Shown piece by piece: positions 1 through 64,000 of a DNA stretch of 64,000 bases (position 1 is the first letter of the stretch; the number at the start of each line of letters is the position of its first letter). Source of the stretch: Xiphydria camelus. Its lineage: Eukaryota; Arthropoda; Insecta; Hymenoptera; Xiphydriidae. Below the pieces are notes generated by a model that ran no database searches, had not been told where the DNA came from, and saw nothing but the letters and a program-made list of their open reading frames with translations. Position numbers and translations under genes: made by a program. Location of the stretch: the NCBI GenBank assembly GCA_963678675.1, contig OY783198.1, positions 2,423,001 through 2,487,000 of the forward strand, given 5' to 3'.

Positions 1-1402
1 TTTTTTTCACCCGTTCACGCCACGACGAATTGGAAAAGCAAAGCCTCGCAGCGCAAGGAAAAAAATGATTTTGCAGTCTCAGCAAAACTTAGGGCAGTAA
101 AGGACGCGTTCAGTAATGGCAAACTAATCGTATAATCACGGTGAAATTTTTTTTCGGTAAAAAATACCTGCTATCTCAGCAAATATTTTTACTATCGCGT
201 CGGACATATCTATCAACTACCTATATTACTGCTACAGATAATATTTTTGTAACGAGAGCACGAAATTTTCCGCGAAATCTAGTTTTGTTAAAACTGCGAA
301 ATGATTTTTTTCGGCGCGGAGACCCCAAAATTCGAACGCGACATCGATAATTGTATGGAAAGATTGACGAAGCGTACGGTCAGCCCAGGGCGCGATTAAT
401 ATCTCGAGAATTTCTCTTAGCTAAACATCAAAATCTAAAAAAAAAGGTTCCTCTTTATAATACACTAACTACAGCGACCCGGGGATTCCTTTGGATGGCC
501 TCCTTGGGTTTTTTTTTACTTCCTCGTTTTTTGTTCACATCATCCCCCCTCTCTCTCTCTCTTACCGTACCAACTCTCGCGAAAAAATACGCAGCCTCTC
601 GTCGCCGGGCGACGAGCGTTACTTATATGTATTAACTCTTAAAATCGACTTTCGCTCGATTGTATCTCTACGTGGTGTTTTTTTTTTTCTCGGTGAAGGG
701 AACGAAGAACAGCGACTCCGTAGGATCGATCGATCAATCAATTCCGGTACGCACTCACATCTGGGAAATATACGACTAAACGGTTCTCTGTTTTGTCACT
801 ACCGAGTGAGCTCAATTTCTCGCGCATTTTTTTCGGCGTCGTTCGACTAACACTAGCCTTGCGCATTGAATCGTAGAAAGAAAACTATATCGACTCTCCG
901 CCAAGTGCTCTGCAGGTAGATCAGTACATACGCGGGCTATATTTCTCTTGCATCATCTCACCCGGTATATAAATATTGCGAACGATGGGGGTGACTCACA
1001 CGTTATACCATTAGTAAGTACTTTGTTTGAACACAGTATAGTTTTTTGTCCCGTGTAGAAAATATGTCTAGAAGAGCGAGTCTACCAAGAACTGAAGATT
1101 TTGAGCGGATAAAATATATATATGCGTGTATATATATCATTTATATATATATATATGAATAATGATTTATAGTTATCATTACGACCCTCGAAAATCATTC
1201 TCCAGCGATTCGAGTTATAACGTGTATCCCTTTTTAATGCGCGACCGCCTTTATCCGAATATGCTGCACCTACGATATTATGCTCGCGTTTTATAAATAT
1301 ACATGACACAGAGATTTGTTTAGGCGCGAGTGAGACGCTGTGCTTAATGTTAGTCAACGCAACGTTTTAACTCTCTTTTTCGCCCTCTTGAATGCATCTA
1401 TC

Positions 1403-1611
1403 ATGAGAGGCTAAGCTCACTCGCCAGAAAAGAAACTTTAATCACTATTATTTCATTATCAATGAATTTTTGGCCTATATCGACATAATACTTTATTGTA
1501 GATTGAAACGTAATCCTCAAAAAAGTATTATATAAATATGAGCCAAAAGCCGATAGGTTGTGAGATAATAGTGATTGAAATTTTTTTCCCAGCGAGTAAG
1601 TTTAGCCTCAT
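1403..1611. mobile_element. MITE-like foldback element, about 210 bp
   Basis: The two ends form imperfect inverted repeats of about 45 bp. The left arm runs CATGAGAGGCTAAGCTCACT and onwards; the complement of the right arm runs CATGAGGCTAAACTTACT and onwards. Both arms continue into a shared AATCACTATTAT. There is no coding capacity. It is inferred to be a non-autonomous DNA transposon remnant of unknown superfamily. Confidence 0.6.
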
Positions 1612-1995
1612 GCGATATTGATAACATTCGTGCGAGCGATGAAAATGAGAAACGACTCCGAAGTTACTTTGATTACCCTCGGTATATATTTTCCTCTCGA
1701 GGTAGATTAAATAATCCCGTTGACGTATATCGACGCGTATAAAAAACTGAAAAAGAAGGACACGGAAGCAACTTCGCGCCCTCGCAGAGCGGCTGAATTA
1801 TGGTGGAATGCAACACGATCGCCTTTTCCTCGTTTACTCGTGATCTTCGTCTCTTATGTCGTAAATTATTTGCGAGTAGCACTCGGCGGTTGATAGGCCA
1901 GAGTGAACGGATAAGAGAGACTCGTAATATCGTATCATGTATGTATAGTACCTAGTGAGTCGATACGTTATCTTCGACGAGGGTCGATCGCGATT

Positions 1996-2001
1996 TTTAT
2001 T
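1996..2001 (-). other. Candidate poly(A) signal of the first gene
   Basis: AATAAA on the minus strand, about 760 bases after the TGA at 2,762-2,760. No nearer canonical hexamer was noticed. It would give a 3' UTR of about 0.8 kb. Confidence 0.35.
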
Positions 2002-2759
2002 AACGGTATCCGAAGCGCGAATGATTTACTTTCGGGATGTCAGTGTAGCGAGCGAATGAAATATGCCTGTGTACCATTGTGCCTCGTGATATTCGGTTTA
2101 ATATACTCAGGGCAAGCCGCGATCAAATACTCATGTACCTACTCTACTTCGCGAGCGAAACATTTTCCAGCAGACTCGCCTATGGTCAAATGGCTTCTCC
2201 GCGATGATTACTATTGTAACGAGATATACGTCTAATCGTGGTACGTCGATGACTTACATTTTAATGTACTTCGCGCGTTTCTGGAAAATTGGATGACAAG
2301 TGATGGGATGCCCCTGCGGGGATATTGTACGAGACGCGTGCGTGTATGCAGAGTTGCCAGGCGTGAAGGGGCGTCTGCAGGTGAAGCCGGAGAAATACGT
2401 CTCTTTTCACGAGAAAGCTGAAAAAGAGTGTATCTCTCCGGCCACGTGAAATAATCGAACAACTAATCGCTATACGTTCGATTTTCCGCCTCGGCAGACG
2501 GCCCCTCCCCGCTTCTTACCTCTCCTCGTGAACTCGAGCACTCGTTCACAACAACGTCCAAAATCAACCGTTCAAAGATACAACAACGTGTCGCTCGCGC
2601 GCGTGTCAAAATTTCTTTACCTCTAGATAATATTTATCTTCCGGCTTAAACTCCGGTGCGCCGTAGGTATGTAAATTTATCGTTCAGCAACCCCTCCCGT
2701 CGAGTCGATCCCGGAGAACGAGCGATAAGCGCGACGATCGAACCTGAAATCGCCTCGTT

Positions 2760-5700
2760 TCAGTGCGCGTCGTCAGTCTCTTCCTGCGATATGATGCTCG
2801 ACCGATTAGACCTCACGTCCAAATCCATCCCGAACGGCTTCGCGGTACCCAGAAGCGCCAGAGTCGCCGAGTCCTCGATACTCAAGCTGTACTCCGGAGA
2901 GCTGTCACTGGAAGTAGATGAAGAAACTTCTACTCATCACCAACGTCTTCGAGGATCGTTCGTACGACGTCGATATGTGAATGTCGATTTGGAATCGTAC
3001 CCTAATGCGTTTACCTGACGATGCTGGCGCGATCGCCCGAAGTCGCTGGCACCGTACAATTTTCACCGTTACAAGGACGTTCCCCGTTGCTCGTACAGGT
3101 GTTCACCATGGTGGCGGTGGTCGTCGCGGTCTCCCTGAGGGAAGCCCTCCTGGACTCCTCGTGGCACTCGCACCTGCACTCCTCCGGCTGCACGTAGCTG
3201 TAGCCGCCCTTCACCTCGTCCTCGGGACGCGGTATCGTCTGGATCCTCTTCGGGGCCTTGCGCTTCTCCGGGATTTCTTCAAAGTTGATCCAGTTGGTCG
3301 GCCTGCTCGTCGGCGCTCTCGGCGGAAGTGGCGGAGGGCTGGGCGACTTACCGGCGTTCCTCCTCCCGCCGTCCGGTGGTACCTTACCGGCGAATTCGGT
3401 GAAGGTGTTGGCCGCCTGCTTCCTCGGGCTCTTCAGCTTGAAACTGTCCTCTCGCGGAAGTGAGATCTTCATTTTCTCGACTCTCCGCTCGTCGAGGGAC
3501 GTCTGCATGACGAACTCGTCGAGCAGGGTCGGGTTTATCGGAGTCGTTGACCTTGGCCGCTCGATGGGGATCGTTCTGTGGAAGAAGAGACGACGATCCG
3601 TATGCAACGTTACCATCTCGCGCCGATAATCTACTGGATAAATTCAACGAAGTCGAGGAGACTGAGGTATGGCGCGGTACGACCCAGACATGCCTTTCAT
3701 CGTACGAATGACACGACGCGTCGTGGAATCGATTATATTACCTTACTTCTTGAAGTCGTTGTTTCACCGGCAGTATCGGAACGGCGACGCTCTTCTCGAG
3801 TGGCAGCGTCGTCGGTACGTACGGAAAGTCCTCCTCGAAGCTCTCCTCGTAGAAAAGTCCCTTCCTCTCGTCGGGCAGTTCCTCCGCCGCCTTCTCCGCT
3901 TTATTCCCGATAAATTCTATCTCGGAATCCCTCTCGGACTCCGAACTATTGCGATCGAGATCCGAAACGACGCTGGGCGTCTTGACCAGACCGTCGACCA
4001 TCTTCGAACCGTCGTCCAGACGATCGAGCCTCTTCGCGTCCCTCTCGAATTGCACCTCGTCTGGCGGCTCGTCACCGTTAATCTCAGTCTTAAACGAACG
4101 CGTCTCCTCCGAAGCGACTTGCTCCACCCTCTCCTTGCTCTTCCGCTTGGGTTTCACGATCTGACCAGGTTCCGGCCTCTTCGCGATCGACTCCTTCGAC
4201 GAGCTGTTGGACAGCCTCGACTCCACGGCATTCGGCACCGACGACTTTGTCGATTCTCTCGCGGCGGAGGCCTTGGCGCTCTGCGCCTGACTCTTCGAGT
4301 CCTTCGCGGAACCCTTCGAAGCCACGGAATCCTTCGAGGCGCTCTGCGGCAGCTGCTCGCTCTCCTTCGACGAGCTTCTCGAACAGACGTTCTCGATCTT
4401 CGCCTCGGTCCTCACCTGATTCGAGGAGCGATGCTCGATCGACGCTTCGGTCACGATGTTCCCGGATCGCGGCTCCGACTCGTACTCGTCCAACAGCTTC
4501 GTCGGCGTTTCCAGGGGTATCGAGACGCTCTCCGAGGGCAACGCGACCTCGTAGTTTCGGTCGTCGGCGTGCAGACTTATGAAAATGGACTCCTCCTTCT
4601 TGCGCTCCCTGTCCGAGTTGAACGTGAACTCCACGTTGCCGATGCTCTCGAGGGAGGGGTGCTCGCCGTCGAGAGGCGTCCCCGTCGCCTCGTCGCCGCT
4701 CTTCTTTCGCTCGCGCTTCTTGAAGAGGCTCAGCGTCGACGAGAAGACCCCCTTGTTCTTCGCGTCCTTCTTCAGCGAGGCGCTGCGATCCACCGTGACC
4801 CTTTCGCGCGACTTGGAGCGACTCCTCAGGCTCTCGGTGGTGTCCCTGATCTTCGACGTGAGACTCCGTCGAGGCTTCGAGCTCGGCGTGGGCGACTCGG
4901 GGCTCAGCGCGCTGCCGCCGTCGGTCCTCGCCTTGAAGAGGGAGGCGAAGCTGCTCTTCCGCGAGACCGAGGACGGACTGGGCGTCCTGGAGCCGTCGAG
5001 GTCGCGGACTTTCTGGTGCCTGGGCAGCTTGGGGCTTCCGGTGATAGCGCTGCTCGCGTTGGGCGGGGTCTGAACGATTTCCTTGAAGTTCTGAGGCTTT
5101 TTCCTCTTGTCGTTAAGGTCGAGCGTCGCCGGTTTCTGCACCTCCTGGAGGCCCTTCTGCGGTTCCGGTTGCCTCCGCAGGACGGGGACCTGGAATTTTC
5201 AAATTGTCGCCTGATACGAGAATTCGCGACCGCGGAGTCGAGATCAGAGTATTCCTTTCGAGTAGGACCTACGTCTATGTTGACTCTCTCCAGAACTTTC
5301 TTCGTGATCTCGACTTCCCGCTTGAAAATCTCCCTCCTCTCCTCGCGCCCGCGTCTCCTCGGCTTATCCAGCGGATCCGGCTTGAGGTTTCCACCGACGA
5401 TCGGTACTTTTATGTCCTCCGGTATGAGGGCCTTGGTGGTGTCCGCCTCGCGTTGCAGGAGTATCTTCTCGAGGTCCTCCGTCTCCGGCTTGGAAGGCTC
5501 CGTCAGGTTGTCCGCCAGGCGCGGCTTGCTGCCGCAGAAGGACGTTTCCAGCAGACACTTGTGCGGACTCGGCGACCTTGGAGGGACAGCTGAGATACGT
5601 TATCGAATTCGGGCCGTCGAGATTGAATTTCACAATTATTCACGTCGAAATATCAAAGACTGCGCGTGATTCGGGGATTTTTTTTTCAAATCGAGGATAA

Positions 5701-7046
5701 ACGGACGCGTCGATGATAAATGTTCGAACGCAGCGAATCAATCAACGTCGCGTTTCTTTGCGCTTCCGCTTTGTTTTCCATTAAGAGGCGCGAAAAAGTT
5801 TCCTCTCCTTCCATGAATCGCGAAGCGGAAGGGATGGAAGGCGCCACCCCGGACAAAATATAACGATCGATCCTCCGGAAGCGTCGAAACTACGTTCCGT
5901 GGTCGATCGACGTACCTCGAAGAAGTGGCTGAGACGACGGAGAGTTTCCCGGACACGCCGGAGCCCTGGCTACCCACGGAAGACAATCTGGACGTCCTGC
6001 CGCTGATGTTGAGCAGGATGATCTCGGAGCAGTTGCTGTCTTTGCGTTCCCTCTCCTGGAGTGACCTGGTGCCGCCGTATTCCGACTGAGTCCCGTCCTC
6101 CTTCCTCTTGCGAGCCATTTTTCTCGAGTCCCTCCGAAGATCCTGCTCGTGGATCGGGTCGCGAAGCTCCAGCTCCTCCGTCGAGGATCTCAAGTCTTGG
6201 ACGTCCTCCTTGTAGCCCAGTATCAATTTGCTGCCTGGCGGAGGCTCCGCGCCTGCACGTCGAAGACGGTGATGTTATTTTTCGCGAGTATTTCCGTGGC
6301 TATAGTGATTTCTAGGAGCTCTTCGGCAACGAAATAGAGTCCTCTCGATGTGAATGATAAGTAGAAAAAAGCGATGCGGGGTAAAGCGAAGCCGGATCCA
6401 GTTTCATCGAGATTATCTCGTGATGTGTGAACTTTTCGCTTACATCGATGTAGAACTTTTTTGTAGTTTAAAATGTAATCTTTAAAAAGTATCCTATCAA
6501 GTTTGCCCTAAATCGTATGGATACCGAGATAATCGCCATCAAAGTGGGCGACCTTTGCTACTTCCATGTCGCGAATCAATCACCGCTTCTACATGGAAAA
6601 ACCGTGTCATTGAACGCTTACCACCGAGCAGCTCCCTCTCCGGAGAGGACTCCCTGGAGTTGTTGCTGTCCTCATGATGGGACGAGCTGCTCGCCCGGCT
6701 TATGTCGATCCTGGGCGTGCTGGGAGTCTTCAGGGAGCTTCCCGGCGTTACGGGCGTCGTCACCTCCACGATTCCGGGCATCCGTGCCGTCGCCTCGCCC
6801 TGAATTCCAATTCGGATAAACGTCACGTTCGGCGAGAGGAGGAGGGAATTACAGGCAGGCACGGTATAACTATACGACGCGTGGATACAGAAGCGGCCCT
6901 CGGAAACTAATTTTCAGGAGTCCCCCGCGAGGGACGACCATAATTCAAGGACTCACGTTCTCCACTTCGTCGGAAAGGTCTTCGAAGGATGCGATTGGCG
7001 CCGGTCCCAGCTTTTTCTGATGGGTGCTCGGTACGCCTGACGCCAT
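2760..7046 (-). CDS. Large Ser/Lys/Glu-rich protein, function not recognised
   Basis: Seven coding exons fit: 7046-6957, 6799-6622, 6252-5916, 5576-5273, 5189-3742, 3575-3015 and 2907-2760. All have GT-AG introns and matching phases; the sum is 3,066 nt, giving 1,021 residues. The ATG has a strong context (AAAATGG) and follows a 3' splice site near 7,071, so a 5' UTR exon lies further upstream. I do not recognise the family. The protein is low-complexity and probably disordered: many SR, SS and SKES stretches, basic runs, acidic runs (for example FYEESFEEDFPYVP), and no signal peptide or membrane segment. The most gene-like blocks are near the C-terminus: a proline stretch with PPLPPRAP (around residue 865, an SH3-ligand type motif), NWINFEEIP (around 880) and a Cys/His cluster CRCECHEE (around 919). 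The last exon gives SPEYSLSIEDSATLALLG and ends with DDAH. A cytoskeletal or scaffold role would be a guess. Confidence 0.8.
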
Positions 7047-7406
7047 TTTACCGATTACTGCCCGCGAACGCTGAAAGCAGGAAAACAGGAAGCGTCCTTT
7101 AATTCCGGCGTGCGACCGCTCGCCCACCATTATATTCGGGCGGTGTATTCGCGACCTCCCCCCCCCCCCCCCGGATCGATTTGCCCTCCGAAAACTTCTC
7201 GTTCGGCTAGGTCACGCCGGAAAGGTTAAGGTGAAACGACTGTAGCGGCTTGGCCCGAGGCGGAACGGCAGTCGCGCGGCTATCGGAATTATTCCCTCTT
7301 CTCTCGAGGCTCTTGTTTCGATTTTCGCGCAGAGCATTTCGTTGGAAGTTTGCGCGAGCCGAAGAGTTTTAAGAATAAATCTCGTCGTGACTCTTTCTCG
7401 AGCGCT

Positions 7407-7583
7407 CACTGAGAAAAATAACGGTCGGTCTGACCAAAATCCTGAAGACGATGACCAAATCGTTTAGTGAAATAACGAATTCTCCATCTATTTGATTTGA
7501 CCGACCACTCTTTTTGGTTAAAATAACTAAACGCCTTTAACCAGATGCATTTTGTTATTTTAACCGAATTAGTTTTCTCAGTG
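7407..7583. mobile_element. MITE-like element with CACTGAGAAAA ends
   Basis: A 177-bp segment begins CACTGAGAAAA and ends TTTTCTCAGTG, a perfect 11-bp terminal inverted repeat. The interior is AT-rich and shows further short inverted words such as GGTCGGTCTGACC. No clear target duplication was found. The ends resemble those of the element at 8,981-9,203. Confidence 0.6.
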
Positions 7584-8980
7584 CGGTGCGTCCTTGGAAG
7601 TCTACCAGTAAAGAGTCGCCGCTCGGAACAATCGGATAAATTTTTCCAGAGAGTCATAATTAGCGGGAGAATTAGTACGCCTCGCGCGAAGGACGAATCG
7701 GTTAGAACGCGCGCGTTGCGGAGGTACGCGAGCGAGCGATAACGCGCGTTCCGTTTTCGGATCGTTCCGAAGCGTTCGGGTTCTATCGTCGGACGTTTAT
7801 GGATCGCCCCAGTTCGAGCTGTAGTTCTCAATTGAGCTCCTCCGGGTCGAAATAACGATCGCGTCTCACCGAGCAATCCTGAAGAGTGACAGAGAGAGAG
7901 AGCTCCCATTTAACTCCGTCTAGACACACTCCTCGACTCGGTGCATCGCATCGGGGTTGAAGCACTCCTCCACTCGAATGCCAGCTTCCCATATCTCTGC
8001 TCCAGTTCGGTACGAAAGCTCAATTAAGTTCTGGCGAAAGGATCGACGATCCGAGCGGCACTCCGCACCGCATACTACGGAGAACGCGTCAAAGATTCTA
8101 CCAGTCTCCCAATTCCGCGTCGATGCTTGGCGAACGCTCGCCGAAAGCGAAGCGCAACAGGATGAACGATATTCCAAAGGATTCTCCTAGACCACGTCGG
8201 GGGGCGAGAATTAAAAACTCGCGCGCCACCGAAGAGAGACGCGAGCTTCCGTTACAGTTTACACCCAGACGCCTTCTTTTTCCGAGCCTCGTGTATCGCG
8301 TTCGTTAAACTCGCGTCGCGTTAGGCATTTATCGCCCACCCACCCTCCCCTTCCCACCCACGCAGACGCTTAGCCCGGAATGCAGAAAGTATCTCGGGTC
8401 GAATCGAGCGAGCTCAAACGACTGCGAGAGAGGCTCCCGACGTCGCGACGCGGGTGTATGTGTACATATTCGCGGGAGTGGCTTCAGCGGCATGGAATCG
8501 TGCCAATAGGTATCCGGAAAGGGTCGAAACCGCCCTCGATGCGAGAGGGGTTCCGTGCAGCGCAACTTTTTCCGGTTCGAGGAATGCGCTCTCCTCCGAG
8601 TGCCGATTCCCCTCGAAAACGGGACGCCGTGATACCGAGGAACGAGGTGCGCGTATCCGAGGCTTCGGGATAACTTTATAGTTCCTATTAATAAGAGGCG
8701 CCTATTTATAGCGGCTCCGCGTCGCACATTATCGGCCCCGAACCGAATTCTTTTCTGGTCTATCGCGCGCGCACGCCGCCTTTTTGCTCGGGTTAAAATA
8801 GGGGTGAGAGTGCGAAAGTCGGTACGCTGACCTCGGTTTTCCGTGAGGGAGCACCGCCCCGGAGCTTTCGTGGGTCGTGGTATTTTCAGATATCCGCGCT
8901 TTTTCGAACAACCGTTCCGGGGAAATGCATCCGGTGCGCGACTGATCGAACGTCGATCGACGAATTAGAGAGGTTGGTAC

Positions 8981-9203
8981 ACTGAGACATAAATTTACTT
9001 GATCGAAATAAACGTGCCTTTGGATAGTCCCAAGAGCGTATTTATTCGATTTAAATGAATATCGGTTGGACGCAAATATTAGATCATTGAATTAATTAGA
9101 TGTTATTTGAATCAAATCGATATTCATTTAAATCGAATAAATGTGCTCTTGGGACTATCCAAAGGCACGTTTATTTCGATCAAGTACATTTTTTTCTCAG
9201 AGT
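8981..9203. mobile_element. Long-arm foldback element flanked by GTAC
   Basis: Two arms of about 85 bp are nearly perfect inverted copies around a spacer of about 45 bp. Shared blocks include CTTGATCGAAATAAACGTGC and CCTTTGGATAGTCCCAAGAG. The tips are ACTGAGA and TCTCAGAGT, with GTAC directly on both sides (8,977-8,980 and 9,204-9,207), a likely 4-bp target-site duplication. There is no coding capacity. The near identity of the arms suggests a fairly recent insertion. Confidence 0.75.
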
Positions 9204-11090
9204 GTACGAAATTAAGAATATTTAATTTCCTCTTGCGGAAATCGAACGATCATTCGACCTTTCTCCCCCCGCGTAATCATCCGAGAATAAATATTCGGCA
9301 CGTTCTCCCGCGGACGTCGTGATTGTTGAATTAAAATAGCCGGGGTTTAATTTCTCCGATAATCGATGGAATTGTTCGCTAAAGAACGTCCCACCGGGGG
9401 ACTCGTAATTAAACATCAGTAGCCGCGTTCGACCAAATCGAACCTCTGCTCGATCGATCGCCTTCGTTTCGAAAAGTAAGTCGAGAATGGAGCGACTCGG
9501 GTAAATAATTAACAGCGAGGTCAACGGCTCGCGATTGTCGACCGCCGCGACGTTCCCTCTTTGGACCTGTTATCTCGATTTCCGCAGGGCGACGAATTTG
9601 TCGCTCGTCGATTACGAGCCAATAACTGCGTTTTGGTGTCAAAGGAGCCGAAGGATGAATCGTTATCGGTGTTATCATTCTCTTCGCTGAATAAAACATT
9701 CGCTCCCCCGCGAAGTGCCGGTCGTGCCAGAGCGGCGAGGCTTCGGGGGTGAGTTTACCGAACTGTCGTCGGCCCTCGCGGAATAACAATTCGTTCGACG
9801 TAAACGCGACGTGGATTCGGACAGCGGGAACGACAGCTTCCTATATTGGATCGCGGAATGAATTAATTCAAGCGGCAACGCTGCCTCGTGTGTTACCGGA
9901 TACGAAGCGCTTCCCCCGTGTCATCGAAACCGTCGTTCACACATTTCGAACCTCGACAATTTGTGCTACATTTCTCGCGTTTCACTCGGGTTCGCGTATT
10001 TCACTGATCGGAAGAAAACTCCCTGAATTTGACGGACATCTCGCGCTGAGCTTGTCCCTTCGCGACTGATAATACTCGCGCGAAGAGTCACGCCACAAAC
10101 TACAATACCGTCGCCCGTCGCAGAGTCGATCACGTTCGACGAGTACCGCGGTACGCAGCGCGAACGCAACGGACATGCACGGACTGATCGTCCGTCCGAG
10201 AACGACACGAATATCCGAACTCTTCCCCACTATAACATCCTTTTCCTCCGCCGCAACAATTAAGCGAGGCGCCCGTTGAATACTCAAGCGGCTCTGCAGC
10301 CGCCGGAAAAAGCCGCGCGAGCACCGCGTCGAGCGTCTCCCCGGAACGCCGACCGATTCGTCTTCACGTCGAATCGCATCGTGATCGATAAGGCAAACGA
10401 GGTCAATTTTCAATCGTGACCCACGCGTCGTACGCTCTCCTCACCCTCCCTCGCCAGCGAAACAACGTAACCCCGTCCCCGCGGGTTCACCGATCCAATT
10501 ATCACGGTCAAATTTCATCGCCCCGTACGCGACACGCGCGCGCTCGCCCCTTCTCGCACGCTACCGAGTATACTTACCCCGGCATTGCCCCCGCGTTATC
10601 AGGTTCCAATCGATCCCGCGCTCTATTCCATGCTCCTGTTCCAGCTCCGGGAAATTCGTCCCGCTGCTCGACGCTACGACTGTGACACGGCCTTCGCCCC
10701 CCTCCCCCGCGAGCTCACATCGCGAGTTCCGCACGGACCGGACGTCGGGGTTTCGTAGACCGCGCAGCTCGACACGCCGTCGCGGTTCACGTCGTCTTCA
10801 TGACTTTTTCCCAACCCGGCGTTTCGGAAGAGGCGTCGAAGAGGAGCGCCCCGACACTCGCGCTCCCTCGGCGTCTCCTTTCGGTTTGGGGCCGTCGCGG
10901 CGCCAGGCGTCCACCGATCGATGAATGGAGCGCACCCCCACCGCCATCCCCCTTCCATCGGCACCCGTCGCACGTTTGCCAACTGCCGGGGCAGAGCAGT
11001 GAAGGCGGTAATGGCCGCCCCCGCCGAAGACGCGGCGAGACGCGGTGTTTGGACTTGGCGCGAGACTCGGCGCTACGACTAAATTGGGCC

Positions 11091-11112
11091 GGGGGGGGGG
11101 GGGGGGGGGGGG
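11091..11112 (+). repeat. Run of 22 G
   Basis: An uninterrupted G homopolymer in CpG-rich intergenic DNA. It can in principle form a G-quadruplex. Its exact length may be unreliable because such runs are hard to sequence. Confidence 0.9.
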
Positions 11113-11805
11113 TTGTTTTGTGACGATAAAACGGCGCCACCTGCGACGCGAGTTTGTACGGCGAACGGCGAAGGGGTGTCCCGATGCCGAGGGGGGCGAT
11201 ACGAACGGGTGGCTCGGTACGGCGTGGTTAATTCGCGGGGCGAGTTAGGGGGTGCGAGTCGCGTCGAGTATTTCATCGGAGAATTGTGAGTATTCTCGAA
11301 TGCGAGGAGGTATCAATAATCTCGGTCGAGATTATGGAATTAATAAAACCGTCCGACCGTCCGACCGACCCTCCGACCGAGAGTATCTGTACAGGAATTG
11401 GAACGCCTTTGCGTTCAATATCAATAGTCAATAGTCAATACGAGATTTTGGCATTTCGTGCTTTCGCCACTGGTCTGCTGGCGTCGCCACCGTCCGGCCT
11501 TCATACCGCATATCCGAGCCCAAACCGCTCAAGCGCCGATACCTATGGCCGATAACATGAAATTTGTTTTCGGCAGTGTTTGCCGACGGTTGAAAATTTG
11601 ATATTTATAGAGATGGCTTGAGAAGAGTGCGCTGTGTGTACTGCGTGAGAGCGCGAAAAGTGTCAAATGTCTGATTTCCCGATAGCTGTCAATTCGGGAG
11701 ATCGAAGTGTTTCGTCTATTATTCAATACTTCAGCTAGTTTAAAAAATGTCGTGTGCAAAGGCCCTTTGTTGTAACGTAGGCAGGGTTCTCAGGTAAGGA
11801 GACCC

Positions 11806-11968
11806 CTGGGGCCCCTTTCTCTAACTCACTCGCAAGAGAAACGTATACGTTTCTTAGCGAGTAGACCAATCAGGACCCCCACCACAACGGAGTACTTGAT
11901 CCTGATTGGTCTATTGGCTAAGATGCGTATACGCCACTTTGCGAGTGAGTTGTAGAAAGGGGCCCCTG
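11806..11968. mobile_element. MITE-like foldback element, about 160 bp
   Basis: Inverted arms of about 70 bp share GGGGCCCCTTTCT, AACTCACTCGCAA and AGACCAATCAGGA, separated by a spacer of about 25 bp. No open frame. The block ACTCGC is also in the arms of the element at 1,403-1,611, so the two might be distantly related. Confidence 0.7.
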
Positions 11969-13736
11969 ATCGCTTTATCGCGTAGTTTCCGACAAGGCGG
12001 AGAAAAGAGCGGCGTGGCGCGTCATCGGGGTAACGAACATTTCCGCTGAAATGCATTTCGAGTAATTTTCAGCGGGGAAAACGCACCGTGGATGCCTACT
12101 CGTAGTCGTCGTATAGTTTTCGGTAAGACGGCGGACGTAGGACGGAACGTATCTACTGCTGGCTGCTAGCTTCGGCATATCATCCGTAGTTTATCTATAT
12201 GTATAAGAAGGCGAAGAGAGGAAGTCGTATGGCTTCAGAATTTTAAACAGTCGCGGTCGAGACTCACCTCTTTATCGAGCACACTCTGCTGTCTGCAGGA
12301 AAAGGATAAAAAACCGAAGAAAATAGGAGTGAATCCATTACGCATTTTTTGTATAGAAATGATTTATTTTGTTAGTACGTACATTTGCGCCAGCACAAAA
12401 AAAAGAGGAGGGCTTTCGTAATTATATCAAATGAAATCAACGAGAAAAATTTCCATTTCCGAAATTTGACGCATCAAAGGGAATATCAGCGTTGCTTCGT
12501 TTTTGCATCTCGTTTCGTTATTCGTCGTAGACATTTAGCTACGTTAAATATCGTTAAGTCGAACGGTAAAATTCCGAGAGCATTTCGAGTGACTTTGGGA
12601 GTCGACGTCGACACTTCCGGTAGTTTCGAAGCGAGGGAGGGAAGAGGGAAGTGGCAACCTTCCGGTTACCACACCGAGATGTGAACTCCGGCTTCTTTTT
12701 TTATACACACATACGTAAGGGAAAAGCCAGGCGTCTTATGTACGGAGCCTTGGCAATAATAATTATGTATTTACAGGGCAGTGTTAGAAATATTTATGTT
12801 TTACGCGCTAACAATGAGACAGGCACTAAGTGACTCTTCAAGGTTATTCATTCCATGTTCACCGGCCCATCTTTGTTATTCATTTTCCTCCTTCTCTAAA
12901 TGCACGAGTCTTCAATTAAGTATATAACCGACGCGCGTGGTAATAGCGCGAAAACGGGGCGGACTACTTATCGGTATCGATCGGTTCCCATCCATCGCCT
13001 CGATCCGTACGTTTGCTATACGAGGATGCATTCGCAACATCTTGGTGCATATATTAATGAGTGTACTGACGTGTATACATTCCGCTCAGTCGCGTATCGA
13101 ACGATCGCACTATCCACTCGACTTTTCCGCATTGAGAATGTCGATTGTCGTCAGAGATAACGCGATCGCGATTACTCTCAATTCTTCTTCTAAACGCGCA
13201 ACGTGCCTCTCGAAAATTTACAAAAATATTTCCTCCCCTTTCCGATTCTCTTTATCACGTCGCACGAGAAATCAACATTTTTTTTCTGATTTTCTTTTGC
13301 GAATACCACATTTTTTACCATTTCTTACTTCCATTTTAAATCGATTTCGCGTGCATCAGTTCTTTTTTTAATAACCATTTTATCTCCAAGCTCACGCGAC
13401 TTTAGTTGGAAAAGTTGTGCAAATTTTGAGAGCACCAAAAATTGACGAAACTTTGAATCGGACCAGTAAAATCGATTAATTGACTCCTTTCGTTCGATTT
13501 TGCCGTCCACGACGATCTAGCGATGGCTAATCTCGCATTCCAATGGCAATAGAGGAAATCATATGGAAACTTATCTGGCTCGTTCCTCTTTAAACAATCT
13601 AATCGTTTTTTCAATAGATCCTCGTCTACGAGAATAGAATATTTTAGGGTACAGTTTCTCTTCTTCATCTTCTTCTTCTTCTTCTTCGCGTGTATAGGAT
13701 AACACGCTTTATATCTTCGCAGCACTTTTCTTTCGT

Positions 13737-13794
13737 GGTTGCCTTCCACAGGCGCAACATTGCCGACCACAGCTGCGCCTGATGGAAGGCAACC
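13737..13794. other. 58-nt hairpin in the probable Tbcel 3' UTR
   Basis: GGTTGCCTTCCA pairs perfectly with TGGAAGGCAACC. After a small internal loop GGCGCA pairs with TGCGCC, leaving a loop of about 17 nt. It lies about 290 bases past the Tbcel stop on the transcribed side. It could be a structured RNA element, a small-RNA precursor or a tiny foldback transposon; sequence alone does not decide. Confidence 0.6.
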
Positions 13795-14084
13795 AATCGA
13801 CACTCCAAACGATCTCATCTACCTGACAAACTTTCGTCGTACCGTCGTGAACTCGTACCAATTCTTAACCCCGAAGAATCGATAAATATAGCCGCTAGAG
13901 ATTAATGCTTAGAACGTACATATCAAAACCGTCGTCTCCAGATTTCTCGGTCTACGGTTAAAATCGTCGTCGTGATCCGCGACCGGGATCGGAATCGGAA
14001 ACTTTCGAAAACCCCGAATCTTCACAAACGGTGAATCGTCGGACTTCTTCTTCGGCGTTTTTCATCCTCTTTCGCGGTATCCCT

Positions 14085-16346
14085 TCAAGTCCGGACGGAG
14101 GAAGTACTCGAGGATGACGACGCTACGCGATTCAGCTTGCTGTCGATGATGATCTCGTCACCGTTTCTTATGTTGTATCGGTAGAGCTGCTTGCTCGGAT
14201 ACGTCATCTCTTCGGGACCGTACGTAGCTTTCATAACCTGTGCGAAACGGTGATACTCGTAATGACAAAAACAATTACCGTCATTTCTAATAAAAGAAAA
14301 TAATTCTCAACTCTCTCCCACCGCTTCCAGCATTTCTTTCGAATGTCATTGAATTCGCGACAAAAGCGCAAAGTCGAGTTTTCATCATTTAAGTCTAATA
14401 TCAGGGGCGCTAAGCGGCTTACCTCGGGTAGGTGCCGCTTTGTTAGGGATTTGGGAACGTGGCGAGGAGAGGTCGGAGTTGGAAGCGGAGGAAAGACGTT
14501 CTAAATCGTGATCTCGTGGTTCTTAGCATGACGCTCGAGAAACCAAAAATTCTGAAAAAGGGATGACCGTGTTAATCGTAACGATTCGACTCACCTGATC
14601 CACGTAGAAGAGCCTCATCCTGTTCGCCGGAATTTTCACCATCGACTCCAGCTTCGTTTTCAGCTCGAAGACTGTTCTGTATACGTCTACTGATCGTACC
14701 TGAAGAATGAAACGCGATCCCTCTCGCATTACGAAAAAACGTTCAAACCACCGCGGTAATATGAGAAAGGAACTTCTTGAACTCAATCTCGACACAGTCG
14801 ATTTTTTTGAAGAACATCGACTCACCTCTACGAGATCTCCATACGTGAACGTCACCTTCACCCTCTTCTCCGGCGTCAGATCGACTTGCACCAAGGGATC
14901 CAGCTTCCCGTGAATACCCACGAGCTCGGAGTATCTACAAGCGAAGAGAGTCAAATTTGAATCGATCGACGAGAGCTTCAGGCAAATCTTCGACCCAAGG
15001 CCTCACCTTTCCGGTCGATCCGCTTCGGGCTTATCCATGTAATAGCGAATGAACGCCCTCTCGGCGTCCTCCCGCTCCTGCGACGATATGACGCCACCCC
15101 CGTTCAGCGTCTCCACGTTAGGAAGCCTGGCGATCAGCAGCTGCCGTCTCTCGTGCTCGGTGTACTCTCGAGGACTCTGCGACAAAAAAAAACGCGGCGT
15201 TACGCGAGAAACGGCGCAAAATTCGGCGACGAAGAAACGCGCCGAGAAGAGAAATAGAAAGTGGACGCGGCGGCCCGCGAAAGGAGCAAAGAAACGCGAG
15301 TCTCTCTGACGCCATCCCGAGCGATCGAGCGTTTCGCGTCCACCCACCTCGAAGAGCGGACAACCCTGCATCCTCAGCGACTTCAGGGCCGGGAACCTGG
15401 CGAGTCTCTCGACGTCGTCCCACGTGGACAAGAGGGTGCCGTTGAGATTGAGGAACCTGAGCATCCTGAAAGGGTCGTGCGCCGATCTGACCTTGGTGCC
15501 GCTCGACTCCGACTCCGACTCGGTCCTGTTGTAGGCGATCTCCTCGGAGAATATCCTATTCTCGGCGGAAGTCGTCTCTGCGAAGTTCATGTTCTCGCTG
15601 TCCTCCGCCTGCGCCGACGACTTCTCCTCCGCGTTGCCCCGTCCGTTGCACGCGCGCACGTTGTTCCGATTCTCCTCCGGCGACAGCGAGCTGATCGGAC
15701 ACTCCGCCAGCACGAGACTCTCCAAATTGGGAAAGGCGTAACCCAATTTCGAGATCTCCGACCAGGCCTCTATCGGGTTCCCGGTGAAGTGGAGCTTCCT
15801 CAGGGACTCGTTCCGGTCGTCCTCCTTCCGGCACTCGAGTTCCACGGTCTTGTACTCGTTCAGAGAGAGGTGGAGCTCCTCGAGGTTCTTGAGGAGCCGG
15901 ACGAGACCCTGAACGGTCGACCAGGAGACGCGCGTGCCGTTGAGCACCAGATTCCTCAGCTGCTCGTAGCTCCCGTCCTTGGCGTCGAGGCTCTCGGCGA
16001 GGCTGTTGAAGCTCAGATTGACGAACTTGATCTTCGGCATGTGCTGCAGTATGCCGAAGACCTGGCTCCACTCGGAGAGCTTGTTCTGCGCCAGATCGAG
16101 CTCCTCGACGTTCTTGCACTTGTTGCGCAGCTTCTCGTCGTCGTTGCCGGCCGACTCGATGTCGCAGTCCTGCAGCACCAGCAACGCCGGCACGGTATGA
16201 CGCGGCGATTTCTTCGGGATGAAGATGCTCACGGAGAGGGCCGTCTTGGGGGAGGAGCTCATCGTCTCCGTCTCCTCGTCGGTCAGCGAACAGTCCGTCG
16301 TGGAACGGCCGTACTTCAGCTCCAGGGCTTCCAGGAGGGACGGCAT
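14085..16346 (-). CDS. Tbcel: Tubulin-specific chaperone cofactor E-like protein (TBCEL)
   Basis: Five exons: 16346-15348, 15176-15007, 14934-14826, 14699-14595 and 14237-14085; 1,536 nt, 511 residues. The family binds and destabilises alpha-tubulin and so limits stable microtubules in the cytoplasm; the fly member is mulet. Leucine-rich repeats fill about residues 40-335 (VEELDLAQNKLSEW, IKFVNLSFNSLAE, LEELHLSLNEYKT), followed by the cap RRQLLIARLPNVETLNG and AFIRYYMDKP. A ubiquitin-like domain (about 405-495) ends with YGPEEMTYPSKQLYRYNIRNG. The N-terminal CAP-Gly domain of TBCE itself is absent, which is why TBCEL is the call. The protein is longer than the roughly 424-residue human form because of an acidic Ser/Glu/Asn insertion at about residues 225-295. 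Intron 1 (171 nt) has no in-frame stop. The transcript is convergent with nothing and faces a gene-poor region at its 5' side. Confidence 0.95.
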
Positions 16347-17451
16347 CTTAGAGCATTCTGCGGGGGAATAAAGGAACCGGGATGAGAATCGATCGAACTC
16401 GAGTCCCGATAGATATTTCCGGGGAGAGCGAATCTCTTCGAGGTTCTCCCTTGAATAAATAGTTAGAACGAAGCGCGCGGTACGCTTCGAAAATCAAGAG
16501 TTCCTCCACTCCCTCCGCCCTCGAGCGTTCCGGAGTAACTGACGGAATTTGGAACGAGACGCGTCTCCTTCGTACTACGCGTGTCCAGGCGTTCCGAGGC
16601 GTTCGAAAAACCGACGACCGCGTTGCCACGGCTGAGGGGTACGCTATAGGTGTCCCGTTCTGACCATATCGGCTAAGGTCGACCATTGTCTTTTTGCGCC
16701 GCAGCTGGAAACCGGTCCCGGTGATCCCCCCTTCGAGACGACGCAGCACGCACACGTGTGTCACCGTGCGGAGTGCGCAGCGTGCGCCTACGCGAGGAAT
16801 AGCGCCGCGCGTCGACGACGGCTGCGAGCGTCGATTTGAAAATGATCGCGTTCCGGGAAACCGCGCGCGCGCGTGAAATGTCAGAGCGCCGCGACGCCGT
16901 CTCGAGGTCGCGCGTTCCCGTTATATCGCCGGGGTGATCTGCATTTCGGGATTACGTCAACGCGCCCGCGGTTGATGGAAAGAAAATAATCGCAGGGTTT
17001 GGAAGCGCGCCAATAGGGGGCGAAACCGCGAGGTCCGCGAGCGAGCGGCGTTACGCTACGATTGAGGAAGAAATTGCGTTCGAGGAGCCGCGGAGCGCTT
17101 TATTTGCAGTTACGATTATACACGGTCTTTCGAATCGAGCGGCTTTGTTCGCCTGAGAAAACGGACCGCGACGCGTTTTTGTCGATTTGCAATTAAATTT
17201 GAACACTTTGGTTCGGATATTTGGAGAAAATTATCGACAACGTATTTTTTCATTTTTCATTTCCCCCCTTATCAGAAATGGAATACGATATTTTGAAATG
17301 CCACTACGTTATCGTCCAGTAAGACTGTCTCCCTCGCACTCATTACTCGGCAAAAGTGCGTATTTCTAGCTTTTCGATGACGTCACAATCTTATATAGAG
17401 AGAAATAACTCAGTGAACAGTTATCTTTTCGGACCGTTTCTTTTTCGTTAA

Positions 17452-17612
17452 CACGTTGACTGTCCCCATAAGGAATTTTTTCGATGCCACAGCGTCCAAA
17501 AATGAAATCATCGTGCATACAGCAATGGCAAATGAATCACATATGTCTCACATGGACGTACAGCGATGTTTCTCTATGAAACATATGTGACTCGTGGGAC
17601 AGTAAACGTGTG
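17452..17612. mobile_element. TTAA-flanked MITE, piggyBac-type
   Basis: A 161-bp segment lies between two TTAA tetranucleotides (17,448-17,451 and 17,613-17,616). The ends are imperfect inverted repeats: CACGTTGACTGTCCC on the left, and CACACGTTTACTGTCCC when the right end is complemented. TTAA target sites are characteristic of the piggyBac superfamily, so a non-autonomous piggyBac-type element is the best reading. It encodes nothing. Confidence 0.65.
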
Positions 17613-18654
17613 TTAATTGTTAAATATATGTACGGATATTACAAGTTAAATTAAAAAATATGAATATTCTCTCATTTAAAGAGCGAATTTTCAACGACGT
17701 AGACTCCACTCGATGTCCGACGAGTAAATTTCGCCCAGCGTGGTACCTCCGGCCGAGAGAAAAAATGAGGCAAAAATAAACATAGTTTTCTCGAGTGGCC
17801 ACGTTGCATCGGCCCGCTATCGCTCGGCAGCGTTATATATACCCACACCACGACCGCGTCTGTTGCAACGAAGGCGCTGCTGGTAACCGTCGGTGTTACT
17901 CTCTGCTCACCTACGTAATCGCGATCGGTTCAACGGCCATGCGAAATTAACTTTCTCCGCGCCGCCGCAAGCCCGCGGCTTAGGCATAGATCGCCAACGC
18001 TGGCGCACTGAGCCACGTAGCGCGATTCGCGCACCCGGAATTCTCCGCGAGTGGAAGGATGCCGCGGAGAGCGCGCGCGTCCTTCTTCTCGGTCTCTTCT
18101 CGCGCGCAAATTCCTGCTACGAGGGAGCGTCGGGAAAGACGCGCGCACCACGTGCGGAGCGCTCGGGTGAGACGAGAGAGAGCGGAGACCTTTATATCTC
18201 GTCGTCGCGGCGATCGGCGTGCGCAAAAAACCCGGGGAAAGGAAAAACTGGATAATATTCGGGAGGAGAAAAGGGAACCGCAAAATAAAGAGGAAGTCGG
18301 AGATTCGCGAACGCGAGCGAGCGAACGGTAGCGAAGAAGCGGAAAACTTTCTCGCGGTCGCCTGAAGTCTCTCGGTCGGGTGTCGGTATCCCGGACGATC
18401 GCGAGAACCGGAAAGTTCGACGACGCTGCGCCGCTTCGAGGAAGTAGAGGTGCGCGACGCGTTTGCTTTTACGAGCGTTTCTACGTGTGGCCTGGAAAAA
18501 AAAAAATTAGGAAACATCAGCAACGAAACATCGGGGACGAAAACTAGGATACCCCCGTATGTCTGGAATACAGCGAGTCTGGCTGACGACGCTGTCATAA
18601 ATGAACCGAGCACTCTTCTCTTTACTCTCTAGGTAGCAACGTCTTCCTATACAC

Positions 18655-19119
18655 CCAGAGAAAAGTATATTTGAATGCGAACCTATAGTAGAAACATTTA
18701 TTTATGACCAATAAGGAATTTATCTACAAGAAGCAAACCAAAGTTTCGAGAAAATTAATTTCTTGCGATACGCACAAGCATTTATTTCATTCAAATTTAA
18801 TCTTTGTTCGATGCACGGGAAAAAAAAAATCATAGCATTTACAAAATTTGTGGTAAATTCCGGGACAAGGCTGACTTATTATTACGATAATTACAATTTT
18901 AGTAAAAATTATAGTAAAATTTGTCGAAGTTGCAAAAGTGTCGCTGTAATTTACTAAAATCGTAGTTACCGTAACAATAAATTGGCGTGGTCCCGAAACT
19001 TACCTGTAACTTACTTTATAAAAATGCTACGATTTAATTTTTCCCGCGTATGAAAAAATTCCTATATGCGAGGAATAAACTTTTTAGTGGGTTCGTATTC
19101 GAATAAAATTTTCTCCAAG
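18655..19119. mobile_element. Foldback element split by a second element
   Basis: The outer arms match as inverted repeats: left AGAGAAAAGTATATTTGAAT, and the complement of the right arm GGAGAAAATTTTATTCGAAT, both continuing into GCGAACC or ACGAACC and a TTTATT block. Between them lies a second complete foldback element (18,814-19,048), so the outer element was apparently the insertion target. Confidence 0.6.
18814..19048. mobile_element. Inner MITE-like element with CACGGGAAAAA ends
   Basis: Left end CACGGGAAAAAAAAATCATA; complement of the right end CGCGGGAAAAATTAAATCGT. Both continue into TAGCATTT and later a block GGTAAATTCCGGGAC or GGTAAGTTTCGGGAC, giving about 50 bp of imperfect inverted repeat. 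The interior is AT-rich (TTTAGTAAAAATTATAG) without coding capacity. Confidence 0.65.
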
Positions 19120-19982
19120 CGTTCACACTACGTATTTTAGCGCAGCTGGTAATTCCTTACATATGTACGCAGAATATACGGACACGCGCGCGCGTGAGTA
19201 TTTATCGGACTGTTATCGAGGAGCGGAGGTGGAGGGGGATATTGACGAGTTTATCAACTGCCTCGGTACACCTTGCTTCCCCCCTCCAACCCCTCTGCCT
19301 CTCACCTAGCCACGCGCACTCCCGACCGCGCGCCATTCTATCCTCTTCCTCCTCCTCCTCCTCCTACTCCGACGCGACTGCGTAAATTTCCAAATTTTCA
19401 CGCATCATCCGCGCTATGCACATGCACGCGTCGCACCGACGCTACGTCGGTGCACTGGCACTTCGTCAGACCGTGTGTGTGTGTGTGATCGCTTTAAATG
19501 TATACCACTTCCGGTGGAATTCAACGTTTGGACGGATATCAGTCATTTTCGAGTCGAGACGGGGACACCTTGATATAGGACGCACATTGCTGCCCACGTA
19601 AGTGCGCGTACCATACGTAGAAATCTACGTATGTGTGTTTATTGTCCGCGATGAGTGTGGAAGGAGCGTCGTCACGCCTGGGAGATCGAACTCTTTTTTT
19701 AATCCACGATCGAAACTGGAATCGCAGTGGTACAAAGAAATGGAGTCTGATTTCCCGGGGAACATGGGTATGGGAGGCCTTGCCGAATAATCGGTTGTTT
19801 TTTTATCACGTTCACGCGGATACGTTGACGAGTACATTGCGAAAACTCGTACCTGCCGGTACCGGTGCACCGCAGATAAGACGGATAAGAGATACGCCGC
19901 TTATTATTTTTGCGCCGTAACCGCGCGTCTCGTCGAACGATCGGAAAAAAAGTTCCTAACGGGGAACGGTTATTTCGAGCCG

Positions 19983-19998
19983 CCCCCCCCCCCCCCCC
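19983..19998 (+). repeat. Run of 16 C
   Basis: Cytosine homopolymer in CpG-rich intergenic DNA; length uncertain for technical reasons. Confidence 0.9.
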
Positions 19999-20782
19999 AT
20001 CCCCGTACACAGTCGATCCACATCGCTGACGCATGTATCTCGACGCGAAGGACCGCTTCGAGATAGTGAGATACGAATTCACGGCTGTTCTCTCTCCCGA
20101 GCAATGCGCCACGTTCCGTGTGCCACATTGCTAAATATACGTCAGTGGAGCGCGTTACGAAATGTCAGACATGAGCATTCGCGTACACTGGGTCACTCGG
20201 GTATCGTGCTTCAAGCCTTGTCTGCGCGTAGCGCGAGTAATCGGCCAAAAGAAGAGGAGACCAGAGACGAACGAGGGGACGTTCGCAAAAAGTTTCGCAC
20301 CGACGACGGCGCAAAGATCCGCTTGAACGATCGAGCCATCGCGGATTCGACTTTGGATCGCCGGCGATCCTCATCGATCGCTCCTCCACCTCCCACGCGC
20401 GCTCCACTCGCGCGGAGAGAAGATCCGCGTAGCGCGCGCGGGGCAACGACGCAAGGGGCCTTCGCTCCGCCGGCAGTGGAAAAAGGAAGAGTCGATCAGA
20501 CCGGGGAAACAGTCACGCGTGCGAGCGGTGCGAGCTCCCCGCGGAAACGTGACGCTTCTACTGCGCAGAATTCGCTCTCTCGTTGCAGCGCGGCGTTATT
20601 CACCGGCCAAGGTTGTCTCGCTTGCTCTCCGCTCGCGAACACGAGCTCGCCTCTTTGTTCGCTTTGCGGGTTTAACGTCGCGCGGCACCGCTCGCGCGTA
20701 CAGCCCCGCTGGAGAAACGGATAATCGATAGGCGAGAAATCCGCGCCGCCGATAGCCCGACGCACCGTTCTCCGTGGCGTCG

Positions 20783-20823
20783 CCTCTCTCTCTCTCTCTC
20801 TCTCTTTCTCTTTCTCTCTCTCT
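20783..20823 (+). repeat. CT-rich microsatellite
   Basis: A CT dinucleotide tract interrupted by a few TTT triplets. Confidence 0.9.
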
Positions 20824-20876
20824 TGCCCTGCCAGTCTCTCCCTTTCGAAATAATAACGCTGCGACGGCACGGTCGC

Positions 20877-21455
20877 CTTAACGATCCGGCGAGCAGTGGC
20901 GATGCATGCGGAAAGCCCGGCGTTTCGTGGCGAACGATTTTCGAGAAAAATAGCGTTCGAACGTCGCGGATCTACGCGTCGCTTTAGGTGTCCAGTCGTT
21001 AATGTTCCGGTCGGAGCGTTTCGAGTGTCGTAAATCCAAGGAAAATGCCGTTCGAACGCGTCAAGGTTGGAGTCTCTACGCGGGTTTCTTTCACTTTCGG
21101 AGCAAGTGGAAGCGGCTCGCGTCTACGTCGTCGGCGTTTCGTGAGGGGATACGGTGCGTACGGGCCAGACGCGCGCGTCCTCTCCCTTTGAAGTTAGTGA
21201 AAACGACTGTAACGATCCGGCGAGTGTGGTTTGCCCGCCGATGAATCCATTTCGTCAGAGCGCCAAAGAAAATATACGCGTCGCACACACACACACACAC
21301 ACACACACACTGTCGGGAGCAGTGAAAACAGCCGGCAATGATCCGGCGCGATCACCGTTCGTCGAGATATCGTTCGAACGCGCCGCGGTTCGATTCGCCG
21401 CGCGCTTCGGTCGCTTTCGGAGTTAGTAGAAACGTCCGTTAACGACCCGGGGACA
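20877..21455 (+). repeat. Degenerate repeat with a TTAACGATCCGGCGAG core
   Basis: A core close to TTAACGATCCGGCGAG recurs near 20,877, 21,000, 21,211, 21,337 and 21,437, usually 100-130 bases apart. It is accompanied by CGTTCGAACGCG blocks and by TTAGTGAAAACG or TTAGTAGAAACG. Copies are diverged. A (CA)n tract at 21,284-21,310 interrupts the array. Confidence 0.45.
21284..21310 (+). repeat. (CA)n microsatellite
   Basis: About 13 uninterrupted CA units. Confidence 0.95.
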
Positions 21456-21987
21456 GCGCTGCAGCGTCACCGGGTCGCTCCTCTCGTCGCCACAATTATT
21501 TCGCAGAAAAGTACAGTCCAACAGTCGAGGTCGCGTCGTCGCTGCGTAAATTCAGGCCGAACGACACGAGTGTATCGAGCGTCTCGCGAGGCCGTATCAC
21601 GATTCCCGGCCCTTACCCAACCTTGACTGGCGCTACGTAGCGCGGCGCATTTATCCACAGGTCATCGTCCCGAGCGCCCTTCGAAATAATCCTCCGCGGC
21701 ATTCCACGAGGCTCTCGACGACTCACCTCTCGCTTCGACAAATAAATGATTTCCAACGGAACCGCAAACCCACGCGTCGCGTTATCGAGCGAAAATTTAA
21801 TTATGCATACCGCGTCCCGAATCCCTCGCGACGCCCGAAACGACCCGACGCAAAAGTACGGCGAACGCATTTTCGGGGGCGCGTCGAAAATCGATTACGT
21901 AAGGCCGAGACGATTCGATTGCATAAAATTCGAAACTTTCGCGTTCGCCTCAGTCGAGGCAATTTGCGGAGACGGGAACCGTTTCTC

Positions 21988-21989
<2 letters not shown>

Positions 21990-22030
<41 letters not shown>
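21990..22030 (+). repeat. (GA)n microsatellite
   Basis: About 20 uninterrupted GA units. In insects such tracts can bind GAGA-type factors, but no promoter is demonstrated here. Confidence 0.95.
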
Positions 22031-22032
<2 letters not shown>

Positions 22033-23135
22033 GCGAAATATAATTCGCTCGTTGCGTCGCGGCACGGCGGAGTATCGCGGAAAACGGGTGAAGGGAAGAC
22101 GGGAGAATCGGGGTCGCGCTCCGCGGATTGGCCGATATTGAGAACGGTCCAAGGGCCCGGGTCAGCCCTTGCTCCCGTCCTATTTCTAGCTCTACTCACT
22201 GTCTCCGTCCAACGCGCTCCAATTCTCGTGCGTGAGCCTCGCTCGGTCCGCGTCGACGTGAGAAACGACAAAGAAAACCCGATATCCACGCGATGCTATG
22301 TCCGCCTGCGTCTCTCTCGCTCGCTCGCGGATAAAACACGCTGTGAAAACGGTGAGAGGCGGTCGGATTGACGCGCACGGGTGGACAGAGCTACGAGAGC
22401 GAACGAACGTTCCGTCCGCCGTCCACCGTACAACTGGCTCCTTTGTTTAGTAAACAGAAACAGCTGAGCAGAACGGCGGAGAGCGGCGCAGCAGTGGTGG
22501 TGGGCGGCTCGCTTCTTTGCGACCGCGAGCGCGCGTTATCGAGCGGAGAGCGCCGACGCGCCGCTCCCGACCAGCGTCATGTGTCGATAGACGGTACGCA
22601 GAAACTCCGCGTCGCTTTGACGTGTGCGCTTCGTCTAACCGCGACGATATTACGCGGACGGTATCGGGGTGGAGGGCCGAAACGCGCGCTCGGGCGGCTC
22701 TCCCCGCGACTAAGGGATGATTGGGGCGAGAGGGAGGGATCGAACGAGGAAGTACTACCGATGTCAAAATTGAGAAATGAATGAGGTGGCGGGGCGATCG
22801 GTGCCGAGAATGAGGGTTCGTTTAATAAATGAGATTGAATAATATTAATTTTTCATTTGACAAGCGTGCATCGTCGTTCGATCGGACGTTACTTGATTTC
22901 GGTTACCGGATTTTGGTATATCCGGACATCGCTTCCACTCGCAGAGAAATCTGTCGAAACCGTGAATATTTCCCTTCTTATAAACTTTTCGCGCTCCCGG
23001 CGACCCCATCAACCAATGATCAATCGATTTTCACAGGCTGGTTGAGAGAGATATTTCGAATTTTGGTAAATCGATCTCTCGACCACTATCAGCGCTTAAG
23101 ATTTTGACAAAAATCGAAATCTCTGGAATCGAACT

Positions 23136-23946
23136 CTCGACCATCCTGTCTTGTGTATTTTTTCGTGTTGATTACGAAAATCATCAATATATTGAGGAAA
23201 TCTCAAAGGAACACCGAGATATCCATGATTCTTTTTTATGAAAAAATAATTTTTTCGAACATAAAATCGCTGATATCTCACATTTCCTTTGAGATATGGA
23301 CCTGATAACCATGATTTTCGGAATCAGCGTGACAAAATACATCGGATAGGGTGGTCGAGCGATCGATTTTAGAGATTTCAATTTTCCCGAAAAAATTGAA
23401 AAAACTTAAGCTATATGCCTTAGATTTTGACAAAAATCGAAATCTCTGGAATCGAACTCTCAACCATCCTATCTTATGTATTTTTTCGCGCTGATTACGA
23501 AAATTATAGATACATTGAGGATATCTCAAAGGAAGACCGAAATATCGATGATTTTCCGTGAAAAAAGTAATTTTCTGATACATGAAATCACCGATATCTT
23601 ATATTTCCTTCAAGATATCGTCAATATATCTGTCATTTTCGGAATCAGCATGAAAAAATACATCGGATAGGGTGGTCGAGAGATCGATTTCAGAGATTTG
23701 AATTTTCGCGAAAAATTGAACTCTCGACCATCCTATCTTATGTATTTTTTCGTGCTGATTACGAAAATTATAGATATATCTAGGATATCTCAAAGGAAAA
23801 CCGAAATATCGATGATTTTCCGTGAAAAAAAAACTAATTTTCTCGTACATGAAATCACCGATATCTTAGATTTCCTTCGAGATATCGAACTGATAACCGT
23901 GTTTCTCATAATCAGCGCGACGAAAGACAAAGATAAGTAGGTCGAG
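23136..23946. repeat. Array of three tandem long palindromes
   Basis: Three related units (about 23,136-23,359, 23,459-23,680 and 23,723-23,946) each start CTCGACCATCCT or CTCAACCATCCT and end with its complement AGGGTGGTCGAG or a decayed form. Inside each, the left half (TGATTACGAAAAT, ATCTCAAAGGAA, CGATGATTTTC) is mirrored by the right half, so every unit is a foldback of about 225 bp. Units 1 and 2 are both preceded by ATTTTGACAAAAATCGAAAT. No coding capacity. Confidence 0.7.
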
Positions 23947-25187
23947 AGTACAATTCCAGAGATTTCGATTTTCGCAAACATTTTTAGGGCACCCCGACAT
24001 TTCATCGAAATGAACTACAATCTTTTATCAGTACAGAAAAATCCGAGCGTATATATACGAGGAAATCCGAATCGTTCAGAAACATCGCACAGAAAAACTA
24101 CGACGCAGCATCTCGCGAATGACTCGACGCTCCGTCAATCGACGCGGAGGTACCGGGAATTAAAAAAATTATCACCTAGTCGACTGTCAACGCGTATCTC
24201 TCCCAAAACGCATTGGTCACCTTCCACATATTTCCCTGCGATTCGACGCAATGTTACACTACATTCTTTGGTTTCGCGCTGAAATCGAAGGATAACCTGT
24301 CGTTAGAGTCCCATACAAGTCGAACAAGTTCATATAGCCTCGTACCGTGCGAGCGTCCAATCGCAATGCCGTTCGCCGTTTTCGCGAAGCCTCCTTGAAT
24401 CCGAATAGCAAGAAAGCCGCGATCGACGAGGAGAATAAACGATTCCGGAGTAGGCGAGACGTCACGCGGAATGTCAGCGTAGGTCGAGCATACAACTACG
24501 CGATAATTATACGACGGTGAAACCTGGTACATCGAACCTTTTCGTTCGCCGGCAAAACGCGCAGTAGTCGATATCGCCGAGCTGCTCTTCGGCGGTCCAC
24601 CATTTACCATTGCCACTCGAATCTCGCCCACGCGTCGTTTAGCATCGCCATTACTCACTCGGGATCGACGCGCCAGATCCGTCAGGTCGTTAGTCGGCGA
24701 ACGGGGTCGTCCTCCTTCGCGGTTCCTCGGTGGTGAGGGCGCGAGAGGGTGGGAGGGGTGAGGAGGGGGGATGCGAAGACCGGGACGGAATTAATTTACA
24801 ACAAAATTTGTCAGTCCGAAAGAAAAATTGGCGGCACGAAAAATATACGACGATCGTCGATGGGGGAGATCGATCCGATTACCTTTTATTTGGGACAATA
24901 TCGCAGCCATTTTGGTGCACGAACGCGGGCGGTTCGAATATCGGGGAATGAGATGAGCGGAACGAACGATCGAAATGAATGCAGCCGACGCGCTTCCGTC
25001 TCGCTTGAACAATTGTTCGTTTCGTATAATATTATTTATCGATACATAGAATTTATTGATGATTCCCATAATAGCTAACAGCGTTATCTCTTCTTCCACT
25101 TTATACTTTCTACTCTCTCTCCTGCCTCTTCCCACCGTAAAGTATGGTACATACAGAATATCATTTTCTCTTGTGGTTCTTTCAAAG

Positions 25188-25218
<31 letters not shown>

Positions 25219-25440
25219 ATTTAATTATATTAAGATTGTTGGTTACGTTAAATCGTATCGTAAATGTGTGTATGTAATATTATAGCGCGCTATAACGCGG
25301 AGCGACCCTCGTATATGTATATTATTTATACGTTATATATATATATATAACTTACAAATTACAGATACAGGTTTTCTTTTTTCTTTCTGGAATGCAGTGA
25401 GACTTTCTGATCCGCCTCGCCTCGTCGTGCGATCATAACT

Positions 25441-25460
25441 TTTTTTTTTTTTTTTTTTTT
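25441..25460 (+). repeat. Run of 20 T
   Basis: T homopolymer in AT-rich intergenic DNA. Confidence 0.9.
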
Positions 25461-26751
25461 GGTACGTCGCAGCGGGCGCGGAATCATTTGGAACGCGCAA
25501 ATCATGGAGAAAATCGTAAATCAAAGTTTCTCTCTTGTCACCCACCTACGCGTGGGTGCAATTTACGTGATTACCGCTATAATTATTACATATACGTACG
25601 CTTATCCTCGTTACAAGTCGGCCTAAATTACACGAGCTTAAAGTCTTGTCATTAACACTCACGCGCGCTAAACTACGCCTCTATCGCGGGTAACGCTGCT
25701 CAGACCCCACCGTTGGATTCGTGCCGGCAATCAAACGCATTCGCGACAACTCGGCTGCTAACGAAAACGTTCTCTATGAGATAATTTCCTCGAGTTCAGA
25801 GGCGCCGCGAAATCCATCCGTCCGAGAGAAAATTACGGTTCTCTTTAATTTTACACCGATCCGGAATTAAGGATCGGAGCTCGTCCAAACGATCGTCGAA
25901 TGTGTGACTGTCCACAAAAAGAAAAAGATGTTGGAAAAGTCGACGCGAAACGATATTTTTAATTGGTTTTCCTCTCTCGATAATCCTCAATATGATTCAC
26001 TAATCGACATTTTAATCCCAGAGCGCGATCCGTTTACGGGTACTCGATCGTCGAACCAAGGCGTCGATCGCGATCGCGATTTTCCAACCGGGCTTATCGC
26101 ATTTCGCGCGCCGCGCGACAAACAACAATTAATCATTAACGCTATGACACTTTTCTTTCATCGACGCGCAGTTCCCTCGGAACGATCGAATTGCACAACT
26201 GACAATGAGATACTCCTATATTTACCCTCGCGACGATATCTACAATACGTCGTATTCTAATGATAAAAACGGTCGTCGAATTCTCGGCGAAGTCGCTACC
26301 GGATGTCAATTTCTCCGGAACGCGCGCGCGACGACGCGCGTCTGAAATCGCTCTTCGACGTCGTCGGGGAGCCCGCGCTCCCGTCCGAGGACCGTTTCCA
26401 TATCGAGTTGAATCGGTAGTTTGGCGAGAATCGACGGGAAATTTTGCTCGGCGATTTCGCCGGACTCGAGCGTAAGAAGAGCAACAGCGATTCGACGCGA
26501 TCTCTTTCGCAGTCGAGAATGGACCTCCGAATCCCTTTCCGCTCGCTCTTCCGATTCTATTCCGGGGTGTTCGCGGCGCGTAATCGGAGCGCGCGGCGAA
26601 AATAAACCCAGAAAACATTCGCGGGAACGGGCGCGTTTCACCTTTGGCAAACCGATACGAATCCTCGGACGGATCGATGCGGACGACGAAAATAAAGCGT
26701 CGATCCCGGCCTCGCGAAATCGCCGATTCGCGCTCTCTTCGCGAAAAACCT

Positions 26752-26979
26752 GATACCGCTAAATTTTACTGTATTTACGATAAATGAGGTACACATGTGA
26801 GGATTTTCAGATATTTGTACAGTGCGGTACAGTAATTTTTCTCTTGAGAATATTAAATCGTGATGGTTTACATTACAATTTACTGATTTTCAAGGAAAAA
26901 TTGTTTCAAGCAGGAACATCCGAAAACCCTTATGTGTACCTTTTTTTTTACTGTAAATACAGTAAAATGTACTGGTATC
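26752..26979. mobile_element. Foldback element with arms of about 75 bp
   Basis: The left arm begins GATACCGCTAAATTTTACTG; the complement of the right arm begins GATACCAGTACATTTTACTG. Both continue through TATTTAC, GGTACACAT, and GGATTTTC or GGGTTTTC. The arms make up most of the 228 bp. No target duplication is obvious and there is no open frame of interest. Confidence 0.7.
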
Positions 26980-29290
26980 AATCTTTCCGTGATTCTCGTT
27001 CTCTCACCGGTGTCTCTATCGTCTACGCGCTAACGGTAATCGTAATGATAATGTAAACACAGATTCGTATTATTCTTATCGCTAGTGGTAATACACACCG
27101 TTCTTGTTCACACATGCGAGTATATATTTGAGATCACGAGCTGGAAACGTCACATTTTGGCGAAAGTTCCGAAGAACTCCTGCCCAAATTTCGTTTAAAG
27201 TTTCAACGGAAAGAGAAACTTTCTCCGCGGCCGCGCGACGACTTCGGTATAGCGGCGTTTCGGAGACTGGCCGAGGTTTTCGTTGTTTTTAGCGTTTCGA
27301 AAATTTCGATGGGGATTTATCCGTCGACGTTCAGACGGCGCGGCCAAATTTCGATCAAGTGCGGAGACGAGCGTGTTCAGCGGAACAAAATTCAGCGATT
27401 CGATGAAACTTTTTGGACGACGGAATGCATTTTTTTTCAATTTTCAAACGAAAGCCCTACATTTCTTAGCGGGAGCAGCTTCCCGCGGAAAGGTTTCGAG
27501 CGACTAGGGGAAACCTTTTCTACGGAGCGGAATATTAAATGCATCGAACAAAAAATAATAACCGAAATTCTAATCTACAATTTTGACTGATATTCCGCGT
27601 CCGGCGCTATAGAATTCGTCATGATTCAGATCCGACTCCCGAGACTATCCACGCAAATATTATATAATAATTGCTAGTCCTAACATTAAGACCTTATCCT
27701 TATATCAATGACTTTTCATCATCACCTTAAGAACTAGGGACTAGAGTGTACTCTTCGAATCCTTTGCAGGACGAGAACGTGCGAACGAAAAAACAATAAG
27801 AAAACGAACTGAAACTTACGTCGCTAAGACCTCCACGAATTAATTACTCGCCTCTCTCTTCTTCTTTGTTTGAACCTACCGGAATATGCAGCACCGAAAT
27901 GCGTATATTCCATGCGCGACTGTATCTGTATGCATCTTCATCGTCTCGATTAGTCTAGCTCAACCCGACCCTACGTCCCGTAACGGGGGTGCTAACGCAC
28001 CAATGAAAATTTCGAGAAACTGAAACTTAACTCTCCTTAACTCCTCGTTAATCCACGCCCTCGATTAAATACTCCTATACGTATTGCAACGTGTATAGAA
28101 TGTGCCTATGCTAATTACGCGCAGGCAATTACACGCGACGCTCTTATTGCATCGCGTATAATCGTTACGCCATGCGTCGTACCTTAATCGTAATATTTGG
28201 TTTAGCTGTTTGTCTCTTGTACGGTCCTCGGAAGGGGGCAAGTCCTTGCCAACTGAGGAGGAAAAAGAAATGAAACTTAGCTTAAGTCTAAGGGCTTAAC
28301 TCTAACGGCGTACATCGATCGGTAACACTACGACTTACGCCTAACGGTAAACTAGAAAATACTGAAGTCATCGTTATCCGTACCCCTAACTCCTAGCGCT
28401 CCTCCGATTAACATTATGCACACAATTTGTTTGCTCCTTATTTAGAATTGTCGATACCTCTTTTTTTCTCACCTCTTTAAATATTTTCCTATCGTATATT
28501 TCTTGACGACTACAACCACGTGCGACACGTGCGCTCGATAATAATTGATCTATCACCTAAAACGACTAGATAACACTGTCATAAATCATCTGCCAAGCTC
28601 AAACAATAGGATATGCCTGCGCGTTACGGTAAAACCATAGCCTCCTTCTGATTGGAACGACTACGTTAACCGAGTACTCGACTATGCTACGATATTGGGC
28701 GATCTACTTTCTTTTCCCAAATATACCGGGAACCACGACGATTGCTCGTCGTCGCGCCCCAAATGGGAGAAGGGAAGATACGCGGGGTTGGGAAGCTGCT
28801 CTCGCGGGCATACAAAGGCTGCGAGTGCATGATTGCGCGTGGAAATGATCTACAGTTTAAAGCGTAAAACGAAGAACAAAATAATGGCCACGTATCGTGT
28901 TGTGCTTTCTACGGATAGGTACACATTGCGGATAAGTCACGCTCGTTTTCCGACCTTCGAAATGGCGCCAAAAATCGAGTAAACACCAATTAAGCGACAT
29001 TCCTCATCGCCTCTACACAGGCGAGGATTAATGAAAATCGGCCAGTCTCCCTCGAAATTCAAATATTCGCAAAGTCTTCGCGCCTCGAGGAGACACATAT
29101 ATTTATACATATTCCTAAACCGAACGAAAAAGCTGCGTATTGTCCTTGCTTACAAATTAACGTCGTCGCATCCTAAAAATGCGTTTCTTCGTGCGTATAC
29201 ACAAACACGCACCTGTAACTCCTCGGAAGATACGTCCTACGCGTATGTGACACACGTCTTTCTCTCTCTATTTCTTTCTCCCCCTCTCAA

Positions 29291-29294
<4 letters not shown>

Positions 29295-29366
<72 letters not shown>
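29295..29366 (+). repeat. (CT)n microsatellite
   Basis: About 36 CT units, almost uninterrupted, 180 bases past the stnB stop on the transcribed side. If the stoned 3' UTR extends this far the mRNA would carry a (GA)n tract. Confidence 0.95.
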
Positions 29367-29370
<4 letters not shown>

Positions 29371-29545
29371 TCTATCCATTTGAAGCAACTAGAAGAGTTA
29401 TAAGCAATACGATATCAACCTGTTACATAAAACTTTAACTGCGTACATATTAAACGCTACCTTATGTATATGCATATTCAACATTTCTACCGTTCGTCAC
29501 CGAACGCGCGCGTGCGATGTACTCCGATCGTTCCCCGCTGCCGAA

Positions 29546-32500
29546 TTATTCCGAGGAGTCCGAGTCGGATTCCGCCGGCGGCTCGGGCACCTCCTCGTGG
29601 ACCTCCGGCGTCGCTTTCGGGATCTTCTTCGTGAGCGTTGCCGAGACGTAAGCGCCCGGTCCCTCGCCCTGCGTGTGCTCGATGCCGACCCTGGAGAAAG
29701 AGACGAAGCGAGAATTAGTACGCGTCTCGCGCGTCGCGTTGATTAAATCGCAATTTGCTCAACGAGTCGACGTGTCCTTCTCGACGAATCGAGACAGCGT
29801 ATACGCAGCCGAGGGAAATTTGTATGCCGCGCGGGTAGCTCGATTTTATCACACCTAAGCGGCTTTTTGTTCGAGACGAACGTCTTTCTCCGCTGAGAAT
29901 TCTGTCAAATTGCGGAGGGACTCGATATCGATTACGCGGGAGGATTCGATCGTAGGTAATCAAGGCAGGTTTAAGTATCTCGGAAATATTTCGAGAAAAG
30001 TACTCCAAGTGATATTAAATTGAGTGAATGTTAATCGAAGTGAAATGAAATCTGTCGAAAAGAAGAAATTGATAATTGAAAAGCACAGTTCGCAGAAACG
30101 ACGTAACGAGAGAGCTCGGAGTTTTATTCGCGCGCGTGGATTCGAAAGAGAGAGCTCGACGGACATGATCGACATTTTAATTGAGACTTACTTTACCGCT
30201 CGTGGAGCAATCACCGTGGCCAATTAAGGGGACAAAGAAGAATTTATTTTACCAGTCAAGCGGAAGATATCGATCGAGGGTTTTCGAGGGAGCTCCCGCT
30301 AGAAATTCGTTTCGCTAGAAATTCAATGTTCTCAGGGTCGTACTTGTACTCGTGCCGCGACAGATTCCGAACGTATTTCTCCGGGGGTGCGTCGCTGTCG
30401 CTGTTCTGAAGACTGACGCTCCTCGCCGTCGTGTGAGACACCTGCGTGGCCGGCATCGTGAATTCCACGTAGCAGTACTCGGCCAGTTTCTCCGGAATTT
30501 GATCGTAGGAGGTGAGAGCCATCCGACAGACGAGCTGGTGCGTCGTGTACGCTCCTGAATGACGTTTGAATCGGAATTAACCGAGCCGTTGAACGCTTGC
30601 GACGGAAGTTTACCGGAAGCGGCAATCGAGCGGAAACGATACCTTGTCCTTCCTTGGGCAACCTGGGCATCCTCCAGACGATGGCGCGATGTTGGTGCTC
30701 GTATTTAGCCTGGCCGGAAGTGACCTCCAGCAGCTGGGGCTCCAGAGTGTCCACGGCGCCCAAGAATCTCTCGATTCCTTTGACCTTACCGGTTCTCCTG
30801 TGAGCCGACTTCACCGAGCCGTACCTGAAGTGCTTCTCGACCCTGAAGAGGTAGATCCAGCACTCCGGGATGGGAAACCGGACCATTACGTCCTCGCACG
30901 GCACCTGTCCCAGCTTCCTGGACGCGAATCCGGGAACCAGAATATCCGCTCTCAGCTCGACCTGATACAACGCGAGGAGGAATTCGTTGATTTCTCAGAT
31001 CTCGCTCGTCGCGGTCTTCCATATTCTTTGTTTAAACTTCGTTAAATTAAGCGTACGGTGGTTTGATTATTTTTCTGTTCGACGCTTTAATTAAAATGCG
31101 AGAGTAAAGTGCATTCGTTGAAAGAGGCAAGAGTGCTGTGTACGGTTTCGACGATTTGACTGGCCAAAGTGCACAGCAGCTACGAGCTTACCTTGTTCCC
31201 GGTAACACACATAACAGCCTTCAGCTGCAGAGGAAGCTCTCTGTTTTTCGGTGGCCTTACTCTGAATCTCATCAATTCGATGTAGCATGCATCCGGCGGT
31301 TTGAACCTTCGGAATGGTTAGTAAGGCAATCGATTAGTTTCGTCCAAGACCGGGGTGTGTTATCGTGGCGGAGGCGTGGACGGAAGTACTCGTATTATCG
31401 GTACGAAGTCGGAATGAAGGAATTCGTTGCAACATGCGTTACTTATGCGAGGGAGGGGGGCGGAAGTATCATCCACGCGAGAAGAATCGCATTCGTTCGC
31501 CTTTGGAAGGAAGATTGAAAATCGAAAGAGAGGCGACTCGCGCGGCCGCCGACGTACTTGATGATCCTGGACTTCTCGTACTCGTCCTGCTGCACGCAGG
31601 AGTGAAACTCGACGTTCTCCAGGCGAATCCACTCTTCGGTTACGACGGGAATGATGTCGTGTCTCCCGACGACCTCCTTGCCTTGCCGCCACATGTCGTT
31701 TATTCCCAGCTCGACGTCGGGCATTCCTGAAGAGACCGCAATTGGCGCGTTAAAATCGAATCGTAGCCACTGCGTCGGAACGCCCCTTCAGTCGGAGCAC
31801 CTCACCCGTGAGAAAGCCCAAGAAGAAGAGCCGCACTCGCGCGATCTGCTTCTCCACGTGACCCTCGGCGCTCTGCTCGACGTAGAGCTCGTCGACGACG
31901 CTGATTTGAACCTCCTCCATCTTGTAGCTGAGCGCGCGATCCCGATGCGCCGGCAGTCGGAAGAGAGCCTCCTCGATCGCGTACGAAAATTGCTTCATGT
32001 CCTCGAAGCACTGCGAGCCGAGTTTGAACAGTTGAGAGATCTGAAATCGAACGGACGAGGGATGCAGCGAGTCGAATCGACGGAAGCCTCGACGTTTCGT
32101 GACGGTTCTCGTCGGCTACCCACCTGCGGCGCGTGCTCCACGGGAAGACCCAGCTTCTTCAGGTCGCTACCGAATTCCTTGACTCCCTGATAGTCGCCCT
32201 GAATCGCGTACGCCGCGAATTGGCTCAGCTTGTTCGTCAGTCTCTCGGCCTTGGTGACTTGGCCGGGTCTCACGCCGGGTCTCTCCTTGTAGAAGACGTA
32301 CTGCAGCTTCACCGTGAAGATCTTGCCGTACTGGTCCAACTGCTGCGCGCCGATATCGGAAACGGAGTAGCAAGCCAGTAACGGCAGTTCTTGGAAGGGA
32401 TCTTTCTCGTCTCTGTTGTTGAAGAGCTGAAGCACCGGATTGTCGCCCTGATAGACGAGCTTGACGAAGGTCTTCTTCCAGAAGCGCTGACCGGTTATCT

Positions 32501-34945
32501 TCTTCTTGTTTGGCTGGCGCAGCTGCATTTCCCAACCGTCGCCGGTGTAGGTGACTCTCGGGAAGTCCTCCAGAGGCTGGCTGACGTCCTCGTCGAAGAG
32601 GGGCGTTGGTGGTGTCTCCTGCGGTGAAGGGGAAGGAAATATGCATAGGTGTTTTTTTTCGAATAGGGATAATTCGATTCGGAAAAATTGATTAACCGAT
32701 GAGAAACGTACTTGAGAATCGGTCCTGGTCATCTCGGCGGTCTGAGCTGCTTCGGTGGAAACGACAGCTTCTTGAGCGAAGCCGGCAGACTTGTCGAAGG
32801 GGTTGAAGCGTGGCGAGGAGTCCGCGTAAGCTGAATTTTGGGGACTTCTCGGCGGTGGCGCTAAGACCGGCACCGCTCCGCCTTCCGTACCAGCGATTTG
32901 ATCTTCTTCCTTCGGTCTGAAAGACGGATCAAGTGTGTGGAAATCGCTTCGACTGCTGAAAAATTGATGTATCGTATAAAAATAAAAACCAATTCGCTCA
33001 CTTGATGAATATACTGAAATCCGGAGCCTCGTCCGAGTCGGCAGACTCGACCCTTTTCATGGTGGCCTCTCGAGGAGGGGCAGTCATGCTGAGGAAAGAA
33101 TCGAACCCCTCGTTCTCGCCGAAGCCAGTGGTAGTTTCGGAGCCAGCCACCGAAGAGTCTCCCCAGACTGTATATAAATGCGGCGCGAATAAGATTTACT
33201 CTCGTTCAGTTCTTATATTTTCGATAAAATATACTTTTAAAGTAAAATTTCGTATCCAAATTGAACTCACCGTCGCTAGAAGTATCCATGGCAGTCTGAC
33301 CCCCGCCAAAGGCGTCGAAAAAGGGATCCACTCCGGGTTCAGGCTCGGCAGCCTTGTCGAATTTGGAAGCAAAAGCATCGAAGGCATCCCCAGTGCTCTC
33401 GATAGACTTCGTCGTTGCCGCAAAGTTGTCCAGGACCTCCGTCTGACCTGGACCACTTCCGGGATACTCCGAGGCAGGTACAGGACTGGTAGAGATGAGA
33501 CTGGCGTCGGGTGCACCCTCGGAAAAGCAGCCCAACAGGTCGGAGGTGAAGGCATTGTTCTGCGGGGTTGCTTGAACGGTGGAATCTTCGGATATCGCGG
33601 TGGCTACCAACGGTTCGGCCCCGAACAGAGAAGCTGACGTGGTAGCGGTGGTTATCGTATTTGCGAGAGAAGCTTGAGAAGCGCCGAAAGGAGACGAAGT
33701 AATGTCGTCAGCCACGGAAAAGAGATTCGACGCTGGTTCCGTCGTAGAAACGGGCTCGTTCGAGAAGATATTCGAAGTTGCAGGTGATACCGAGATCATG
33801 GCTGCATCTTCCGTGCTAGGAATGACTGGTGAAGCTGAGGAAAAAGACCCCCTCGGCGTGCTTCGCGCCGTTTCCGAGAAGGGTGCGGTCGTCGAGAATG
33901 GAGCAATGATAGAACCCGAAGAGGGCCTCTTTTCGTTCGTCGTCGCGGCAGTCTCCACGGGATAATCGGAGCTGAAACCTCCCTCCGCCGTTTCGCCGTG
34001 ATTCATCCCCGCGAATGGATTGTCCTGACCGTTGGAGGACACCTGAGCTAGACCCGAACCGAAGGACGCGTCGGTGGTATCCGTCAAGAAGTTTTCTTCC
34101 TGTCGATTGGAAGAGAACAACCCCGTTGGCCCCATATTGGGAGCATTGAAGAGATCTAAGATATCCTGAGTCTTCGTGTTCTCTTGGACGTTCACCTTGC
34201 CACCCTCATCCGACATCAAGTCCGGCACGTTGCTGTCGACGTCCAGGAAATCGGCGAAGCTGTGTTCCGGCGTTGGCGAGGGCGAGTGCATCAGGGTAGG
34301 ACTGGGTGTCCTGGTGGCTTGAAGACGGTCCAACAGGTGGTTCGAGGTGGCGTCCATAGCACCGGTCACGGAGAGGATCAGGTCCTTGGTGTTCTTGGAC
34401 GTCGGTGGTGGAGGAGGAGGAGGCTGTGGTCTTGGCGGAGGTGGTCTCGAAGGTGGTCTCACATTCTTGAGTGGTTGTTTGGGTTCAACGATCGGCTCGA
34501 TCGTCGGCTTCGCCTCTTCGAAACCACCCAGCAGATTGGTCGAATCAACTTCTTCCTTCGTTCCGAATAAGTTTGCTTGATGATCGGTGAACACATTCGT
34601 TTGTTGCGTATTGCTGCAGCTGAACATGGAAGCGGCCGTCGCATCGACGCAATATCCCGCAGTTGTTGGCGCGACATATCCCGCGGTCGTTTCCACGGCA
34701 AACGCGTTGCCCGGGTCGCTGGTTTCAACGCCGAAGGAGGCGAAAGGATTCGTGGAGTCGACGTTGGGTGGAGATTGGTAGGACTGGTCGGATTCAAAGT
34801 TCAGGAATGGATTTTCTCCAGCCGCGGCCGCGGGTGGTTCGGCAAAATCCTGTAGAAAAGGATTGGATACCGGTTGACTCGGTTTATCGCTAGACTCCGC
34901 CGCGTAGTCATCCATGAGAAAGGGGTTGCTCCCTTTGGAGTCCAT
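29546..34945 (-). CDS. stnB: Stoned B (stonin), second cistron of stoned
   Basis: Ten exons: 34945-33271, 33167-33002, 32916-32712, 32618-32124, 32040-31806, 31726-31558, 31306-31192, 30961-30643, 30554-30344 and 29690-29546; 3,735 nt, 1,244 residues, close to the roughly 1,260 of Drosophila StnB. StnB is an endocytic adaptor that retrieves synaptotagmin and synaptic-vesicle membrane at nerve terminals. The N-terminal 560 residues are disordered and carry six NPF motifs (SNPFLMDD, SNPFLQDF, ENPFLNF, TNPFASF, DNPFAGM, FNPFDKS), which are ligands for EH-domain proteins, and a proline-rich run near 170. The stonin homology domain (about 683-847) shows FPRVTYTGDGWEMQLRQPN and WKKTFVKLVYQGDNPVLQLF. 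The AP-2 mu homology domain follows (CYIELMRFRVRPP, KEGQGAYTTHQLVCRMALTS). The C-terminus ends PEPPAESDSDSSE. The start ATG has a strong context (AAGATGG) and lies 191 bases behind the stnA stop. Confidence 0.96.
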
Positions 34946-35136
34946 CTTGAAGGAGGTTAGCAGAAAATCGAAGTATCGAAGAAAAATTTATTTGCCGTGA
35001 CGAATTTTTCACAGTCGGTTGGAAGATCGACGATATTAAATAGTGACGTTTAATTTATCCGATTATACAGGAGAAATTTGATTCCAAAAATTTACCCATT
35101 AATCAAACTCGCGTCTCTCGGCAGTCAATGGCGTTA
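34946..35136 (-). promoter_or_regulatory. stnA-stnB intercistronic spacer with possible 3' splice site
   Basis: 191 bases separate the stnA TAA (followed at once by a second TAA) from the stnB ATG. The spacer holds one ATG (35,099-35,097), which opens a 14-codon frame closed before stnB. It ends with TGCTAACCTCCTTCAAG directly before the stnB ATG: a branch-point-like CTAAC, a pyrimidine tract and an AG. A donor-like GGTAAAT lies at 35,096. If both are used a 150-nt intron would be removed, leaving a 41-nt spacer. I remember a spacer of about 55 nt in Drosophila. The splice use is inference. Confidence 0.5.
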
Positions 35137-37863
35137 TTATTTTTCCATAAATTCCGACTCCAACAGCTTGAGCTCCGTCTTTCCGGGACCGATGGTTGCG
35201 AAGCTGGTATCGAACGGATCGATATCTTCACCGAAGGACGGCTCCTTGTCCAAATAAGGCGTCAGGACCTTCGCTCCCGAATCCTGTCCTCCGAGACTGA
35301 GAATGTCCGTTGTCTCGCCGGCGCGCGGGTCGAAATCTTGTTCCTCTTCGAGGACCGGTGGTACCACCTGCACGTTCGATCTCGCAGGTGCGACAGGCTT
35401 GACCGGCAGCTGAGGTGGCTCCCTGACCTGGCTCAACTCGTTCTCCAGCAATTTCAACTCCGCCTTCCCCGGAGGAAGATTGGCAGCGATGGACGTGTCA
35501 AACGGATCCCTGTAATATATCTCTTCGTCTTCTTCCCGCACCTTGGACTCGACTCTGGGTGTCAAGGCTTTAGCATTGACCTCGACTTCGGCGTCCAGCA
35601 GACTCTCCTGCCTCGTCGCAATCGATTTCCTTCCCCTCGTTTTGCTCGTCTCGACGTTGTTGACGTTCAAGTCCTTCGGTCTGGCGGTGACGACGGAGAA
35701 TTCGGAGAATCGTCTGCGTTGAGTCGACGCCTCGGCTCTTGGATCGAAATCGTGATCGCTCAAACTGTGCGGCAACTTCGTCTCCTGCTTCAACAACTCC
35801 GACTCTATCAATTTCAGTTCCGTCTTACCAGGGGTGACTTTGGAGACAAAGCTGGTGTCGAAAGGATCTACTTCAGCCTCCTCGACCTCCGCTTCCGGCA
35901 GACTCTCTTCTAAAGATTTCTGAGAATAGTAGGGCGTCAGTGGTTTCGACGGTATCGCCTTTTCTTCTTCCGAAGTCTTCAGTAAATCCGGACGTTGCGA
36001 CGGCGTGGGTAGTTCGAAGGCGACGTTTTTGGCGGGGTTCAAACCGAGATTTTCAGGTCTGGAAAACTTGCGACTCCTACCGGCTTGCTTCACCGAATCG
36101 TTCTCTTCCAGCTTTTCCTCTTCCTCAAAGTTCACCTGGAAGTTAGGCTTGACGGGCGGCGCGGGCCTCTTCGGTGCGACCTTCGGAGCCTTCTCGTCCT
36201 TTCTCGGATCGAATTCGTCGTCGAACAGAGAATCCTCGGCATCGACGGTGACCGCTGGTGTTTCTCCCAAAAGTTCCTTTTCCAGAAACTTGAGTTCGGT
36301 CTTGCCGGGGGGTAATTCCTGCACGGAAGAAGTGTCGAAAGGGTCGACGTAAATGATCTCCTCCTCTGGTGCTATGGGTTCGTCCGTCAGCTGACCCAAG
36401 TCCGTAACAGAGCCCCCTAAAAGGTCCTTTTTAGCAGGTTCCAAACTCCCGCCGAGATTATCTTCCCCCTCCTCGCTCTCCTCCTTTATCAATCCCGTCT
36501 CGTAATCTCGATGGAGCCCGGCAGGATCCGTCAGAGAAATAGAAACTTCGGAAACCGGCAACTCTTCCAACTCCTTCTCGATGAACTTCAATTCCGTTTT
36601 CCCGGGAAGTAAATTGTCGGCAAAGGTGGTGTCGAAAGGATCCTCCTCGTCGACGAAAGTGGCAGCTTCGAAGCTAGCTTCGATTATTTCCGTCTGAAAG
36701 TCTCCGATGCCTTCTTCGGGTTCCTTGGCACCGAAGGGATCGTCAGCCTCCTCCAGAAGCACCGGCTCGACGGAGGCGGCGCTCAGATCAAACTCCGCAT
36801 CGTCCAAGTCCGGAATCTCCTCTAAGATCGTCTTCTCCTTCAGTACCTCGAACTCCGAGATGTCCAAGGGCGCGATTTCCGTCTTCTTCGCGAGGTTATC
36901 CTCGATTTCGGGTGTCACGGATCTCGGAAGGACTGGAGGGAGCTTCGCGAGGTCGATGGGAACGTCTGGTAGGTCGGAGTCGTCGTCCAGAAGAGTTTTC
37001 CTGGTTTCTACGGGCTCCGGTGCGACGTTGGAAACGACTTCCTGCGGTTCTGCGCCTTCCTCGAACTCACCCAAGAGCAGATCTTCGGTGCCGCGTTGAC
37101 TCTTGCGTGGTCTTCCAATTTTACAGGTGCTCACGTGATCGATGCGACCGGAAAGAACCTCTACGGCGTTTCCCAAGCTCACGAGTTTATTGCCCTTCTT
37201 ATCGACGGTCTTGAGGACCTTATCGGCGCTGGTGGTATCGAAGGGATCGTCTCCAGTTTCCTGCTCGGTCGGACTCTCGGGTATGTAAGCTAATTGAACG
37301 TCGATATTCTGCAGTACATCCACGTAGGTCGTATCGAAGATGTCTTCTTCGGCGGAGTCTTCTTGATCATCCTCGTCTTCGGGTAGATCGAAGAAATTCT
37401 CTTCGAAGACTGGCGATTTATATTCTATGCGTTTCTTGCTTCCTCCCTGTTCGACCTCTTCGTCTTCGTCGTCTGATCCGCCGACAGGATTGCCGTCCTT
37501 GTCGAAGCCGACCCACTTCTTCGCCTGCTTCCTCGACTCGCTTAGCGCCGCTTCCTCGGTGGCTTTTTTCTTGTCTTCCAAAGGCGCTTTGCGCTGGAAG
37601 AAGGAAGTCGACTTGATGCGGTCTAGGTCGCCCTGGGTCTTCTTCAAGATCGAATCTACGCCCGCGGTGAGAGCCTCGAACTTCTTCCACTCATCGGAAC
37701 CGGCGCCGGCCGCTTCACCGGCCTCCGCGGCTTTCTGCTGGGCCTCCGCCCGTTCTTTTCGGTAACGCTCGAGCTCCTCGGGATCGAACTCGTCCTCTTC
37801 CGCCCCCTTCTTGCCCTTCTTCTGCTTTTTCTTTTTCTTCAGGCCCTTGGCTAGCTTGTGCAT
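35137..37863 (-). CDS. stnA: Stoned A, first cistron of stoned
   Basis: One uninterrupted frame of 908 residues. StnA works with StnB and the AP-2 adaptor in synaptic-vesicle recycling. The N-terminus is lysine-rich (KKKKKQKKGKKG) and followed by acidic sequence. The protein is hydrophilic, without membrane segments. It carries seven DPF motifs, typical AP-2 alpha-ear ligands. Five sit in a repeat of the form DPFDTS followed by PGKTELK and a Leu/Ile-Glu block (for example DPFDTSFATIGPGKTELK at residue 882); the last copy ends at the stop codon. Only one internal methionine exists, at residue 906 (EFMEK). The whole coding frame has seven internal ATGs in any frame. That favours ribosomes scanning on to stnB. 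Length is near the roughly 850 residues of the fly protein. The start ATG has A at -3 and follows several AG acceptors, so 5' UTR exons are probably upstream. Confidence 0.95.
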   Translation of the reverse strand: MHKLAKGLKKKKKQKKGKKGAEEDEFDPEELERYRKERAEAQQKAAEAGEAAGAGSDEWKKFEALTAGVDSILKKTQGDLDRIKSTSFFQRKAPLEDKKKATEEAALSESRKQAKKWVGFDKDGNPVGGSDDEDEEVEQGGSKKRIEYKSPVFEENFFDLPEDEDDQEDSAEEDIFDTTYVDVLQNIDVQLAYIPESPTEQETGDDPFDTTSADKVLKTVDKKGNKLVSLGNAVEVLSGRIDHVSTCKIGRPRKSQRGTEDLLLGEFEEGAEPQEVVSNVAPEPVETRKTLLDDDSDLPDVPIDLAKLPPVLPRSVTPEIEDNLAKKTEIAPLDISEFEVLKEKTILEEIPDLDDAEFDLSAASVEPVLLEEADDPFGAKEPEEGIGDFQTEIIEASFEAATFVDEEDPFDTTFADNLLPGKTELKFIEKELEELPVSEVSISLTDPAGLHRDYETGLIKEESEEGEDNLGGSLEPAKKDLLGGSVTDLGQLTDEPIAPEEEIIYVDPFDTSSVQELPPGKTELKFLEKELLGETPAVTVDAEDSLFDDEFDPRKDEKAPKVAPKRPAPPVKPNFQVNFEEEEKLEENDSVKQAGRSRKFSRPENLGLNPAKNVAFELPTPSQRPDLLKTSEEEKAIPSKPLTPYYSQKSLEESLPEAEVEEAEVDPFDTSFVSKVTPGKTELKLIESELLKQETKLPHSLSDHDFDPRAEASTQRRRFSEFSVVTARPKDLNVNNVETSKTRGRKSIATRQESLLDAEVEVNAKALTPRVESKVREEDEEIYYRDPFDTSIAANLPPGKAELKLLENELSQVREPPQLPVKPVAPARSNVQVVPPVLEEEQDFDPRAGETTDILSLGGQDSGAKVLTPYLDKEPSFGEDIDPFDTSFATIGPGKTELKLLESEFMEK

Positions 37864-38473
37864 CCTCTAAGAGCTACGGTGGTGTGGGGGAGGCCTCTAG
37901 AATCATTGAGGATATTCTTTTTCAATTCGAGAGAACCCGTCAACCGTTGATGAAAATAATTGGTGGCACTTGAACTCGCACGCGGTAATCGACAAAAATC
38001 GTAAATTACAGGACACGCGAAGGGTATCATCGAGCGCGGCTCGTTGAGACCCTTTGACGTTAAAAATCTCTGGAATGTAAACACTGACGTCAAGAATCCT
38101 ACTACGAAAGGAATCTATTTCCGTATACGCCTATATTTTTTAAAAGGAATGCGTGACGTCCAGAGGGATTGCTATAACATTTGCGAAAGCTCGCTTGAAT
38201 GAAGCTCTCGATTTGAACGGGTTACGTAGCTTTTCATCGATCGGTACCCAGTATGTGCTCGTCGCGTGTACGAGCGTATACACCTACGCGCGCATATCTG
38301 TACAGTGTGCTTATAAGATCTCAAAAAAGTATTGTGTAAAGCTTTTATATATTGTATCTCTCTCCAAATTCTTCCAAGTTCAAAACCAAAGTTTTTCTCG
38401 TTTATTTACGACATCGATTTCGAATATATAGTTTTTTATTAGTTGTAATATCAGAATAAATATATCCATTGCA

Positions 38474-38541
38474 GTCTCTCTCTCTCCCCCCCCCCCCCCT
38501 TTCTCTCTCCCACTCCCTCTCTCTGCCCCTCTCTCTCTCTA
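38474..38541 (+). repeat. CT- and C-rich low-complexity tract
   Basis: CT repeats interrupted by a run of 12-13 C. Confidence 0.85.
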
Positions 38542-41062
38542 CCATTTATGTAGTCTTAATCGGCTCTTAAGTTACACATTCACAAGTATGCATACTGTAT
38601 GCTCGATTGATAAGTGCAGAAGGAATGCTTACATGTGGCGAACGTCCGAAAAAAGAAAAAATTATTATCTCGTACACACATCGATTTGGCACGGAATCTT
38701 TGCCAGAAGTTGCCGGTCGACGAAAGACCGACGCACACATTTATAAAGTGTCCACGTTCGTACATATGTCTACGTAAAATGGCTGTACGTTCTGTACATA
38801 ATGAGCTTATAAATTCGCTCCGTATGCAGATTTGCATATTAATTGAATATTCCGCATTCCGTCTGGGGCGAAATGGCACGTTGCTGCACAGAGAAGTGAA
38901 ATCCCTCCGCCTATAGTCAGACATTCGATAGTCGCGCGGGACTCTTCTAAGAAAAAATAAATTGCAGCCTATACAGACGCATAAAATAGAAAATTTCTCT
39001 GTTTCAGAGTAGGTACTCGTTCCGTTAGAGACGCGGTTCGCTTCGGAACACCGGTTCACTCTACGTCAAACTTTTCAATCGATCCGAGCGTCACCGTGAG
39101 AGGGAGAAGGGTACGAACAGAGAGAGAGGGTCGTAATCTTTCTCTCAAAGCCGATGTCTTTACCCTCGTAAAGTTTTTGCGCCACACTTTACCCCACTCT
39201 TATGAAAGGAATTAATTATACGACTTCATGCCACTCGACCTGCAACCGAGACCCGTGTCTCGGATTTGCCTATCCAACAGGTTCATTGTGGGCGTACGAA
39301 ACGTGGGGAGGGTTGTCGCGGGTCAGCAGGGACACGCGTTTTCAATTTATTCGTCTTTCAATGCTTTGATCACCGGGGTACGAAATTGAAATCGATCCGA
39401 CATCGATCTCGGCGATGCTTCCATCCGAACAGGCGCCTCAAATAGTTGCCGGTCAACAGGAGCGCGCAATTTTTATCTTCGTCGTCGATGTTATCATCTC
39501 TGGCGACAAAATTTGACCTAGTTCGCGTTATCGGAAGAATTGACGAGCAGATACTATTTTGAGATTATTGATTGCAGCCGGGGGCTTTAGTTGAAAGGAG
39601 TGAGAGAGAAAAGACGAGGGATGAAGAGATTGAGCACGAATGAGAGTAAGAAAGAGAGAATCGAAGGCAGAGGGGACCGAGAAATCGCGTGTGCCTGACG
39701 TCTCGCGTATAGCAAACATTTAACTCGTACTTATATTTAGAAATCTCTGCTTACGCCCTCTCCCGCACTCGGTCTCGCTAAGAATGTCCGATTGAAAGAA
39801 TAGGCAATTCGTTCATCGGAGCGACGAGGAGAATTTCGAAAGATCCACGAACATTTTGATGATACGATCTATTTCAGCTTCGAGAGCAATTCTCGAAAGA
39901 TGCCTATAATATTAGATTTGTTCTTCTTCTCAAAAATAATTTCAACGTCTGACGAAAGTCTCGAATCGAATTGCGAGACTGTAGCAGGTGCACGCCGCGA
40001 TAGCTGGAATTTCCAAAAACGAAGATAATTGTTTGTGAAATGAATCGAATCGGTACCGCGGCAGCACGCTCCCCCGAAAGTCCGGTGATGAATTTATGCA
40101 CCCCTTTTTTCTATAACCACCGGTATTACGGGGGAATGTAGGGGTGATAGAGGTCGGCTGCGAATGATCGATGCGGAAGCTCCTAGTCGGGAAATTCTTC
40201 CGAGAAAAGACACTGTCCCGCTTAACCGGTGGAAAGGTTCATTTCTCTAGTTATATTCGGTACCGATAATTAGAGTTCGTTCGACGCGCGGATCGTCGGG
40301 GTGTCGTAATCGTTAAGTAGTGCGACCCGCGTAGTCACCGACGAGACGCGAGAATCATCGTTATCATCACTCGGGCGGGGGAGAAGGGTGTAAAGCTATC
40401 GGCACAAGGGTTGGCCAAGTCAATACTCACAATTCGAGCCTCATCAGCCACATTGGTTTGTTGCACATTTTTTTCGCGTCATCCCGAGCTTTCGGCCACC
40501 ATGGAATGAGCGAAAAAAACGGAGTACGAAGCACCGAGTAGAAAAAAATCGCGACTCTCTCTCTCTCTCCCGTTACACGCCCGTCCCCTTCACCGTCTGC
40601 CGAGAGGGAAAAACGATTTCTGAAACTCCCGAGGAGCCCTGAAGGCTCTGCTGAAAGCGGAGGCGACTCACCTCGTACTCCGGCCTGCGCTATTTCCAGC
40701 ATCGATCCGTTCCGCGCGGAGAGTGCGCACACCCCCGTCCCGAAGGAGGAGCGCATGTGTACAGTGGGTTCGAGAAATCACCCCTGATCGGAGATGCGAC
40801 GGAGAAGAGCGTCGCTACCGGTGAATGTCGAGTGCAAAGTAAGATATAGCATATGGATGCGTACAGTGCAAACTCCGGCGACGCCGGTCTCCCAGGAAGT
40901 CGCCGAACGACGCTTTTTCGTCTCTGTTTAATTTGTTTAACTTGCCCCATCCGTTTTCTCTCCTATGTATGAGTGTAACGCTTATAAGAACTCTAGGGGT
41001 GGATTGCGTACTCTTTCGAAAAATCCGCAGGTCGAAAATTAAAATGGGATAAAAGTCGCTTT

Positions 41063-41110
41063 CCCTCTAACGACGTCGCTCTTTCCCGAGATAGCGACGT
41101 CGCTGGAGGG
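41063..41110. other. GC-rich hairpin
   Basis: CGACGTCGCT pairs perfectly with AGCGACGTCG around a 12-nt loop, and outside a small internal loop CCCTC pairs with GAGGG. Function unknown. Confidence 0.45.
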
Positions 41111-42353
41111 ACAACCGTATGTTGACTAAAAGATATGCATCGCGAGATGTTATGACATGGAGAGGGTGAAAATGAGAAAAAAAATATTGTAAAAATGTAT
41201 GAAACATTCACGAATTCCGCAGATATATTTATGAAAGTTATCACCGATACAATAGGTTCATGTATTTCTAATTCTAATGGCACTGTTTTTTAAAATTAAT
41301 ATTACATTATTTTTAATGATTCAGCATTTATTATTTAATGTAGATGATGCTTCATTCTAAGCGGCTTTTGCTCTGAAAGCCTTAGAATTTTTCATGTAAT
41401 GTATTTTTAAATTAATTTATATCGGCGCGAGACTCTACCGAATTTCTTGATTTAATTTAGCTACGAATATGATCAGGGAAAAATTCAAATAAATTCAGAT
41501 CGTTCTGACGTTCTTCATACAGGATGACAAAACGGAAGTTCAAAATAAATGTGTCCCTCATTTCATTTGTTTCCTAAAGCGGAAACAAGTGTGGATTGTT
41601 TATAATATCCGGTACCACAGTTCGATCATCGTTAGGAATTATAATATGGCGACATCTCCCGACACCTCGTGGTTCCAATGATATTGTTTCCCATTTACAG
41701 ATGACACTGAATTTCAAGTCTATCTTCAATACTTAAAGTCCCAGTATTCCATCTTACTCGTAGTTCGTGCTTTTCCATCATTTTCCATTACATTTGGGCT
41801 TTGTCGCATTGAAAGTCGGAGTAAGTGCGAATTAATCATTATTAAGAAATGCTTTCCTGATCGATGTAGCTAAATTCAATCGTTGCGATCGCTAAAAAAT
41901 CTGAGAAGTGCCGTAATATTACCGATAAATGCGCGATATCGTTACGAACAAAAAATTTTGCGTAAAACGTGGCCGGACCATGTTTACCTCGTTAGAAACG
42001 GAGTAATGGCCGCAATGCGACAACGCTCGTAGTATCCGCGTTTCATGGGATCCGCGAACGTCTGTGACGCGTTCAATGGCATTTGAACCACGGAATTCCA
42101 CTCTGTCAAATAATTAGCTCGTCCAAAGAGAGGCCGCGCGGAACTTAAAGAGAAATACTAATCGGTCGAATTCGTCAAGCCGCGAACGCGTCGTCCATCG
42201 ATCAAACAACTCGCCGGAAGTTTTGAAACGCGATCGCGAACCGCCGCGCCGGTACTTAGACAGGCGTGCACATTTTTATTCGCCGGAACGTAATTGTGTA
42301 TCCGCAGGCTTCAGTATCCGAGTGATCTCAAAAACTGTGAAAAGAAGCTTACG

Positions 42354-45300
42354 ATGGATCAAGAGTCAAGACGTAAAGGACCCAGAAGTCCGAGTGCGGA
42401 TTCGGAGGAATCTTCCCATCGTAGAAGAGCGAGGAAGTACGACAGATCTCCGTCGCCCAGAAGATCCAGATATCGCCGATCGCGATCCAGAGACAGAAGG
42501 TCTCGTTCCAGTTCGAGGGACAGAAGGAGAAAGGAATCTGGCAGGAATCAAGAATGGAAGCAGCCGATTCCTATCACGCCGTCACAGAATCCTTCAGCTG
42601 CTTCTAACACTTCTACTGGCTACGTGCCGGCTGTTCATAATCAGTATCAGGTGTCGTATGGAAGAAATAATTTATTTTAATATCTTGTTGGAGTGTACAG
42701 TCTTAAAATTTAGAAACAGTGGCTATAGAACTATTAAAGACCCTGATTCTCGATTCAATCGTAATGCTAGAGAAATCAGTTTTTCTCAGCATTACTTTAA
42801 TTAAAATCGCGCTGTTATCAGATTGTAAAAATGGCAAAGTTTTTCTCTTATCTTTTTTATTTACACTAGCAGCAACTTATTTCCTGATTTCCCAGTTCCA
42901 TTTTCCATGGAATTTGTAAAAGTAATATCTTATTCTTTGTACAGGCCCCACCACCTCCAAATACGAGTCAACCTCCACCTCCGTTACCTGCGTACAATGC
43001 GGGTTACAATTACAACAACTACAATTATTCTCAGGGATACGACTACAGCTATCAGCAACCGGCAACTAACTATCGCAGTGTAAGTTAAATGGTCTCGAAA
43101 AATATCATAGAGCAGTGTAAAATTCGATCGGAAGAGCATTTTTCTCATCCGAGATGATGTCGTCTTCGGTCTATGATCGAAGATGCTAGAAATAGGAATG
43201 TAGCGTTTTTACCATTACGAAATATCGACGTGTCGCAATATTTTAATCTTGTAATACCATCAACGAAAGGACGAAAGAGTCGGATCTACGTTCTCTCGCT
43301 CATGGTCTGTTGCAAGACACACACCTCGTGTGACGTTAGAATTAAGTAAATCTGTAATATAGAAAAATGACAAGTCGCATAGATCGCGTTCGGTACGGTT
43401 ACACCGCCGTGACGTCCCTTTCTTTTTTGTTCTTTCGTACTTCGTTACACCGCAAAGTCAAGTGAAGTAAGTATCCGATACGCGCTATTTATTTCCTCAA
43501 AAACCAACTATGGAAACCGTTAGACATACGCGGACAGCTTGTTTCAACTTCAAGACTCTGCAATGTATTATCCAAAATCCTGATTTGAATGTGGAGTCAA
43601 AAAGGTAAGGGTTTGCAAGAATGCTGTTCGGGAACCTTGAAATGACTAAAGGTATTCATTTTATAGGGGTATCCGCCACCCAACTGGCAGGGAAATCAAG
43701 TACAGTATAACAGCCAGCAGGCACCACCTCTTCCTGCGCTGACCCCGCAACCGGACTCTTCGAGATCGGTCGATCCAGGACAATCTGGTTTGCCGCCGCC
43801 GTCTTTGCCAAGATCAGAAGATGTTAAAAAAGAAGGTGCGTAATCCGTCTAGAAAAGAAACACATGTACAATCTCATATCAACTGGGAGAAACTGCAATT
43901 CTGCAAACCCCAATTTCTGCATTTATTTGTACCCTGTCTACTCGAGAACCCTCTATTTGTCACGTATCTGCACGGTATCCAGCACTTTGAGTTTCGTGAA
44001 TTTTTTGATAATTCGTTGTTCGATCATTTGCAATTCATCGAGATTGTTGGCCACTTAGTCTTCCTCCGCTTTAACACGGTTCATGCGTGTCACACGTCTT
44101 GTAAGTTATCCTCAAATTCCCTTTCAATTGAACACCCAGCAGCGATCGCAGCTGAAGTGAAGCAACAGAAAGCTACACTGACTAAACAACGCGAGGAATA
44201 CATCAGGAAGTCGACCACGTTGCAACGCGAATTGGAAATTTTACGGCAGCAGTGCAACGAAATCGAACAGGAAGGCGGGCGAGAGAATACTCGCATCGTG
44301 AAGGAAAATCAAAAGCTGCAGGTAATTGAAGTAAGATATAGGAGAGTGAGTTAGCATTTTATACGATAAAACCGTATCACATCCGCTGCTTTAAATGGGT
44401 AATTTGGAAATTAGCATACTCGAGCAGCGAGTGGTATGGACAAGGTCATTACGGTTTGATTCTGAAACGAACGGAAGGAGTAACTTTACAAGAAATATTA
44501 CAGTAACTTTCGTAAACGCGAATGAAATGCTTCGTTTTTTTTTCGACTGTAGTTGTTAACGATTCTTTTTTCTGCGCAGATCGAAATACAGAACAAAATG
44601 AAGTCAATACACAACGTTATCGATATGCTGACAGGCATTATCGGAGATAAAGCTACGGTGGAAGACCTCAAGAGCAAATTTAAATTGGAAATTAATAAAC
44701 GTTCGAAAAGTCCGAAGGAAGACTTTCCCAAGGGAAAATCACAGACTCCCGACAGATCTTCCGCATCAGATTCGGATAAAGATTCCAAAGGTGAAAGGGA
44801 CAAGAGATCTTCCGAGGACACTAGACCCATGTATAATTTCGTGCACTACGATCCCGAAATGCATTGGTGTAAAGTCTGCGACATCTTCCCTAAAACGGCA
44901 AAGGAATACTTAAACCATCTTCACACCAATGAGCACAAAGAGGCTTGCTTGGTGAGTCATAAGAATTTCTTTACGCGCGATTTCGAACGGATCGCTCCAT
45001 TTTCTACGTATTAAATATTTGGGGTTCCGAAAGTAATTTTAAGAAATACATATCAAAGAAGGAATTTTGCTGTAGATTTAGGATTCGAACGGTTGGCTTT
45101 CCTTCTTTTAAAAACGTGGAAGTTTTAACATTCTTGTAGTCCTCACGCGGATGCACAAATGCACAGGTACACAGGTACAGACAAGCCAGTTGATATGCGT
45201 CGAGCGACTGTCGAGCCTGTTTCTTTTATATCGATAAGAACACGGCGAGACAGTCACCAGGACATGTGTTCCACTTTTTGGAACGTATCAATTGCCTTAC

Positions 45301-48196
45301 TATCATTTATTTAGAGTTTTACTGACACCGCGTTCCATACGACAGGATCGCAAGATTGTTGATATGCCATGGCACGAGCGGAATGGCGAGGGGACCGAAA
45401 AGGAAGTGCCATATTACTCCGGACTGCCTACGAAAAGAACACCAATCAAAGGTATGATTAGTTTTCAGTGGATCTTTACTAATAGAGTACAATTCCGTAG
45501 CTTGTGCACACAGAGACACTGTGTTGTCAGGTATGTATTGAAGAGATCTACGGCTATGAATTGCGCGGAAATTGGGCTGCTACAACGTACCGATTGTTGA
45601 TCTTTATGCGAAACTTTCGATGAAGGAGATTCGAGAATCTCCTTTGAGAACGTCTTAGCGACTAGTCGATGAGTGAAAACGCCCACGGTACGACTGCTAA
45701 TAATACTCCCGATTCGTAAAAGTCTGGTCGTTTCGAATGTCAATGCAGTTTTTAGCCGATGTCACGTACGTTGATTAGCAGCAAATTTTCTAGCAATACA
45801 GTAATAGCTCGCCATGCGCAGATGCTCGCTTTCCCTCTGGATTCGACACCGGGATTCGAGCGACACGATATCAGAGAATTTCAGGAATCCCACAGCTTAC
45901 ATTGATTAAAAAAAAAAAAAGAATCGCTTTATTATTTCCTCGCGACAGCGAGTATCGTTTCGACTATTTTCATTTAGGTTGGTGGATTGTGAAGAAGACA
46001 AATGAAATCACGTTGAGCTTCCTGCACTGCGACTGTCAGCGGGTGATTGTATACTGAAATAATGATTGCGTATGTCGTGATATATAGAAGTGTATTTAAT
46101 ATGAGGTGCTTTAGAAATACAAATATATACAATCGCTTCACCGAAGCAAATAAGGAAATACTTATGTGTTACTCGGTAAATAATCGAAACATATTGAAGT
46201 GTCAGTTATTTTTGAGACTGTGTATCATTCGTCGCTATTGTACAGTATGCGATAATATAACTATGCTTATTGTAAATATTTACGTTTCTATTCTGTACAC
46301 TCTGTAAGAATGCTCCGCCAAATAAATTAATTCCACTCCCCACCCATTTTCAGAGCGTCGGGATTGGACTAAAGAGGGGGAATTAACGTCAACCATTTCT
46401 CAAACATCTTTTAACGAATTATCTTTATGTTTTCAGTGACTTGAGTGTATCACGGCAGAGCATAAGGTCATTCTTTATGAACTTAACTTGCATTTCCATT
46501 TCAAAGTCCGGATTATCCTAATTTCAAGCGTTTTGGGTTATAGGGTTGCAGTTCTTCAGCGCAGCCACTGCTTGGTATTGCAAACTTTGCGACTCTTGGA
46601 TCGGTGACCTCCATTGCGCTAGCCTGCACTTGAAGTCTAAACGCCATTCCGAAAATTTTTCCGTGAGTACATGTTTTTTAGAGCGTTCTTCGAGAGCCTG
46701 TTATTTTTATGTGGAAATATAATTCTTCTGTCCCCTTTGTGCAGCGCTTTGTGGAACAGAATCCTCACTGGGAGACCGATTGGATGGCCGATCGTGAGAA
46801 AGCCTTCTCCGAGGAGAGACACAAACAAATACAGTTGGAACTGCAAAAGCAGAAGGAAGACGAACCACCGCCAAAGTCTAAGAAGTCAAAGAAGAATAAA
46901 AAAAAGTCGAAGAAGAGCAAAAAGCGCAGAAACAGGAGCAGCGCCAGTGATTCTTCGACCGATTCTGACAACACCGCTGACACCGATTCCGATCAAGACG
47001 TGTCCAAGAGCATACGAGTGGCGATGAGGAACAAAATGAAAGCGTCTACTCAGGCGATTTTGAACGAGGAGATAGACTACCATGGGATTAAGCTGAAGGG
47101 ACATTGGGCGCAGGTCGCGCAACAAGTAAAACAGACCACACCTGAAATATCCCAGGAGTCGGATAAGAGGCAACTGTTGAACTCCATTCGAGATAAATTG
47201 AAGGCGAAGCAAGAAGAGGAGATGAAAGAACGAAGGCACAGCGAGGATCAGGCTATGATGCAAGAGGAAGAGGAAGCCACCGGAAACACTTTCCCGAAAA
47301 AACCCGAGGGTTTAGAAGCGTGGGGGCCGAAGGAACCACCTAAGCCATTTTGGATCAAGAAGGAAGAGACTGAGAAACCTCAACCACCGCCGGGAAAGCA
47401 AATCGAAATTCCGAAACCAGAGGAAATGCCCAAGCCGCATATGGGATTTTGGACGAAACAACAAGTAAATATGACCGCCGTAAAGCAACCACCGGAAAAT
47501 AAATCGGGTGAGAAGGAGGAGGAGAGGGAACGCGATAATCGGGATCGAGGAGAAAGGGACAGAGACAGAGATCGCGATAGGGATCGTTACAAGGAGGATC
47601 GAGAGCGCAAGTACGATCGGCGCGAAGAGAAGTACGAGAGATACGAACGGTACGATAGAAAACGTGGAAGGGACAGGGGCGGCGACTATTACGATGATCG
47701 TAGAAAGAGAGATTCGGGAGAGTCTCCGCGACGGGAAAGAAACTGGCGAGACAGTCCGAAGGGCAACTACGAGCGATATCCCAAGGAGAAGAGAGAAGAG
47801 AACAACTCTTCCAACGACGAGTCAAAATTTGAGAAGAAGACTAATGAGTCCGCTTCCAAATTTAAAAAAGGTGGAGTACAAACAAAGAAGCCAACACCTC
47901 AAGTAACGAAAGGAAAATTGCCCTTCATAGGAAGGCTGCCGCTGTTCAAGAAGAAAGCGGAAGAGCCCAAGCCCGAGAAAGACATCGCGCCTCTGCCCTA
48001 TCAACAAAGTAAATTCGAGGATACTCCAAAAGTGCCGAACGAGATCATAAATCCGCCAGGCGTAGTGCACATTACCAAACTCGCGACCCCGGTCAATCTG
48101 AATGCTAGCATTAATAATAACGGCAATCAAGCAACCAAGGCGCAGCCGATGAAGATCCTAGTAGCTCCGCCTCCACCGGTATTGAACGAGGTCAAA

Positions 48197-48227
<31 letters not shown>

Positions 48228-48994
48228 AACCGCAGCCGCAGCAGCAGGTCGTCGACATGGAGATCGAAGACCAATCAGAGGATGTCCTCATCGAAGAACC
48301 CATGGTGGAGCAGCAGAAGCAGGTGGAAAATGTAGTAGCGAAACTGCCCTTGCCTTCGCATCCTCCACCGCCTTTGAACCGGCCGCCGCCTTCATTTACA
48401 CCCAGCCAACAGACGCCACCTCAAGTCCCGACGGGGCCTCCGTTCACGCCCAATCGGCCACCTCCGTTCATTCCTAATACACCGCCTCCGTTTATTCAGA
48501 ATACACCGAGGTTCAATCAGTCCGTGCGACCGCCCGTTGTACAAAATCACCCTCCTCCCTTCGTGGCAAGCCATCCGCCGCCGGTCGTGCAGGCGAATCC
48601 CAGATATTCGAACCCACCTCCGCCGTTACCCACGGCAGCGGAACCGTCTCACGATGTGGCGGAGATACCGGAACCCGTGGAGAAACGTCCCGATTCGAGC
48701 ATACCTCTTCCGGATGATCTGCAAGAGGCCCTCAATATTATCTTCCCCAAAGAGGAGACGGAAACGAAGCAGCAGCAGCAGCAGCAGCAGCAGCAGTTGC
48801 AAGTGCAGCACCAGGAAGACACTAGTGTCATGTACGCTAGTATGTACAGTATGTTGGGTTGCGTCGGCTACGGACCAGAATACATGGACCAACCGCCGCC
48901 GGAGATAACTCAGGCGGAAACGGAAGCCGATACGCAACCCGGGCCGGACGACCTGAGAATGCTCGGCATTGACGAGGGTGATACCATTTTGTAA
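42354..48994 (+). CDS. Matrin-type zinc-finger protein (CG9776/ZNF318-like)
   Basis: Eight coding exons: 42354-42650, 42945-43079, 43667-43835, 44140-44321, 44580-44951, 45346-45451, 46544-46662 and 46745-48994; 3,630 nt, 1,209 residues. Two matrin-type C2H2 fingers are visible: [20 protein letters not shown] with a following TNEH (about residues 357-380), and [20 protein letters not shown] with a following KSKRH (about 430-455). Such fingers usually bind double-stranded RNA or nuclear scaffolds. The N-terminus is an Arg/Ser stretch (about 1-75). Then come a Pro/Tyr-rich part, a coiled coil with [20 protein letters not shown] (about 205-300), and after finger 2 a Lys/Glu part and a long Arg/Asp/Glu repeat. 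A Pro-rich region and a polyglutamine run follow near the C-terminus. The call rests on finger arrangement and architecture; a nuclear RNA-processing or transcription role is inferred. A 5' UTR intron probably ends at 42,307. Confidence 0.85.
48771..48796 (+). repeat. CAG repeat coding polyglutamine
   Basis: An almost pure CAG run in the last exon of the matrin zinc-finger gene gives nine consecutive Gln, then LQVQH. Confidence 0.95.
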
Positions 48995-50440
48995 ATCTGT
49001 GTCTTACGAAAGTATTCGTGATGATGAATTTTGATAAGACGCGACCGGCTTCTCTCAGCAGCTGACACGATGTCAGATAAACTGTTTCGGCGTGGCGATC
49101 GTCAATTCGAAAAGTGGACGATCTACGTATATGGATGTCAAGCTGAATTCGGTGAGTAAAACTTTCATTTTATCGTCGCGGTAAAGTGATTTGCGACGAA
49201 TACAGTGTGTTTGCGATCCAGTATCAGCTTCTTTAAAAACGTTTTAAAAAGAGATGGAGGTATAAATAAAATATAAAAAATATTCGCGGTTTGCTTGGAT
49301 TTTAGATAAACGATACAATTATACATTGTTATCAATTTGTGTAAGACTCGTTTAGTGATTTTATGCTGCTATCTTATCAAGTACATACTCAAAAATCCGC
49401 GCGAGCGACGTCACTGCTCGAATTGACGAACTACATCTACTACGAACAGAATTTCAGAAACAAAATAATAACATTAATTAGAATTAACCTTACCGTATGA
49501 GTTTATTGTTAAGTTGTAATATCCATTGGGGATAGAACAGAATATGAAAAATAAAATATACTTGAGATTTACGTCGATGAGGATTTTTATTCAGTCTTAC
49601 AATAAAAGAAATTGCATCATTGCAGTTTGCAATAAACATGTCCAAATATTGCGTTCGACATATTGAATATACAATGTGGCGTGTGTACATTTCTTACACT
49701 TCCGTCGAGTGCACAATGTGTCGTGTGTCTTAAAAGCAAATAGCATATCAAAAACACCTAACCCAGGATATCTAAATATTTCATCTTATTATGGCACGTG
49801 GGAACGCGCCATTTGCTCGCAACCCTTTGCTATACAGAAAACATCATTCACCTATCATAAATCAATTATTGTATACATATCACATTAAATTTCATTTCAT
49901 CGTTAAATACATCATTGATATAAAATGTTTATTTGATTCGTAGGAATGTCAGTGGTGCGAGACATAATATGGCAAGTGTATAACGTAATTCGCCCCTTAA
50001 CACCCAGTTGGAATGACTGAACGACAAAGATTATTCTGAACATTAAAGACTAGTAGCTTATCGCGAATCCATAACGTAAAATCGGATTTCAAGGCACGAC
50101 AATAAACTTTTTTCATTGATAAATTGAACAATTTTAGCGTGATAAAAAGAGTGGTATCAATTATACACCTAAGAGTAACGTATATTTTCATATTCGCCCT
50201 CACGATTATTTTATCTATTTTTTTTATGTCTATTACTTTAATATGAGGGAACATTTTGAAATATATACTGTGTAACGAGCTTTTCTATTCGGGTTAATAA
50301 TGGAATGATAAAGATCAATTAAATGATACTCAATATAACACAGAGATTAATCGCCAGAATTCTCTAGCGATGGAATCGGGTCAAAAGGGTAAAATTAAGT
50401 GCACGGTGGAGTGACGTGCCCTCATCGTTTAAAAACACGT
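48995..50440. other. Convergent 3' UTR region of the zinc-finger gene and Adpgk
   Basis: Tail-to-tail spacer. Plus-strand AATAAA occurs at 49,265 and 49,550; minus-strand AATAAA at 49,933-49,928 and 49,507-49,502. The two 3' UTRs could therefore end close together or overlap, depending on which signals are used. No coding sequence seen. Confidence 0.6.
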
Positions 50441-52684
50441 TTAAATTTGCGGCACGAGCCCAGCACTCGAAATATTGTCACCACCACCAGCAGTTTGACT
50501 AGCTTGAGTGCATACCAGTACCGGGGCTACGCATACTTCCACAGCAATGTTATCTTCGTCGATTTTAAATACCTCGTCCCAACAGGAAATAGGTTTCTTA
50601 TCATCCAGCGGCATTCTTTTACCAGCTTTGATGGATGTTGAGAAACTTTCGTCCATTATCAACATTGCCTTTTGAATGTCCACCTGCGGCAAAATAACGG
50701 GTATCAAGTAAACCGCTTCCCCCGTGACGATTGAAATGTTTGCCAGCGACACCTCGGACTCACGTTATTCGATCCGCAAACGTGACGATGCGCGGTCAAA
50801 GATGCCTTGGCCGCGGCTGCCATCGTATTCTTCCACACGGAATTCTTTACGGTCAAGATCGCTTGATACGCTAGAGTGTGAACGTGAACGCGCGTTAACT
50901 CTCTAGAGTTCGCAACCGACTTTCCGTTTCGCCTAATCAATTTGAATAACGTTCTCATCTGATCCAATACCGTAGCGACTCGTGGATTCGAGTCCGCTAC
51001 TAGCGAGATATTTCCGTAATACATGGAGTTGTATAAATTAGCTATCTCTTGTTCATTCATGCCCAGACTGTCGGAGAAGGGTATCACTAGCTCGGATAAT
51101 TCGGAAAGTAAGCTCTCTTCGGCAAACGAGGCCATTTCAAAGTGAATCTTAGTTGTCCTTGGCTGGTTGATCATTTGACTTTTAAGCACTTTCAGGCGAT
51201 TCGTACGTTCTCCTAAAAGATCGGAAATATTCTTAGGGGTGCGATTCTTCCGAGAAAACTATACGTATGGAGAAATCCTCGGCTTTTTACGCTACTCAGA
51301 AGAAATGCTTCTTCACCTTCTGGAAAGGGGTAATTATCCATCATCTGAAGCCCGCTAACGACGAGAAGGTCGGGCTTAAAAGCTGGCAAAACTTTATCAA
51401 ACTCTTCCATTGATTTAATCGTAGGATTGTACGCGTCATTATGAATTATATATCTGCAAACGGTGAAGGTGCGTCGCGATCAACTACTTCCGTCTTTTCG
51501 CTGTACCCGACATGCTAATGGTCATTCAACAACACTCAACCTATTTGCCCTTGGACTGGTGTAGGGACCCCAAGATTCTCCGCGTTTGTACTCCAAAATT
51601 AAATGAATATCATCACGGTCTACCTCCCCTCCCACGACCTCGATATCAGATGGAATCATTTGACGGAGAGACCGCGTCATCTGAGCCGCCAAAACGACGT
51701 TACATCCTTCTTTAGAAAATCTGAGAGCCATAACCGCCGCGTTTCCTCCGATCGACGAATACGAAGTCGGGAACGATCGCGCTTTAGAGACGAGATTATC
51801 GAAAAGGTCGCTATTCGACATGTAGCGTCTGAAAAAGTTGGTTTGTAGGACTACGATCGCACGCGATTACTCGTACGCTTGCAGATTGCAAATTTTTTTA
51901 ATAAAAAAAAATTATTTAATTGCTCGTTTATTGCTACAGTTTGTAATTTCATAGATTTATATAAAAATAATAGCAAATCACACGACATATAGTTAAATTG
52001 TACAAATAAAGCGGTAAATGATACGTCAAAACAAAAAAGTATAGTGTCAATAGAGAAACCAGAGAATATAAAATTTGTGAGTCAGTTAGTTTTGTTAAGA
52101 AGTGGAAGAAGTCTGTCTGAAACTCCTGCAGATTAAAAAGCAAATAAGTAGGTGCAAAAAGAGAGAAATAGGAAGAACATTAACACGGTACAGGCGCTCT
52201 AAGTCTGATTGTGAGAGAGGACTCCCTCGTAGGCCTCTGTTTTTATGGACTCACTGATATTACAGGAGACTACCAAATAAGCAGTGCATCTATGCGGGGT
52301 TAAATAGAATAAAATGCGGAAAGACGTTGAGAAGAAGAAAATAATGATCTCCTACTCGGACGCCGCTCCATGGCGAAAGTAGTAGGCGAAACTTTTCAGC
52401 AATTCCTGCTCAGTCTGAATTTCGTCAAAGTGCTCCGGATTGCCTACGGCTTGCGTATACTTCAATAGATACTTGGAATCGATGAAAACGTCGGTGCATA
52501 TCCCGTAACCAATCGCGACCTTCGGCCTTCTGGAGTTGTCATGCTTGTTCTCCACTCTCTCCAGGCCCTCCAGAACGGAAATCAATCGTGCTTGCAGGGG
52601 GTTTTCCGAGTTTCTATAATAAATTCCGATCGAAACGGCTAGTAACGTCACTAACGTTCCGAATTTGACCCCCTTGTGTTCCAT
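50441..52684 (-). CDS. Adpgk: ADP-dependent glucokinase
   Basis: Five exons: 52684-52356, 51828-51541, 51453-51317, 51212-50764 and 50683-50441; 1,446 nt, 481 residues (human about 497). The enzyme phosphorylates glucose to glucose-6-phosphate using ADP as donor, and in animals is tied to the endoplasmic reticulum. An N-terminal hydrophobic segment (GTLVTLLAVSIGIYY, about 9-23) fits a signal anchor. Family signatures: VAIGYGICTDVFIDSKYLL, FAYYFRHGAASERY (across the first splice), GGNAAVMALRF, PDLLVVSGLQMMDNYP, TKIHFEMASFAEESLL, and near the C-terminus AGGGDNISSAG, where the aspartate (about residue 470) is the expected catalytic base of the GxGD motif. Intron 4 is short (80 nt) and open in frame at its start, so a naive open frame mis-joins there. 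Head-to-head with Uev1A. Confidence 0.96.
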
Positions 52685-53232
52685 TACGAGCAACGTAACG
52701 CGTCACCTCGCACCACACCGCGCCACTCCGTACTGCTCCGTATTTCCACGTTCCGATTGACACTTGCAGCAGTACGCGTTCCGATTGACACTTGCAGCAG
52801 TACGCGTTCCGATTGACACTTGCAGCAGTACGCTTTCATAGCGATCAGCTGATAACGGCAATGACAGGAGGAAAATTTCTGGCAGTCCCACATGAAGCGA
52901 AGAGAAAACGCAGTCAAGAGCGTTCGTGCCCTATAGCGGGACAAACAGAAACTAGAGATTCCGTTGCGAGCGTTGCTCGTGCACGTTGACCATCTAGCTG
53001 TCGATCTATATAATTCATGATTACAGACAACCTCACGGAGGTTGGCTGAAGTTTTGCAAAGTGGGATTCCTTTCGAAATTCAACATTATTTAATCCGAGT
53101 TAGTTTCGGGTAATGTAAAATCCCGCATCGGAATTAACTCTCAAGTTTCGAAGGCAATTCAATTGCGGCGTTACTCGGTAAATTTCGCAGTTTTCTAGAA
53201 AAAAATATTGTGCCCCGTGAAAATTCGAGATC
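52685..53232. promoter_or_regulatory. Putative bidirectional promoter of Adpgk and Uev1A
   Basis: The two start codons are 548 bases apart in opposite directions, so promoters and short 5' UTRs of both must share this gap. It contains three perfect 28-bp tandem repeats (52,749-52,832). No TATA box stood out. A shared regulation is inferred from spacing only. Confidence 0.55.
52749..52832 (+). repeat. Three perfect 28-bp tandem repeats
   Basis: Units 52,749-52,776, 52,777-52,804 and 52,805-52,832 are identical and begin CGTTCCGATTGACACTTGCA. They end 65 bases upstream of the Adpgk ATG, in its promoter or 5' UTR. Confidence 0.95.
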
Positions 53233-54286
53233 ATGGCGGTATCCACGGCCGGTGTAGGTGAGTGCTTTTCCTTGTTTTTCTTCGTCAAATCCGGTATTTC
53301 GCGAGAAATATTTAGTTTCTTCATGCATTTCGCCGATTCCTCGAGTAGCGGGATTCCCGACGTCTTCTTTCTCGCGGAAGTACGTTTAACAGGTCGAGGG
53401 TTCGATTCACGATCCATCACATTTCTTGAGTAACATTTTGTACTGACAGTTGTGGACGTATAGTAAACGCGCAGGAAGCGGGGCTCGTAGTAGCAAAGAT
53501 TTCACCACTTTTCGAATTTATAACGTTACGAAAATGCTTTGGTTTGGTTTAAACGATACTCTGATCCAAGTACTGTGCGCAAGGTTACTCGAGGCATGCT
53601 CCGATAAACTTGCAAAGCACTGCACTATAGTCAATTTTCCATCACCTTTCTTGGGAACCTTTTTAGCATTTGTCCTTGTATTCTGTTCTCAGTTGTACCT
53701 CGAAACTTTCGTTTACTCGAGGAGTTAGAACAAGGACAAAAAGGTGTCGGTGACGGAACCATCAGTTGGGGCTTGGAAAATGACGATGACATGACCCTAA
53801 CGCATTGGACCGGAATGATTATAGGCCCACCTAGAGTAAGATGTTTACGTGAAACAATTTTTCGTTATCAAGACCAGCCGTGTAAAAATGTGATCTTTAT
53901 GGCGATGATCTTTATTTGTAATTCCCTCTGTTTTTTCAGACCCCATATGAAAATAGGATGTACAGTTTGAAAATTGATTGCGGTCCGAGATATCCAGACG
54001 ATGCTCCAAATGTAAGATTTTTAAGCAGGATCAACATGAATTGCATTAATGGCACCACTGGAGCGGTAAGCATTTTACGCTCGCATCGCATGCTGTGCTA
54101 TCTAAATATTAAGGCTTTAATTTGACGTTCGACGATGCCCAAAAGGTGGACAATCGTAGTGTACCGGTACTGGCGAGGTGGCAAAGAGAGTACACAATCA
54201 AGACAGTTCTGCAGGAGCTCCGTCGTCTCATGACATTGAAGGAGAATATGAAACTTTCTCAGCCGCCAGAGGGCAGCACATTTTAG
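53233..54286 (+). CDS. Uev1A: Ubiquitin-conjugating E2 variant Uev1A
   Basis: Four exons: 53233-53257, 53693-53835, 53940-54065 and 54146-54286; 435 nt, 144 residues, the normal family size. Uev1A is a catalytically inactive E2 that pairs with Ubc13 (bendless in flies) to build Lys63-linked ubiquitin chains for signalling and DNA-damage tolerance. The protein starts [20 protein letters not shown] and shows the E2 fold landmarks [40 protein letters not shown] and [16 protein letters not shown]. Where active E2 enzymes have the cysteine region, [13 protein letters not shown] is found without the HPN-type active site, as in other UEVs. The first coding exon has only 25 nt, and its partner 435 bases away was placed by phase and by the family N-terminus. 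Plus-strand AATAAA at 54,673 fits the 3' end. Confidence 0.96.
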
Positions 54287-54672
54287 CCTAACCATGCATA
54301 AACTTATCACCTCTTCCTTTTTGCGGTAGCATGAAGTAAGACCTTATTATTATAAGGTACCAAATAATATTGCTTTGGTGTCCAATGAAGACGTATGTTA
54401 AGGGAAGAAATACACCTTTGCGAGCGAAAGGTGAAAAGCCGGATTCGCGGAAAGTAGGTCAAGAAAGGTAGAGAAAAGGTCGAATCTGTATTTCTTTAGT
54501 TAGGAAATATTGTACGGAGGAGCGTTTGACGTTCCTGTGCGATGATCTCTGCGATTGTCACGCAGTTAACAAATTCGCCATTTGAGGAATAGAATGAGAT
54601 TAGCAAGACCGGAGGACACTTCTTTTGTTTTTCTTTTTAACTCGAATACAGAATAGAGCGTGTGCAAGGGTC

Positions 54673-54678
54673 AATAAA
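54673..54678 (+). other. Candidate poly(A) signal of Uev1A
   Basis: AATAAA 387 bases after the stop codon, the first canonical hexamer I noticed. Confidence 0.5.
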
Positions 54679-55892
54679 GAGCGTGCAACTTCCTTGATCA
54701 ACTTACGAATACTGGTTCGACTCGCCGAGTTTGTAATATAAAACGGGGAAAAGTCAGAGTTTGGATCTAAAGTACATACTGGAAACACACTGTGCGTAAC
54801 AAGAAGTGGTAGGTAATCGGCGGAAACCTGAGGTTTCTTAAATAGCATTAACAATGTCTGTATCGTGCACCGGCAATGTGCATTTCGTTTCTGCACAGAC
54901 CCCACTTTCGAAACAAGCAGCATGTATCAATGAATACGTACACTTACATAGCTCGTTTTATACTTTCACAATTCTCATTAAATGCCTAACTCTCGATTGC
55001 CGAATGCCTTGAGATTTTACTTCGATGAAACAATATCATGCTAATCCGTATGGTAAAGCAAAGAATGTGTATATTAAAATGCGTATTACTATATGTTTTG
55101 ATAATTGTGAGAACATTGTCCAAGAAGGGGAGCTTCTTATTCTGTGCAAAAAAAACAAATGTCTCATACTAGATGAATACTTATATCACCTACAATGAAA
55201 TACAACTTTTAAAAAGATGCATTAAAATTTTCAAAACACAAGCAGTTCCAGCGAGCCCATGTTATCGTAACGTATGCCTCATGTGGGGACTCGTTACATC
55301 AATATTGGAGCTTAATGAGAAAATTATCAGTTGCATAAATCACGGAAAATTCTGAGACAACTGTATATCGGCGCTATTAATTACGCGCATTGATTTCAAA
55401 CAGCATTTCATTACTCTACCAGATTGTAATTTTATTTATTATACTCCAGTCTTGGCGTCATTTGTAACAACGCAACTCGTAAGAGAGTGTCTACAACTAG
55501 CTTCTTAATTTATAAGAAATAAGAATTATTTTGACCTACGCTACACTCAAAGAGCTGTGACAAATTGTGCAGTCTGAAAATTCCATTTTCTAAATTCATT
55601 TAGCGAGGATAATTTCGAATTTTACGATTACGCGAACAACGATGGTTTATTCATTACGTCGTAACACTAGGCAAAAAAACGTACACATAATTGAATAAAT
55701 GATTGAAAACTTATTGGCGATAGCTTTGATGTCTTCTTTTTAATGAATGATTGAGGAATATACAATTATAACGATATAAATGGCCTTCTTTTAACTGACA
55801 TTTACTTCAAAAGATGGGTGGTAAGAGAAAAAAGAGAGAGATATAATACAGGAGGCGGTCTCTTTAGTAGACTTAATTATTTAATTTAATCA

Positions 55893-55898
55893 TTTATT
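55893..55898 (-). other. Candidate poly(A) signal of cytochrome c1
   Basis: Minus-strand AATAAA about 275 bases after the stop codon. Confidence 0.5.
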
Positions 55899-56171
55899 TT
55901 AATCAGACAACGATGCCATTGCTTCGGGTATCGTGTACATTGTACAATTTGATTGGTTTAACGTCGATGACAGTACGTTGAGGGCAATTCTTTTGGAATT
56001 GAAACATGCACTGAAAGTCATGTACGTGACAATTGTATCTATACGCGTATCGTCGCCGACTGCCTTCGTTTACTTTGTTTATCATAAAACTACGCTTCGT
56101 TCCCGAGTAATAAACTCGGTTCAGATGATTTCTGTGGGCCGATTGCTCGACCAGTTGATGTCAATGCGATG

Positions 56172-58603
56172 TTACTTCTTTTTGGGTATAAAAGCTAGCT
56201 TGGTAGTCTTAACCGTTGACCAATTGTGCCTCTTCAGGTAGTAAACTGCAGGTATCAGAACTCCGAAGATTGCCCAACACTACAAAAACGAGAAAATACG
56301 TTTCCGTCGTAATAAAAAAGCTTCAAAATCAATCACGCGACTCTCATATTAGACAATATACCCAATAGTACCGCTCGAAACATCCAGGTGTACAATAAAT
56401 AAATAAACATACCTTTATAAGAAGTTCTTTCCTCGTGTCAAATTCTGGATTTGAAGTCCACATGAGGAATGTGGTAACATCTTTAGCTATTTGGGAGGCA
56501 GTTGCTGGTGTGCCGTCTTCAAACTCTACCACTTCGTCATAAATAACCTGTATAAAATTTAACGTGATGTACGAATGCCTGAATACTTGAAACAGATGGT
56601 AATACAATCCAATGCAATTTATCTTGATCATCTGTGAGGTTTTCGTAGAACAATTATGAGAAAAACTTACCTGCGCCATACCGATATTACCTCCAAGGAA
56701 ATAAGGATTAAAGTATTGACCTTCCGGCAGGTTAACACCAGCTGGGGGATCAAAGTATCCAGTGAGGAGTGAGAAGATGTAATTCTAAAAGAAAAAATGT
56801 ATCCAATTGGCTTATCCTTTTTACGCGAACCTAAAAGCGGTAAGTACATGCGATTGTTCATCGTTACTCACCTCACCACCGTGTCTACCATTGACTATGT
56901 AGGTTAAATCTGGTGGATAAGCACTATTGTTGGCTGCTCTAGCGGCTTCCTCATTAGGATATGGCGACGGAATATAATCGGACAGTTTCCCTGGACGCAT
57001 GTAATACTCTCCATTTTCATCTGGACCATCCTTGATCTGCTCGACAAACGAATGAGCGAATAAATAAATAAATAAATAAATAATCAAGACGCGGCAAGTC
57101 CTACGTGGACAATCGCAAAAGAAGAGAGTAGACTGGACCTGAGCTTCTTGTGCAAGCGCCTTTGCCTCCGCTTCCGTGTGCGTCACGTTGACAAGGTTGC
57201 GGTAGGCCACGTACTGCAGGCTGTGACAAGCTGAACAGACATTTTTGTACACCTCCCAGCCTCGTCGAGCGCTGTGTCACAGAAACGATGAAATTTTACG
57301 TATGGTTTGCAATTCCCCAAGCTTACATTAATTACGTACTTTTCCCGATAATCCGAAGTATGTATATGCGTTTCGGCTCATGACTCTAGACCTCCCTTAC
57401 TGCCAATTTTCTAAAGGAAGCTTAGGTAACAAATTTAACACGATGGAGCATCGTTTTTTTTTGTCTCTCATAAAACCGTCACTTGGAAAAGTTTCAAAAC
57501 TACAATATCTTATCCATCATACTTGCGAAAGCTACCTTGCGTGATCGATGGAGCTGATGAAGCCATAGAAGTCCCACGCGTATTTAGGTGGATGAGCCAC
57601 CAACTGGATTGCTTTAACTGACGTGTCCAGCGCGTATAGCAAAGCACCAATACCTCCGGCGGTCACTCCCAGACATGTTAGGAGCTATAAATTATAATCA
57701 AAGTCAAGAGGCAATATAAATCCAAAACAGAATGGCATTTTCATCTGACTTTTAGTAGGATATATCAGGGTTGCTTCAACTTACTGATATACCATTCAAA
57801 ACATTCGGGGCACTGACGGATGGATGCAGTTAGGACGAGGATGGGTCTGGGTTTCTTCTTGATACAACATTGAAAACACCTACCACTTTTCGACCTCTGG
57901 ACCAGGTTCTCACTGACGAGAAATTGCTGACCTGAAACGGTAAAATAAAGGATCATAGGTATTGTAAAGTAAACAAATATTAGAGTACCTGATGCCTTTT
58001 ATTTCTCATCAGTTTGATAACTCGATAGTATCTTTAGAGTTATCTGTATTGGAAAAGCACGCCCCCTTAGAAATAAAATCTATGAGAACGGTGCACTTTG
58101 TTCTTTCGATATTACACATTCGAGGAGTCATCTCTTTATGTATAGCAGGGGGCACTGAACTGTTTGATACCACTTCGCAAATTTACTCTGGTATTCGTAG
58201 GTACATGCCAGATCATGGCAGCATCACAACTTCACGTACTGCATAGCTATTACATAACATCAATGGATATATCACTGAAAACTTGCGCGAATATGTGATA
58301 TCACTAGGTTCTTTCGAAAGACGCGAGATCAGCGTGCTCCGTATCAAAAATTGTGTTATTTAAGGACAACATATCCTAGCAGTCGACAATGCGGTCAGTT
58401 CTTGCGAGACTTGAAAAGGACTGGCAGGGGTCGTGATAATACATCTTATTCGGGACTTGATAACGTTCTTCTCTCCTCAGGTAAGATGGAAAAAATTTTA
58501 TAAAGATGGTTAGATCATAAAAATCATATACCTGATTAAACAGAGCACCGTTATTTGGTTTGAGAAGACCTGATCCACAAATCCGTCCCAACGAAGCCGC
58601 CAT
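56172..58603 (-). CDS. Cyt-c1: Cytochrome c1, heme protein of respiratory complex III
   Basis: Eight exons: 58603-58532, 57931-57884, 57684-57536, 57271-57139, 57036-56872, 56784-56671, 56547-56413 and 56279-56172; 924 nt, 307 residues, the usual size. The protein passes electrons from the Rieske centre to cytochrome c on the outer face of the inner mitochondrial membrane. The first 40 residues ([14 protein letters not shown], then WSRGRKV) form a basic presequence; a hydrophobic stretch [15 protein letters not shown] follows. Heme is bound through CSACH at residues 102-106. Family blocks: [55 protein letters not shown], and NIGMAQVIYDEV with the likely axial-ligand Met near 225. One C-terminal membrane helix ([15 protein letters not shown]) ends in a basic tail PKKK. 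Exon 2 has only 48 nt. Head-to-head with tral. Confidence 0.97.
57059..57083 (+). repeat. AAAT tetranucleotide repeat in a cytochrome c1 intron
   Basis: About six AAAT units in intron 4, close to the 3' splice site at 57,037. Confidence 0.9.
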
Positions 58604-59182
58604 GTTAACCGAAGGTGCAGACTGCAAAAGACTAACTAGTCAGTTGAATAACCAGCGACGGCACGAGTCGACTGATGAGCAAACAAATCAGTGAGAGAGA
58701 AATCGAGTGAAATAAGTTCTCACGAATATTCGGATTTTTCAAGCCATCCGAAATTTATCCATCCGAGAACGAATTCTTCATCAGATACAGATTTTAAATT
58801 CATTTCAACTCTAAAGTAATTCTCAGTATAGCCAACATCTCGGGATATCGCAAAATTTCCGTCTGTGGGATCCGAAATTTTTCAAATAAAGATTACACGT
58901 AACCCTGCTGTTATGGCAAATGAATCTAATATTATTCATTATACAATCGTACTTCTCGTGGGTACATTCTAAGCAGGTAGGTGCGCAAGTGCACTCATAT
59001 TCATACATGATCATGGTACAATTTAAGTTCTGCGGGTTCCCAGGGCATGGCGCATGCGCCGGAAAAGTTGGCAGACTTGGCAGTGTGCTGCCGACCATTG
59101 ATGTCAGCTGGTGATCTCTTCAGATGGTGTCGCGAATCCTGTAATATCGCATCAATCGTCGTGTGCATCAAAGCGGTTCAAG
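58604..59182. promoter_or_regulatory. Putative bidirectional promoter of Cyt-c1 and tral
   Basis: The start codons are 579 bases apart in opposite directions. AT-rich in the middle, with a GC-richer block around 59,030-59,110 near the tral side. No TATA box or repeat stood out. Confidence 0.5.
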
Positions 59183-62100
59183 ATGAGCGCAGGAATGCCG
59201 GAGCTAGGCTCCAAGATCAGCCTGATATCGAAGGCGGATATTCGTTACGAGGGACGTCTTTTTACCGTCGATCCTCAAGAATGTACCATCGCATTAGCCA
59301 ACGGTAAGCCTCAAGCAAGATGGATTCCCAATTTTGCATCGCATCTCATCGCTTCCCCATTTTCCGGTCCTTCACCTTTATTTTTTTCTCATAAAAATAT
59401 TGAATTTCACGTCTTCCCGTCGAGCCGGTAGCAATGCATTCTAGCTCCAGATCGCGTATTGATCCTGATAGTTATGAAACATTTTCGATTTAACTGTCTT
59501 GCTGGTTGGATAAATCTACAAAACAGCCGGGGTCACCCGGAACACCGCATCTGTAACGGATGTTTTTCGCAGCTTCCACAGCTTTCGAAAGTGCTAAATA
59601 TTATTCGTACATTATCAGCTTTGATACGCGGCTTGAACGGATGTTTCTTTTCCAATCGAATTTAGATTTTAGTACAAATTTTCCATGGACTATTTGACGC
59701 GTACATTACTGTAGTAACTCCAAAGTGTATACATTTTTGAAAATTGATTTTTCTAGAAATTGTAGGGTCGAGTTTCGTGTAACGGATTTTCTCCTTTGTA
59801 GAATTACTCCAGATTCTCCAGTTGTTTACTTTCAAATAAAATTTTTTAACATACGCTACTTTCACATTCCTAATAAGATCGGCATTAAGAAAATATTATT
59901 GAATTTGAATTAATTATAAGAGCCTGTGACTGTTCAAATAGAAATATGTACTATGAAGCCGTTATGTACTTGACAGATGTCTTTGGAGCGTGTTTACCAT
60001 TTCTTGTTGTCCTGACCTCCTTGAAATGACCCATTCGAGTAAATTTCGACTGTGATCCTAGAAAAAGTATTTGAATATAGCAATAGCAGGATGGATATAA
60101 GCAATTTACATGTTGATGCTAATTTATAGACCATGCAAAAGATTTGAAACTATTGATTAATAATATTAACCCTTTGCCACCAATTGGAATTATATTGTCA
60201 AAGAAAGTGAGCGACCAGCTTCCCTTCGACCATTTTTCAATAGAAATGACTATCATTTATATTCAACAGTGCGATCTTTCGGAACGGAGGACAGGGAGGC
60301 TCAATATCCAGTAGCCCCACAAAATCAGGTTTACGAATACATCTTGTTTCGAGGCAATGACATCAAGGATATTAGAGTCGTTAACAACGTCAGTTCCATT
60401 CCCAATGATCCAGCCATCGTGCAGGTAAGTCCATCACTTATTCAGTCCTTCAAATATGAAATTTACCATTCTCGTGCTCAAGTGGAGGAAAGGAGAACTC
60501 TTTAGTAAATTGCAATTGTCTCCTCTTGTCTGATTCTAAATATCAATTCAATCCTTTACCACTGATACAGATGACGGTGCAGCCATCCATGGACCGACAG
60601 TCGTATCAACCACAACCTGCTTATGGTCACCCCATGATGGGGCAGATAGGACCAATGGGCGGTCAATACGGTGCTCCGTACGGTATGACGATGGGTGCCA
60701 TGGGACCGGTAATGGGCATGCCGACCGTAGCAAGGGATCCGCGTGGGCCCCTAAACAAACCGCCAAGTGAGTTGAGCCTGGGCCCTGCTGAACCCAGCGC
60801 CGTCTCTATCCCAAACTCACTACCGACGACCAACGTCAACCCATTACCAAAAGACCAATCTCTGGAAGATGGTAAACTGTTTTTGCTATGAACTATCCCT
60901 TGCCAGTGGCATGCTCGCAGCTTCTACTTTCTTGGTAATGCGCATTGCGTTCTAATTTAATTATCGGCACGACTGCGTGCGTGTTGCCATTGCTCGTTGA
61001 ATAATCGGTCCGTTGTTTCGTAATTGGCTATAATCCGATGCGATCGCGCTTAATCATCATTCACCTTAGTTACCGAGTCAGCCGACAGCTTCAAGCTACT
61101 TGCTAAACGATTTTTCGCTCCAAGGGCTTATTTTCTTGGTGGTGGTTCATTAAATCCTCAATGAAAGTTACGCATTTATAACGTATTAACTGCGGAATTT
61201 AGTTTTAAAAATTCCCCACAGAGAGTGTGGAATTAAAATCAAGCAATGACACGAGTATACACGAACGCAGGGCAGATGGTCCTATTATAAATTTTACAAA
61301 AAACGAGGAAGGATTACATTTTTATTTGATAAATAATTAACAATTCATTTCTGAAAAGGTTAATGTTATTAAGAACTTAAAAATTGTCAAAAAATAAAAT
61401 ACATGAACAAGAAAAATTGAAGAAGGAAGATAAATTTTAAGAATTTCAATTGATTTCGGTGCGATATTTTTCGAAACGGTACCGCGCTGAATGACCCTGC
61501 TAATTTCTGACGCGATTTCTCGCCGTCCAAGTCGCGGCTTACGTAGGTAATTGGTTTCGGGCCGCGATCCCCCCTCCATCACCTCCATATAAAATACATA
61601 GCAGTTGCATTGGTAATATAAAGGAAACATACCAGAAAATATAATATTCTTATTACATTTTATTGAAATCTCGAGTTTTCATAGTCAATGGTAATTTTAT
61701 ATTCTACACGAACACGTCAACCGCACCGCAATAGAGATTTGGTCAGACGGGTCCGACGTATATACACGTTGAACGCACTTAACTGGATAAAGCGCGATAA
61801 TATATGAGCGTTTCGTTGAAAGATTTCCTCGCCGTAACTCTACTTCGCATGGTTCTTCTGATTTAATTTTTCAAAACAATATAATTAAATGCATGAATTA
61901 TATCGGGAGCATTCCTTTGAATATAGTACTGATATACCCTGGATTCGTTCTTTTCTTCCCTTAGGCAGACAGCAGAAATAAAGCATGCTGTGCTTGGGTA
62001 GTCAATTCCTAAATAGCAAGAACAGTTGTTAGCGTTAGTTCTACATATAAATTGTTTCCTTTTTGTGAATTTGTACATATTTGCGAGTAAAACGTATGAC

Positions 62101-63769
62101 ATGAGAATCTACATCCCAGACCACAAACAATTTATGATAAATTATAGAGACTAACGATGCAATTGAGAATTAAGACAAGATGTTTTCCAATTGAATCGCC
62201 CGGAGAGATGAATCATTATTTACTTCTAATGACAATGTCCGTGCACAGGTGTGTTAGATCTGATAAGTGGAGGATCGCGCTCGACTACTCCAACCTCGTC
62301 TTTATTAGCCCGAAAGAGCCCAACAATCGATCAAGGTGTTCAAGTAGGTCAGCAACAGCAACAAAAGCAGCAACAGCAACAACAACAACAACAACCACCT
62401 CAAGCCGCCAACCATATCGTGGGCAAACATGTAGAGAAACCGAATGTCAGAGCAGTACAACCGTCGCATCGTGATCGCGAGAGGTATATTTGAATGAACG
62501 ATAGTCAAATGTAAACATAGAACGCATTTCGTCCATTTGGCGTGTCAAAATGTATTGTCTTTACATCGTTAGTCACGGTAGCGGAAGAACGGGAAGTGGC
62601 ATGTCGCAGTACAGCGAAGGAAAGCGAGAGTTGATAAAGGAGGCGCACCTGCAGGGTCATGTGCAAGGCCACATGCAGCCTCCTCACGCTCAAGCTGCGC
62701 GTGGAAATCGTGGCGGTTGGATAGCACGTGGTGGAACTATACGCGGAAGGGGAAGAGGTCGTGGCAACTTCCGTCCAAATCAGCAAAGTAATAGTAACCC
62801 CAATGTGAAATCTAAGAACACCCTGAAGTTTGACAACGACTTCGATTTTGAACAAGCGAACACCGAATTTGAGGAACTGAGGTGGGTACGAGAGAAAGGC
62901 CGATGTCGTCTTATCGTCTTTATCGTCCGCATGGACAGTGCCGGGTTCGTTTCCGATCTTTAGGAGCGACAAATGTGGATTCCATGCTAAATCAATACGG
63001 TGTAATTTTTTAAAGTAGACACTCCTGTTCCGCGTGTCTATCTTACGCGTTACACCGACATGGCGATGAATGTTAATTGACGTTTAAGTCTTCGAATCGT
63101 TTAACACAGCGCTATGAAGTTTAAGAAATTCTGATTTGAAACTGAGGGGCATTTTTTCAGGTCTCAATTTGCGAAGGCGAAGCTCGACGTCGTTAGCACG
63201 GATAACGAGAAGAAGGATGATAGCGGCAACGAGACGGGAGCGGGAGAGGGAGAGCCCGAGGAGGACTCGGATGTCGTTCATTATGACAAATCTAAATCTT
63301 TCTTTGACAACATCAGCTGCGAGGCGGTGGAAAGAAGTAAAGGGTCAGCATATATCTCAAGTTATTATATTTCGCTGCAGTTTTTACAAAATCCGGGCAC
63401 TAAATCTCAGCGGCGATTACAAATCTCAGTCTCATTTTCCTTTCACTTTCTTTCTGCAGAATATCTCAACGCACGGACTGGCGAACCGAGCGCAAATTGA
63501 ACTCTGAGACTTTTGGCGTGGCATCAACGAGACGCGGCGGGTTTCGCGGACGGGGTTACTACAACCGTGGAATGGGAGGTATGTATCGCGGTAGTGGAGG
63601 TGGCGGAGGTGGAGGGTTCCGTGGTGGCTACAGAGGCAACCGGGGTACCAATCGCAAGCCACCCAATCAGTCGCAAAACAATCCCAATAGTCAGAACCGT
63701 GCGACTAACGATCAAGCCGCGGCTTCTCAAGCGCAACAGAGTAACCGCCTTGTTACTGGTACAGCGTAA
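59183..63769 (+). CDS. tral: Trailer hitch / LSM14 RNA-granule protein
   Basis: Seven exons: 59183-59303, 60270-60424, 60571-60871, 62249-62483, 62573-62881, 63161-63343 and 63460-63769; 1,614 nt, 537 residues. The protein works in P-bodies and germ granules with the helicase Me31B/DDX6 in mRNA storage and decapping. The LSm domain fills the first two exons (about 1-90: [37 protein letters not shown]). A Met/Gly/Pro-rich linker and a glutamine run (about 220-240) follow. The FDF motif is [19 protein letters not shown] (about 355-373), the FFD box [17 protein letters not shown] (about 414-430) and the TFG box [10 protein letters not shown] (about 444-453). Arg-Gly-Gly segments lie on both sides, the C-terminal one long ([20 protein letters not shown]). 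All hallmark boxes are intact. The last donor (AAAGG|GTCAG) is weaker than an upstream GTAAAG, but only it keeps the frame. Confidence 0.95.
62351..62397 (+). repeat. CAA/CAG repeat coding glutamine in tral
   Basis: Mixed CAA and CAG codons in exon 4 give a glutamine-rich run broken by one lysine. Such runs are common in RNA-granule proteins. Confidence 0.9.
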
Positions 63770-64000
63770 GATTCGCGACGCTGAAACAAAACTCGTTAAT
63801 GTATAAGTATTCAGTAGCAAGTAAGGTTTTTACGATACATGCTCTGCCCTTGGACTGATATGGATTCGAGTTTGGCAATCGATGGTTAGTAATATAATGG
63901 ATTTCACTAGATTATCGTAACGAAGGGCGTTTCGCGCAGTCGTCAAACTGGTGTCGTACATGTCGTTCCGAACGTCGCAAAGCACATGGACTCTCTACTG

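Follow-up and report, generated by a model that had tools for sequence, protein, structure and literature searches.

The closest described system is the stoned locus of Drosophila melanogaster (Andrews et al. 1996; Wall et al. 2005), which papers citing the later study describe as dicistronic and dependent on leaky scanning. As cited in one of these (PMC3372440), Wall, Phillips and Kelly (J Biol Chem 280:27670) reported that in-frame AUGs in the first open reading frame (ORF1) of stoned and of snapin attenuate ORF2. Another citing paper describes both Drosophila ORF1s as deficient in internal AUG and the corresponding reporters as dependent on leaky scanning (PMC11892635). By that account, the ORF1 of snapin, a different locus from stoned, likewise permits leaky scanning. 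The same paper reports bicistronic loci of green algae in which AUGs are depleted upstream of ORF2, the ORF1 start is weaker than that of ORF2 and leaky scanning has been tested in vivo; these are other genes in another lineage, and stnA is 2.7 kb long. The mechanism is thus already published for fruit flies, and the locus of Xiphydria camelus described here is a further stoned member. Our comparison with the fly locus is made from its published description and concerns same-named homologues with an AUG-poor ORF1, beside which we set two features of X. camelus, a 191-nt gap between the cistrons and a methionine three codons before the stnA stop. A first-pass annotation of this DNA had taken Drosophila stnA to lack internal methionines and its locus to be dicistronic, and the citing papers agree. 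What is new here is the breadth across insects, an exception at the end of the frame, a control within a repeat motif and, in one genome, out-of-frame ATGs at background level. We found no report of an insect-wide methionine desert or of its terminal exception in the open-access literature that we searched.

The window analysed is a stretch of 64,000 nt from the X. camelus assembly, which comprises 357 Mb in 38 contigs. Homologue searching with stnA gave 429 matches, the best 30 of which show 63-67% identity across 95-100% of the query, and "stoned-A" is the label of many named homologues among the matches listed. No Pfam family was found in the stnA ORF at E <= 0.001. The stnB frame lies directly downstream on the same strand, and two PF00928 matches fall inside its mu-homology stretch (Table 1). 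Together, the homologues, the PF00928 matches and tblastn bear out the earlier identification of the frame as stnA adjoining stnB. Trees of StnA and of StnB both group X. camelus, with good support, with the sawflies Athalia and Neodiprion, a placement that suggests a sawfly-grade hymenopteran. The ATG counts and coordinates first given for stnA, namely the start, one internal in-frame ATG at 35148 and six out-of-frame ATGs, proved exact, and all six of the latter are in the +1 frame. Beyond the ATGs first listed, the intercistronic region has one at 35099, which opens an ORF of 14 codons; it also contains a donor-like GTAAAT at 35095. Between the stnA and stnB starts there are, in all, eight AUGs, which open ORFs of 3 to 36 codons.

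Table 1. Features of the stoned locus in the X. camelus window (positions are those of the window).
Feature	Position	Strand	Details	Basis
stnA (stoned-A) ORF	35137..37863	-	908 codons, single open frame	ORF list and homologues
stnA start ATG	37861..37863	-	context TAGAGG[ATG]CA (A at -3, C at +4)	
Out-of-frame ATG in stnA	37692..37694	-	12-codon ORF	
Out-of-frame ATG in stnA	37368..37370	-	26-codon ORF	
Out-of-frame ATG in stnA	37317..37319	-	9-codon ORF	
Out-of-frame ATG in stnA	36798..36800	-	5-codon ORF	
Out-of-frame ATG in stnA	36240..36242	-	36-codon ORF	
Out-of-frame ATG in stnA	35574..35576	-	4-codon ORF	
Sole internal in-frame ATG of stnA	35146..35148	-	context GAATTT[ATG]GA; 3-codon ORF (M-E-K-stop) at stnA stop	
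Intercistronic region stnA-stnB	34946..35136	-	191 nt	
3' splice-acceptor-like sequence	34946..34960	-	CTAACCTCCTTCAAG; abuts stnB ATG on its 5' side	
stnB (stoned-B) exon 1	33272..34945	-	558 codons	exon 3' end set by similarity to P0073
Further stnB exons (mu-homology domain)	29549..33168	-	exon ends approximate	tblastn with P0073

We consider it probable, at roughly 80%, that this is the insect stoned dicistron, in which ribosomes reach stnB by leaky scanning through stnA and in-frame AUGs have been purged from stnA. A single mRNA would carry stnA and then stnB. Most ribosomes would start at the stnA AUG, while a minority would leak past it, scan the whole stnA frame as if it were a leader and initiate at the AUG of stnB, whose context may be the better of the two. 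Any in-frame AUG within stnA would act as a ribosome trap by opening a long ORF that runs to the stnA stop, and such AUGs would have been purged because of this capture. AUGs that open very short ORFs, whether in the last three codons of stnA or out of frame by chance (4 to 36 codons), would be tolerated because a ribosome that has translated a few codons can resume scanning; those at the very end would be harmless because their ORFs span at most three codons. For X. camelus itself, we infer this combination of leaky scanning and reinitiation.

The proposal calls for one message, and related Hymenoptera suggest that one exists. The longest contig is 7,201 nt for both stnA row P0011 and stnB row P0132, which are both sisters of Lasioglossum in the trees, and 6,679 nt for both stnA row P0059 and stnB row P0170, which both fall in the Belonocnema group. 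The other nine unnamed stnB rows from the same source are without such a longest-contig match to stnA. Since stnB has several introns in the window, an uninterrupted stnB frame of 1,195 residues in a 7.2-kb contig should represent cDNA. These observations suggest dicistronic cDNAs with separate ORFs in two related Hymenoptera, equal lengths being an indication and not proof. Among the matches listed, seven species from three orders also carry stnA and stnB under consecutive source locus numbers, for example Ampulex (KM043_009328/009327), Rhynchophorus (GWI33_001043/001042), Ranatra (AAG570_008513/008512) and Pyrocoelia (RI129_007222/007223).

StnB might instead be made from an alternatively spliced mRNA in which an acceptor at the stnB ATG is joined either to a leader exon or to a cryptic donor close to the 3' end of stnA. 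The product would be a monocistronic stnB message or a StnA-StnB fusion, and stnB output would depend less on the stnA frame. The sequence CTAACCTCCTTCAAG directly before the ATG scores 6.1 with a matrix built from stnB acceptors, within the top 2.9% of 3,618 AGs on the strand; this score is nevertheless below those of all eight stnB acceptors from which the matrix was built (7.3-11.9), and CAAGATGG is equally a good initiation context. The annotated protein also contains stnA in 41 of the 119 stnB rows among the matches listed (P0121-P0239), and in many of these fused rows stnA is complete and is followed by the start methionine of stnB. However, the junctions of the fused models vary by species, as expected of gene predictors that bridge two ORFs on one transcript. 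In the relative of Lasioglossum, moreover, the rows tied to the 7,201-nt contig have a separate stnA end (...ESELMDK) and stnB start (MDSKGS), contrary to the fused model P0130. We read the fused stnA-stnB models as probable predictor bridges, and the comparison flags them in the databases. Splicing also leaves the methionine desert and its terminal exception, described below, unexplained. We keep it as an alternative, albeit an unlikely one.

The methionine content of StnA favors leaky scanning with purged in-frame AUGs. In X. camelus, stnA has one internal Met in 907 codons, where 23.3 are expected at the rate of 2.57% seen in 20 kinase exons (135 Met in 5,254 codons; binomial P = 1.4e-9). 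The neighboring stnB exon 1, for which around ten internal methionines had been noted, has 10 Met in 558 codons, of which 9 are internal. For the wider comparison, 120 rows were taken from each of three homologue searches (429, 387 and 472 matches), and all of the following counts refer to the matches listed. StnA was represented by 150 rows, of which 17 were dropped before counting because they were truncated, fused or missing the start; the 133 that were full-length by start and terminal motif were joined by the window sequence to give 134. These contain two core Met in 116,524 core residues, compared with 3,807 expected from the Met/ILV ratio of stnB or about 2,570 from the kinase ratio multiplied by the ILV count. 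Five further Met lie at position 2 or 5, within the first six residues; 73 of the 134 sequences have the start Met as their sole methionine. Of the named rows, 44 could be assigned to eight orders through their genera, which we take to belong to Hymenoptera, Coleoptera, Hemiptera, Orthoptera, Phasmatodea, Blattodea, Thysanoptera and Trichoptera; no Diptera or Lepidoptera were recognised in the listed stnA rows that bear a name. The supposition that the near-absence of internal Met has been kept over a large evolutionary distance thus holds for 134 sequences with named members from eight orders.

Such a deficit might have arisen because Met is disfavoured in StnA on protein grounds, StnA being an acidic, lysine-rich and probably disordered scaffold, with no role for translation. 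It does contain much E, D, K and P, and little Cys (0.38%) or Trp (0.23%). However, Met reaches 2.1% in the N-terminal portion of StnB (56 segments with 186 Met in 8,865 residues), and 20% of StnA consists of I, L and V. Met replaces these residues at the last hydrophobic position of the protein, but at the corresponding position of 455 internal copies it never does. This paired observation comes from a repeat motif, E-L-K-x-x-E-x-E-L-x, which occurs in several copies, the last of which forms the end of the protein. The final x of the internal copies is L, E, I, V or another residue (0/455 Met), whereas in the 134 terminal copies it is Met in 58, Ile in 47, Phe in 19, Leu in 5, Val in 4 and Thr in 1. 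Counted by codon, 58 of the 134 sequences, the window included, have Met in the last three codons. The difference between terminal and internal copies gives a Fisher p of 1.6e-126, which is not to be taken literally since the rows are related. Met is thus acceptable to the motif at the end of the frame and absent from every internal copy examined, which indicates selection on the position of AUG and not on Met as a residue. The protein-level explanation is strongly weakened by these results, and we regard it as very improbable. They also favor the original suggestion of selection for ribosome access to stnB, in that the positional pattern of Met points to selection on initiation.

The terminal Met is not a single inherited event, because a quick tree needs 11 gains or losses, 10 of them forced by well-supported branches. 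It was seen in Hymenoptera, Coleoptera, Hemiptera and Trichoptera, and in all 42 rows of the clade with the named ants, bees and Ampulex. The two core Met exceptions of the filtered set also lie close to the stop, at distances of 17 and 37 residues. Outside this set, where all rows of the first search and selected dropped and fused rows were inspected, core Met occur in rows P0071 (position 699 of 861), P0074 (607 of 755) and P0248 (742 of 904), and in the fused model P0158 (616 of an 801-residue stnA part). These four breach the near-the-stop rule, since some 150-185 residues separate them from the end of stnA or from that of the row. Row P0048 has a Met at position 819, in a tail unlike that of other rows, and the fused model P0134 has one at position 868, the same site as in P0010. 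Across 43 models that are fused or partial, the stnA portions together contain two core Met in 34,748 residues.

Out-of-frame ATGs behave differently from in-frame ones. The first-pass annotation had set 8 ATGs in stnA against about 40 expected under equal base use. The expectation is 39.5 from base composition, in line with that figure, and 20.0 from dinucleotides; the in-frame part of the depletion is exceptional, as described above, whereas the out-of-frame deficit is matched by kinase exons from this genome. A shuffle preserving protein and codon use predicts 17.4 ± 2.7 out-of-frame ATGs compared with the 6 observed, and none of 5,000 shuffles was as low. The proposed check against codon-shuffled controls is thus passed, but for the wrong reason, as the shuffles are blind to a habit of codon junctions: they keep codons but not junctions. 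All six out-of-frame ATGs consist of an Asp, Asn, His or Tyr codon ending in T before a codon that begins with G (NAT-G). In stnA, NAT makes up 6 of 39 NAY codons before G vs 45 of 80 before other bases. NTT-G is shunned as strongly (7/67), NCT-G and NGT-G are likewise avoided, and the CpG observed/expected ratio of the window is 1.47. The out-of-frame deficit therefore matches a genomic habit of placing C before G across codon junctions. Both the kinase exons and the other ORFs, when pooled, show this preference, which is weak in stnB exon 1 alone. Synonymous and whole-codon shuffles, which break it, were rejected as a test of purging, and the result is a caution that codon-preserving shuffles inflate ATG depletion in CpG-rich insect genomes.

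For a control that retains codon junctions, nine other ORFs of at least 450 codons were compared first; eight of these (all but stnB exon 1) were scanned with Pfam and two gave a match. Because the coding status of those ORFs was unproven, 20 kinase-domain exons, hand-picked from 151 matches in the same genome, were taken instead. The NAT-G fraction is 15% in both stnA (6/39) and the kinase exons (34/226; Fisher p = 1.0). By third-position GC (GC3), the kinase exons give 21/48 below 0.6, 9/58 at 0.6-0.7 and 4/120 above, and stnA, with a GC3 of 0.66, has the fraction of its class (9/58, from five exons of similar GC3). In this one genome, out-of-frame AUG depletion in stnA beyond the kinase-exon background was not detectable. 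The DNA comparison is limited to X. camelus since one scan each of viral and genome contig collections gave no relative of the stnA DNA. In stnB exon 1 (GC3 0.61), the NAT-G fraction is 11/26, above that of stnA (p = 0.02) and also above that of kinase exons with GC3 0.6-0.7 (p = 0.01). The former comparison leans towards a weak out-of-frame purge in stnA, which may exist, and the six ATGs can be explained without one. The shortness of the out-of-frame ORFs was considered as evidence for reinitiation and rejected, as such lengths are expected by chance: a shuffled ORF is of at most 36 codons with a frequency of 0.71, so the shortness is not significant.

Background-level out-of-frame ATGs are consistent with the word "in-frame" in the title of Wall et al. 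(2005), and the length of the ORF opened would best explain them. A pure scanning model would disfavour out-of-frame ATGs too, yet they show no purge in excess of the kinase exons. A more specific form of leaky scanning through stnA is conceivable, though we consider it doubtful. Here the constraint would be on the length of the ORF that is opened and not on AUG as such, short ORFs would be hopped by reinitiation, and the recurrent AUG within the last three codons of stnA would be more than tolerated, serving as a start-stop element by which scanning ribosomes are recaptured and the output of stnB is set.

The two start contexts were also compared. Both have A at -3, with C at +4 for stnA and G for stnB (start ATG at 34945, TTCAAG[ATG]GA). 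In 132 of 134 rows StnA has His or Leu after the start Met, which gives a base other than G at +4, the search pattern having admitted only H, L, Q, I and V as the second residue. For stnB, +4 is G in 95 of 98 starts recognised among 119 rows, with a pattern that admitted only D, E, A, S, T and G as the second residue. A fly in vitro study describes the best contexts as enriched in -3A and +4G and the poorest as carrying -3U/C, -2C and +4C (PMC10853783). By that measure the stnA start would be intermediate, and its A at -3 means that it does not look weak by sequence. Upstream of it, the leader contains ATGs at 37906 and 38030, which would burden scanning if the leader is unspliced.

The arrangement of the two frames would also permit stnB to be translated from an internal ribosome entry site (IRES), or by ordinary termination and reinitiation after full-length stnA. 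Reinitiation would generally be unlikely after an ORF as long as 908 codons. According to FlyBase curators (PMC4528330), dicistrons in general may commonly rely on an IRES. However, Rfam gave no match within 34500-38600, and the predicted RNA fold of 34920-35136 is ordinary (z = +0.86), with 163 of 200 shuffles folding as well. Furthermore, neither route requires an ORF1 that is free of AUG along its full length. Both are disfavoured and appear scarcely probable.

In conclusion, this analysis widens a reporter result from flies to a record of selection, in which a coding sequence is nearly free of one codon in eight insect orders. The paired motif control, inside the frame and at its end, separates selection at the RNA level from selection at the protein level, and it suggests that the AUGs that matter are those that open long ORFs. 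The analysis also offers a simple genome test for other dicistrons. In stoned, the near-loss of one codon from stnA is apparently due to the gene downstream of it.

At codon junctions, C is strongly favoured over T before G, both in the stoned-A (stnA) frame and in 20 kinase-domain exons of the same genome (L029-L048), and this bias rises with third-position GC. A codon-preserving shuffle therefore overstates the depletion of out-of-frame ATGs. The CpG observed/expected ratio of the window is 1.47. In exon 1 of stoned-B (stnB), codons ending in AT account for 11 of the 26 NAY codons that precede G, a larger fraction than in stnA and also than in kinase exons with similar third-position GC.

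Among stnA homologues, Met lies just 5′ of the stop in every row (42/42) of the clade that holds the named ants, bees and Ampulex; outside this clade, the position carries either Met or one of Ile, Phe, Leu and Val.

In the protein database, 41 of the 119 stnB rows (P0121-P0239) include stnA and are annotated as one long protein (e.g., P0122, P0130 and P0149). The linkers between the two parts are species-specific. These fused rows are likely annotation bridges, but rare splicing is possible. The stnB model of Belonocnema kinseyi (P0200) carries an extra domain, PF07530, and may be chimeric.

Positions of the stnA and stnB features discussed
Feature	Position	Strand
stnA frame	35137-37863	-
stnB exon 1	33272-34945	-
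Unspliced stnA leader, proximal ATG	37906	-
Unspliced stnA leader, distal ATG	38030	-

Since the ORF opening at the distal leader ATG overlaps the stnA start, the stnA 5′ leader likely contains an intron; otherwise, both leader ATGs would hinder translation of stnA itself.
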